A stretch of DNA of 37,226 nt from Clostridia bacterium (GTDB lineage: Bacteria; Bacillota; Clostridia; Christensenellales; Aristaeellaceae): the NCBI GenBank assembly GCA_017470095.1, contig JAFUFC010000177.1, forward strand, positions 1-37,226, in the 5' to 3' direction. Shown piece by piece: positions 1-37,226 of the stretch. The notes beneath the pieces were generated by a model. The model was not told the origin of the DNA. It saw nothing but the letters and a program-made list of their open reading frames with translations, and searched no databases. A program made the translations under genes and the position numbers. How positions within the stretch are numbered: position 1 is the stretch's first letter; every line of letters begins with the position of its first letter.

Positions 1-96
1 AAGGTATTGGCTGCCTTCCCGTTGGAAGGCCATGGCAAAGCCCCAGATGGCCGCCGTCAAAAACAATAGCAGAGCAGCGTTCCATGTTTTTTTCAT
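1..96 (-). CDS. DMT/EamA-family transporter, N-terminal 32 residues only
   Basis: The gene runs off the left edge of the window, so only its first 32 codons are visible. They encode a short basic start (MKKTW) and then a hydrophobic helix with the IWGFAMAFQR pattern that opens many EamA/drug-metabolite-transporter proteins, which are ten-helix inner-membrane carriers. The ATG overlaps the TGA of the upstream TVP38-like gene (ATGA), and an AGGAAG ribosome site lies inside that gene's last codons, so the two are probably translationally coupled. The substrate cannot be told from this fragment. The family call rests on the first helix alone. Confidence 0.6.
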   Translation of the reverse strand, partial: MKKTWNAALLLFLTAAIWGFAMAFQREGSQYL

Positions 97-851
97 TCGT
101 TGGTGGCTTCCTTTGATTGCTCGCGTTTTTCCTGCGTGGAAACCCGGCGATAGAGAACGATGCAGATGACGCTGAGCACAATGGTGACGGCGTAGGTAAT
201 GATTGCGGCCAGGTACCGTTCACTGTGGGCAAAATTGCCCGTCATGGCGGAGGATACTACCGAGGGAATCCGGGCAGCGGAGGACAAGAGCAGGAACGTG
301 CCCAGCTTCATGGGGGTCAAGCCCACCAGGTAGGTGAGCAGATCCTTAGGCGTGCCGGGAATTAAAAACAGCAGAAAAACCAATAAATCCAGCTTCTTTT
401 CGTTTTGCAAAAAGGAAAACCGCAGAATTTTTTCCCGGGGGAAGAAGGCTTCCACCAGTTTCACACCCCATTTTCTGACCGCCACATACACCAGCGCCGA
501 GGCAGCGGCGGCTCCCAGCAGGCACAGCAGAGACCCCTCAAACCAGCCGAAAATGAACCCGGCGGCCAACTCAAAGGGCTCTCCAGGAATAATGGCCACG
601 ATCACCTGCAAGGCGATCATGCCCATCATCATCAGCGGCCCCAGAGCACCGTAGGATTTGACATGGGCGCGAAAGGATTCGGGGCTTTCCCGGAACTGTT
701 TGACCAGCGGCCAGCCCACGTAATAGGCGATTAGGGAGAAAAACACCCCAATCATCACCAGGGTGACGATACTGATGATCTTTCGCCGCTTCACATTTTC
801 CGGGTGAGCCGAATGAAAGGCATCCTTTTTCTTGTGATGATGCGTGGCCAA
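93..851 (-). CDS. TVP38/TMEM64-family (VTT/DedA-like) membrane protein
   Basis: This is a 252-residue integral membrane protein. It has a His/Lys-rich cytoplasmic start, a first helix near residues 25-48, and several hydrophobic segments. The hallmark loops are PGEPFELAAGFIFG near residues 90-103 and IPGTPKDLLTYLVGL in the second half; this pair of re-entrant loops is typical of the VTT domain. Family members are thought to act in lipid scrambling or polyprenyl-phosphate handling, but the role of this one is unknown. The start is TTG at 849-851, six bases after a GGAGGG ribosome site. It is the first gene of a two-gene unit with the DMT transporter. Confidence 0.88.
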   Translation of the reverse strand: MATHHHKKKDAFHSAHPENVKRRKIISIVTLVMIGVFFSLIAYYVGWPLVKQFRESPESFRAHVKSYGALGPLMMMGMIALQVIVAIIPGEPFELAAGFIFGWFEGSLLCLLGAAAASALVYVAVRKWGVKLVEAFFPREKILRFSFLQNEKKLDLLVFLLFLIPGTPKDLLTYLVGLTPMKLGTFLLLSSAARIPSVVSSAMTGNFAHSERYLAAIITYAVTIVLSVICIVLYRRVSTQEKREQSKEATNE

Positions 852-964
852 GTGTTTCCCTCCTTCCGAGCATCCCGATCAATTATGGGTTTGAATGATT
901 TCGTAAAATGTTCGCTTGCGCGGCCCGGCGAGACGGCCAGCCGCCTTCGGTCGATTGCCTCGTA

Positions 965-993
965 ATTATATCATTTCTGCCGTATCTTGGCAA
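965..993 (-). promoter_or_regulatory. Promoter of the TVP38-DMT operon
   Basis: Reading the minus strand, TTGCCA (993-988) and TATAAT (970-965) are separated by exactly 17 bases. This predicts a leader of about 110 nt before the TTG start at 851, containing a GC-rich self-complementary stretch near 905-950. Confidence 0.7.
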
Positions 994-1001
994 CAAGGAA
1001 A

Positions 1002-1027
1002 CGGCAGATGACTGATTTCATCTGCCG
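1002..1027 (-). terminator. Probable terminator of nagB
   Basis: Nine perfectly complementary bases (CGGCAGATG / CATCTGCCG) with an 8-nt loop lie just past the nagB stop. On the minus strand they are followed by TTTCCTTGTT, a broken T tract, so the call is moderate. The hairpin also sits immediately upstream of the next promoter. Confidence 0.55.
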
Positions 1028-1050
1028 CTCATAAGCTGTTATGAGAAAGA

Positions 1051-1770
1051 TTAAAGTTTGCTGGCAGCCGCCCGGTCCAGCAGGATGGTTACATGGGGAT
1101 GGGCCCGGAGAATCGAAGCCTGCACCCGGGGGTTGATATCGTGCATGACGGTTTCCCGGATAGCGTCGGCCTTGTCTTCGCCCATGGCTACCAGCACGAT
1201 TTCCCGAGCGGCCATGATGCCGCCGATACCCAGACTGATGGCTTGCCGGGGCACATCCTTTTCGCTTTCGAAGAAGCGGCGGTTGGCCTGGATGGTGCTT
1301 TCGGTCAGATGCACAATCTGAGTGCCGTATACCAAATGATCCGCTGGTTCGTTGAAACCAATGTGGCCGTTGCGGCCAATACCCAGCAATTGCATATCGA
1401 TGCCGCCGGCGCGGCGAATCGCCTCATCGTACCGGGCACATTCGGCCGCCAAATCCGGCGCGTTGCCGTCGGGCACGTAAGAGGCTTTCATGTTGATGTG
1501 GTCAAACAGCTGGGCCTTCATAAAGGCATGGTAGCTGCATTCATGCTCCACAGGCAGCCCACAGTATTCATCCAGGTTAAAGCTGATGCACTTGGAAAAA
1601 TCCAGCAGCCCTGCTTTGTGCCAGGCAATCAATTGCTGATAGCAGTCGATGGGGGAGGAGCCTGTGGCCAGGCCCAGCACGCTGTCCGGCTTGCGAATCA
1701 CCTGAGAGGCAAACAGCATGGCCGCCGCCTGACCGACTTGCTGCGCTGTATCGTACACATGGATTTGCAT
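1051..1770 (-). CDS. nagB: Glucosamine-6-phosphate deaminase (NagB)
   Basis: Converts glucosamine 6-phosphate to fructose 6-phosphate and ammonia, feeding amino sugars into glycolysis; cytoplasmic. The 239-residue length is normal for the family. Visible hallmarks are the phosphate loop LATGSSP (residues 34-40), NLDEYCGL with Asp67 in the position of the catalytic acid, and GRNGHIGFNEP with His136 and Glu141 in the ring-opening triad. The Asn before His136, in place of the Asp of the E. coli enzyme, is common in Gram-positive NagB. The ATG at 1768-1770 is chosen because AAAGGGG lies 7 bases upstream; a longer in-frame opening lacks a site. No nagA or sugar transporter adjoins it, so it appears monocistronic. 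Confidence 0.95.
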   Translation of the reverse strand: MQIHVYDTAQQVGQAAAMLFASQVIRKPDSVLGLATGSSPIDCYQQLIAWHKAGLLDFSKCISFNLDEYCGLPVEHECSYHAFMKAQLFDHINMKASYVPDGNAPDLAAECARYDEAIRRAGGIDMQLLGIGRNGHIGFNEPADHLVYGTQIVHLTESTIQANRRFFESEKDVPRQAISLGIGGIMAAREIVLVAMGEDKADAIRETVMHDINPRVQASILRAHPHVTILLDRAAASKL

Positions 1771-1810
1771 GAAAATACCCCTTTCTAATATGGGATTTTT
1801 ATACAATCTA

Positions 1811-1840
1811 ATTATATCACAAAACATTTCATAAAGGCAA
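1811..1840 (-). promoter_or_regulatory. Promoter of nagB
   Basis: On the minus strand, TTGCCT (1840-1835) and TATAAT (1816-1811) are separated by 18 bases, about 40 bases upstream of the nagB ATG. Two TTGCAA hexamers sit upstream at 1857-1862 and 1869-1874; whether they bind a regulator is unknown. Confidence 0.65.
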
Positions 1841-1910
1841 TATATTTTGATTTTTTTTGCAAATTATCTTGCAATTTCATGAAAGACATTTTTTTCTTTT
1901 TGGAAAGGGC

Positions 1911-2417
1911 TTATTTTTTCAAGCGGGAGGTGGCGGGAACGTACGGCATGGCATCCGACGCGGCCGCGCGGTTCAGGCACATTTGGCGCAGCGTGAGAAC
2001 GCGGATGTCCGCCGCTCGGCGCTGGGCATCGGGCGCATCTTGCAGGCTGGCCAGTTCTTTGGCAGTGCCTTTCAGGGCTTGGGAAAGCAGCGTTCTGTCT
2101 GCTTGTTCCAGCCATGTATTATAGCGGGTTTCCAGGCCCGCCTGACGGGTGCTCATGTTCTTTTCCAGTAGGATGATGACAATCAACAATCCAGCCATAA
2201 CGGCGGCGGACACACCGCCTGCGATGGTCAGTGCCTGCATGTGGGCAAACGTACCGCCCAGAAGCAGCGCCAGCGTTATGGCGCAGGATAACCGGGCGGC
2301 GGTTTTCCAGGCCGTCAGTCGACGGAGCGCCTGGCAACAGCACGCTTCCGTGGTGAAAATATCTTTCAGGGATACCCAAACATCCGGAGAATAAAAATCG
2401 GAAGGCGAGGGTAGCAC
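1911..2417 (-). CDS. Unrecognised protein with two adjacent transmembrane helices
   Basis: A 168-residue protein I cannot assign with confidence. It has a soluble N-terminal stretch containing a CCC run near residue 26, two hydrophobic helices back to back at about residues 41-61 and 64-84, then a predicted helical, Gln/Arg/Ala-rich C-terminal part of about 80 residues. The start is GTG at 2415-2417, supported by AGGGGG upstream; the nearby ATG at 2424 is in another frame. The layout of two helices plus a cytoplasmic helical tail resembles SLATT-type proteins, some of which work beside nucleotide-sensing defence proteins. That is architecture only, and no partner gene of that kind is visible here. 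Confidence 0.6.
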   Translation of the reverse strand: MLPSPSDFYSPDVWVSLKDIFTTEACCCQALRRLTAWKTAARLSCAITLALLLGGTFAHMQALTIAGGVSAAVMAGLLIVIILLEKNMSTRQAGLETRYNTWLEQADRTLLSQALKGTAKELASLQDAPDAQRRAADIRVLTLRQMCLNRAAASDAMPYVPATSRLKK

Positions 2418-2471
2418 TGCGCATTCCCCCTAAATGATCAGATACTTTTATTATAAGAAAAAAATGCCGTT

Positions 2472-2500
2472 TTGTCCATACTTGAGTGCGCTTCTAATAC
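2472..2500 (+). promoter_or_regulatory. Promoter reading into the structured RNA candidate
   Basis: TTGTCC (2472-2477), a 17-base spacer and TAATAC (2495-2500) form a plus-strand sigma-70-type promoter inside a region without plus-strand coding sequence. Transcription would start near 2507, three bases before the 5' arm of the closing helix of the RNA described next. Confidence 0.6.
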
Positions 2501-2506
2501 TATTTG

Positions 2507-2676
2507 ACGTCTAAAAGATTCGGGATGAATTTTTCGCTCTGGTTCAGCTGAATGAAGGGAGGCGTAACTGTGCTACGTTGACCGGAATGAAGCAACGCCA
2601 GAGCGGAAAAGGCAACCCAAGATTCAAGGTTTGAGACGGAGAATAGTGTATAAGATGCATCTTCCGATTTTAGAAA
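2507..2676 (+). ncRNA. Structured non-coding RNA candidate, possibly raiA-motif class
   Basis: The roughly 315-base gap between 2425 and 2739 is not empty. Its ends pair with each other: TCTAAAA, TCGG and GATG at 2510-2516, 2520-2523 and 2524-2527 match CATC, CCGA and TTTTAGA at 2658-2661, 2664-2667 and 2668-2674, giving 15 pairs with small bulges. Inside, CGCTCTGG (2535-2542) pairs with CCAGAGCG (2598-2605), and CGTTG (2576-2580) pairs with CAACG (2593-2597). The 8-mer GAATGAAG occurs twice, at 2550 and 2585. A promoter sits just upstream. The size and look recall the raiA motif of Firmicutes and Actinobacteria, but that identity is from memory and unverified. No raiA gene is in the window and no clear plus-strand terminator is visible. 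Confidence 0.62.
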
Positions 2677-2682
2677 CAGACT

Positions 2683-2720
2683 CTAAAAAAACCGCCCGGG
2701 GCTGTGCGGCCAGCGGGCGG
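2683..2720 (-). terminator. Terminator of the efp / CD1247-type operon
   Basis: On the minus strand a GC stem (CCGCCCG paired with CGGGCGG, inner loop rich in GC) is followed by seven T residues. It lies 20 bases past the stop of the acidic protein gene and converges with the 3' end of the structured RNA candidate. Confidence 0.8.
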
Positions 2721-2739
2721 TTGAGCTTGTCGGGATGGC

Positions 2740-3156
2740 TTATTCCTCGTCGTCCCCGTCTTCGTCGGGGGTTTCGGGGAACAGGGGCTGATGGCAGTTG
2801 GGGCAGAGGTAATCCTCGTCAAAATCGAAAGAATCGGCTTCAAACGTCATTTCCTCACCGCAGTGGGGGCAGGTGTATTCCACCAGGTTGTCGTCCTCAT
2901 CTTCGTCTTCTTCGCCGTCTTCGTCTTCTTCATCGTCATAAATGACGTCTTCCAGATCGCTCAGATCAGCGTCGATGGATTCCACAAAATCGCTCAGGTC
3001 CTCATGGTCCTCGCGCAGTTCGTCCATTTCCGCCGCCATATCGGAGAGCAGCTCCAGCATTTTATCGATCAGCTTGCCCTCGTTCTTGTCGGTATCCAGC
3101 TTCAGCCCTTCGGCCAGGCCTTTCAGGTAAGAAACCCGATCGGACAGATTGCTCAT
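2740..3156 (-). CDS. CD1247 N-terminal-domain-type acidic zinc-ribbon protein
   Basis: A 138-residue cytoplasmic protein. The N-terminal 60 residues (NLSDRVSYLKGLAEGLKLD and following) form the helical domain known from C. difficile CD1247. A very acidic linker of Asp/Glu runs follows at about residues 60-93. A C-terminal zinc ribbon has two CPxC knuckles (CPHC near 98 and CPNC near 121), and the end is acidic again. The function is unknown. The start at 3154-3156 is preceded by GGAGGAAA; the more upstream in-frame start has no site. It begins 13 bases after the efp stop, so it is very likely co-transcribed with efp. Confidence 0.82.
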   Translation of the reverse strand: MSNLSDRVSYLKGLAEGLKLDTDKNEGKLIDKMLELLSDMAAEMDELREDHEDLSDFVESIDADLSDLEDVIYDDEEDEDGEEDEDEDDNLVEYTCPHCGEEMTFEADSFDFDEDYLCPNCHQPLFPETPDEDGDDEE

Positions 3157-3169
3157 TGCATTTCCTCCA

Positions 3170-3727
3170 TTACGCACGGGACAGATATTCGCCGGTGCGG
3201 GTATCGATTTTGATTACGTCGCCAATGTTGATGAACAGCGGCACCTGAATTTCATAGCCGGTCTCGGTGGTGGCGGGCTTGAAATTGTTGGTGGCGGTAT
3301 CGCCCTTGAAGCCAGGTTCGGTCTTGGTGATTTCCAGTTCCACAAAGTTGGGCGCTTCCACGGAGAAAGCCTGACCCTTGAAGTAGCGGATGGTCACATT
3401 GGTGTTTTCCTTCACGAACTGGATGGCTTCTTCCACAGCGTCCTTGCCCAGGGGCATCTGCTCGTAGGTTTCGGGATCCATGAAGTAGTACAGATCGCCG
3501 TCGTTGTACAGGTACTGCATTTCCTTGGTTTCGATGATGGCCCGGGGCATTTTGTCGGTGGGGTTGAAGGTGCGTTCCACCACAGCGCCAGTCATGACGT
3601 TCTTGATCTTAGTGCGCACAAAGGCAGCGCCCTTGCCGGGTTTTACGTGCTGGAAGTCCACGATGTTCCACACGCCGCCGTCCCATTCGATGGTGATGCC
3701 CTTTTTGAAATCGCCAGCAGTAATCAT
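3170..3727 (-). CDS. efp: Elongation factor P
   Basis: EF-P binds between the P and E sites of the ribosome and rescues stalling on consecutive prolines. The protein is 185 residues, the standard length, with the three beta-barrel domains in order: KOW-like N-terminal domain, central OB domain, and C-terminal OB domain ending in [17 protein letters not shown]. The tip loop of domain I is KPGKGAAF, which puts Lys32 at the position modified in other bacteria. None of the E. coli-type modification genes (epmA, epmB) is seen here. The ATG at 3727 follows a GGAGGAATT ribosome site. It lies downstream of the M24 peptidase gene, a classic pairing in Firmicutes. Confidence 0.97.
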
Positions 3728-3774
3728 TGTAATTCCTCCATATTCTGTATTGGTTTATTGCAAGAAGGGGCCGA

Positions 3775-4845
3775 TCACAGGATCAGCAGCGCCTTTTGTG
3801 CATGTACCAGGGTACGCCCGCCGTTTTCTGTGATGGCGCAGGTATCTTCGATACGCACGCCGCCCAGGCCGGGCACATAAATGCCGGGTTCCACGGTGAT
3901 GGTCTGGTTTACTTCCAGCGGATCTTCACACAACTGGGAGAGCCGGGGATCTTCATGAATATCGATGCCCACGCTGTGGCCCAGGCCGTGGCCGAAGCGG
4001 CCGGCGTAGCCTGCGTCGTCGATGATCTTTCGGGCTACGGTATCGATATCCTTGCACACCTTGCCGGGGGCCAGCATATCTTCGCAGGTTTGCTGGGCGT
4101 AGAGCACGGTATCGTAGATCTTTTTCATTTCGGCGCTGGGCTGGCCCAGGGAAATGGTGCGGGTCATATCCGCGCAGTAGCCGCCCTTCTTGGCCCCAAA
4201 GTCGAAAGTGATCATTTCCCCCATTTCAACTTTCTTGTCGCTGGGAATGGCATGGGGGAGAGAACCGTTGACGCCGGAAGCCACGATGGTGTTGAAGGCC
4301 AGCGCTTCCGCTCCCAATTCCAGCATCAGGAATTCCAGCTTGATCTGCAATTGCTTTTCGGTCATGCCGGGCTTGATGAAGCCCAGGAGCTGATCGAAGG
4401 CTTTGCAGGAGATATTGCATGCTTCCTCAATGCAATCCAATTCGTGCTGGTCCTTGATGCGGCGGATGGTTTCCGGCGCGTTTTTGAGCGAAGCGAACTC
4501 CACCCCGGGAATGGCCTCTTTGATGGCTTCAAAGGAACGGACGGTGACTTCATCATCTTCGTACCGCACGCATTTGACGCCGTGCTGGGCAAACAATTCG
4601 CTGGCCAGCATGGCGTGGCTGACGCCCTTTTCCACCATCAGCACGTCAAAACCGGGAGCCTGACGCTCCGCCTGTTCGGTATAGCGGAAGTCGGTAATGA
4701 TGGCCTGGAAGCCGTGACCGGCGGCGATGAGCCCCTCGCCGGTGTAGCCGCTCAGGTAAAACATGTTGGAGGGCTTGTGGATCAGGATGCCTTCATCCTT
4801 CCCCAATGCTGCCGTTTGCAGCAATTTGTTCATTCTTTCATTCAT
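3775..4845 (-). CDS. M24-family aminopeptidase P / Xaa-Pro dipeptidase
   Basis: A cytoplasmic metallopeptidase that removes residues next to proline. The 356 residues comprise an N-terminal creatinase-type domain (about 1-125) and a C-terminal pita-bread catalytic domain. All five metal ligands are visible: Asp215 (TFDFG), Asp226 (ADMTRT), His290 (GHGLGH), Glu319 (TVEPG) and Glu333 (RIEDT). The ATG at 4843-4845 is chosen because TGGAGGAAAA precedes it; an in-frame extension upstream is basic, unlike the family and without a site. It leads the operon with efp and the CD1247-type gene. Aminopeptidase versus dipeptidase specificity cannot be settled from sequence. Confidence 0.93.
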   Translation of the reverse strand: MNERMNKLLQTAALGKDEGILIHKPSNMFYLSGYTGEGLIAAGHGFQAIITDFRYTEQAERQAPGFDVLMVEKGVSHAMLASELFAQHGVKCVRYEDDEVTVRSFEAIKEAIPGVEFASLKNAPETIRRIKDQHELDCIEEACNISCKAFDQLLGFIKPGMTEKQLQIKLEFLMLELGAEALAFNTIVASGVNGSLPHAIPSDKKVEMGEMITFDFGAKKGGYCADMTRTISLGQPSAEMKKIYDTVLYAQQTCEDMLAPGKVCKDIDTVARKIIDDAGYAGRFGHGLGHSVGIDIHEDPRLSQLCEDPLEVNQTITVEPGIYVPGLGGVRIEDTCAITENGGRTLVHAQKALLIL

Positions 4846-4885
4846 ATTTTTTCCTCCAGCGTCTTTCAATAGTACGCCGCATTGT

Positions 4886-4894
4886 ATTTTAGCA
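4886..4894 (-). promoter_or_regulatory. Extended -10 element for the peptidase-efp operon
   Basis: On the minus strand TGCTAAAAT reads as an extended -10 box, about 40 bases upstream of the peptidase ATG. No convincing -35 box lies 17 bases further up, which is tolerated when the TG extension is present. Confidence 0.5.
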
Positions 4895-5004
4895 TAAATA
4901 AAGCGCCTTCGCCACCCCTTCACCGAGGAAAATAGCAATTTTTTTTCGTTTTTTCACTGGATTTTGCTTAAAATATACTTTTTGCAAAAAATTCCGCTGG
5001 GCTG

Positions 5005-5032
5005 TTGACAACAGGACTCAATTGAATATAAT
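5005..5032 (+). promoter_or_regulatory. Strong promoter of the arsR-like / metal ATPase operon
   Basis: Perfect consensus boxes TTGACA (5005-5010) and TATAAT (5027-5032) with a 16-base spacer. Transcription is expected to start at about 5039, which rules out the ATG at 5038 as a normal leadered start codon. Confidence 0.9.
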
Positions 5033-5034
5033 AA

Positions 5035-5054
5035 CATATGAACAGTTGTTCAAA
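5035..5054 (+). promoter_or_regulatory. ArsR/SmtB-type operator (inverted repeat)
   Basis: The imperfect palindrome ATATGAACA-GT-TGTTCAAAT lies just downstream of the -10 box, over the expected transcription start. It matches the AT-rich TGAACA/TGTTCA half-sites bound by CzrA/SmtB/CadC repressors. The natural reading is that the sensor encoded next represses its own operon until zinc, cadmium or a similar metal releases it. Confidence 0.8.
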
Positions 5055-5070
5055 TGAAAGGATGATTAAA

Positions 5071-5436
5071 TTGAGCAACCTGATCCATCATCAGCCTGGG
5101 GAGGGGGAGGAGAACCTCCATCCCGACCTGATTTCCTCCGTGAACGCCGATATGCCCGATGAAGATCTGCTTTATGATCTGGCCGAGCTGTTCCGGATTT
5201 TTGCCGATAGCACGAGGATCAAGATCCTTTACGTTCTGTTCGAAGCGGAAATGTGCGTGTGCGATATTGCCGAGCTGTTGGGCATGACCCAAAGCGCCAT
5301 TTCCCATCAGCTGCGGCTGCTGAAGCAATCCAAGCTGGTGAAATTCCGCCGAGACGGCAAAACGGTTTATTATTCCCTGCCGGACGATCACGTGCGGACC
5401 ATCATCGGCATGGGTATGGAACATTTGTGTGAATAA
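5071..5436 (+). CDS. ArsR/SmtB-family metal-sensing repressor
   Basis: A 121-residue winged-helix repressor. The recognition region is [14 protein letters not shown] (residues 73-86) followed by the wing [12 protein letters not shown]. Two metal-site signatures are visible: EMCVCD with Cys62 and Cys64 (alpha-3 position, CadC-like), and Asp105, His107, His118 and Glu121, spaced like the alpha-5 zinc site of CzrA. The start chosen is TTG at 5071-5073, eight bases after AAAGGA. An in-frame ATG at 5038 would add 11 residues but lies at the transcription start inside the operator. The stop precedes the metal ATPase by 19 bases, so both form one autoregulated operon. The metal is probably Zn, Cd or Pb (inference). 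Confidence 0.92.
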
Positions 5437-5455
5437 AAAAGAGGGGGACGGAACC

Positions 5456-7459
5456 ATGAGCAAGTACTGCGCCTGCTGCCAGCATGATCACGACGAAGAA
5501 CACGATCATGAACATGAACAACGGCATGAATGCCATGACCACGAGCATCACAGCCATGATCATCATCATGAACATCATCACGATCACGGCCACGACCACG
5601 GCCACGATCACGGCGGGGAAGAAGAGGAGCGCAAGACCATGATCCTCCGCATAGCCGCCAGCGCCGTGCTCTTGATTGCGGGGCTTTTGCTGCCCATGCC
5701 CGAATGGGCGAAGATCGGCCTGTTCCTCGTTTCCTGGCTGGTGGTCGGCTGGAATGTGATTCTTTCCGCTATGAAAAATATCCTGCGGGGGCATGCCCTG
5801 GATGAAATGTTTCTGATGACGGTGGCGTCCGTGGGCGCGTTTTGCCTGGGGGATTACGCCGAGGGCGTGGCGGTGATGCTGCTGTACCAGATCGGTGAAT
5901 TTTTTCAGGATTACGCCGTCGATCAGAGCCGGGATTCCATTGCGGAACTGATGGACATTCGCCCGGACACCGCCGAGGTGGAGCGGAGGGGAAGCGTGGA
6001 AACCGTGCACCCGGAAACGGTGCAGGTGGGCGAAATTATTGTGGTGCGGCCTGGAGAAAAAATCCCGCTGGACGGCACGGTGGTCGAAGGGGTTTCTTCA
6101 TTAAATACGCTGGCTCTCACCGGCGAAGCCGCGCCCCGGGATGTGGGCGTTGGAGACGCGGTGATCAGCGGCTGCGTGAACATGCAGGGCGTGCTGCGTA
6201 TTGAAGCCACCCACGCCTATAACGATTCCACCGTGGCTCGGATCCTGGAACTGGTGGAAAACGCCGGTGACAACAAGTCGAAGGCCGATATATTTATTAC
6301 CCGTTTTGCCCGGATCTACACCCCTGTGGTGGTGGGCCTGGCCGTGCTGGTGGCCCTGATGCCGCCCCTGTTCTTTGGCGGCGCGTGGAAGGAATGGATC
6401 ACTTCAGCCCTCACCTTCCTGGTCATTTCCTGCCCCTGCGCGCTGGTCATTTCTGTGCCGCTGACCTTCTTCAGCGCCATTGGCGGTGCGTCAAAGCGAG
6501 GCATTCTGATCAAGGGCGCCAATTACCTGGAAACCCTGGCCCAGACGGGCGTGGCCGTATTTGATAAGACCGGCACCCTGACCAAAGGAGCCTTCGCGGT
6601 CAAGGATGTGCACCCGGAAAACAGCAATGCGCGGGAGCTTCTTTCCCTGGCCGCCGCCGCGGAGCAATTTAGCACCCATCCCATTGCCCAGGCTCTACGG
6701 GACGCCTGCTTGGATGAACTGCCCAAAGCGGAGGATACGGCCGAGATTGCCGGGCACGGCGTGTGCGCCACAATTCATGGAAGAAAAATTGCTGTGGGCA
6801 ACAGCAAGCTGATGCTCCGGGAAGGAGCGGCGTGCCCGAAGGTGGATGCTTCCGGTACGGTGGTGCATGTGGCGGCGGACGGCCGGTATTTAGGGTATAT
6901 CCTGATTGCTGATACGCTCAAAACCGGCTCAAAGGAGGCCATTCAGGGCCTGAAAAGCCTGGGCGTGGCCAAGACCGTCATGCTCACAGGCGACAGCGAA
7001 TCTGCCGCTGAGGAAGTGGCCGACACATTGAAACTGGATGAAATGCACGCCTTCTTGCTGCCTGACGGTAAGGTGAACCAGGTGGAGCGGCTGATGAACG
7101 AAAAGCCGGAGAAGGACGCCCTGATCTTCGTGGGCGACGGCATCAACGACGCGCCGGTGCTGGCCCGGGCCGACGTAGGTGTGGCCATGGGCGCCTTGGG
7201 CAGCGATGCCGCCATTGAAGCGGCGGATGTGGTGCTCATGGACGATGATCCCCGCAAGCTGCCCCAGGCTATCCGCATTGCTCGGGCCACCGTGCGTATC
7301 GTGCACCAAAATATCATTTTCTCCCTGGCCGTCAAGGTGATTGTCATGATCCTGGGCGTAATGCACCTGGCCCCCCTCTGGCTGGCCATCTTTGCCGACG
7401 TGGGCGTGTGCTTCCTGGCGATTCTCAACGCCATGCGGGCCATGCACGCGGCCAAGTGA
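5456..7459 (+). CDS. P1B-type heavy-metal-exporting ATPase (Zn/Cd/Pb group)
   Basis: An inner-membrane ATP-driven metal exporter of 667 residues. Catalytic motifs in order: TGE (222-224), CPC metal-site motif (326-328), phosphorylated Asp370 in DKTGT, HP pair (408-409) and GDGINDAP with Asp561 and Asp565. Lys627 and Asp648 are 21 residues apart, as are Lys693 and Asp714 of E. coli ZntA, marking the P1B-2 group that exports Zn, Cd and Pb. There is no ferredoxin-like HMA domain. Instead residues 1-54 carry 22 histidines plus Cys5, Cys7, Cys8 and Cys26. The ATG at 5456 follows GAGGGGG. Expression is expected to follow the upstream ArsR-type repressor. Confidence 0.95.
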
Positions 7460-7486
7460 TTGGCAGATCTCCCGCAGCCCTGCACC

Positions 7487-7549
7487 CGCGCCATGGGGTA
7501 TCCCCCCTGGCGCGAAGCCTGGGGCCGCGAAGGCCTCAGGGGTACTTTT
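7487..7549 (+). terminator. Tandem hairpins, probable terminator of the metal-ATPase operon
   Basis: Two consecutive GC hairpins follow the stop: CGCGCCA / TGGCGCG (7487-7514, with an extra GGGG/CCCC extension) and CCTGGGGCC / GGCCTCAGG (7518-7540). The second is followed by TACTTTT, a weak T tract. The rest of the 180-base gap to 7638 shows only the ribosome site AAAGGAGGGGG. Confidence 0.5.
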
Positions 7550-7638
7550 CCTATCGTAAAAAAGTTTCCAAACATTGAAACAATTTCCTTTGCTCGTTCG
7601 TCATTATAGGTGAAAACACCCAAAGGAGGGGGAAATGA

Positions 7639-9441
7639 ATGAAGAAATTGTTGGCGATGATGTTGGCGCTTTGCTGCCTGGCGGCGCTGATGGGCGGCGC
7701 GGGGGCAGCGGAGGAAAAGGCGTTAATGCCTTATAACGCGGTGATCGCTAATCCCAAAGTAGCGGACCGGCTGAACCTGCGGGATAAGCCAGACAAAAAG
7801 GCGAATTCCCTGGCCCGGCTGTACAGCGGCACGCCCGTAACGGTGCTGGACGAAATCCAGGATGAAAAGACGGGCGATGCCTGGGCACATGTCCAGGTAG
7901 ATCAGACGCGGCGGGAATCGGCCTCCCTGAGCGGGTACGTGCTGAAGGAATACCTGATGCGGAAGAACCGCAATTACGGCGCGCCGGAGCTGTTCGTGAC
8001 GGCCGATCCCGTGAGCGGTCGAGTGCCTTTGCGGGACAAGCCCGGCAACAGTGGAACCCAGCTGACCTTCGTCAGCGACACGGTGTATGTGCTGGGAGAC
8101 GTGGGGGACGATTGGCGCTACGTGCGTTATAACGGCGTGTATGGCTATGTGCGCACGAACCAATTGACCCGGAAAACAACGAATATTTGGGAAGCGTTTC
8201 TGTGTCCGGCTAACGGCGGCGACAAGGTGACGCTGTTTGATGATAAGGAACTGAAAAATGAAAAGGGCTTCCTGTACGCTGGAACGAACGTTCGTGTGCG
8301 GGACTACACCAGGGACGGCTGGGCGCTGGTGGAAAACTACGGCGCGTTTTCCAACAGTGAATTGACGGTTTCCCTGCAGGGCTATGTGCGGCAGGAGGAT
8401 TTGACGGTGTTCGTCCAGCCCTGGGCGGTGGAGCGGCGTATCCCCACGGCCTACGCCCTGGCAGACTTCACCCTGCCCCATCCCTTTGAAACCACGGTGC
8501 CCAAGGGCGCGGCCCTGGGGGTGCTGGGAGAGATCGGCGGGCAGTATTGGGCGCTGTACGCGATGGCGGGTTCGCCCGAATACATCTACGGCCTTGTGGA
8601 CAAAACGAAGGTGCATGTGACCGATTTGGCCGGTTTCCGGAAAGGCGCGCAGCGGAGGGGTTACGCCCTCCTGCCCCGGGAAACGGACGAGGACGGCTAC
8701 GCGGTGGGCACGACGGTGTATACCGCCCCGGGAGAGGCTGAGCACGAAACCTACCTGCGCAGGGCCCAATTGCTGGCCCAATTGGAAAACAGCTGGCTTC
8801 AGGTGCGCCAGCAGGGATATCCCAGCTTCTTCGTGCCGGAAGCGGGCGTGCAAATCATTGAGGAAGAAGATTTATGGGTTCGGGAAGCTGCTGAAAAAAC
8901 GCCTGGCGCCTGGACGGCGGAGGAGCAGGACGCGGGCCTGTGGCTGCTGACGGTGCAAAACGGCGAAACGGCCAAGCTGACGCTGGAGCACGAAGTGCTT
9001 GAAAAGGATGAAACCTACGATGTGACAGCCCGGCAAGGGGAGACCGTCACCTACACCGTGTACATCCCGGTGGGAACGGACGTGCATTGGACGGGCGGCG
9101 GCACGCTGACGCCGGCGTCCAGGGAATCCTTGCCTGTGGTGAGCACCCTGCAATCCGTGGCGGAAGCGCAGGAAAGCGACGCGCTTTTTTCCGGCAGCGG
9201 CCGGTTCCTGTGCGATCACCAATTGGCGTCTGATTACGATTACTTTGGCTACTGGGTCAAGCCCATCGACGGGGCGGAGGATGCCTGGGCCAAGGTGAGC
9301 AGCCTGTTTTCCACCGGCGAGGACGACTTCACCCTGATTACGGATTTTGACGACGAGGACAGGGCCACGCTGGAACTGGAGCCGGGCACGTTCATCGAGT
9401 TGCACAATTGCAGCCTGTTCCCCAATTTTGGCAACGGCTGA
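7639..9441 (+). CDS. Secreted multi-SH3b-domain protein
   Basis: A 600-residue exported protein. It starts with a signal peptide (KK, then a leucine/alanine-rich core, cleavage likely near AGA-A at 22-24). At least three bacterial SH3-like domains follow: about residues 40-107 (LNLRDKPDKKAN), 118-177 (VPLRDKPGNSG) and 195-256. Two more divergent repeats are possible at about 270-327 and 350-402. The last 170 residues are acidic and unrecognised. SH3b domains usually bind cell-wall peptides or glycan; no catalytic domain is seen, so a scaffolding or sensing role in the wall is inference. The ATG at 7639 is used with AAAGGAGGGGG; an ATG at 7635 is out of frame. It precedes the maf-mre block but has its own terminator. 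Confidence 0.85.
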   Translation: MKKLLAMMLALCCLAALMGGAGAAEEKALMPYNAVIANPKVADRLNLRDKPDKKANSLARLYSGTPVTVLDEIQDEKTGDAWAHVQVDQTRRESASLSGYVLKEYLMRKNRNYGAPELFVTADPVSGRVPLRDKPGNSGTQLTFVSDTVYVLGDVGDDWRYVRYNGVYGYVRTNQLTRKTTNIWEAFLCPANGGDKVTLFDDKELKNEKGFLYAGTNVRVRDYTRDGWALVENYGAFSNSELTVSLQGYVRQEDLTVFVQPWAVERRIPTAYALADFTLPHPFETTVPKGAALGVLGEIGGQYWALYAMAGSPEYIYGLVDKTKVHVTDLAGFRKGAQRRGYALLPRETDEDGYAVGTTVYTAPGEAEHETYLRRAQLLAQLENSWLQVRQQGYPSFFVPEAGVQIIEEEDLWVREAAEKTPGAWTAEEQDAGLWLLTVQNGETAKLTLEHEVLEKDETYDVTARQGETVTYTVYIPVGTDVHWTGGGTLTPASRESLPVVSTLQSVAEAQESDALFSGSGRFLCDHQLASDYDYFGYWVKPIDGAEDAWAKVSSLFSTGEDDFTLITDFDDEDRATLELEPGTFIELHNCSLFPNFGNG

Positions 9442-9547
9442 TTCTGTCGAATGGGGCGGAAAAACCGTCTGTGACAAATTTCTGACCGAATTAATTCCCG
9501 TTTTGTTTTACAATTTTATTTCAGTTTATTGCAAAACTACTGTACTT

Positions 9548-9586
9548 GCGCCCCCAAAGTATGCTATAATAGGGGGCGCCTTTTTT
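9548..9586 (+). terminator. Terminator of the SH3b gene, with a -10 box in its loop
   Basis: GCGCCCCC (9548-9555) pairs perfectly with GGGGGCGC (9572-9579), followed by C and a six-T run. The 16-base loop contains TGCTATAAT, an extended -10 element, so the same bases look like both a terminator and a promoter. Confidence 0.8.
9562..9570 (+). promoter_or_regulatory. Extended -10 promoter for the maf-mre operon
   Basis: TGC-TATAAT at 9562-9570 is a perfect extended -10 element. No good -35 box stands 16-18 bases upstream (GTACTT is there). The transcript would start inside or just after the 3' arm of the preceding terminator hairpin. Confidence 0.55.
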
Positions 9587-9671
9587 GTGTACCCAAAAAA
9601 GGTGGATAGAGAATGAAGGAACGGGCGGGAATATTCGACAGGAAATTCGCGCCCGGAGGGAAGAAATAACG

Positions 9672-10241
9672 ATGGCTGAATCGTTGATATTGGCGTCCTC
9701 CTCTCCCCGGCGGCGGGAGCTGATGGGCTACACGGGCATCCCCTTTGAGGTGATTACCGCCGACGCGGAGGAATTGAAAACCGGGGAACCGGACAAGCTG
9801 GTCATGGAAAACGCCCGACGGAAGGCAAAAGCGGTGTGGGACAAACATCCAGGCCGCGTGGTGCTGGGGGCGGATACCATCGTGTACCAGCACGGCAAGG
9901 TGCTGGGCAAGCCCCGGGATGAAAAGGAAGCCGCCCAAATGCTGCATGATCTGTCCGGAGCGTGGCATGCGGTGTATACTGGCGTGTGCGTGATTCGCCC
10001 GGATGGGGAAGAGGACGTGCGGGTGGATATTTCCAAGGTGCAGTTCGTGCCCCTGGAGGACGAAGTCATCCAAGCCTATGTGAAAACGAAAGAGCCCATG
10101 GACAAGGCCGGGGCCTATGCCCTGCAAGGCATCGGCGGCATGTACGTGCAGCGTATTGAGGGCAGCTATTCCAACGTGATTGGCCTGCCCATGGCGCTGG
10201 CACGGGATATGCTGCGCCAGGCCGGAATACAGAATTTGTAA
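9672..10241 (+). CDS. maf: Maf-family nucleoside triphosphate pyrophosphatase
   Basis: A cytoplasmic house-cleaning enzyme that hydrolyses certain NTPs (dTTP/UTP or modified nucleotides) to the monophosphate. The 189 residues are standard length. The signature SSSPRRRELM lies at residues 9-18, with the downstream ADTIVYQHGKVLGKP block and the conserved DKAGAYALQGIGGMYV region. The start at 9672 follows GGAGGGAAG; an upstream in-frame TTG would add 29 residues starting inside the terminator T tract and is rejected. It is first in the mre operon, a linkage common across bacteria where Maf affects septation. The next gene starts 23 bases later. Confidence 0.93.
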   Translation: MAESLILASSSPRRRELMGYTGIPFEVITADAEELKTGEPDKLVMENARRKAKAVWDKHPGRVVLGADTIVYQHGKVLGKPRDEKEAAQMLHDLSGAWHAVYTGVCVIRPDGEEDVRVDISKVQFVPLEDEVIQAYVKTKEPMDKAGAYALQGIGGMYVQRIEGSYSNVIGLPMALARDMLRQAGIQNL

Positions 10242-10264
10242 TAGAAACGGACGGATGAAAATAC

Positions 10265-11314
10265 ATGGCAATCATCGCACCGGATATCGGAATGGATATT
10301 GGCACCGCCAATACCCGGGTCTATGTGAAGAAAAAAGGCGTCGTGATTGATGAACCCTCTCTGCTGGTGGTGGACCGCAACGGGCGGCACGCCATCCGCG
10401 CTATTGGAGAGGAAGCCAGGACGTTGGCTGGACGCACCGCATCGGACGTGATGGAGGTACGTCCCCTGTCCGACGGCATGATCCGCGATTTTGATATGAC
10501 GCAGTATATGCTGCAATATTTTGTGCGCAAGGCCATCGGCGCGTCCCGGCTGGTGAAGCCCCGGGCCATTATCACCATTCCCTGCCGGGTATCGCCCATC
10601 GAAAGGCGGGCGGTGAAGCGGGCGGCGGTGTATGCCGGGGTGCGCAGCGGGGAAAACCAATTGTTTTTGATCGAAAAGCCCTTTGCCTCCGCTTTGGGTT
10701 TGGGTCTTCCGGTGTTTGACGCGGTGGGCTCCATGGTGGTCGATATCGGCGGCGGCACCTGCGAAGCGGCGGTGATCAGCCTGGGCGGCGTGGTGGCGTC
10801 TCGCTCCATACGCATGGGCGGCATTAAGATGGATGAGGAAATCATCGCCTATGTGAAACGGGAATTCAATATGGTGATTGGCGAACGCACGGCAGAGGAT
10901 GTGAAGGTGTCCCTGGGCGCGGCGCTGCCGCTCAAGGAAGAACGGAGAGTGCTGGTGCGGGGCCGGGATATGATCACCCGCCTGCCCCAGACGGCAGAAT
11001 TGTCCTCCACCCGGGTGTATGAAGCCCTGCAGGGCCCCTGCAACGCGATTCTTTCCGCCATCGAGCACGTTTTGTCCCGCACGCCCCCGGAACTGCTGGG
11101 GGATATCATGCGCTCGGGCATCCACCTGACCGGCGGCGGTTCCCAGCTGTTTGGCTTGGATCAATTCATCGCCCAGGAATTGCAGATGCCCGTATTGCTG
11201 GCCCGGGAGCCGAACAACAGCGCGGCCTTGGGCGTGGGGCATTTGGCGGACAATATTGAATTGCTGCACCGCATTGGAAAATCCAGCTTCCTGCGGGAGG
11301 ACGGCGAGGAGTAA
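10265..11314 (+). CDS. mreB: Rod shape-determining protein MreB (actin homologue)
   Basis: An actin-like ATPase that forms short membrane filaments and directs lateral wall synthesis by the RodA-PBP2 complex. The 349 residues are standard length. Visible motifs are the first phosphate loop DIGTANTRVYV (residues 11-21), the second phosphate loop VVDIGGGTCEAAV, and the adenosine-binding LTGGGSQLFGL near the C-terminus. The N-terminus lines up with MreB proteins when ATG 10265 is used, although the ribosome site is weak. mreC starts 3 bases after the stop. Paralogues Mbl or MreBH cannot be excluded from sequence, but the mreC-mreD neighbours favour MreB. Confidence 0.96.
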   Translation: MAIIAPDIGMDIGTANTRVYVKKKGVVIDEPSLLVVDRNGRHAIRAIGEEARTLAGRTASDVMEVRPLSDGMIRDFDMTQYMLQYFVRKAIGASRLVKPRAIITIPCRVSPIERRAVKRAAVYAGVRSGENQLFLIEKPFASALGLGLPVFDAVGSMVVDIGGGTCEAAVISLGGVVASRSIRMGGIKMDEEIIAYVKREFNMVIGERTAEDVKVSLGAALPLKEERRVLVRGRDMITRLPQTAELSSTRVYEALQGPCNAILSAIEHVLSRTPPELLGDIMRSGIHLTGGGSQLFGLDQFIAQELQMPVLLAREPNNSAALGVGHLADNIELLHRIGKSSFLREDGEE

Positions 11315-11317
11315 CAC

Positions 11318-12949
11318 ATGGCAAGAGATCAGGACCGGCATTTTTCCGAAGGCGGAAATCTGGAGAACCTGGATAAGGATTGGCTGCTGCCTGACGAGGG
11401 AGAGGAGCGCCGTCCCGCCTGGGCCCAGCGGTTGGAGGAGCAGCACGCGTCCCGGGAAGAAACGAATGAGGTCCCCTCCGCTCCGCGCCAGGGAAGGGAA
11501 AAGGCGGAAATGAGCGGCAACAGCGCCTCCGCCGCGCCCGAAAGCCGGCAGCGGGCGGAAGAAGCCTGGAGCCGGGAAGCGCAAAAGGTGGAAAGCAGCC
11601 TGAACCGCCCGGATCTTCAGGAGGAAGGCGACGGGGAAAAAGAAAACAGAAAAAGCGCCAAGCCCAAGACCGCCAAGAAAAATAATGGTAGAAAAAAGAG
11701 CCGGAAAAAGAAGCGCACTGGCGACGATGAGGACCGCAAGGGTTTCATCCGCAGCTTGGTGATCGCGGGTATTTGCGTCTTTTTGTTTTTGATGGTGGCG
11801 CTGATGGTGGTGTCGAATTTTGTGGCGCATCCGCTGCTCAACGTGCCGCGCAAGGCAGTCACTACCATGATCACCCCGGTGCAGCGCTTTTTCTCCGGCC
11901 TCACTGACAGCGTGGCCGGCTATCTGCGCACGCTGAAAATTCGGGGCAATATTGAATACGAATACGAGCAATTGACCATTCTGCTGGATGATTATGCCAA
12001 CCAGATTGCTGAAAACGAGGAGCTGCGCCGGATCAACGAATCGTTGTATGATCTGCTGGATGAGCAGGAACGCAACCGCAGCATGAATCCGGTGGCCGCC
12101 ACGGTCATCGGTACTGATACGGGCAATTACTTTTCCACCCTCACTTTGGATGTGGGAAGCAACAGCGGCGTGGAAGATTACATGGCCGTTGTGCACAATG
12201 GTGGCCTGGTGGGCGTTACCTACAACGTGCGCCCCAACGAAAGCCAGGTGCGCTGCATTATCAACAGCGACTGCACCGTGGCGGCCCTGGTGCAGTCCAG
12301 CCGGGATCAGGGGTCGGTTAAGGGCACCTTGGGCATCAATGGCGAGCCCATGTGCCGCATGTATTACTTGCCGGATAATTCCCTGCCCCGGCCTGGGGAT
12401 GTGGTGGTCACTTCCGGCGTGGGGCTGGAATTCCCCAAGGGGATTCCCATCGGCTATATAAGGGAAAGCACCCGCGGCATGGAGGATAACAAATCCTACG
12501 TGGTCCTGGAACCGGTGGTGGATTTCCAACACCTGGAATATGTGACGGTGTACCGCTATAAACCCACCTATGCTGAGCCTGCCCAGCAGCGGGACAGCAC
12601 ATCGGCCACCCTGACGCTGGAGACGCTTGCGACGCCCCAGCCCATTCCCACCTGGCAGGTGGGCGGATTGAGCGATTTCCTGTTCGCGCCGTCTGCCACG
12701 CCCAATGGCGAAGGAATGGAAAACACCCTGGAAGAAACGCCCACGCCGCCTCCGGCGCCTACGGCTACCCCCCGGGCCACCGCGACAGTGGATCCCAACG
12801 CCACGCCTTTGCCCCCAAACCTGGAATACCAGCCGGCGGACAACTCGGACACCACGCCGACGCCTTCTCCCCGGCCCACATTTACGCCTACGCCCAGCCC
12901 GGTGCCTACGCCCGATCCTGGCGCGATGACGGTGGAGGATGACGAGTGA
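11318..12949 (+). CDS. mreC: MreC with long N- and C-terminal extensions
   Basis: MreC is the bitopic scaffold linking MreB filaments to PBP2. The family core is here: transmembrane helix at about 143-169, coiled coil at about 206-252, and the two beta-barrel domains at about 255-415. The protein is 543 residues, against the usual 280-330. The extra mass is a 142-residue charged cytoplasmic N-terminus ending in a Lys/Arg-rich stretch (about 111-133), and an extracytoplasmic tail of about 125 residues rich in Pro and Thr (TPTPSP-like repeats) and probably disordered. The stop overlaps the start of mreD (GTGA). Both tails are in frame with normal codon use, so this is not a frameshift artefact. 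Confidence 0.93.
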   Translation: MARDQDRHFSEGGNLENLDKDWLLPDEGEERRPAWAQRLEEQHASREETNEVPSAPRQGREKAEMSGNSASAAPESRQRAEEAWSREAQKVESSLNRPDLQEEGDGEKENRKSAKPKTAKKNNGRKKSRKKKRTGDDEDRKGFIRSLVIAGICVFLFLMVALMVVSNFVAHPLLNVPRKAVTTMITPVQRFFSGLTDSVAGYLRTLKIRGNIEYEYEQLTILLDDYANQIAENEELRRINESLYDLLDEQERNRSMNPVAATVIGTDTGNYFSTLTLDVGSNSGVEDYMAVVHNGGLVGVTYNVRPNESQVRCIINSDCTVAALVQSSRDQGSVKGTLGINGEPMCRMYYLPDNSLPRPGDVVVTSGVGLEFPKGIPIGYIRESTRGMEDNKSYVVLEPVVDFQHLEYVTVYRYKPTYAEPAQQRDSTSATLTLETLATPQPIPTWQVGGLSDFLFAPSATPNGEGMENTLEETPTPPPAPTATPRATATVDPNATPLPPNLEYQPADNSDTTPTPSPRPTFTPTPSPVPTPDPGAMTVEDDE

Positions 12950-13587
12950 GTTCTCTGATCAAAATGCTTAAGGCCTTGCTGATCACGGTGCTGGCCTATT
13001 TGATTCAGGTGTGCGTGATGCAGTATTTCGCCATTGGCGGCATGACGGGCAGTATGCTGTTTGCCACCCTGGCGATCCTGACGGTATCGTTGGGAAAAAA
13101 GTATACCTTCTGCGCTTCCTGCATCATCGGCATGCTGATGGAAAGCATGCTCAGCAACGTGCCGGGGCTATACATCATCGCTTATCCGGTGATCGCCATG
13201 ATCTGCGCCCAGTTCTTCGCGGATATGAGCGACAGGCAGCGGGAGCGGCGGCGCATGATCAATGATATCCGCCGCAGCCGCCGGGGCGAGGGCAAGGCTG
13301 TGCGCCGGCTGCTTTCCCGCTTAACTGGCCGGGACCGAGACGGCGATTTGCCGGCCCATCTGCGCATCGTGCTGTGCGCCGCGCTGATGGACCTGATTTT
13401 GAATATTGTGTTGATTGCTTACATGTATCTGATTGGCGTTGACCTGAGCTTTACCCATTTTACCCGGGCGCTGGGGTCGGTGCTGTATACGGCTGTGCTG
13501 ACGGCGGTGGTGATGGGCCCGGTGCGCTATTTCCTGGGCATGTATCCACGCCGCAAAAAACGGCGCGTGGGAGGTGACATCGTTTGA
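12946..13587 (+). CDS. mreD: Rod shape-determining membrane protein MreD
   Basis: A 213-residue polytopic inner-membrane protein of the elongasome. It has hydrophobic segments at about 5-30, 35-60 and 65-85, a basic cytoplasmic loop (residues 88-125, many Arg), and further helices at about 140-205. Sequence conservation in MreD is low, so the call rests on size, topology and position between mreC and PBP2. It starts with GTG overlapping the mreC stop and ends overlapping the PBP2 TTG start, so the three genes are translationally coupled. The loop of arginine-rich sequence is longer than I would expect for the family. Confidence 0.87.
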   Translation: MSSLIKMLKALLITVLAYLIQVCVMQYFAIGGMTGSMLFATLAILTVSLGKKYTFCASCIIGMLMESMLSNVPGLYIIAYPVIAMICAQFFADMSDRQRERRRMINDIRRSRRGEGKAVRRLLSRLTGRDRDGDLPAHLRIVLCAALMDLILNIVLIAYMYLIGVDLSFTHFTRALGSVLYTAVLTAVVMGPVRYFLGMYPRRKKRRVGGDIV

Positions 13588-16229
13588 GCAGAAGATCGGC
13601 CAAGGACTTGTTCAAGGGCGATAAGAAAAAAAGAAAAAAACGCAATCAAATGAACACCCGGTTCCTGGTGTTCACGGTGGCCGTGATGGCCATGTTTGGC
13701 GTATTGGTATACGGCTTGTTTGATTTGCAGGTCGTCAAGGGCACCCAGTACGCGGAGGAAACCGGAAGGCTGAGCATCAAGAGCATTGCCATCAAGGGCA
13801 GCCGGGGCATGATCACCGATGTCAATTCCGTGGTGTTGGCCAAGAGCGAAAAAGCCTATAACGTGACCTTCCACCGCCAGAATGAAGACTGGGATTATCC
13901 CACCAAAATGCTGCTGGAGGCCATCGAGATTATTGAAAGCCACGGCGGCGCGCTGAATGTCACTTCGCCGCTTCGGCGGAACGCCGAATCCGGCCAGTGG
14001 GAGTTCAATTTTGGTGAAGGCATTTCCGAAAGCGCCTGGAACACTCGAAAGAATTATTTTTACAGCAACAATTACCTGAGCACCAAATTGCTCACCGCCA
14101 AGCAGTGCTATGACCGGCTGCGCCAGCGCTATGGCTTTACCGATCTGGGCAACGGCCAATATGAACTGCGGCTGGACAAAAACGGCGAATCGGTGGTGGC
14201 CGATGCCGTCAGCGTGAACCATAACCCGGTGGTGGAGATCATTCCGGCCGACGAGGAAACGGTGCTTAAAATTCTGGCCATCAACACCACCATGCAGGAT
14301 AACGCCTTTAACTCCTTGCCTGTGGCCATCGCCGAGGACGTGTCCTATGAAACGGTCAGCGAAATCGAGGGCCGCAGCATGAGCATGCCTTGGGTGGGCA
14401 TCAGCATGGGGGACAAGCGGGTATATCCCAAGGGCAGCCTGGCTGCCACCATCATCGGTTACACTGGCAAAATTCAAAACGCCGCCTATTATTACAGCGA
14501 TTTGCAGCCCCAGGGCTACGCCATGAGCGACTACATCGGCCAGGCCGGCGTGGAGAACAGCATGGAAAACTGGCTCACCGCCAACATCACCGAGCGACAG
14601 GGCTCCCGGGTGGTGGAAACGGATCCTTCCGGCAAGGTGACGCGGGAGCTTTCTTATACCGAGCCCGCCGACGGCAACACAGTGAAACTGACCATCGATT
14701 CCGAATGGCAACAGGTGGCCGAGCGCTGCATTATGGAAAATGTGCGGAACACCCGGTCCGCTCAGGAATCCAAAATGGCCGATCCTTCCTGGCTGGAAAC
14801 CAACAAGGATAAAATTTCCTCCCGGGACTGGGAGGAATATCCCCTGAAATTGGCCACTACCGGCGTGCTGATCGTGCTGGATGTGCGCACGGGCAACATC
14901 AAGGCCCTGGCCCAATACCCCAACTATGACCTGAACGCCATGGTCAAGGGCGGCGATTCGGCCATGCAGATCGTGGCCGATGAGCGGGGCCTGCTCATGA
15001 ATTACGCCATCCAGACCCGCGCTGAGCCCGGCTCCATTTTTAAGATGGTCACCGGCCTGGCGGCGCTGACCAACGGGGTGCTTACCCCCACCGAAACCAT
15101 CAGCGACGAAGGACGCTTCATGCACTACACCAACAACCGCGCCGACGCGCCCAAGTGCTGGACCAATTACCCGGCCAACCATAAGGACTTGAATATCTCC
15201 GGCGGTTTGACTAAATCCTGCAACTATTTCTTCTATACCCTGGCCTCCCGCTTGTACGATATGGACTCCACTGAGCGGCTGTACAAATACGCTTCCCAGA
15301 TGGGCCTGACCAGCAAGACCGGCATCGACCTGCCTGGCGAACTGCGCTCCATCGTGGGCAATCAGACCAACCTGTACGATAAAGAAGTATCCCTGGATGA
15401 GCAGATCACCTCGACCCCTATCATCGTGGCCAACACCATCAAAAAGCACCTGATCAACTACGGCGCCAGCTACGGCATCGAGTATGACGACGTGCGCCTG
15501 GACACCTGCATCAAAAAGCTGATGGACATGGCCATCAACACCGGTTCCGACGACTGGGTGGTCAACGCCCGCCCCATCTTCATGACCGAACTCAATATGA
15601 CCCGCACCATGGTGATGCAGGCCGCCCTGATGCGGGATTTGTGGACCTACCTGAACACCATCAAATGGGGCGGCAGCCAGGAGATTCAGATGGGCGTGGG
15701 CCAGTCCATTACGCTGCTGACGCCCATTTCCGTCGTCCGCTATGTGGGCGCGCTCAACAGCACCGCCGTGGTCTGGAACCCCAACATCATCGATTCCATC
15801 GTGTCGCCGGAGGGCGAAATCCTCTCCCAGCGCGCCGCCACTCAGTTTAATGTGCTGGAAAGCGCCAAGCCGTACATGCAGTACATCCTCAAAGGGATGG
15901 AAGGCGTGGTCGATGAAAGCGGTACCGCCGGTAAATTCTTTAAAAAGAGCCTGTGGGGCTATGAAGCCACCGACGTCATGTGCGGAAAGACGGGAACGTC
16001 CCAGGTGACCATCGGCGGTATCAAGCTGGACCTGGAAAACAACGGCTGGTTCGTCGCCATGACCCCCAAGGAGGACCCGGAAATCGCCGTGGTATCCTTC
16101 ATCCCCAACGGCTATTCCGGCGCTTACACTACCACCGCCGCCCGGGACTTTATCAAATTCTATTTGAATGAAAAGGCCAAAAAGGAAGTCGAAATCGCCC
16201 TGCCCGGCGGGAACACATTAGCGCCGTAA
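13584..16229 (+). CDS. mrdA: Class B penicillin-binding protein 2 (elongation transpeptidase)
   Basis: A DD-transpeptidase that crosslinks peptidoglycan during side-wall growth, partner of RodA. It has a basic cytoplasmic start, one membrane anchor (about 25-45), an N-terminal dimerisation/pedestal domain, and a C-terminal transpeptidase domain. Catalytic motifs: Ser484-Ile-Phe-Lys487, Ser545-Cys-Asn547, and Lys802-Thr-Gly. At 881 residues it is clearly longer than typical PBP2 (about 600-720); the excess lies in the pedestal (about 100-250) and between the second and third motifs (about 600-690). The TTG start at 13584 has GGAGGTG 8-9 bases upstream and overlaps the mreD stop. No terminator follows directly. 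Confidence 0.94.
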   Translation: MSRRSAKDLFKGDKKKRKKRNQMNTRFLVFTVAVMAMFGVLVYGLFDLQVVKGTQYAEETGRLSIKSIAIKGSRGMITDVNSVVLAKSEKAYNVTFHRQNEDWDYPTKMLLEAIEIIESHGGALNVTSPLRRNAESGQWEFNFGEGISESAWNTRKNYFYSNNYLSTKLLTAKQCYDRLRQRYGFTDLGNGQYELRLDKNGESVVADAVSVNHNPVVEIIPADEETVLKILAINTTMQDNAFNSLPVAIAEDVSYETVSEIEGRSMSMPWVGISMGDKRVYPKGSLAATIIGYTGKIQNAAYYYSDLQPQGYAMSDYIGQAGVENSMENWLTANITERQGSRVVETDPSGKVTRELSYTEPADGNTVKLTIDSEWQQVAERCIMENVRNTRSAQESKMADPSWLETNKDKISSRDWEEYPLKLATTGVLIVLDVRTGNIKALAQYPNYDLNAMVKGGDSAMQIVADERGLLMNYAIQTRAEPGSIFKMVTGLAALTNGVLTPTETISDEGRFMHYTNNRADAPKCWTNYPANHKDLNISGGLTKSCNYFFYTLASRLYDMDSTERLYKYASQMGLTSKTGIDLPGELRSIVGNQTNLYDKEVSLDEQITSTPIIVANTIKKHLINYGASYGIEYDDVRLDTCIKKLMDMAINTGSDDWVVNARPIFMTELNMTRTMVMQAALMRDLWTYLNTIKWGGSQEIQMGVGQSITLLTPISVVRYVGALNSTAVVWNPNIIDSIVSPEGEILSQRAATQFNVLESAKPYMQYILKGMEGVVDESGTAGKFFKKSLWGYEATDVMCGKTGTSQVTIGGIKLDLENNGWFVAMTPKEDPEIAVVSFIPNGYSGAYTTTAARDFIKFYLNEKAKKEVEIALPGGNTLAP

Positions 16230-16282
16230 GGCGTCAGCGCCACTCAAAACGGTTCTGTGTCCGCTTTGGCTTCCTGGATGTA

Positions 16283-16390
16283 TTGTAGGGGCGGATAACA
16301 TCCGCCCGCTTCCCGGCGGGAAGGACGATCAAAAGAAAAACAAGGGAAAATGACGCGCTTCAGGCGGGCGGATAATATCCGCCTCTACAA
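16283..16390. repeat. Paired palindromic repeat (BIME-like) between PBP2 and minD
   Basis: Two arms of 27 bases (16283-16309 and 16364-16390) are inverted copies of each other with 24 of 27 positions matching. Each arm is itself a hairpin: GGCGGAT-AAC-ATCCGCC at 16290-16306 and GGCGGAT-AAT-ATCCGCC at 16367-16383. The 54 bases between them are unique and purine-rich. This is the layout of paired REP elements or a tiny non-autonomous mobile element. A further hairpin, CAAAACGC / GCGTTTTG (16388-16421), abuts the right arm. The whole gap 16230-16456 contains no coding sequence. Confidence 0.8.
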
Positions 16391-16456
16391 AACGCAGGCG
16401 CGTGGAAGGATGCGCGTTTTGCCAAGCGCAGCGTTTTCCGATCAGCGAGGTTAGGT

Positions 16457-17248
16457 ATGGGAAAAATTTTTGCAATCATGTCCGGCAAGGGCGGCGTGGG
16501 GAAGAGCACCATTGCCGCCGCCTTGGCGGAATACTATGCCCGGCAGGGCAAATCCACCGTCTTGGTGGATGGGGATACGGGCTTGCGCTGCGCCGACCTG
16601 ATGCTGAACGCCCAAAACCAGGTGCTTTATGACCTGGGGGACGTGATTGAAAAAAGCTGCGGCATGGATCAGGCCCTGGTGCTGGTGCCTGATATCAGCA
16701 ATTTGTGTCTGCTGGCCGCGCCTCAACTGATGAAGCCATCTGATCTGAAGGCCAAGGATGTGGGCCGGGTGGTGACCAGGCTGGCCGAGGAAAAGGATAT
16801 CGTGATTCTGGACGCGCCGGCGGGCATCGGACGGGGACTGAAAAACCTGCTGGGCGCGGCGGCGGAACCGGTGATCGTGGCGACGCCGGACGATGTGTCC
16901 GTACGGGACGCGGAAAAACTGGGCGCCCTGCTCAACGAGCGGGATGAGCCCCATCCCGGCATCGTGTTCAACCGGGCGGATAAAGCACTGGTGCGCCGGG
17001 GCGAAATGGCGCCGCCAAGGCTCCTGGCCCAAGCGCTGGATATGCCCTTGCTTGGCATCGTGCCGGACAGCCGCAGCGTGTACCGGGCCCTGCTCCGGCA
17101 CCAAACGGTGCTTTCCTGCGGGGATGAGCAGGTGGTTCATGCCGTTGCCATTTTGGCGAAGCGGTTGATGGGCCAGGAGGCGGAATTGCCGGTATACGCG
17201 TCCAGCCCCATTCTCCGTTTTTTCCACAGGAGAGGTGAAGAAGCATGA
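16457..17248 (+). CDS. minD: Septum site-determining ATPase MinD
   Basis: A membrane-associated ATPase of the ParA/MinD class that positions the division site. The 263 residues are standard length. The deviant Walker A motif SGKGGVGKST (9-18) has signature Lys11 and Lys16. Switch I VLVDGDTGL and Walker B DIVILDAPAGIG follow, and a C-terminal amphipathic helix (SPILRFFHRR) fits the MinD membrane-targeting sequence. Within the mre-rodA cluster this slot normally holds minC-minD-minE in many Clostridia, but neither minC nor minE is present here. The stop overlaps the rodA ATG. A regulator of wall synthesis rather than a full Min oscillator is possible. Confidence 0.92.
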   Translation: MGKIFAIMSGKGGVGKSTIAAALAEYYARQGKSTVLVDGDTGLRCADLMLNAQNQVLYDLGDVIEKSCGMDQALVLVPDISNLCLLAAPQLMKPSDLKAKDVGRVVTRLAEEKDIVILDAPAGIGRGLKNLLGAAAEPVIVATPDDVSVRDAEKLGALLNERDEPHPGIVFNRADKALVRRGEMAPPRLLAQALDMPLLGIVPDSRSVYRALLRHQTVLSCGDEQVVHAVAILAKRLMGQEAELPVYASSPILRFFHRRGEEA

Positions 17249-18438
17249 TGACGGAAACCCGGCGCCGCTCCCAGGCGCATTTCGATTGGCCGCTGCTGGC
17301 GGTGGTGTATCTGATGTCTTTCTTCGGCATTTTGTGCATCACCATGGCCACGTATGATGTAGATGTAAGCGCCAATGTGCCGCTGCTTAACAAAATCCTC
17401 AATTCCCGTTCCGGCATGTGGCAGTCCATTTTCCTGCTGGTGTCGCCTGTGGTCATTTTCGTGATCATGGCCATTCCTACCGACCTGTTCCGGGCCCGTG
17501 CCCGGCTGGCCTATTATGCGGTGCTGGCCCTGCTGGTGGTTACGCTGATTGCCGGCGAAGTGTCCAATGGCCTGAAGGGCTGGATGAAATCCAACATTTT
17601 GGGCCGCTCCATTCAGCCCAGTGAATTTGCCAAGCTATCCATTTTGCTGATGCTGGCCCGGTATTTGAGCCGGTTTGAAAAGCCCATGGGCCGGTTCAAG
17701 GAATTCATGCATGTGATGCTGATCGTGGGCTTGCCGTCCCTGGTGGTGCTGGCCCAGGGCGAAACGGGCACGGTGATCGTGATCGTGTTCATGTTCATGG
17801 TGATGATTTACTTCGCCGGGGTTGATATACGCATCATCATGGGCATTGCGGCCGTAGGTGTGGTGGGCATCGGGGTGATTGTGGGCTACGCCCTCATGTC
17901 CGAAACTACCGACTACCGCATCCTGCGCCTGTTGGCCTTCATGGACCCGCAAAAATATGAGCAGTCCGGCGGCTACCAGATCATCAAAAGCCAAACGTGC
18001 ATTGGCGCGGGCCAATTGACCGGCGTGGGCACCTTCCTGGAGGGCAGCTGGACCACCTTGGGTTACGTGCCAGAATCCTCCACGGACTCCATTTTCTCCG
18101 TGGTGGGCGAATCGTTTGGGTTCGTAGGCTGCATGGCGGTGCTGGCGGCGTATTTCTTCATCGTTATCCGCATGATTTACCTGGCCCGGTTCACCCAGGA
18201 TAAATTCGGCCGCCTGGTGATCATTGGCGTGATGGCCATGCTGTTTTTCCATGTGTTTCAGAATATCGCCATGTCCATGGGCATTATGCCCATCACCGGC
18301 ATCCCGCTGCCGTTCCTCAGCTATGGCGGCTCCAACTTCATCACCAACATCGCCGCCATTGCCCTGGTGCTGAACATCACAAGGGGGCGCAGCGCCGCTA
18401 CGCTGGGCACGGTTCAGTCCCCGGGGTTTACAGGGTAA
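17245..18438 (+). CDS. rodA: RodA peptidoglycan glycosyltransferase (SEDS family)
   Basis: A SEDS polymerase that builds glycan strands together with PBP2. The 397 residues contain about ten hydrophobic helices. Characteristic SEDS blocks are GRSIQPSEFAKLSILLMLA (about 114-132), the VPESSTDSIFSVVGESFGFVG region (SEDS loop carrying the essential Asp), and the C-terminal GIPLPFLSYGGSNFITN. Its location in the mre-PBP2 operon supports RodA over FtsW or SpoVE. The ATG overlaps the minD stop (ATGA). A strong terminator follows 13 bases after the stop, closing the operon that began at maf. Confidence 0.95.
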   Translation: MMTETRRRSQAHFDWPLLAVVYLMSFFGILCITMATYDVDVSANVPLLNKILNSRSGMWQSIFLLVSPVVIFVIMAIPTDLFRARARLAYYAVLALLVVTLIAGEVSNGLKGWMKSNILGRSIQPSEFAKLSILLMLARYLSRFEKPMGRFKEFMHVMLIVGLPSLVVLAQGETGTVIVIVFMFMVMIYFAGVDIRIIMGIAAVGVVGIGVIVGYALMSETTDYRILRLLAFMDPQKYEQSGGYQIIKSQTCIGAGQLTGVGTFLEGSWTTLGYVPESSTDSIFSVVGESFGFVGCMAVLAAYFFIVIRMIYLARFTQDKFGRLVIIGVMAMLFFHVFQNIAMSMGIMPITGIPLPFLSYGGSNFITNIAAIALVLNITRGRSAATLGTVQSPGFTG

Positions 18439-18450
18439 ATCCGTTTTTCC

Positions 18451-18479
18451 TCCCCCGAACGATATTCGGGGGATTTTTT
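18451..18479 (+). terminator. Terminator of the maf-mre-rodA operon
   Basis: TCCCCCGAA (18451-18459) pairs with TTCGGGGGA (18465-18473) across a 5-base loop and is followed by six T residues. This is a textbook intrinsic terminator. Confidence 0.93.
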
Positions 18480-18492
18480 GCGTTCCGGGGGC

Positions 18493-18521
18493 TTGAAGGA
18501 CGGGCCGCTTTTCGGTATAAT
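18493..18521 (+). promoter_or_regulatory. Promoter of the gpmI operon
   Basis: TTGAAG (18493-18498), a 17-base spacer and TATAAT (18516-18521) lie about 50 bases upstream of the gpmI ATG, just after the rodA terminator. Confidence 0.85.
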
Positions 18522-18573
18522 ATACTGTGCGCGAAAAAAACGCGCCGATTGTAATGCAAAGGAGATTTTATCC

Positions 18574-20121
18574 ATGAGCAAGCAGATGACGGCACTCATT
18601 ATTATGGATGGCTTCGGGATCAACCCCGCCCATGAGGGCAACGCGGTCTATCAGGCCGGCACCCCCAATTTGGATGAACTGAAAGCAAAATTCCCCTACA
18701 CCCAGCTGGGCGCCAGCGGTATGGACGTGGGTCTGCCGGACGGCCAGATGGGCAACAGCGAAGTGGGCCATCTGAATATGGGCGCGGGCCGCATCGTGTA
18801 TCAGGAATTGACCCGCATCACCAAGGATATTCAGGACGGAGAGTTTTTTGAAAAAGAACCCCTGATCTGGGCGATGGACAGCGTGAAGGAAAACGGCGGC
18901 AGCCTGCATTTGATGGGCCTGCTTTCTGACGGTGGCGTGCATAGCCATATTACCCACCTGTATGCCTTGCTGGAAATGGCCAAGAAGCGGGGCCTAAAGA
19001 AGGTATATGTCCACTGCCTGCTGGATGGCCGCGACGTGCCGCCTACCTCCGGCATTGAGTATGTGAAGCAACTGGTGGAGAAGACGCAGGAAATTGGCGT
19101 GGGCCAGATTGCCAGCATTCAGGGCCGTTTCTGGGGCATGGATCGGGATAATATCTGGGACCGGGTGGAAAAGGGATATAACGCCATCGCCCTGGGTGAA
19201 GGCATCGAGGAAACCGATCCTGTGGCCGCTGTGCAGCATAGCTATGACAACGGCAAGACCGACGAATTCATGGTGCCTACTGTGATCACCGAAAACGGCA
19301 AGGCATTGACGACCGTCAACCCCGGCGACAGCATCATTTTCTTCAATTTCCGTCCGGATCGGGCCCGGCAGATCACCCGTTCCTTCATCAAGAAGGACTT
19401 TACCGGCTTTGAACGCAAGAAGGGCTTTATTCCCGTGCAGTTCGTGTCGATGACCCAGTATGACGTCACCTTCAACGATGATTTGAAAGTGGTCAATCCT
19501 CCCGAAAACCTGAACAATACCCTGGGCGAATATCTGGCCAAACTGAACATGACCCAGGCCCATATTGCCGAAACCCAGAAGTATGCCCACGTTACTTTCT
19601 TCTTCAACGGCGGCGTGGAAGCCCCCAATGAGGGAGAGGACCGCTTCCTGATCGATTCTCCCAAGGTGGCCACTTTCGATATGAAGCCCGAAATGAGCGC
19701 CCCCGAAGTGACGCAAAAGGCCCTGGAATTGATCGACAGCGGCAAATACGACGTGATGATTTTGAACTATGCCAACTGCGATATGGTGGGCCACACCGGC
19801 GTGCTGCCTGCCGCCATCGAAGCAGTGAAGGAAATTGACAAGGACGTGGGTATCCTGACCCGGGAGATTCTGAAGCTGGGCGGCCGGTGCTTCATCACCG
19901 CTGACCATGGCAACTGCGACCAAATGATCGATCCCGTAACAAAGGAGCCCTTCACCGCCCACACCACCAATCCTGTGCCCTTTATCGCCTGCGATGAAAA
20001 GCTGGTGGGCAAGAAGCTGCGTGAAGGCGGGTGCCTTGCGGATATCGCCCCCACCATGCTGACCAGCATGGGCGTGCCGGTGCCCAAGGAAATGACCGGA
20101 AAGAGCTTGATCGAAGAATGA
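18574..20121 (+). CDS. gpmI: 2,3-bisphosphoglycerate-independent phosphoglycerate mutase
   Basis: Interconverts 3- and 2-phosphoglycerate in glycolysis using two Mn ions and a phosphoserine intermediate. The 515 residues match the family. The metal-binding start LIIMDGFG has Asp12, and the phosphorylated serine is Ser62 in QMGNSEVGHLNMG. The insertion domain includes HCLLDGRDVPP, and the C-terminal metal sites are NYANCDMVGHTG and TADHGNCDQM. The ATG at 18574 follows AAAGGAG; the in-frame extension upstream overlaps the promoter and is rejected. The stop overlaps the ATG of the next gene. Confidence 0.97.
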   Translation: MSKQMTALIIMDGFGINPAHEGNAVYQAGTPNLDELKAKFPYTQLGASGMDVGLPDGQMGNSEVGHLNMGAGRIVYQELTRITKDIQDGEFFEKEPLIWAMDSVKENGGSLHLMGLLSDGGVHSHITHLYALLEMAKKRGLKKVYVHCLLDGRDVPPTSGIEYVKQLVEKTQEIGVGQIASIQGRFWGMDRDNIWDRVEKGYNAIALGEGIEETDPVAAVQHSYDNGKTDEFMVPTVITENGKALTTVNPGDSIIFFNFRPDRARQITRSFIKKDFTGFERKKGFIPVQFVSMTQYDVTFNDDLKVVNPPENLNNTLGEYLAKLNMTQAHIAETQKYAHVTFFFNGGVEAPNEGEDRFLIDSPKVATFDMKPEMSAPEVTQKALELIDSGKYDVMILNYANCDMVGHTGVLPAAIEAVKEIDKDVGILTREILKLGGRCFITADHGNCDQMIDPVTKEPFTAHTTNPVPFIACDEKLVGKKLREGGCLADIAPTMLTSMGVPVPKEMTGKSLIEE

Positions 20122-20765
20122 TCTATTCCTATTGTAAACGCTGCAAAATGGAAAGCCCGGGGGACGTGTGCCGCTCCTGCGGCAAGCGGGCCACGGCCAA
20201 CGCCCAACGGGACGTGTGGAGCATCGCTTCCGTTCCGGTGGCGGATGGTCGCACGTGGAAAAGCATCCTGTACGCGCTTTTGTGCGTGGCGGCGCTGCTG
20301 TTGATCGTGATCTTTGGGCTGGAATCCATGACCAGCGATGCGGCCAAAGTGAGCCGTCTTTGGGGCAGCAGTTTGCCCCGGATGATCTTTTTGATTATTC
20401 CGCTGGGCTTGCTTCTTGCCTTCCTGTTCCTGACGGCCCAGGGCCGGGAAGTGATCGTGTATGTGCTGGATCCCCAGGGCGCGCATCTGCAAACCTGGCA
20501 TACCCCGTCTAAAATCAAAAGCTGGGCCCGGCTGCAAAGCGCCGACCCGGACAAGGATGTGCCCCAGCAGGATGGCAGCGTGATGCACCTGAGCCAGGAG
20601 CGGCACATGATTTGGGGCGACGTGCAATCTGTGCGCTATAAGCCGCGCAGCGCCGCCATCTATCTCTACCATACCCCCCGCCTGGCCCCCATGGTGCTGA
20701 AATTGCCTCCGGAGGAATACGAAGTGGCGGCGGCGTACGTGGGAAAGTATTGTAAAGGGAAATAA
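20118..20765 (+). CDS. Zinc-ribbon protein with two transmembrane helices, unknown function
   Basis: A 215-residue protein I do not recognise. The first 25 residues form a zinc ribbon with CKRC (Cys6, Cys9) and CRSC (Cys18, Cys21). Two hydrophobic helices follow at about 47-68 and 88-106, then a soluble C-terminal domain of about 110 residues rich in beta-type sequence, with no catalytic motif I can name. The C-terminal part (VQSVRYKPRSAAIYLYH and beyond) looks like a small PH-like fold, which is only an impression. The ATG overlaps the gpmI stop, so it is translationally coupled to a glycolytic gene, and deoC follows 21 bases later. Confidence 0.82.
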   Translation: MIYSYCKRCKMESPGDVCRSCGKRATANAQRDVWSIASVPVADGRTWKSILYALLCVAALLLIVIFGLESMTSDAAKVSRLWGSSLPRMIFLIIPLGLLLAFLFLTAQGREVIVYVLDPQGAHLQTWHTPSKIKSWARLQSADPDKDVPQQDGSVMHLSQERHMIWGDVQSVRYKPRSAAIYLYHTPRLAPMVLKLPPEEYEVAAAYVGKYCKGK

Positions 20766-20786
20766 ACAAAGAAAGAAGGATTTTTT

Positions 20787-21527
20787 ATGGCGATTGCCCT
20801 GCATGATATTGCCAAAATGTTGGATCATTCCACCTTGCAGCCTTTCTTGACGGAGGAGGATATCCGCAAGGGCTGCGATATTGCCCTGCAATATGATACC
20901 GCCACCGTCTGCGCCCGGCCCGGGGATATGTCCATTGTGGTCAAGGCCCTGGCGGGCAGCGATGTGAAGCCCTGCACGGTGATCGGGTTCCCCCATGGGG
21001 CCCATCACACGAGCGTCAAGGTGTATGAAGCGGAGCGGGCGCTGGACGACGGCTGCCAGGAATTGGACATGGTGCTGAACATCGGCAAAATGATTAGCGG
21101 CGATACGGCCTATGTGCAGGATGAAATTGCCCAGCTGGCCCAGGCTGCTCATGCCCGCAAAGCGCTGCTGAAGGTGATTTTGGAAACCTGCTATCTCAGC
21201 GACGAGCAAAAGAAGATCGCCTGTGAGCTGTCCGAAAAAGCCGGGGCGGACTTCGTCAAAACTTCCACCGGCTATGGCTCCAAGGGCGCTACGGTGGCGG
21301 ATGTGGCGCTGATGCGCGCCGCCGTTTCCGATCAGGTGCGGGTGAAGGCCTCCGGCGGCATCCGTACGCTGGATATGGTGCTTGCCTGCCGCAAGGCCGG
21401 GGCATCCCGCTGCGGCGTGTCGGCTACGGCCAAGATCATGGAAGAGGCCAAGGCTCGCCTGGAACAGGGCACCCTGACGGAAGAGCCTGCCGCGCCTGTG
21501 GAAAATCCCACTGGCGGTTCCTACTGA
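20787..21527 (+). CDS. deoC: Deoxyribose-phosphate aldolase
   Basis: Cleaves 2-deoxyribose 5-phosphate to glyceraldehyde 3-phosphate and acetaldehyde, salvaging deoxynucleosides into glycolysis. The 246 residues carry a TIM-barrel pattern. Active-site residues are Asp94 (ELDMVLNIG), the Schiff-base Lys158 (FVKTSTGYG) and Lys187 (VRVKASGGIRT). The C-terminal 20 residues (TLTEEPAAP and on) extend a little past the usual end. The ATG at 20787 follows AAGAAGGA. It completes the gpmI-zinc ribbon-deoC unit, a pairing that makes sense since its product enters lower glycolysis. No terminator separates it from the next promoter. Confidence 0.96.
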   Translation: MAIALHDIAKMLDHSTLQPFLTEEDIRKGCDIALQYDTATVCARPGDMSIVVKALAGSDVKPCTVIGFPHGAHHTSVKVYEAERALDDGCQELDMVLNIGKMISGDTAYVQDEIAQLAQAAHARKALLKVILETCYLSDEQKKIACELSEKAGADFVKTSTGYGSKGATVADVALMRAAVSDQVRVKASGGIRTLDMVLACRKAGASRCGVSATAKIMEEAKARLEQGTLTEEPAAPVENPTGGSY

Positions 21528-21534
21528 TTTTTGC

Positions 21535-21563
21535 TTGACCAACGGGCGTTTGCGTGATATAAT
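21535..21563 (+). promoter_or_regulatory. Promoter of the pheST T-box leader
   Basis: TTGACC (21535-21540), a 17-base spacer and TATAAT (21558-21563) come directly after the deoC stop. The transcript would start near 21570. Confidence 0.88.
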
Positions 21564-21569
21564 GCCCCC

Positions 21570-21822
21570 ATCGGCGATGAGGGAGAACAACGCCCCGCCG
21601 CGTGCTTTTCACAAGAGAAGGGCTGGCCACAGGCTGGAAGCCGCCCGGGAAGCATAGGGGAAATTCGCTCCGGAGCCGCAGTGCTGAAAAACGCAGTAAG
21701 CGCTGCCGTCCGCCCGCGTTAAGGGTATGATGAGGGTTCCGCTCACGATGTGCGCGGAATCGAAATTGGGTGGTACAGCGTGCGCCTATCACGCCCCATG
21801 GCTTTTGCCAGGGGCGTTTTTT
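21570..21822 (+). promoter_or_regulatory. T-box riboswitch leader specific for tRNA-Phe
   Basis: This 250-base leader has the order of parts of a T-box riboswitch. There is a long stem I ending in GGGGAAATTCGCTCC, where TTC (21664-21666) stands in the specifier-loop position and reads Phe. Near the 3' end, GGGTGGTACAGCG (21768-21780) is the T-box sequence, a one-base variant of the common TGGTACCGCG. GCGTG (21778-21782) can pair with CACGC (21790-21794) as the antiterminator, in competition with the terminator that follows. Uncharged tRNA-Phe should therefore switch pheST on. The specifier matches the downstream genes, which supports the call. Confidence 0.88.
21791..21822 (+). terminator. 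Regulated terminator of the T-box leader
   Basis: ACGCCCC plus TGGC (21791-21802) pairs with GCCA plus GGGGCGT (21807-21817) around a four-T loop with one bulged A, followed by a T run. The 5' arm overlaps the antiterminator partner. Confidence 0.9.
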
Positions 21823-21847
21823 CATGTATGACAGGAGGAGATACACA

Positions 21848-22876
21848 GTGGATATTCGGGAAAACCTTGCGCAAATCGGTGAGGAACTGAAACAGGAACT
21901 GGCAAAAACCGATGCCCTGCAGCCCTTGGAAGCGCTGCGGGTGAAGGTGCTGGGCAAGAAGGGCAGCCTGACTGCATTACTTCGCGGCATGGGTCAATTA
22001 AGCCCCGAAGAACGGCCCAAAATGGGGCAGATGATTAACGAGGCCCGGGAAAAGCTGACCGCGCTGCTGGATGAAAAGCAGGCGGAGCTGGCCGCCAAGG
22101 AAAAAGAAATGCGCCTGGCCGCGGAAGCCATCGATATCACCGAGCCTCGGGATCTGCCGCTCATCGGCGCGGAGCATCCTATGAATCTGGTGCTGGATGA
22201 GGTGCTGGATTGCTTCACTAATCTGGGTTTCTCCGTGGTGGAGGGCCCGGAAGTGGAACTGGATCTGTATAATTTTGAACTGCTGAACGTGCCCAAGAAC
22301 CATCCGGCCCGGGATGCGCAGGACACTTTTTATATCGACGATAACATCGTTCTGCGTTCCCAGACCAGCCCGGTGCAGGCCCGCACCATGCTGACGAAAA
22401 AGCCCCCCATCCGCATCGTGTGCCCCGGCCGGGTGTTCCGTGCTGATGAGGTGGATGCCACCCACAGCCCCGTGTTCCATCAAATCGAGGGCCTGGTGAT
22501 CGATAAGGATGTGACCATGGCCGATTTGAAGGGCACCTTGGACGCTTTTGCCAAGCGGCTGTACGGCAGCGATATCGAGGTGCGCTTCCGTCCCTCCTTC
22601 TTCCCCTTCACTGAGCCCAGCGCCGAAGTGGATTTGACCTGCTTCAACTGCCACGGCAAGGGTTGCCGGGTGTGCAAGGGCACCGGCTGGATCGAAGTGC
22701 TGGGCTGCGGCATGGTGAACCCCAAAGTGCTGGAAATGTGCGGCATCGATTCCAAGGTGTATTCCGGCTTTGCCTTCGGCATCGGCCTGGAGCGCATCAC
22801 CATGCTGCGCTACGGCATCAAGGATATGCGGCTTTTGTATGAGGGCGATCTGCGCTTCCTCAAGCAATTCCGGTGA
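21848..22876 (+). CDS. pheS: Phenylalanyl-tRNA synthetase alpha subunit
   Basis: Catalytic subunit of the alpha2-beta2 class II synthetase that charges tRNA-Phe. The 342 residues contain an N-terminal coiled coil (1-85), then the class II core: HPMNLVLDEVLDCFTNLGF, the GRVFRADEVDATHSPVFHQIEGLVID block (motif 2 region), and motif 3 with GFAFGIGLERITMLRYGI. A four-cysteine insert (CFNCHGKGCRVCKG) sits before motif 3. The start is GTG at 21848 behind AGGAGGAG; an in-frame extension upstream runs through the T-box terminator and is rejected. Expression is controlled by the T-box leader. Confidence 0.97.
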   Translation: MDIRENLAQIGEELKQELAKTDALQPLEALRVKVLGKKGSLTALLRGMGQLSPEERPKMGQMINEAREKLTALLDEKQAELAAKEKEMRLAAEAIDITEPRDLPLIGAEHPMNLVLDEVLDCFTNLGFSVVEGPEVELDLYNFELLNVPKNHPARDAQDTFYIDDNIVLRSQTSPVQARTMLTKKPPIRIVCPGRVFRADEVDATHSPVFHQIEGLVIDKDVTMADLKGTLDAFAKRLYGSDIEVRFRPSFFPFTEPSAEVDLTCFNCHGKGCRVCKGTGWIEVLGCGMVNPKVLEMCGIDSKVYSGFAFGIGLERITMLRYGIKDMRLLYEGDLRFLKQFR

Positions 22877-22901
22877 GCAAAAACACGAGGAGCTCACGGG
22901 C

Positions 22902-22926
22902 GGATGCTTTTGCGCAAAAAGCGTCC
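22902..22926 (+). other. Intercistronic hairpin between pheS and pheT
   Basis: GGATGCTTTT and AAAAGCGTCC form a ten-pair stem (one G-T pair) with a five-base loop inside the 127-base pheS-pheT gap. No T run follows, so it is more likely a processing or stability element than a terminator. Confidence 0.4.
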
Positions 22927-23003
22927 TTCTGAAAACCGGATCTGGATGGTAAAATGATTTCACGCAAACAGTGTTCCAGTGGAAACAGAGGAGAAGTTGC
23001 ATT

Positions 23004-25391
23004 ATGAAAGTATCGATGAATTGGTTAAAGCGATATGCGGATATTCCCGTCAGCCCAGAAGAATACGAGAGCCGGATGGTGATGACGGGTACCGGCGTGG
23101 AGGGCGTGGAGCCCTTGGGCGAAATTGAAAACGTGGTGGTGGGCCGGGTGCTCACCTGCCGGGATCATGAAAACAGCGACCATTTGCACGTGTGTACGGT
23201 GGACGTGGGGGAAGGCGAGCCTTTGCAGATTGTGTGCGGCGCGCCCAATGTGAAGGAAGGCATCCTGGTGCCGGTGGCGAAAATCGGCGCCAAGCTGCCC
23301 GGCGGCGTGGTGATCAAGCGGGGCAAGCTGCGGGGCGTGGAAAGCCAGGGCATGCTGTGCTCCGGCCCGGAAATCGGCGTGCCGGTGGAATTGTACCCCT
23401 CTGTGGGCACTGCTGGATTGCTGATTTTTAATGAGGATTATCCCCTGGGCGCGGATGTGAAGCCCATTTTCGGCCTGGATGATACGGTGATTGATTTTGA
23501 GATCCTGGCCAACCGACCGGACTGCCTGTCCGTGTGGGGCGTGGCCCGGGAAACTGCCGTGGCCATGAATACCGAGCTGAAGCTGCCCGAAATCAAGGTG
23601 CAGGAAGTGGGCGGCGACATCCACGATTTTGCCAAGGTGGATGTGTACGAAAGCGAACTGTGCCCCCGGTACGCGGCTAAGGTGGTTAAGAACGTGCGCA
23701 TCGGCCCGTCGCCTGCCTGGCTTCGGCAGTATCTGTTTGCCGCGGGCATGCGCTCCATCAATAACGTGGTGGATATTACTAACTTTATCATGCTGGAAAC
23801 CGGCCATCCCATGCACGCCTTTGATTTGGACAAGGTGCGGGGCAAGCACATCATCGTGCGCAAGGCTGAAGCGGGGGAGAAGATCGTCACCTTGGACGGG
23901 AAGGAACATCCTTTGTCCGGTGGGGAACTGATGATCTGCGATGAAATGGGCCCCACCGGCCTGGCCGGCATCATGGGCGGCGAGGAAAGCGAAATCACGG
24001 AAGAAACGAAAGAATTGCTTTTTGAGTGCGCCGCTTTTGATCGGGCTTCCATCCGTATCACCTCCCGGGCTCTGGGCATCCGCACAGAATCCTCCGGCCG
24101 GTTCGAGCGGGGCGTATCGCCCGCCACAGTGATGGACGCCCTGGAAAGGGCCTGCCAGATGGTGAATGAACTGGACGCCGGGGATGTGGTGTCCGGCGTA
24201 ATCGATTTGTACCCGAACCCGGTGAAGCCTGCCACCCTGACCGTGTCCTGTGCCCGGATGGCCCGGCGCGCTGGGGTGGATATTGCGCCCGAGGAAATGG
24301 AAAGCATCCTGAAAAAGCTGCTGTTTAAAGTGGAGCGGAACGGTGATGAAATGGTGGTCACCGCGCCGGCCTTCCGCCAGGATGTGGACCAGGAAGCGGA
24401 TATCTGCGAGGAAGTGCTGCGTTACGCGGGCTATGAGCGCATTCCCATCACCCATCTGCGGGGCGAAACACCCATGGGCGGGCTGAACTTCAAGGGCGTG
24501 CGGCAGGCGGTTCTGCGCCGTCAGTTGACGGGCATGGGCTTTTATGAAAGCATGACCTTCTCCTTCATTTCCGCCAAGGCCATCGCTCAGCTGGGCCTGC
24601 CGGAAGAAGACGATCGAAATAAGCCTCTGATGGTGCGCAATCCCCTGGGTGAAGACACTGCCTGCATGCGTACAACGTTGCTGCCCGGCCTGTTCAAGAC
24701 CCTGGCTACCAACATCAAAAACGGCAATGAAAATGGCCGTCTCTACGAAATGGGCACTATTTTTGACGCCCAGCATCGCACGGAAGAAAACCTGCCCACA
24801 GAAATTCCCAGCCTGGTGCTGGGCATGTACGGCGACGCGGATTTCTACAAAATGCGCGGCGTGGTAGAGGCCATGCTTCGCATGGCGGGGATCGATTACG
24901 CCATTACCCCTTGTGATGAACCCTACCTGCATCCCGGGCGCCGGGCTGCTATTGCGGCGGAAGGAAAGACCATTGCCGTGGTGGGCGAAGTGCATCCCGA
25001 CGCGGCAGAACGGTTTGATCTGTCCGGCCGGTGCTATGTGGCCCAGATCGATTTGCCTGCGTTGTTTGCCGCAGCCAAGCCCCTGGGCACGGTGAAATCC
25101 ATCGCCCGCTTCCCCGCTGTGAACCGGGACCTGGCCCTGGTCATGAAGGACAGCCAGCAGGTGGGCCCCCTGATGGACGCCATTCGTGTGGGCTGCGGCG
25201 CTATGCTGGAGGATATTCGCATGTTCGACGTGTTCCGGGGCATCCAGATCGGCGCGGGCAACAAGTCTGTGGCCTTCTCCCTGACCTACCGGGCCGCCGA
25301 TCATACCCTGACCGATGAGGAAATCACCCGCCTGACCGATAAGGCGCTGAAGATTGCCAAGGAACAGTTTGGCGCCGTGCTGCGTGTGTAA
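23004..25391 (+). CDS. pheT: Phenylalanyl-tRNA synthetase beta subunit
   Basis: The large subunit of the synthetase, 795 residues, the standard bacterial length. Domains in order are the N-terminal B1 start (MKVSMNWLKRYADI), the tRNA-binding EMAP-like domain (about 40-150), the B3/B4 editing domain in the middle (DITNFIMLETGHPMHAFDLDK), B5 (about 400-475), the inactive class II-like core, and a C-terminal ferredoxin-fold anticodon-binding domain (about 700-795, SIARFPAVNRDLALV). The start at 23004 follows GAGGAGAAG. It belongs to the T-box operon with pheS and is followed by a hairpin and a bidirectional terminator. Confidence 0.97.
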   Translation: MKVSMNWLKRYADIPVSPEEYESRMVMTGTGVEGVEPLGEIENVVVGRVLTCRDHENSDHLHVCTVDVGEGEPLQIVCGAPNVKEGILVPVAKIGAKLPGGVVIKRGKLRGVESQGMLCSGPEIGVPVELYPSVGTAGLLIFNEDYPLGADVKPIFGLDDTVIDFEILANRPDCLSVWGVARETAVAMNTELKLPEIKVQEVGGDIHDFAKVDVYESELCPRYAAKVVKNVRIGPSPAWLRQYLFAAGMRSINNVVDITNFIMLETGHPMHAFDLDKVRGKHIIVRKAEAGEKIVTLDGKEHPLSGGELMICDEMGPTGLAGIMGGEESEITEETKELLFECAAFDRASIRITSRALGIRTESSGRFERGVSPATVMDALERACQMVNELDAGDVVSGVIDLYPNPVKPATLTVSCARMARRAGVDIAPEEMESILKKLLFKVERNGDEMVVTAPAFRQDVDQEADICEEVLRYAGYERIPITHLRGETPMGGLNFKGVRQAVLRRQLTGMGFYESMTFSFISAKAIAQLGLPEEDDRNKPLMVRNPLGEDTACMRTTLLPGLFKTLATNIKNGNENGRLYEMGTIFDAQHRTEENLPTEIPSLVLGMYGDADFYKMRGVVEAMLRMAGIDYAITPCDEPYLHPGRRAAIAAEGKTIAVVGEVHPDAAERFDLSGRCYVAQIDLPALFAAAKPLGTVKSIARFPAVNRDLALVMKDSQQVGPLMDAIRVGCGAMLEDIRMFDVFRGIQIGAGNKSVAFSLTYRAADHTLTDEEITRLTDKALKIAKEQFGAVLRV

Positions 25392-25425
25392 TTCAGGCTG
25401 TGGAAAAAGGATTTTTAATTACCTG

Positions 25426-25460
25426 CGAATGAAAGCGGAATGGAACTCCGCTTTCATTCG
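25426..25460. other. Perfect 14-bp hairpin downstream of pheT
   Basis: CGAATGAAAGCGGA (25426-25439) is exactly complementary to TCCGCTTTCATTCG (25447-25460) with a 7-base loop. No T run lies on either side, and the real terminator comes 19 bases later. Its role is unknown; a 3'-end protecting stem is one option. Confidence 0.7.
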
Positions 25461-25478
25461 AGCCATCCATTCCTTACG

Positions 25479-25523
25479 AAAAAGGCCTTCCAGCATTTTA
25501 ACAATGCTGGAAGGCCTATTTTT
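25479..25523. terminator. Bidirectional terminator between pheT and the VanY-like gene
   Basis: A 15-base perfect stem, AGGCCTTCCAGCATT (25483-25497) with AATGCTGGAAGGCCT (25503-25517), has A5 on its left and T5 on its right, so it works for pheT on the plus strand and the convergent gene on the minus strand. The remaining gap 25524-25660 holds only two weak hairpins (near 25569 and 25604). Confidence 0.92.
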
Positions 25524-25660
25524 GCGATCAGGAATCAATATTGGAAGCAATCAAGGATCGCTCCTCGGGCCGGCAAACTCGGCCCTGTGGATTCATATGA
25601 AAGGGCTTTAGCTCTTTCAAGCTATCCGGGGTTTTGACCATGCTTTATATGATTTAATTA

Positions 25661-26794
25661 TCAGTATCCCATCACGGTGATAATGCCGCCGCAGTTATCC
25701 ATCGAAACGCTGTAATCCTTGGCGGAGCGGGAAATTTTCACTGTGGCGTCCATACCGGGGGTATCGCCGCCGGGGGTGCGCACGATTTCATATTTCAGCG
25801 TGCCGTTTTCATAGACGGCGACGTGCGGATGGGCCATCAGGTATTCAATGTACTCTTCCATGCAGAAATCCATGGCGTGCATAACGGCGGCATTTCCCTT
25901 GCCCACATAGCGGTACACGCTCAGTTTCTTGCTTTCGCCGGTCTTGTAGGATTTATCGGATACTGTGGCGTTGGGATAGCCCTGCACCGGGAAGCGGAAG
26001 ACGATGCCGTATTCCCAGCTATGGGCCAGCAGCCAATCGGACATTTCCATGTTCTGGAATTTCTGGTTCATAAATTCCGTATCGCCCTTCTTATAGCGAT
26101 CGATGCGGAAGGAGAAGCCAGACTGGTATTCACTGGTGCCGGGCACGTTCACGGTCTGACGCACTTTCTCTACCAGGGCATCGCCGGTCAGGCGCTCAGC
26201 GTACTTGGCCGCTTCCTTTTCATAATTGGCGGTTTGGGTATCGTTGCTGCGGAAGCCTTCATCGATGATGTAGCCTTCAAAGCCGGCGTCCTTGGCGGCC
26301 TGCAGCGTTTCGCTCAGGGCGGTGACGGCGGCGGGGAAAAGCTTCACGCTGGAGGAGGAGACTTGGATGGTCTTATCCGTGCTGTGCACGCCTACCAACT
26401 CGCTCTCCGGGAAATCCTGGGGCACGGAGTGCCAATGGTTCAAAAGCATCATGCCGCCCAGGAGCATTTCCTGGCGGGTGACGGTGGCGTTAAAAGTGTT
26501 GTTCACCGGGAATTCCGTCAGGTCGACCACGTCCCAGCCGGTCTGCTTGGCGGCGGGCCACTGAACGCTTTCTCCCTGGGCCTGCTTGGCGGCTTCTTCC
26601 GCCTTGGCTTGCTGGTACTGTTCTTCCAGCCGGGCGTTTTCTTCCGCGGCGGAGCGAATATTTTCTTCTTCCTGGGTCTTTACGCTCTGATCCACCAGCA
26701 CATAGCCTGCCGCGCACAGGGCCAATAGCACAAACAGCACGATCAGGACGCGCACCAGCTTGCGGTATGCGTTGGAATTGCTTTTCTTTGCCAT
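25661..26794 (-). CDS. VanY/M15B-like cell-wall protein with a degenerate active site
   Basis: A 377-residue protein with an N-terminal membrane anchor (residues 13-33), a Glu/Gln/Ala-rich coiled coil (about 38-75), and a C-terminal domain that follows the D,D-carboxypeptidase VanY fold pattern: IIDEGFRSNDTQ, then SEYQSGFSFRID, WLLAHSWEYGIVFRFP and VYRYVG. The family motif SEHxxGxAxD here has Tyr223 for the zinc-binding His and Arg230 for the zinc-binding Asp, and the EPWH motif reads KLSV (290-293), losing the catalytic Glu and the third zinc His. It is therefore probably not a peptidase. The reading frame is intact, so it looks like a pseudo-enzyme rather than a decaying gene. The ATG 26794 follows AAAGGTG. 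Confidence 0.85.
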   Translation of the reverse strand: MAKKSNSNAYRKLVRVLIVLFVLLALCAAGYVLVDQSVKTQEEENIRSAAEENARLEEQYQQAKAEEAAKQAQGESVQWPAAKQTGWDVVDLTEFPVNNTFNATVTRQEMLLGGMMLLNHWHSVPQDFPESELVGVHSTDKTIQVSSSSVKLFPAAVTALSETLQAAKDAGFEGYIIDEGFRSNDTQTANYEKEAAKYAERLTGDALVEKVRQTVNVPGTSEYQSGFSFRIDRYKKGDTEFMNQKFQNMEMSDWLLAHSWEYGIVFRFPVQGYPNATVSDKSYKTGESKKLSVYRYVGKGNAAVMHAMDFCMEEYIEYLMAHPHVAVYENGTLKYEIVRTPGGDTPGMDATVKISRSAKDYSVSMDNCGGIITVMGY

Positions 26795-26870
26795 ATCCAA
26801 TCACCTTTCATCGGCGTTGCCCACGCCGGATTTCAAACAAAAGATAGAGAATCCTACTTCTCCTTCCTAA

Positions 26871-26899
26871 TTTATATCAAAATTATTACGGAATGTCAA
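26871..26899 (-). promoter_or_regulatory. Promoter of the VanY-like gene
   Basis: On the minus strand TTGACA (26899-26894) and TATAAA (26876-26871) are separated by 17 bases. The leader of about 70 bases includes a small stem GGCGT/ACGCC just upstream of the ribosome site. Confidence 0.85.
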
Positions 26900-26949
26900 T
26901 CACTTCTTCGATAAAAATGTGGGATTTCTGTAAAAAATCCTTCAAAATA

Positions 26950-27702
26950 TTACGAATTTGTTGTTTCTTCTTCCTGAAGCAGATGCATAACCGCAGCAAA
27001 AGTTTTTCCAATGGGCTGATCGATGAGCAGATCGGCCTTCCGGTCCAGCGGCGTGGGAGAACGGTTGATGATTACCAGCGTGCCCTGATAATCCGCCGCG
27101 AACCCGGCTGCCGGATACACTGCCAGGGAAGTGCCGCCGATGATCATCAAATCGGCTTTGGCGATGGCGTCAACGGCTTCTTCGATGGCGTCTGGCGGCA
27201 GCTGCTCTTCGTACAGCACCACATCCGGCTTGATCACGCCGCCGCAGGCGCAGTGGGAAATGCCCTCGCCGTGCAATATTTCTTCCATTGAATGGAAGCG
27301 ATGGCATCGGGTGCAGTGGTTCCGGTGAACGGAGCCGTGCAGCTCAATGACGTGTTGGCTGCCGGCAGCCTGATGAAGGCCGTCAATATTCTGAGTGATA
27401 ACGGCGGAGAGGATGCCCATTTTTTCCAATGCGGCCAAGGCCTCATGGGCTGGGTTGGGCCGGGCGTTGGGAAACAGCATTTTCTGTCGGTAGAAGCGGA
27501 AAAATTCTTCCGTTTGGCGCAGGAAGAAGGTGTGGCTCAGGATGGTTTCCGGGGGATAGCGCCACTGTTGATTGTATAATCCGCCGGTGCTGCGAAAATC
27601 GGGAATACCGCTTTCGGTGGATACGCCCGCCCCGCCAAAGAACACCGACCGGCGGGAGGAACGGAGCAGACGGGCCAGGGAAACAATGGAATTTTCCGGC
27701 AT
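26950..27702 (-). CDS. Sir2-family NAD-dependent protein deacylase
   Basis: Removes acyl groups from lysines using NAD. The 250 residues carry the sirtuin motifs: GAGVSTESGIPDFRS (24-38), TQNIDGLH (103-110), the catalytic base His122 (LHGSVH), a zinc site of Cys130, Cys133, Cys151 and Cys153, and GGTSLAVYPAAG near residues 190-200. The zinc-site arrangement is CxxC then CxC. The ATG at 27700-27702 follows AGGAGG. It appears monocistronic and divergent from the ABC ATPase gene. Deacetylase versus longer-chain deacylase activity is not decidable here. Confidence 0.95.
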   Translation of the reverse strand: MPENSIVSLARLLRSSRRSVFFGGAGVSTESGIPDFRSTGGLYNQQWRYPPETILSHTFFLRQTEEFFRFYRQKMLFPNARPNPAHEALAALEKMGILSAVITQNIDGLHQAAGSQHVIELHGSVHRNHCTRCHRFHSMEEILHGEGISHCACGGVIKPDVVLYEEQLPPDAIEEAVDAIAKADLMIIGGTSLAVYPAAGFAADYQGTLVIINRSPTPLDRKADLLIDQPIGKTFAAVMHLLQEEETTNS

Positions 27703-27729
27703 GGGTTCATTCCTCCTTTTTTGTGCATA

Positions 27730-27757
27730 TTATTAGCCGTTTTTTTGCGTTTGTCAA
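27730..27757 (-). promoter_or_regulatory. Promoter of the sirtuin gene
   Basis: On the minus strand, a consensus TTGACA (27757-27752) is followed after 16 bases by TAATAA (27735-27730), about 28 bases upstream of the ATG. Confidence 0.7.
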
Positions 27758-27844
27758 TAGAAAATGTGAAAAATGGCATAAAATAAGACCGGATATGATA
27801 GGCTTGCACGAACAAAATACAGAATATTTGTGAGGTTTTGCGGA

Positions 27845-27873
27845 TGGCGTTTTGGGGAAAAAAACGGTATAAT
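27845..27873 (+). promoter_or_regulatory. Probable promoter of the ABC ATPase gene
   Basis: A perfect TATAAT (27868-27873) stands 68 bases before the start codon; at 17 bases spacing the -35 position reads TGGCGT, a poor match, so activation or an alternative -35 is possible. Confidence 0.45.
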
Positions 27874-27941
27874 AAGCGTATCAAAAAGGGGGAGGCCTGT
27901 TAAGGACCGATCCCAGACGAAACAAAAGGAGGATGTTTCCC

Positions 27942-29063
27942 ATGGCAAGTTTGTCTTTGCAGCACATCTACAAAATTTACGCCGGCGGCGTTACCGCTGT
28001 CAGCGATTTCTGCCTGGAAATCGAAGATAAGGAATTTATCGTTCTGGTCGGCCCCTCTGGCTGCGGTAAGTCCACCACCCTGCGCATGGTTGCCGGTTTG
28101 GAAGAAATCTCCGACGGCGAACTGTATATCGGCGACAAGCTGGTGAACGACGTCGCTCCCAAGGATCGCGACATCGCCATGGTGTTCCAGAACTACGCCC
28201 TGTATCCCCATATGACGGTTTATGACAACATGGCTTTCGGCCTGAAGCTGCGCAAGACCCCCAAGGATGAAATCAAGCGCCGCGTGGAAGAAGCTGCCCG
28301 CATCCTGGACATCGGCCACCTGCTCAACCGTAAGCCCAAGGCTCTGTCCGGCGGCCAGCGCCAGCGCGTTGCCCTGGGCCGTGCCATCGTGCGTGAACCC
28401 AAGGTCTTCCTGATGGACGAACCGCTGTCCAACTTGGACGCCAAGCTGCGCGTGCAGATGCGTACCGAAATCACCAAGCTGCATCAGCGCTTGCAGACCA
28501 CCTTCATCTACGTTACCCATGACCAGACTGAGGCCATGACCATGGGCTCCCGCATCGTTATCATGAAGGATGGTATCATCCAGCAGGTGGATACCCCCCA
28601 GAACAACTACGATTATCCCGCCAACAAGTTCGTGGCCGGCTTCATCGGTTCTCCTCAGATGAACTTCTTCGATGTGAAGCTGCAGAAGGAAGACGGCAAG
28701 ATCGTGGCCGTGTTCGGCGACAACAAGATCGTTGTTCCTCAGGAAAAGATCGCCAAGCTGAAGGACGAAAGCTACATTGGCAAGGAAGTTGTCATGGGCA
28801 TCCGTCCCGAAAACATCGACGACTCTCCCGAATTCGTGGCCGCGCATGCTGACGCTGCTATGAAGGTGCACGTGGAAGTGACCGAACTGATGGGCTCCGA
28901 AACCTATCTGTACTTCTCCACTTCCGGTAAGGAAGAAAACGTCATTGCCCGTGTTGATCCCCGCACTGTGACCCGTGCCGGCGACGACACCAAGGTGGCG
29001 CTCGACACCAGCCGGCTGCACTTCTTCGATAAGGATACCGAAGAAACCATCCTGAACCGGTAA
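27942..29063 (+). CDS. ugpC: MalK/UgpC-type sugar ABC transporter ATPase
   Basis: The ATP-hydrolysing subunit of carbohydrate importers. The 373 residues contain Walker [11 protein letters not shown]-loop [11 protein letters not shown], signature [14 protein letters not shown], Walker [17 protein letters not shown] and the H-loop VTHDQ, then a C-terminal MOP/OB-type regulatory domain (about 240-373). No permease or binding-protein gene lies nearby, so it is probably a shared ATPase for several importers, as MsmX/UgpC are in other Firmicutes. The ATG at 27942 follows AAAGGAGG. Codon use leans towards CGT, GTT and GCT more than its neighbours, consistent with strong expression. A terminator follows. 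Confidence 0.92.
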
Positions 29064-29084
29064 TCGATCAGATTTTCCAAATGC

Positions 29085-29112
29085 CTCCCGGATCATCCGG
29101 GAGGTTTTTTTG
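29085..29112 (+). terminator. Terminator of the ABC ATPase gene
   Basis: CCTCCCGGA (29085-29093) and TCCGGGAGG (29097-29105) form a nine-pair stem with a three-base loop, followed by seven T residues. Confidence 0.95.
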
Positions 29113-29157
29113 CGTTTTGGATATGGGAATATCTTTTCGATGGAGGTATAAAAACCA

Positions 29158-29213
29158 TGGAAAAATGAAAACCTCAAAAGGAGAGAAAAGCGTGGCGCGG
29201 AAACTTTATTAAC
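29158..29213 (+). other. Two minimal open frames with ribosome sites ahead of the Rieske gene
   Basis: TGGAGG precedes ATG-GAA-AAA-TGA (29158-29169), and AAAAGGAGAG precedes GTG-GCG-CGG-AAA-CTT-TAT-TAA (29193-29213). The next gene's own ribosome site follows at once (ACGGAGGAA, start 29226). They could be leader peptides, or chance in an AG-rich leader. Confidence 0.35.
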
Positions 29214-29225
29214 GGAGGAAAAGGA

Positions 29226-30641
29226 ATGGAATCCATTTGGACGCGGACATGCCCGATCGGTCAGCGGGAACCTTTGCCGCACGACATGAAAACAGAAATT
29301 GCGGTGATTGGCGCCGGCATGGCGGGAATTTTAATTGCCGATCAGCTTCAGGCGGCGGGCCATCGGGTGGTGGTACTGGAAGCAAACCGGATTGCCAGCG
29401 GCCAGACCCGGAACACCACGGCCAAAATCACTTCCCAGCATGGCATGATGTATGGCAAGCTGATTGATGGGATGGGGCAGGAGCGCGCCCGGCAATACGC
29501 GGTGGCCAACGAAGAAGCGATCCACGAATACCGCAGGATCATTCAAGACCGGAAAATCGACTGCGACTTTGAAGAACAGAGCGCTTATGTTTATGGGGAC
29601 GACTTGGAAGGGCTTCAAGCGGAGGCCGGCGCAGCGAAGAAATTGGGTTTGCCGGTTCAGCTGGTGAAGGCTCCTTCCCTGCCGTTTCCTGTGGCCGGAG
29701 CGGTTCGGTTTAATCATCAGGCCCAATTCCATCCTTTGAAGTTCATTCGGCAGTTGGCCGATCCTTTGACCATTTTTGAGCATACGTCTGTCCGCACAGT
29801 GGAGGACCATGCTGTGGCCACGGATCACGGGAGGGTACAGGCGGAGCGGATCATATTTGCCTGCCATTATCCGTTTATCAATGTGCCGGGGTTTTATTTT
29901 GCCCGGCTGCATCAAGAGCGTTCTTATGTGCTGGCCTTGGAGCATGCTGAGCCGGTAGGCGGCATGTGGATTGGCAGCGGAAAAGAAGTGTATTCCTTCC
30001 GGAATTACGGCGATCTTCTTCTCTTGGGCGGCGGAGGCCACCGCACGGGAGAAAACACGGCGGGAGGAAGGTATGACATGCTCCGCCAAAAGGCGCGGGA
30101 ATGGTTTGCCGGCAGCCGGGAGATCGCCTGCTGGTCGGCGCAGGACTGCATGACGCCGGACGGCGTTCCCTATATCGGCCCATATGCCGCCAACAAACCG
30201 CAGTGGTATGTGGCCACCGGATTTCAAAAATGGGGCATGACGTCCTCTATGGCTGCCGCTATGATCCTGCGGGACAAAATAGATGGAAAGAGCAATCCGT
30301 ATGCGGCCGTATTTGATCCGGGACGGCTGGAGGTGGAAAGCATTCCGGGGATTGCGGCGGATGGCGGCCACGCGGTGAAAGGGCTTGCTAAACGCTTCTT
30401 TCAAATTCCTGATACGGATGCGGAAAAAATCCCGGCTGGCCATGGCGGAATTGTGCTGCTGGATGGAGAAAAAGTGGGCGTTTATAAGGAGGCGGATGGC
30501 GCCATTCATCCGGTGGACATTCGCTGCCCGCATCTGGGCTGCCAGTTGGAATGGAATCCGGATGAAAAAAGCTGGGATTGCCCTTGCCACGGCTCCCGGT
30601 TTGATTCCCAGGGACATTTGATCTCCGGCCCGGCCCAGTAG
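29226..30641 (+). CDS. FAD-dependent oxidoreductase with C-terminal Rieske domain
   Basis: A 471-residue cytoplasmic redox protein. The dinucleotide-binding motif IAVIGAGMAGILIADQL (25-41) followed by VVVLEAN marks a DAO-type FAD domain; TPDGVPYIGPY (310-320) and the ATGFQKWGMTSSMAAA block complete it. The C-terminal 70 residues are a Rieske [2Fe-2S] domain with Cys434/His436 (CPHLGC) and Cys452/His455 (CPCHGSRFD). The Rieske domain ends at GPAQ with a stop; homologues I recall run two or three residues further, so it is essentially complete. Substrate unknown. ATG 29226 follows CGGAGGAAAAGG. It is monocistronic with a hairpin terminator. Confidence 0.92.
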   Translation: MESIWTRTCPIGQREPLPHDMKTEIAVIGAGMAGILIADQLQAAGHRVVVLEANRIASGQTRNTTAKITSQHGMMYGKLIDGMGQERARQYAVANEEAIHEYRRIIQDRKIDCDFEEQSAYVYGDDLEGLQAEAGAAKKLGLPVQLVKAPSLPFPVAGAVRFNHQAQFHPLKFIRQLADPLTIFEHTSVRTVEDHAVATDHGRVQAERIIFACHYPFINVPGFYFARLHQERSYVLALEHAEPVGGMWIGSGKEVYSFRNYGDLLLLGGGGHRTGENTAGGRYDMLRQKAREWFAGSREIACWSAQDCMTPDGVPYIGPYAANKPQWYVATGFQKWGMTSSMAAAMILRDKIDGKSNPYAAVFDPGRLEVESIPGIAADGGHAVKGLAKRFFQIPDTDAEKIPAGHGGIVLLDGEKVGVYKEADGAIHPVDIRCPHLGCQLEWNPDEKSWDCPCHGSRFDSQGHLISGPAQ

Positions 30642-30704
30642 GATATCATGCTGGCGTAAAAACGGATAAGCATTTGGCAAAGTTCGGTTTTCCCGGCAAA
30701 CATC

Positions 30705-30763
30705 AAAAAAAGGCTGTGAAGAATTCGGCTTAATTTCACCTTTTCTTCACAGCCCATTTTGTT
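30705..30763. terminator. Bidirectional terminator between the Rieske and DUF4317 genes
   Basis: GGCTGTGAAGAA (30712-30723) pairs with TTCTTCACAGCC (30743-30754), preceded by seven A residues and followed by ATTTTGTTT. The 19-base loop is long, but the stem is perfect, serving both converging genes. Confidence 0.8.
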
Positions 30764-30831
30764 TGCGGCGCGCACAAACTGCGACGCCCCGACAAACGGA
30801 GGAAATGGCCACTTGCAGGTTTTCTGGACCG

Positions 30832-31959
30832 TCAGATGTTCACATTTACCCCGTTGACCTCTACGCCCTCCTCCGCACGAATGAGGATGTAGGCCCGGCC
30901 GTCGATGATCCGGGTTTCCACCAGATCGGCTCGGTCGGAATTGACCTTAATGACCACACTGGGGGTTTTGACCTCGAATTGCTTGGGACTGACGATGTTC
31001 ACCGCGTCGATGCGGGCTTGCTGGCCAAACTGCTGGTCAAATTTTTGCTCGAAGGCTTCCATGTTGGCGGGTTTCACGCCGCATTCGGCCAGCACTTCTT
31101 TCACGTCGTATTTATCAATTTTCAGCGGAGCGGCATGCTTGTCCTGCTTTTGCTCTTCCATTTTCTCCATCACCTGCTCGTGCACGGCCTGGAGCACCTC
31201 GTAGCTGCAATCCTCCTGCAAAGATTCCTGCAATACGGCCTGGAACGTTTCCTTCTGCATGGCGGCGGGCATGGGCGGCTGGAAAGCAAAAAGGGCGTCT
31301 ACCAACTCCTCATGGCTCTGGGCAGTGTCCCGGGTGTAGTACAGGGCCCGGTAAATATCGGCGGCTCGTTCCTCAAAGCAAGGGAACATGAAGCCTTCCT
31401 CGGGCATGGACACGATCCAGTCCGATTCCCGGTTGCGGAAATCGTTGGTGTCCGGATTGTAGCCCAGCATAGGCTTGGTCAGCTTGACGGGGCAGATGGC
31501 GCACAGAATGTAATGGAACACTTCGGTGCTCATTTCAGCCACCCGGTTGCCGTCCTGGCTGCGGTAGGGCACATCATAACCATCGTGCATAATCAGGATC
31601 AGGGTGTGATCCTCGGTGTGGATGGTGGGGATGATACGGCTGAACAGGGCTTCGACGGCTTCGTCGTCCGTCAGGCCGGTGTCCTTGAGACGCATGAGCA
31701 ATTGATGCTCCGGACTGTTGATCACCTGCTCGGGGGTAAATTCGATATCCAGCAGGTTCTGCCCCTGCACGCCGGATAGGACGCGCTTGAAAATGCCCAG
31801 GTATTTCTGCGCTTCCTCCTCGCCCATGCCCTCCAAAGAGCGGGTGAAGGCGGCGATGATTTCGCCCTGGCCGTTCACATAGCAGCCGCGGATGCAGGTC
31901 ACATTGTGGAATTCCGGGTTCAGCCGACGCTTGATTTCAGCAATTTCTTTCTTATTCAT
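30832..31959 (-). CDS. DUF4317-family protein
   Basis: A 375-residue cytoplasmic protein that matches the DUF4317 family, found widely in Clostridia and of unknown function. The recognisable N-terminus is MNKKEIAEIKRRLNPE with the following VTCIRGCYVNGQGEI block, and further on GFMFPCFEERAADIY. The last 90 residues (from about 285) form a separate alpha-beta region rich in charged residues. There are no membrane helices or signal peptide. The start at 31957-31959 follows GAGGAC; seven more codons upstream are open but lack a site. It is a single-gene unit. Confidence 0.85.
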   Translation of the reverse strand: MNKKEIAEIKRRLNPEFHNVTCIRGCYVNGQGEIIAAFTRSLEGMGEEEAQKYLGIFKRVLSGVQGQNLLDIEFTPEQVINSPEHQLLMRLKDTGLTDDEAVEALFSRIIPTIHTEDHTLILIMHDGYDVPYRSQDGNRVAEMSTEVFHYILCAICPVKLTKPMLGYNPDTNDFRNRESDWIVSMPEEGFMFPCFEERAADIYRALYYTRDTAQSHEELVDALFAFQPPMPAAMQKETFQAVLQESLQEDCSYEVLQAVHEQVMEKMEEQKQDKHAAPLKIDKYDVKEVLAECGVKPANMEAFEQKFDQQFGQQARIDAVNIVSPKQFEVKTPSVVIKVNSDRADLVETRIIDGRAYILIRAEEGVEVNGVNVNI

Positions 31960-32006
31960 GGTTGTCCTCGTCGTCATCAAAGTAGGATGCAGTCATCCGA
32001 GAGGGT

Positions 32007-32015
32007 ATTATAGCA
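32007..32015 (-). promoter_or_regulatory. Extended -10 promoter of the DUF4317 gene
   Basis: On the minus strand TGC-TATAAT (32015-32007) lies about 48 bases upstream of the ATG. No clear -35 box is present at 17 bases. Confidence 0.55.
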
Positions 32016-32132
32016 CAGGGCAAGCAAAAAAGTCCATGGCGGAATTGAAAAAATCTGGCCCCGTGCGGCAGGAAACCGGGGGAGAAGGGCAGAATACAAT
32101 AAGGTAACTGTTTTCTGAGGGGACGGATTTCT

Positions 32133-32996
32133 GTGTCATTTTTTAAAAAGCGTCGGCTCAATGAGCGGGTGCAGGCCTATTTGCTGATCGTGCTGGGCTG
32201 CGTGCTGGGGGGCGCGGCCTATCCTTTGTTCCTGGTGCCCAACAACATCGCCCCCGGTGGGCTGACCGGCGTTGCCACCATCCTGAATTATCTGTTTCAC
32301 TGGCCGGTGGGTATCACCAGTTTGGCGCTGAACCTGCCTTTGTTCGTGATTGGATATAAGGCCATGGGGAGGACTTTTGTGTTCCGCTCCTTGGTGGCTA
32401 CGGTCCTGTTTTCCGTGTGCATCGACCTTTTGCGGTTGCCGCCGCTGACGGATGATATCCTGTTGGGCTCGGTGTACGGCGCGCTGGTGCTGGGATTGGG
32501 GCTGGGACTGATCATGCGGGGCGGCGCCACCACCGGCGGGTCGGATATGATCGCCCGGATGGTGAATAAGCGCTTTCCTTTGCTGACGGTGGGCACCTTC
32601 CTGTTCCTGGTGGACTGCTGCGTGATCCTGGCCGCCGCCTTCACCATGAGCGCCCGGGCCGCCCTGTATGCGCTGATCTGCATTTTTGTGTCCGCCCGGG
32701 CGGTGGACCTTGTGCTGGCCGGCTTCGGTTCGGCCAAAGCCTGCTTCATCATCACCACCCACGGGGAAGCCATCGCCGGGCGCATCATGAAGGAGCTGGA
32801 TCGGGGCGCCACGTTGATGGACGGCACGGGCGCATACAGCGGTGAGGGCCGCACGGTGCTGATCAGTGTGGTGTCCAGCGCGGAGGTAATTCCCCTCAAG
32901 CGCATTGTGCGCACTGAGGACGCCAAGGCATTCGTGTTCATTTCCGACACCCACGAAACACTGGGCGAAGGATTTGCCAATTTGGAAGGCGACTGA
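32133..32996 (+). CDS. YitT-family membrane protein (DUF161 plus DUF2179)
   Basis: A 287-residue inner-membrane protein with five or six helices in the first 200 residues (the LVPNNIAPGGLTGVATILNYLF and GLIMRGGATTGGSDMIARM blocks are typical). A cytoplasmic C-terminal DUF2179 domain follows (ITTHGEAIAGRIMKEL ... GEGRTVLISVVSSAEV). The family is abundant in Firmicutes but its transport substrate is unsettled. The start is GTG at 32133, with TGAGGGGA upstream; a TACAAT box at 32095-32100 is the likely -10. uppP starts 25 bases after the stop, so both are probably co-transcribed. Confidence 0.92.
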   Translation: MSFFKKRRLNERVQAYLLIVLGCVLGGAAYPLFLVPNNIAPGGLTGVATILNYLFHWPVGITSLALNLPLFVIGYKAMGRTFVFRSLVATVLFSVCIDLLRLPPLTDDILLGSVYGALVLGLGLGLIMRGGATTGGSDMIARMVNKRFPLLTVGTFLFLVDCCVILAAAFTMSARAALYALICIFVSARAVDLVLAGFGSAKACFIITTHGEAIAGRIMKELDRGATLMDGTGAYSGEGRTVLISVVSSAEVIPLKRIVRTEDAKAFVFISDTHETLGEGFANLEGD

Positions 32997-33021
32997 CGCC
33001 GCCGGAAAGGAAAAATTTGTT

Positions 33022-33873
33022 ATGTCGATCTTGCATGCGGCCATCCTGGGCATCGTCCAGGGCCTGGGAGAATTTCTGCCTATCTCATCCAGTGGACATT
33101 TGAACCTGGTGCAGCGGTTATTGGGCATGGGTCTGGCGGACAATGGCAACGCCCCGGTGCTGACGCTGCTGACGGTGCTGCTGCACGTGGGCACGCTGAT
33201 TGCCGTGATCGTGGTGTTTTGGGAAGATTGGATCGGCATTTTCAAGGATAAAATCGTCAAGTCCAAATTGCTGGGCCTGCTGATTTTGGCAAGTTTGCCG
33301 GCGGTGGCGCTGAAGGTGGCCTTGAAGGTGCTGGGCCTGGAGGAAAGCGATGGGTTCCTGGGCCTGGCGTTCCTGCTGACGGGCTGCTTCCTTTTGCTTG
33401 CGGAAAAGCTGAGTCATCGGGGCCGGCATGCCCAGGGGGAAACGGACGTGAAGCCCCGCAACGCCCTGATCATGGGCTGCATGCAGGCCCTGGCCATGAT
33501 GCCCGGGGTCAGCCGCAGCGGCAGCACCATCCTGGGCGGCGTGGGCAGCGGATTGAGCAAGAAAACGGCCATCCGCTTTTCCTTCATGATGAGCGCCCCA
33601 GCCATTTTGGGCGGCTTGCTGCTGGAGGCCAAGGACGCGGCAGAAACTGGTGCGTTCTCTTTCGTAAAGGCAAACATCGTGCCCATCGCCGTAGGTGTGG
33701 TGCTGGCGGCGCTGGTGGGCTATGCGGCCATCCAGTTCATGCTCAGGCTGGTGGAAAAAGTGAGCCTGAACTGGTTTGCCCTGTACGTGATCGTATTGGG
33801 TGCTGTGGTGCTGATTTTGCAATGCACCGGCGTGCTGCCGGCTATTACCGGCCCCTACATCAGCGCGGTATAA
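33022..33873 (+). CDS. uppP: Undecaprenyl-diphosphatase (UppP/BacA)
   Basis: Dephosphorylates undecaprenyl diphosphate to recycle the lipid carrier of wall synthesis; an integral membrane enzyme giving low-level bacitracin resistance. The 283 residues show the two family signatures: GLGEFLPISSSGHLNL (about 14-29) and the PGVSRSGSTI block (about 160-170), with eight hydrophobic helices. The ATG at 33022 follows GAAAGGAAA; an earlier in-frame start lies inside the YitT gene and gives an unlikely N-terminus. It fits with the envelope genes around it. Confidence 0.96.
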   Translation: MSILHAAILGIVQGLGEFLPISSSGHLNLVQRLLGMGLADNGNAPVLTLLTVLLHVGTLIAVIVVFWEDWIGIFKDKIVKSKLLGLLILASLPAVALKVALKVLGLEESDGFLGLAFLLTGCFLLLAEKLSHRGRHAQGETDVKPRNALIMGCMQALAMMPGVSRSGSTILGGVGSGLSKKTAIRFSFMMSAPAILGGLLLEAKDAAETGAFSFVKANIVPIAVGVVLAALVGYAAIQFMLRLVEKVSLNWFALYVIVLGAVVLILQCTGVLPAITGPYISAV

Positions 33874-33891
33874 GCGCGGAGGACACCACGA

Positions 33892-34929
33892 ATGAAAAAA
33901 TGGATTTTCCTGTGCTTGATTGGGCTGTTGTTATTCGGGTTTGCCGCGGCGGAAGAAGTGGATACTCCGTCCCGGAAAACAACGGAAGGGGAGAAGGACG
34001 TCAGCTACTGGACCTTGCCCATGGACATTCGGGATGAGGAAGCGGTATGGAAGATGCTGACGGCTCCCATTACCGTCCTGAAGGGCAACCAGAAAAAACA
34101 GGTCTATCTGCGGGAAACCCCCAGCAGTAACGGCACCATCGTAGGGGAAGTGACCTGCGAATCCCAGGGCGTGCACGTGCTGGGGGAGAGCGAAAATGGC
34201 TGGACCAAGATTGAATGCTTCTCTTCTTCTTTCCACGACAGCAAATCCTTGCAGTGGAATCGGCTGGTGCAAGGCTATGTAAAGTCTACCCTGCTGACCA
34301 CAGTGAAACCTAATCAAAATATGGGTTTGGTGGTGGATAAACTGACCCAGCGGATGTACATTTTCCGACAAGGAAAATTATTTACCACCTTGCGGGTGTC
34401 TACCGGACTGGTCAATGATAAGCAGCCCTGGAATGAAACCCGCTCCGGCGAATATTTGCTGGTCAGCAAAGTGGGCGGCTTTTCCGACGGCAGCATGGTC
34501 TGCGAAAAGGCCATCCGCTACAATTCCGGCGATCTGATTCATCAGGTACCCTACAATAAACGGGGCAACTCCAAGGATTTTGACCCCTTTGAAATCCGCC
34601 TGGGCGCCCGGGCCAGCCACGGCTGCATTCGCGTGCAGCGTAAGCGCACCCCGGAAGGCGTGAACATGAGCTGGATCTACGATCACTATAAGAAGAACAC
34701 CAAGATTGTTATATGGGAGGATTGGCCCGACCGGAAATTGCCCCCGGTGGCAGCTGACACGGTGGTGTATTATAATCCCAACGGCGGAAAAAATTATCAC
34801 CGCAGCGAAACCTGTTATGGTGTGACGGAAAAGTATTGGCCTCTGAGCCCCATTTTCTTTGGCAATTTGAACGATGCGGAGTATAGCGGCCTGACTCCCT
34901 GCGTGTGGTGCAATCCGCCGGAAAAATAA
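33892..34929 (+). CDS. L,D-transpeptidase (YkuD) with SH3-like domain and C-terminal Cys/His domain
   Basis: A secreted wall-crosslinking enzyme, 345 residues. The signal peptide is residues 1-20, and an SH3-like domain lies at about 60-135 (VYLRETPSSNGTIVGEV). The YkuD catalytic domain spans about 143-275, with the family motif HGCIR at His243-Gly-Cys245-Ile-Arg247; Cys245 is the nucleophile. Beyond it, residues 290-345 form a small domain with Tyr302-His303, Cys308, Cys337 and Cys340. This is the pattern of the Ada-like metal-binding module seen in some endonucleases and secreted proteins, and it recurs in the gene at 36247. The ATG at 33892 has only a weak ribosome site (GCGGAGGACACC), but the signal peptide fits. 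It is 18 bases after uppP. Confidence 0.93.
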   Translation: MKKWIFLCLIGLLLFGFAAAEEVDTPSRKTTEGEKDVSYWTLPMDIRDEEAVWKMLTAPITVLKGNQKKQVYLRETPSSNGTIVGEVTCESQGVHVLGESENGWTKIECFSSSFHDSKSLQWNRLVQGYVKSTLLTTVKPNQNMGLVVDKLTQRMYIFRQGKLFTTLRVSTGLVNDKQPWNETRSGEYLLVSKVGGFSDGSMVCEKAIRYNSGDLIHQVPYNKRGNSKDFDPFEIRLGARASHGCIRVQRKRTPEGVNMSWIYDHYKKNTKIVIWEDWPDRKLPPVAADTVVYYNPNGGKNYHRSETCYGVTEKYWPLSPIFFGNLNDAEYSGLTPCVWCNPPEK

Positions 34930-35000
34930 TTTGATCTTTCGTGTCTCAAAAAGCCACGGTCCGTGGACGAATGTGCGCGAACGAGTTTTCTTTGTCAGTA

Positions 35001-35064
35001 CAGAGAGTCTTTGGGAATGAGAAAGCGCTGCAACGCTGCTTATTCCTGTGACTCTCTGCTTTTT
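35001..35064 (+). terminator. Terminator of the YitT-uppP-L,D-transpeptidase unit
   Basis: A long hairpin with CAGAGAGTC (35001-35009) against GACTCTCTG (35050-35058), inner GGAAT/ATTCC and AGCG/CGCT pairs, then a five-T run. The 260-base gap 34930-35189 holds this and the smpB promoter. Confidence 0.88.
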
Positions 35065-35128
35065 GTATTCTGTTATTATCGGCGTATTTTGCCTTAATAG
35101 GGAAATGTGTTACGCAAGGATTCATGCA

Positions 35129-35157
35129 TTGCAATTCCTCCGGCTTTGTGCTATAAT
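35129..35157 (+). promoter_or_regulatory. Promoter of smpB-ssrA
   Basis: TTGCAA (35129-35134), a 17-base spacer and TATAAT (35152-35157), with a TGC extension ahead of the -10 box. The start codon lies 32 bases downstream. Confidence 0.9.
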
Positions 35158-35189
35158 ATTTTCCCGATTGAAGGAAAGGAGGCGCGGCA

Positions 35190-35663
35190 ATGGCGAAAAA
35201 ACTGGGCATTAAGCCCGTGGCACAGAACCGGAAGGCGCGCCACGATTACTTCATTGAGGAAAGCATCGAGTGCGGCATTGAGCTAAAGGGCACGGAAGTG
35301 AAATCCATGCGCCAGGGCAGGGTCAACCTGAAGGAAAGTTACGCCATGGTGAAAAATGGCGAGGTATTCGTTCAAGGCATGCACATCAGCCCTTACGAGC
35401 AGGGAAATATCTTCAATACCGACCCTATGCGTCCCAAACGGTTGCTGCTGCACAAGAGTGAGATCCGGAAATTGGGCGCGCAGGTGCAGCGCCAGGGATA
35501 CGCCTTGATTCCGCTGGACGTATATCTAAAAGACGGCCGGATGAAGATGAACTTGGGCGTATGTGTGGGCAAACACCTGCATGACAAACGGGCCAGCATG
35601 GCGGAGCGGGATGTGAAGCGCGATATGGCCCGGATGGTGCGCACCAATCATCGGGGCGACTAA
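35190..35663 (+). CDS. smpB: SsrA-binding protein SmpB
   Basis: The tmRNA partner that fills the decoding centre during trans-translation. The 157 residues show the OB-fold core with [53 protein letters not shown], and the basic C-terminal tail ([17 protein letters not shown]) that inserts into the mRNA channel. The ATG at 35190 follows GGAAAGGAGG. The stop is 8 bases before the mature 5' end of the tmRNA, so smpB and ssrA are almost certainly transcribed together. Confidence 0.97.
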
Positions 35664-35670
35664 ATTATAT

Positions 35671-36018
35671 GGGGGTGCACTGGTTTCGACGGGGATCGTC
35701 GGGGGTATGGTAAGCGAGCCGCGGACCCTGGCCGCGTAAAAACGGGGAACTTTAAAATGAACTGACAACAATCAGTACGCTTTCGCTGCCTAAGTGCGGC
35801 GCGTCGGCACTGAGCGCCTACGGCTCAGCCAACCGGCGTCATTGATGTAGGGAACGGGGCTGCGTAAGCTTTGCCGCAGCCCGGCATCATGAAGCTACTG
35901 AAGGCCCAAGCCCGGCAGGGGGCGTGAGCCAGAGGGAATGTGAAAACCTTGCCTGCGCTCGGAGAAAACGATACTGCTGAATCTTCGGACAGGGGTTCGA
36001 TTCCCCTCACCTCCACCA
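35671..36018 (+). ncRNA. ssrA: tmRNA (transfer-messenger RNA)
   Basis: The 5' end GGGGGTG (35671-35677) pairs with CACCTCC (36008-36014) before the encoded ACCA, and TGGTTTCGACGGGG and GGTTCGATTCC mark the tRNA-like domain. The tag frame ends GCT-TTC-GCT-GCC-TAA at 35779-35793. In frame upstream are TAC, CAG, AAT, AAC, GAC and ACT, preceded by TGA at 35758-35760, so the resume codon is ACT (35761) or GAC (35764). The appended peptide is Ala-(T)DNNQYAFAA. The AFAA end is a variant of the usual ALAA but still hydrophobic and Ala-Ala terminated. The length of 348 nt is typical. The gene contains four pseudoknot-sized regions, not modelled here. Confidence 0.97.
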
Positions 36019-36092
36019 AACCCATTCAAATCCGAACCAGTCCTTATTTTTCTGAAAGGCACGTTCGGAGTGATCTTTGAAAGGGATTAAGA

Positions 36093-36122
36093 AAACGGTC
36101 AGCCGTAAGACTGGCCGTTTTT
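36093..36122 (+). terminator. Terminator after ssrA
   Basis: AAACGGTCAG (36093-36102) pairs with CTGGCCGTTT (36111-36120), one G-T pair, with an 8-base loop and a T-rich tail. Confidence 0.85.
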
Positions 36123-36174
36123 GCTTGAAATCACTGGGACTATAAACATTTTTCTTTATTTTCATCCAAGGACG

Positions 36175-36183
36175 TGCTATAAT
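36175..36183 (+). promoter_or_regulatory. Extended -10 promoter of the Cys/His-domain gene
   Basis: TGC-TATAAT at 36175-36183, about 65 bases before the start codon. No good -35 box is visible. Confidence 0.55.
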
Positions 36184-36246
36184 TTGGAAGGAAAGTAAGC
36201 GAGATTGTTGATGCAACGCATGGATAAAACAAAGAAGGGACACTAT

Positions 36247-36903
36247 ATGCGGAAAAAATATTCTTTTATCATTACGCTGATTGCGCTGGGACTGGCGGCG
36301 CATATTTTCGTGTCGCCCAATCCGCCGAAGGACCGGCAGTATGCTCGGACAGCGGCTTATTCCGCACCCGTCGCTGCCAGCACGAGATTTGTACGAACAT
36401 CTCTGACCACAGCGGCGCCGGAAAAGACAGATATCCCCTTGGCAGCGGCTGAACAGACGGCCACACAAAAGCCGGCTGCTGACGCTGCGCCGGCGACAAG
36501 GAGCCTTCCGAAAGCGGAGGCGCCTGCCACCCAATCTGCTGTGGCCGATCAGACGGAAAAGCCAGTATCCGTCACTGCGCAGGAGGGAAAGAACGCCCCA
36601 GAGGTAAAGGCGTCCGCTGCGAAAAACGCTGCTTCGTCGAGCAAACAGGCCACCGCTGACAGCGCCACAAAAAAGAAAGCCTCTGCTACAGCGGCCCCTG
36701 CCAAGAAAACGCCTACCACGGCGCCGACAAAGAAACCTGCCGCCATCAAGACCTACATTTTGAATACAAACACAAAAAAATTCCATTTGCAATCCTGCCG
36801 GAGCGTTCGGCAAATGAAAAATAAAAATAAGAAAACCTATACTGGCACCCGTCAACAGGTGATCAATATGGGCTATGTGCCATGTAAAAATTGCAGCCCG
36901 TAA
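36247..36903 (+). CDS. Membrane-anchored protein with low-complexity linker and C-terminal Cys/His domain
   Basis: A 218-residue exported protein. A basic start and a single hydrophobic segment (6-22) act as anchor or signal. Residues 28-165 are low-complexity, rich in Ala, Thr, Lys and Pro, as in wall-spanning linkers. The last 50 residues (TYILNTNTKKFHLQSCRSVR to the end) form a compact domain with His180, Cys184, Cys213 and Cys216, the Ada-like metal-binding pattern found at the ends of secreted nucleases and other proteins. No catalytic domain is present. The ATG at 36247 follows AAGAAGGGA; in-frame starts further upstream (36205) have no site. The function is unknown; metal or wall binding is inference. 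Confidence 0.85.
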   Translation: MRKKYSFIITLIALGLAAHIFVSPNPPKDRQYARTAAYSAPVAASTRFVRTSLTTAAPEKTDIPLAAAEQTATQKPAADAAPATRSLPKAEAPATQSAVADQTEKPVSVTAQEGKNAPEVKASAAKNAASSSKQATADSATKKKASATAAPAKKTPTTAPTKKPAAIKTYILNTNTKKFHLQSCRSVRQMKNKNKKTYTGTRQQVINMGYVPCKNCSP

Positions 36904-36918
36904 GATGCTCTTCATTCA

Positions 36919-36949
36919 ACTGCCCGCTTGTCAGACGGACAGTTTTTTT
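36919..36949 (+). terminator. Terminator of the Cys/His-domain gene, with a -35 box in its loop
   Basis: ACTGCCCG (36919-36926) pairs with CGGACAGT (36936-36943) with one mismatch, followed by a seven-T run. The loop contains TTGTCA, which serves as the -35 box of the next promoter. Confidence 0.75.
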
Positions 36950-36956
36950 GTATAAT
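36928..36956 (+). promoter_or_regulatory. Promoter of the alkylation-repair gene, nested in the terminator
   Basis: TTGTCA (36928-36933), a 17-base spacer that includes the terminator's 3' arm and T run, and TATAAT (36951-36956). Spacing is optimal and the start codon lies 26 bases further. Confidence 0.8.
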
Positions 36957-36981
36957 GGCGGTGATATGGAGGAGAGAAAGT

Positions 36982-37226
36982 ATGACGCGCCAGGAGATGA
37001 TGGAGCGGCTGTGGCCGTTGCAGGATGAAGCGTATAGGAAGCTTCAGAAAAAGCTGATCCCTGGCGCAGCGACGGAGAAAGTGATCGGCGTGCGCACGCC
37101 TGCGCTGCGGGCTTTAGCCAAAGAAGCGGCTCGGCAGGCGGATACAGCGGAATTTCTTCGCGCCCTTCCGCACGAATATTTTGATGAAAATCAGCTGCAT
37201 GCCTTTATTATTTCTGAAGAAAAGAA
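36982..37226 (+). CDS. AlkD-like DNA alkylation repair protein, N-terminal part
   Basis: The gene leaves the window after 81 codons. The visible sequence has an initial helix (MTRQEMMERLWPLQDEAYRKL), then the GVRTPALRALAKEA motif and the PHEYFDENQLHAFII motif; both are characteristic of the HEAT-repeat DNA glycosylase family that includes AlkD and AlkC. These enzymes excise alkylated purines without base flipping in AlkD. The catalytic residues lie further downstream and cannot be checked here. The ATG at 36982 follows GGAGGAGAG with good spacing. Confidence 0.85.
   Translation, partial: MTRQEMMERLWPLQDEAYRKLQKKLIPGAATEKVIGVRTPALRALAKEAARQADTAEFLRALPHEYFDENQLHAFIISEEK

What the first reader, a model, noticed from the sequence alone, without database searches (positions are those of the whole stretch)
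2472..2690. Stand-alone structured RNA with its own promoter and a closing long-range helix
A gap with no plausible coding sequence carries a promoter (TTGTCC-17-TAATAC) and then a segment of about 170 bases whose two ends pair in 15 positions, with an 8-bp perfect helix and a 5-bp helix nested inside and a twice-used 8-mer GAATGAAG. This is much more organisation than expected by chance. It may belong to the raiA-motif class (conserved RNA of unknown function in Firmicutes), or be a new RNA. No raiA gene and no regulated downstream gene exist in cis; the downstream genes point the other way, so it should act in trans.
Basis: partly seen in the sequence, partly recalled or inferred. Interest (0 to 1): 0.75.

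Follow-up and report, generated by a model that had tools for sequence, protein, structure and literature searches.

The report
Dispersed mobile hairpin element, mover unknown
The supposed stand-alone RNA is one copy of a small jumping DNA hairpin that has spread through this bacterium's genome and its relatives; its folded shape has been kept by matching changes on both sides although much of its sequence has changed.

Summary
The structure is real, but it is not a unique RNA gene. Window 2498-2650 is one of at least 29 places in this genome holding a ~155-bp element (40 of 79 candidates scored). It has imperfect terminal inverted repeats and a 3-bp TNA duplication (TAA 2495-2497 and 2651-2653). 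Of 72 copies from this genus and related MAGs, 52 have identical flanks (shuffled mean 22, maximum 33). One relative holds 288 tips. Two long copies carry a passenger gene and matched TNA flanks. This is a MITE with cassette forms; its transposase was not found. A covariance model hits 21 of 297 genomes of the order, in 12 of 125 genera; in 19 deep matches 45 of 49 pairs have double changes. So pairing is conserved, as RNA or folded DNA. No Rfam family, raiA included, reaches its cut-off here. No transcript data were available.

The parts
2498..2650 (+). the element: 153-bp copy of a non-autonomous mobile hairpin (MITE); at least 29 places in the genome
   Evidence: fold z -6.2
2495..2497 (.). 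left target-site duplication TAA (TNA)
   Evidence: family-wide test (the window copy is not among its 72)
2651..2653 (.). right target-site duplication TAA, read with two extra bases in the right tip
2498..2516 (+). left arm (inverted repeat) TACTATTTGACGTCTAAAA
2630..2650 (+). right arm TTTGAGACGGAGAATAGTGTA; two extra bases near the tip compared with the family
2530..2542 (+). 5' strand of the inner helix TTTTTCGCTCTGG
2598..2610 (+). 3' strand of the inner helix CCAGAGCGGAAAA
2561..2579 (+). apical hairpin GGCGTAACTGTGCTACGTT (commonest form in the genus GGCGTAGCNGCGCTACGTT)
2550..2557 (+). GAATGAAG in the 5' side of the internal loop
2585..2592 (+). GAATGAAG in the 3' side of the internal loop

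Best explanation
Window 2498-2650 is a non-autonomous DNA transposon (a MITE). Shown: it is dispersed, has imperfect terminal inverted repeats with tips TACT...AGTA, and sits between identical TNA trinucleotides, as expected if a transposase in trans makes staggered 3-bp cuts at TNA. Shown: two longer copies with the same tips and matched TNA flanks carry a passenger gene between the left arm and the structured core, so the core belongs to the right end of a larger element. Inferred: short copies arose from such elements by internal deletion and were amplified in trans by a transposase not identified here. Shown: arms and inner helices change by matched substitutions, while loop and apical sequences change less. 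Inferred: selection acts on the folded single strand, either DNA extruded during transposition or RNA read through from neighbouring genes.
For: Own genome: 30 of 49 matching rows are to the element body, i.e. 29 places including the window, at 67-100% identity; the other 19 rows match only the adjacent module (lower bound: 40 of 79 candidates were scored). TNA flanks are identical in 52 of 72 copies with both tips found; shuffled mean 22.0, maximum 33 of 2000. In RUG10700 (G060) the tip pattern occurs 179+109 times against 0+0 for the reversed control; of the 26 facing pairs under 250 bp apart in the truncated listing, 24 show the same duplication; in G013, 5 of 8 do (both counted by hand). 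Among 10 divergent relatives with TACT...AGTA tips, 7 have identical flanks (by hand). Long forms: C76 (1386 bp with both flanks) with a SAM-methyltransferase (PF13649, E 9.3e-17), and C19 (1266 bp) with a 287-aa protein without a Pfam match, both with identical TNA flanks. The neighbouring gene is present in 26 other genomes of the genus; none of the flanks fetched (up to 1.5 kb, shorter at contig ends) has the core. 17 of 18 near-full own copies are not spanned by an ORF of 90 aa or more, though several overlap the end of one (rough ORF calls). Pairing: outer helix 43 cells with double changes against 13.5 in shuffles and at most 18 when slid; in 19 deep matches 238 cells against a shuffled mean of 69 and maximum of 89.
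Against: No transposase with these tips was found. PF01609 gave 0 hits in the own genome and was not tried elsewhere. PF13359 hit 4 of 29 genus genomes (3 over the cut-off), but a scan of those four loci found no TNATACT-type tip pair. 20 of 72 copies have unequal flanks; a few of these are tips that the script mis-called (L024, L069), left in the count. No exact empty site was obtained, because the flanks are not syntenic. Of 19 deep matches only 10 start TACT and 11 end AGTA. A core conserved more than the arms is unusual for a MITE.
Confidence: 0.88

Rival explanations
1. It is a stand-alone trans-acting structured RNA gene with its own promoter; the other copies would be paralogous RNA genes.
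For: Strong fold and covariation. In helices the plus strand keeps wobble pairs: 58 G-U against 32 A-C departures at Watson-Crick-majority pairs. The plus strand folds better than the minus strand, -61.1 against -41.8 kcal/mol.
Against: Copy number, TNA duplication and terminal repeats. No plus-strand promoter-like site was found by the scan. Sequence upstream of the arms differs from copy to copy. The wobble bias is not significant per pair (17 against 11, p 0.34).
Confidence: 0.06
2. A passive inverted repeat kept complementary only by template-switch correction of quasipalindromes, without selection on the fold.
For: Such correction is an established mutational process (recalled) and could produce matched changes in the arms.
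Against: It would also be expected to remove the internal loops and wobble pairs, which are kept: the U-G pair at columns 48/121 is in 47 of 58 copies, and loops persist in the divergent relatives.
Confidence: 0.12
3. A repeat spread by a large serine recombinase found next to one left end (contig C135).
For: A reading frame that I read as the C-terminus of such a recombinase (the Pfam scan meant to test this failed) lies in the cargo position beside a left tip at C135:467-485.
Against: A second copy at the end of C26, 89% identical over residues 16-128, is not followed by such a tip and by eye diverges before it, so it looks like a separate insertion.
Confidence: 0.02

Closest known systems
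Prokaryotic MITEs (review PMC10969869; abstract, its chapter 2 and the first part of its chapter 4 were read)
   Same: Under 500 bp, terminal inverted repeats, target duplication, many intergenic copies, stable foldback of the transcript, no transposase; QMITE families have tens of copies.
   Different: Here an inner core is recognisable across the order while the terminal arms vary and co-vary. No parent IS was found.
Mobile insertion cassettes, MIC/MICE (PMC5444012; passages read)
   Same: Terminal repeats enclosing a passenger gene without a transposase, as in C76 and C19.
   Different: Other tips, other cargo, and a structured core next to the right arm.
bcr1-type repeats of the Bacillus cereus group (search listing only; otherwise recalled)
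   Same: Repeats of about 155 bp, dispersed in intergenic regions, with conserved secondary structure and mobile-element traits (recalled).
   Different: Different host group; sequence and target site were not compared here.
raiA motif
   Same: Structured sequence in Firmicutes.
   Different: No raiA match here or at the 17 divergent loci scanned; repeated, with a target duplication.
IS110-family bridge RNA (recalled)
   Same: Structured sequence at one end of a mobile element, with two-sided internal loops.
   Different: IS110 elements lack terminal inverted repeats and TNA duplications (recalled); no transposase was found here.

Membership tests
MITE | short, non-coding, multi-copy | tested here: met
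   153 bp in the window; at least 29 places in the own genome
MITE | terminal inverted repeats | tested here: met
   imperfect repeats
MITE | target-site duplication | tested here: met
   52 of 72 identical TNA against a shuffled mean of 22; 24 of 26 in G060 and 5 of 8 in G013 (by hand)
MITE | related autonomous element supplying the transposase | tested here: inconclusive
   none found; only PF01609 (own genome) and PF13359 (genus) were tried, in draft MAGs
Mobile insertion cassette | same ends enclosing a passenger gene without a transposase, with target duplication | tested here: met
   C76 and C19; the C19 protein has no Pfam match, so its nature is not known
raiA motif | match to the Rfam covariance model | tested here: not met
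   no gathering match at the element; not among the four matches up to E = 10
raiA motif | stand-alone transcript or location near raiA | not testable with these tools
   no RNA data; I did not look for a raiA gene
IS5/IS1031 or PIF/Harbinger-type element | 3-bp TNA-like duplication (recalled) | tested here: met
IS5/IS1031 or PIF/Harbinger-type element | DDE transposase of that family with the same tips | tested here: inconclusive
   not found where looked for: PF01609 in the own genome, PF13359 in 29 genomes, tips at the four hits

The most novel reading that the evidence does not exclude
The conserved core is a functional folded nucleic acid of the transposon itself. It would be an RNA, or an extruded DNA hairpin, at the right end that the unknown transposition machinery recognises by shape. 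That would explain why the core stays recognisable across families, and perhaps in other orders, while the arms are free to change so long as they pair. It would be an undescribed transposon class in Clostridia with a structured nucleic-acid component, a TNA target and interchangeable passenger genes.
Probability: 0.22. Interest if true: 0.87.

Novelty: new variant of a known kind. Interest (0 to 1): 0.58.

Why it matters
It shows that a striking 'new RNA' call can be a transposon foldback. It also describes a MITE family without an Rfam match, whose covariance pattern is that of a structured RNA, that reaches 288 tips in one rumen MAG, and whose same ends enclose passenger genes. The question of what recognises the core becomes testable.

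Tried and rejected
raiA and other Rfam families: none over the cut-off at the element. Plasmid collection: only 30-base matches at E 3, unrelated. Viral contigs: 0 exact matches to one core pattern. Large serine recombinase as the mover: rejected, because its second copy lacks the tip. IS5-type transposases by PF01609 (own genome) and PF13359 (genus): none with these tips. Unpaired ends in G060 as long elements: in the 20 stretches fetched I saw no second tip at a distance that would make a long element; many are half-elements ending near the apical hairpin (by eye). Exact empty site at the window: not obtained, since the left-hand genes were found in none of the other loci. Tip scan over all loci held: C76 and C19 were clear long units; four other pairs were listed and not followed; C36 came from a second scan. 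Literature: no held paper contains the apical sequence or names RUG10700; searches listed general MITE, cassette or unrelated papers. I do not claim absence from print beyond these searches.

Counts and what they leave out. The one search count leaves out 5 of the 24 rows of A3: four opposite-strand matches of the same places and one near-identical ortholog; with all 24 rows the tool gave 289 cells against 90.0. A3 was fitted to the model, which leans towards the structure. A2 is the window copy plus 22 of the 28 copies picked; L024, L179, L125, L107 and two from L100 were left out (shortened, other arms, or a mis-called tip). In one search the genome labels of loci were partly set by hand from accession and contig length. 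In one search some copies with mis-called tips stayed in.

Full report
Observation. No ORF of 40 aa or more lies inside 2472-2690 (two mechanical ones overlap its right edge), and the stretch is strongly folded. The element proper, 2498-2650, folds at -61.1 kcal/mol with z -6.2; the reverse strand is weaker, -41.8 kcal/mol with z -4.5. No Rfam family reaches its gathering score there; the only gathering match in the window is a tmRNA at 35671-36018. With the threshold lowered to E = 10, four weak matches appear in 2417-2740, raiA not among them.

It is a repeat. A search of the window's own genome with 2500-2690 returned 49 rows (40 of 79 candidates were scored, so this is a lower bound). Thirty are to the element body, making 29 places with the window's own, and 19 are only to the module at its right. 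Aligning the copies shows where homology stops: an imperfect terminal inverted repeat, TACTATTTGACGTCTAAAA on the left and TTTTAGACGGAGAATAGTA on the right, enclosed by TNA. In the window the duplication is TAA at 2495-2497 and 2651-2653, with two extra bases in the right tip. Eighteen near-full copies align at 82% mean column identity.

It transposes. Over 72 distinct copies from this genus and the named MAG records with both tips found (the window copy is not among them), 52 have identical 3-bp flanks; shuffling the pairing gives 22.0 on average and at most 33. Twenty do not match; a few are mis-called tips, and the rest I put down to age, recombination between copies and assembly, without proof. 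In RUG10700 (G060) the tip pattern occurs 288 times, with none for the reversed control; of 26 facing pairs in the part of the list shown, 24 have the same duplication, and in G013 5 of 8 (by hand). The DNA query hits 18 of 28 other genomes of the genus and 0 of 31 outside it. The gene to the right of the window copy is present in 26 other genomes of the genus and no flank fetched has the core. The left-hand genes are not found at those loci, so a clean empty site is not shown.

Cargo forms. Two copies in this genome have the left tip more than 1 kb away: C19 (1266 bp with both flanks) and C76 (1386 bp), both with identical TNA flanks. Between left arm and core lies one gene reading towards the left arm: a 309-aa SAM-methyltransferase (PF13649, E 9.3e-17) in C76, and a 287-aa protein without a Pfam match at 1e-3 in C19, which looks acetyltransferase-like to my eye only. 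A third, C36, is about 0.5 kb with TTA flanks and contains the second repeat. Two more places, C109 and C175, share the cargo-type left flank of the core, but no left tip was found. The core therefore belongs to the right end of a larger element, and the MITE is the same ends with the middle missing.

Pairing is conserved. In 23 diverse copies the outer helix has double changes at 12 of 19 pairs and 43 cells, against a shuffled mean of 13.5 and at most 18 when slid; inner helices are 96.4% paired with 4 of 22 pairs doubly changed (8 cells against 2.7). A covariance model finds the element in 21 of 297 genomes of the order, own included, in 12 of 125 genera and 7 families. In a draw of 391 from the class, 5 genomes hit: the own, G061 of the same family, and 3 outside the order at E 2.4e-7, 5.5e-5 and 7.0e-5. 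One of these three, L344, has TACTAATCC...GGATTAGTA between TAA and TAA; E-values of this model are rough, so the others are open. On 19 deep matches 45 of 49 pairs have double changes and 238 cells do, against a shuffled mean of 69 and maximum of 89 and at most 62 when slid; the alignment was fitted to the model and so leans towards it. Of the 20 deep loci read, 14 keep CGTAGC in the apical hairpin and 6 do not (by eye). Of 19 deep matches 10 start TACT and 11 end AGTA; of 10 with both, 7 have identical TNA flanks (by hand). Others have different, sometimes longer arms without an evident TNA duplication, so the family is wider than the TNA group. One copy lies between genes that read as recA and ruvA in two species with 90.8% identical flanks (gene names are my reading), so some copies become fixed.

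RNA or DNA? Departures at Watson-Crick-majority pairs are 58 G-U against 32 A-C when counted once per genome, pair and type (binomial p 0.008, but not independent by descent); per pair it is 17 against 11, p 0.34; within 15 own copies 14 against 7. This leans to the plus strand being folded as RNA or single-stranded DNA, and is not decisive. No transcript data were available.

The -10 is the target duplication plus tip; the -35 overlaps a leftward -35 TGGACA. The 2510-2527/2658-2674 helix reaches into 2652-2684, one end of a second dispersed repeat of about 0.2 kb with ends AGAGTCTGTTTCTAAA...TTTAGAAACAGGCTCT. That repeat also touches a few other copies of the element, on either side, but in the alignment of the copies the flanks differ from one to the next.

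What is missing is the mover. TNA fits IS5/IS1031- or PIF/Harbinger-like transposases (recalled), but PF01609 is absent from the own genome, and the four PF13359 loci in the genus lack these tips. The genomes are drafts, and a number of contigs begin or end inside these repeats.

Verdict: a MITE with cassette forms, known in kind, unusual in that its core is conserved like a structured RNA.

Noticed in passing
window 2652-2684; L027, L029-L038: A second dispersed repeat with ends AGAGTCTGTTTCTAAA...TTTAGAAACAGGCTCT, about 0.2 kb, apparently flanked by TA; the window has one end only.
   Followed up: partly
window 35671-36018: tmRNA gene found by Rfam (162.7 bits) but not reported by ARAGORN.
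   Followed up: no
G060 stretches L258-L277: Many half-elements end near the apical hairpin and continue into unrelated sequence; either assembly joins at the palindrome or a real breakage point (by eye).
   Followed up: partly
L325 and L326 (about 2000-2207): The same divergent copy lies between genes that read as recA and ruvA in two species, with 90.8% identical flanks, so it is a shared, older insertion.
   Followed up: partly
L013, L039, L191 and loci: A terminator-like hairpin GGCGCACTT...GGTGGTGAGTAAGTGCGCC after the cargo genes also occurs in other genomes of the genus with no core in the 1.5 kb or so fetched around it.
   Followed up: partly
L189 1-485: A frame that reads as the C-terminus of a large serine recombinase lies beside a left tip at a contig end; a second copy at the end of C26 lacks the tip.
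   Followed up: partly
window 5429-7459: Reading frame that looks like a P-type metal ATPase with a very histidine-rich N-terminus, directly after a small ArsR-like frame at 5038-5436 (my reading; not scanned).
   Followed up: no
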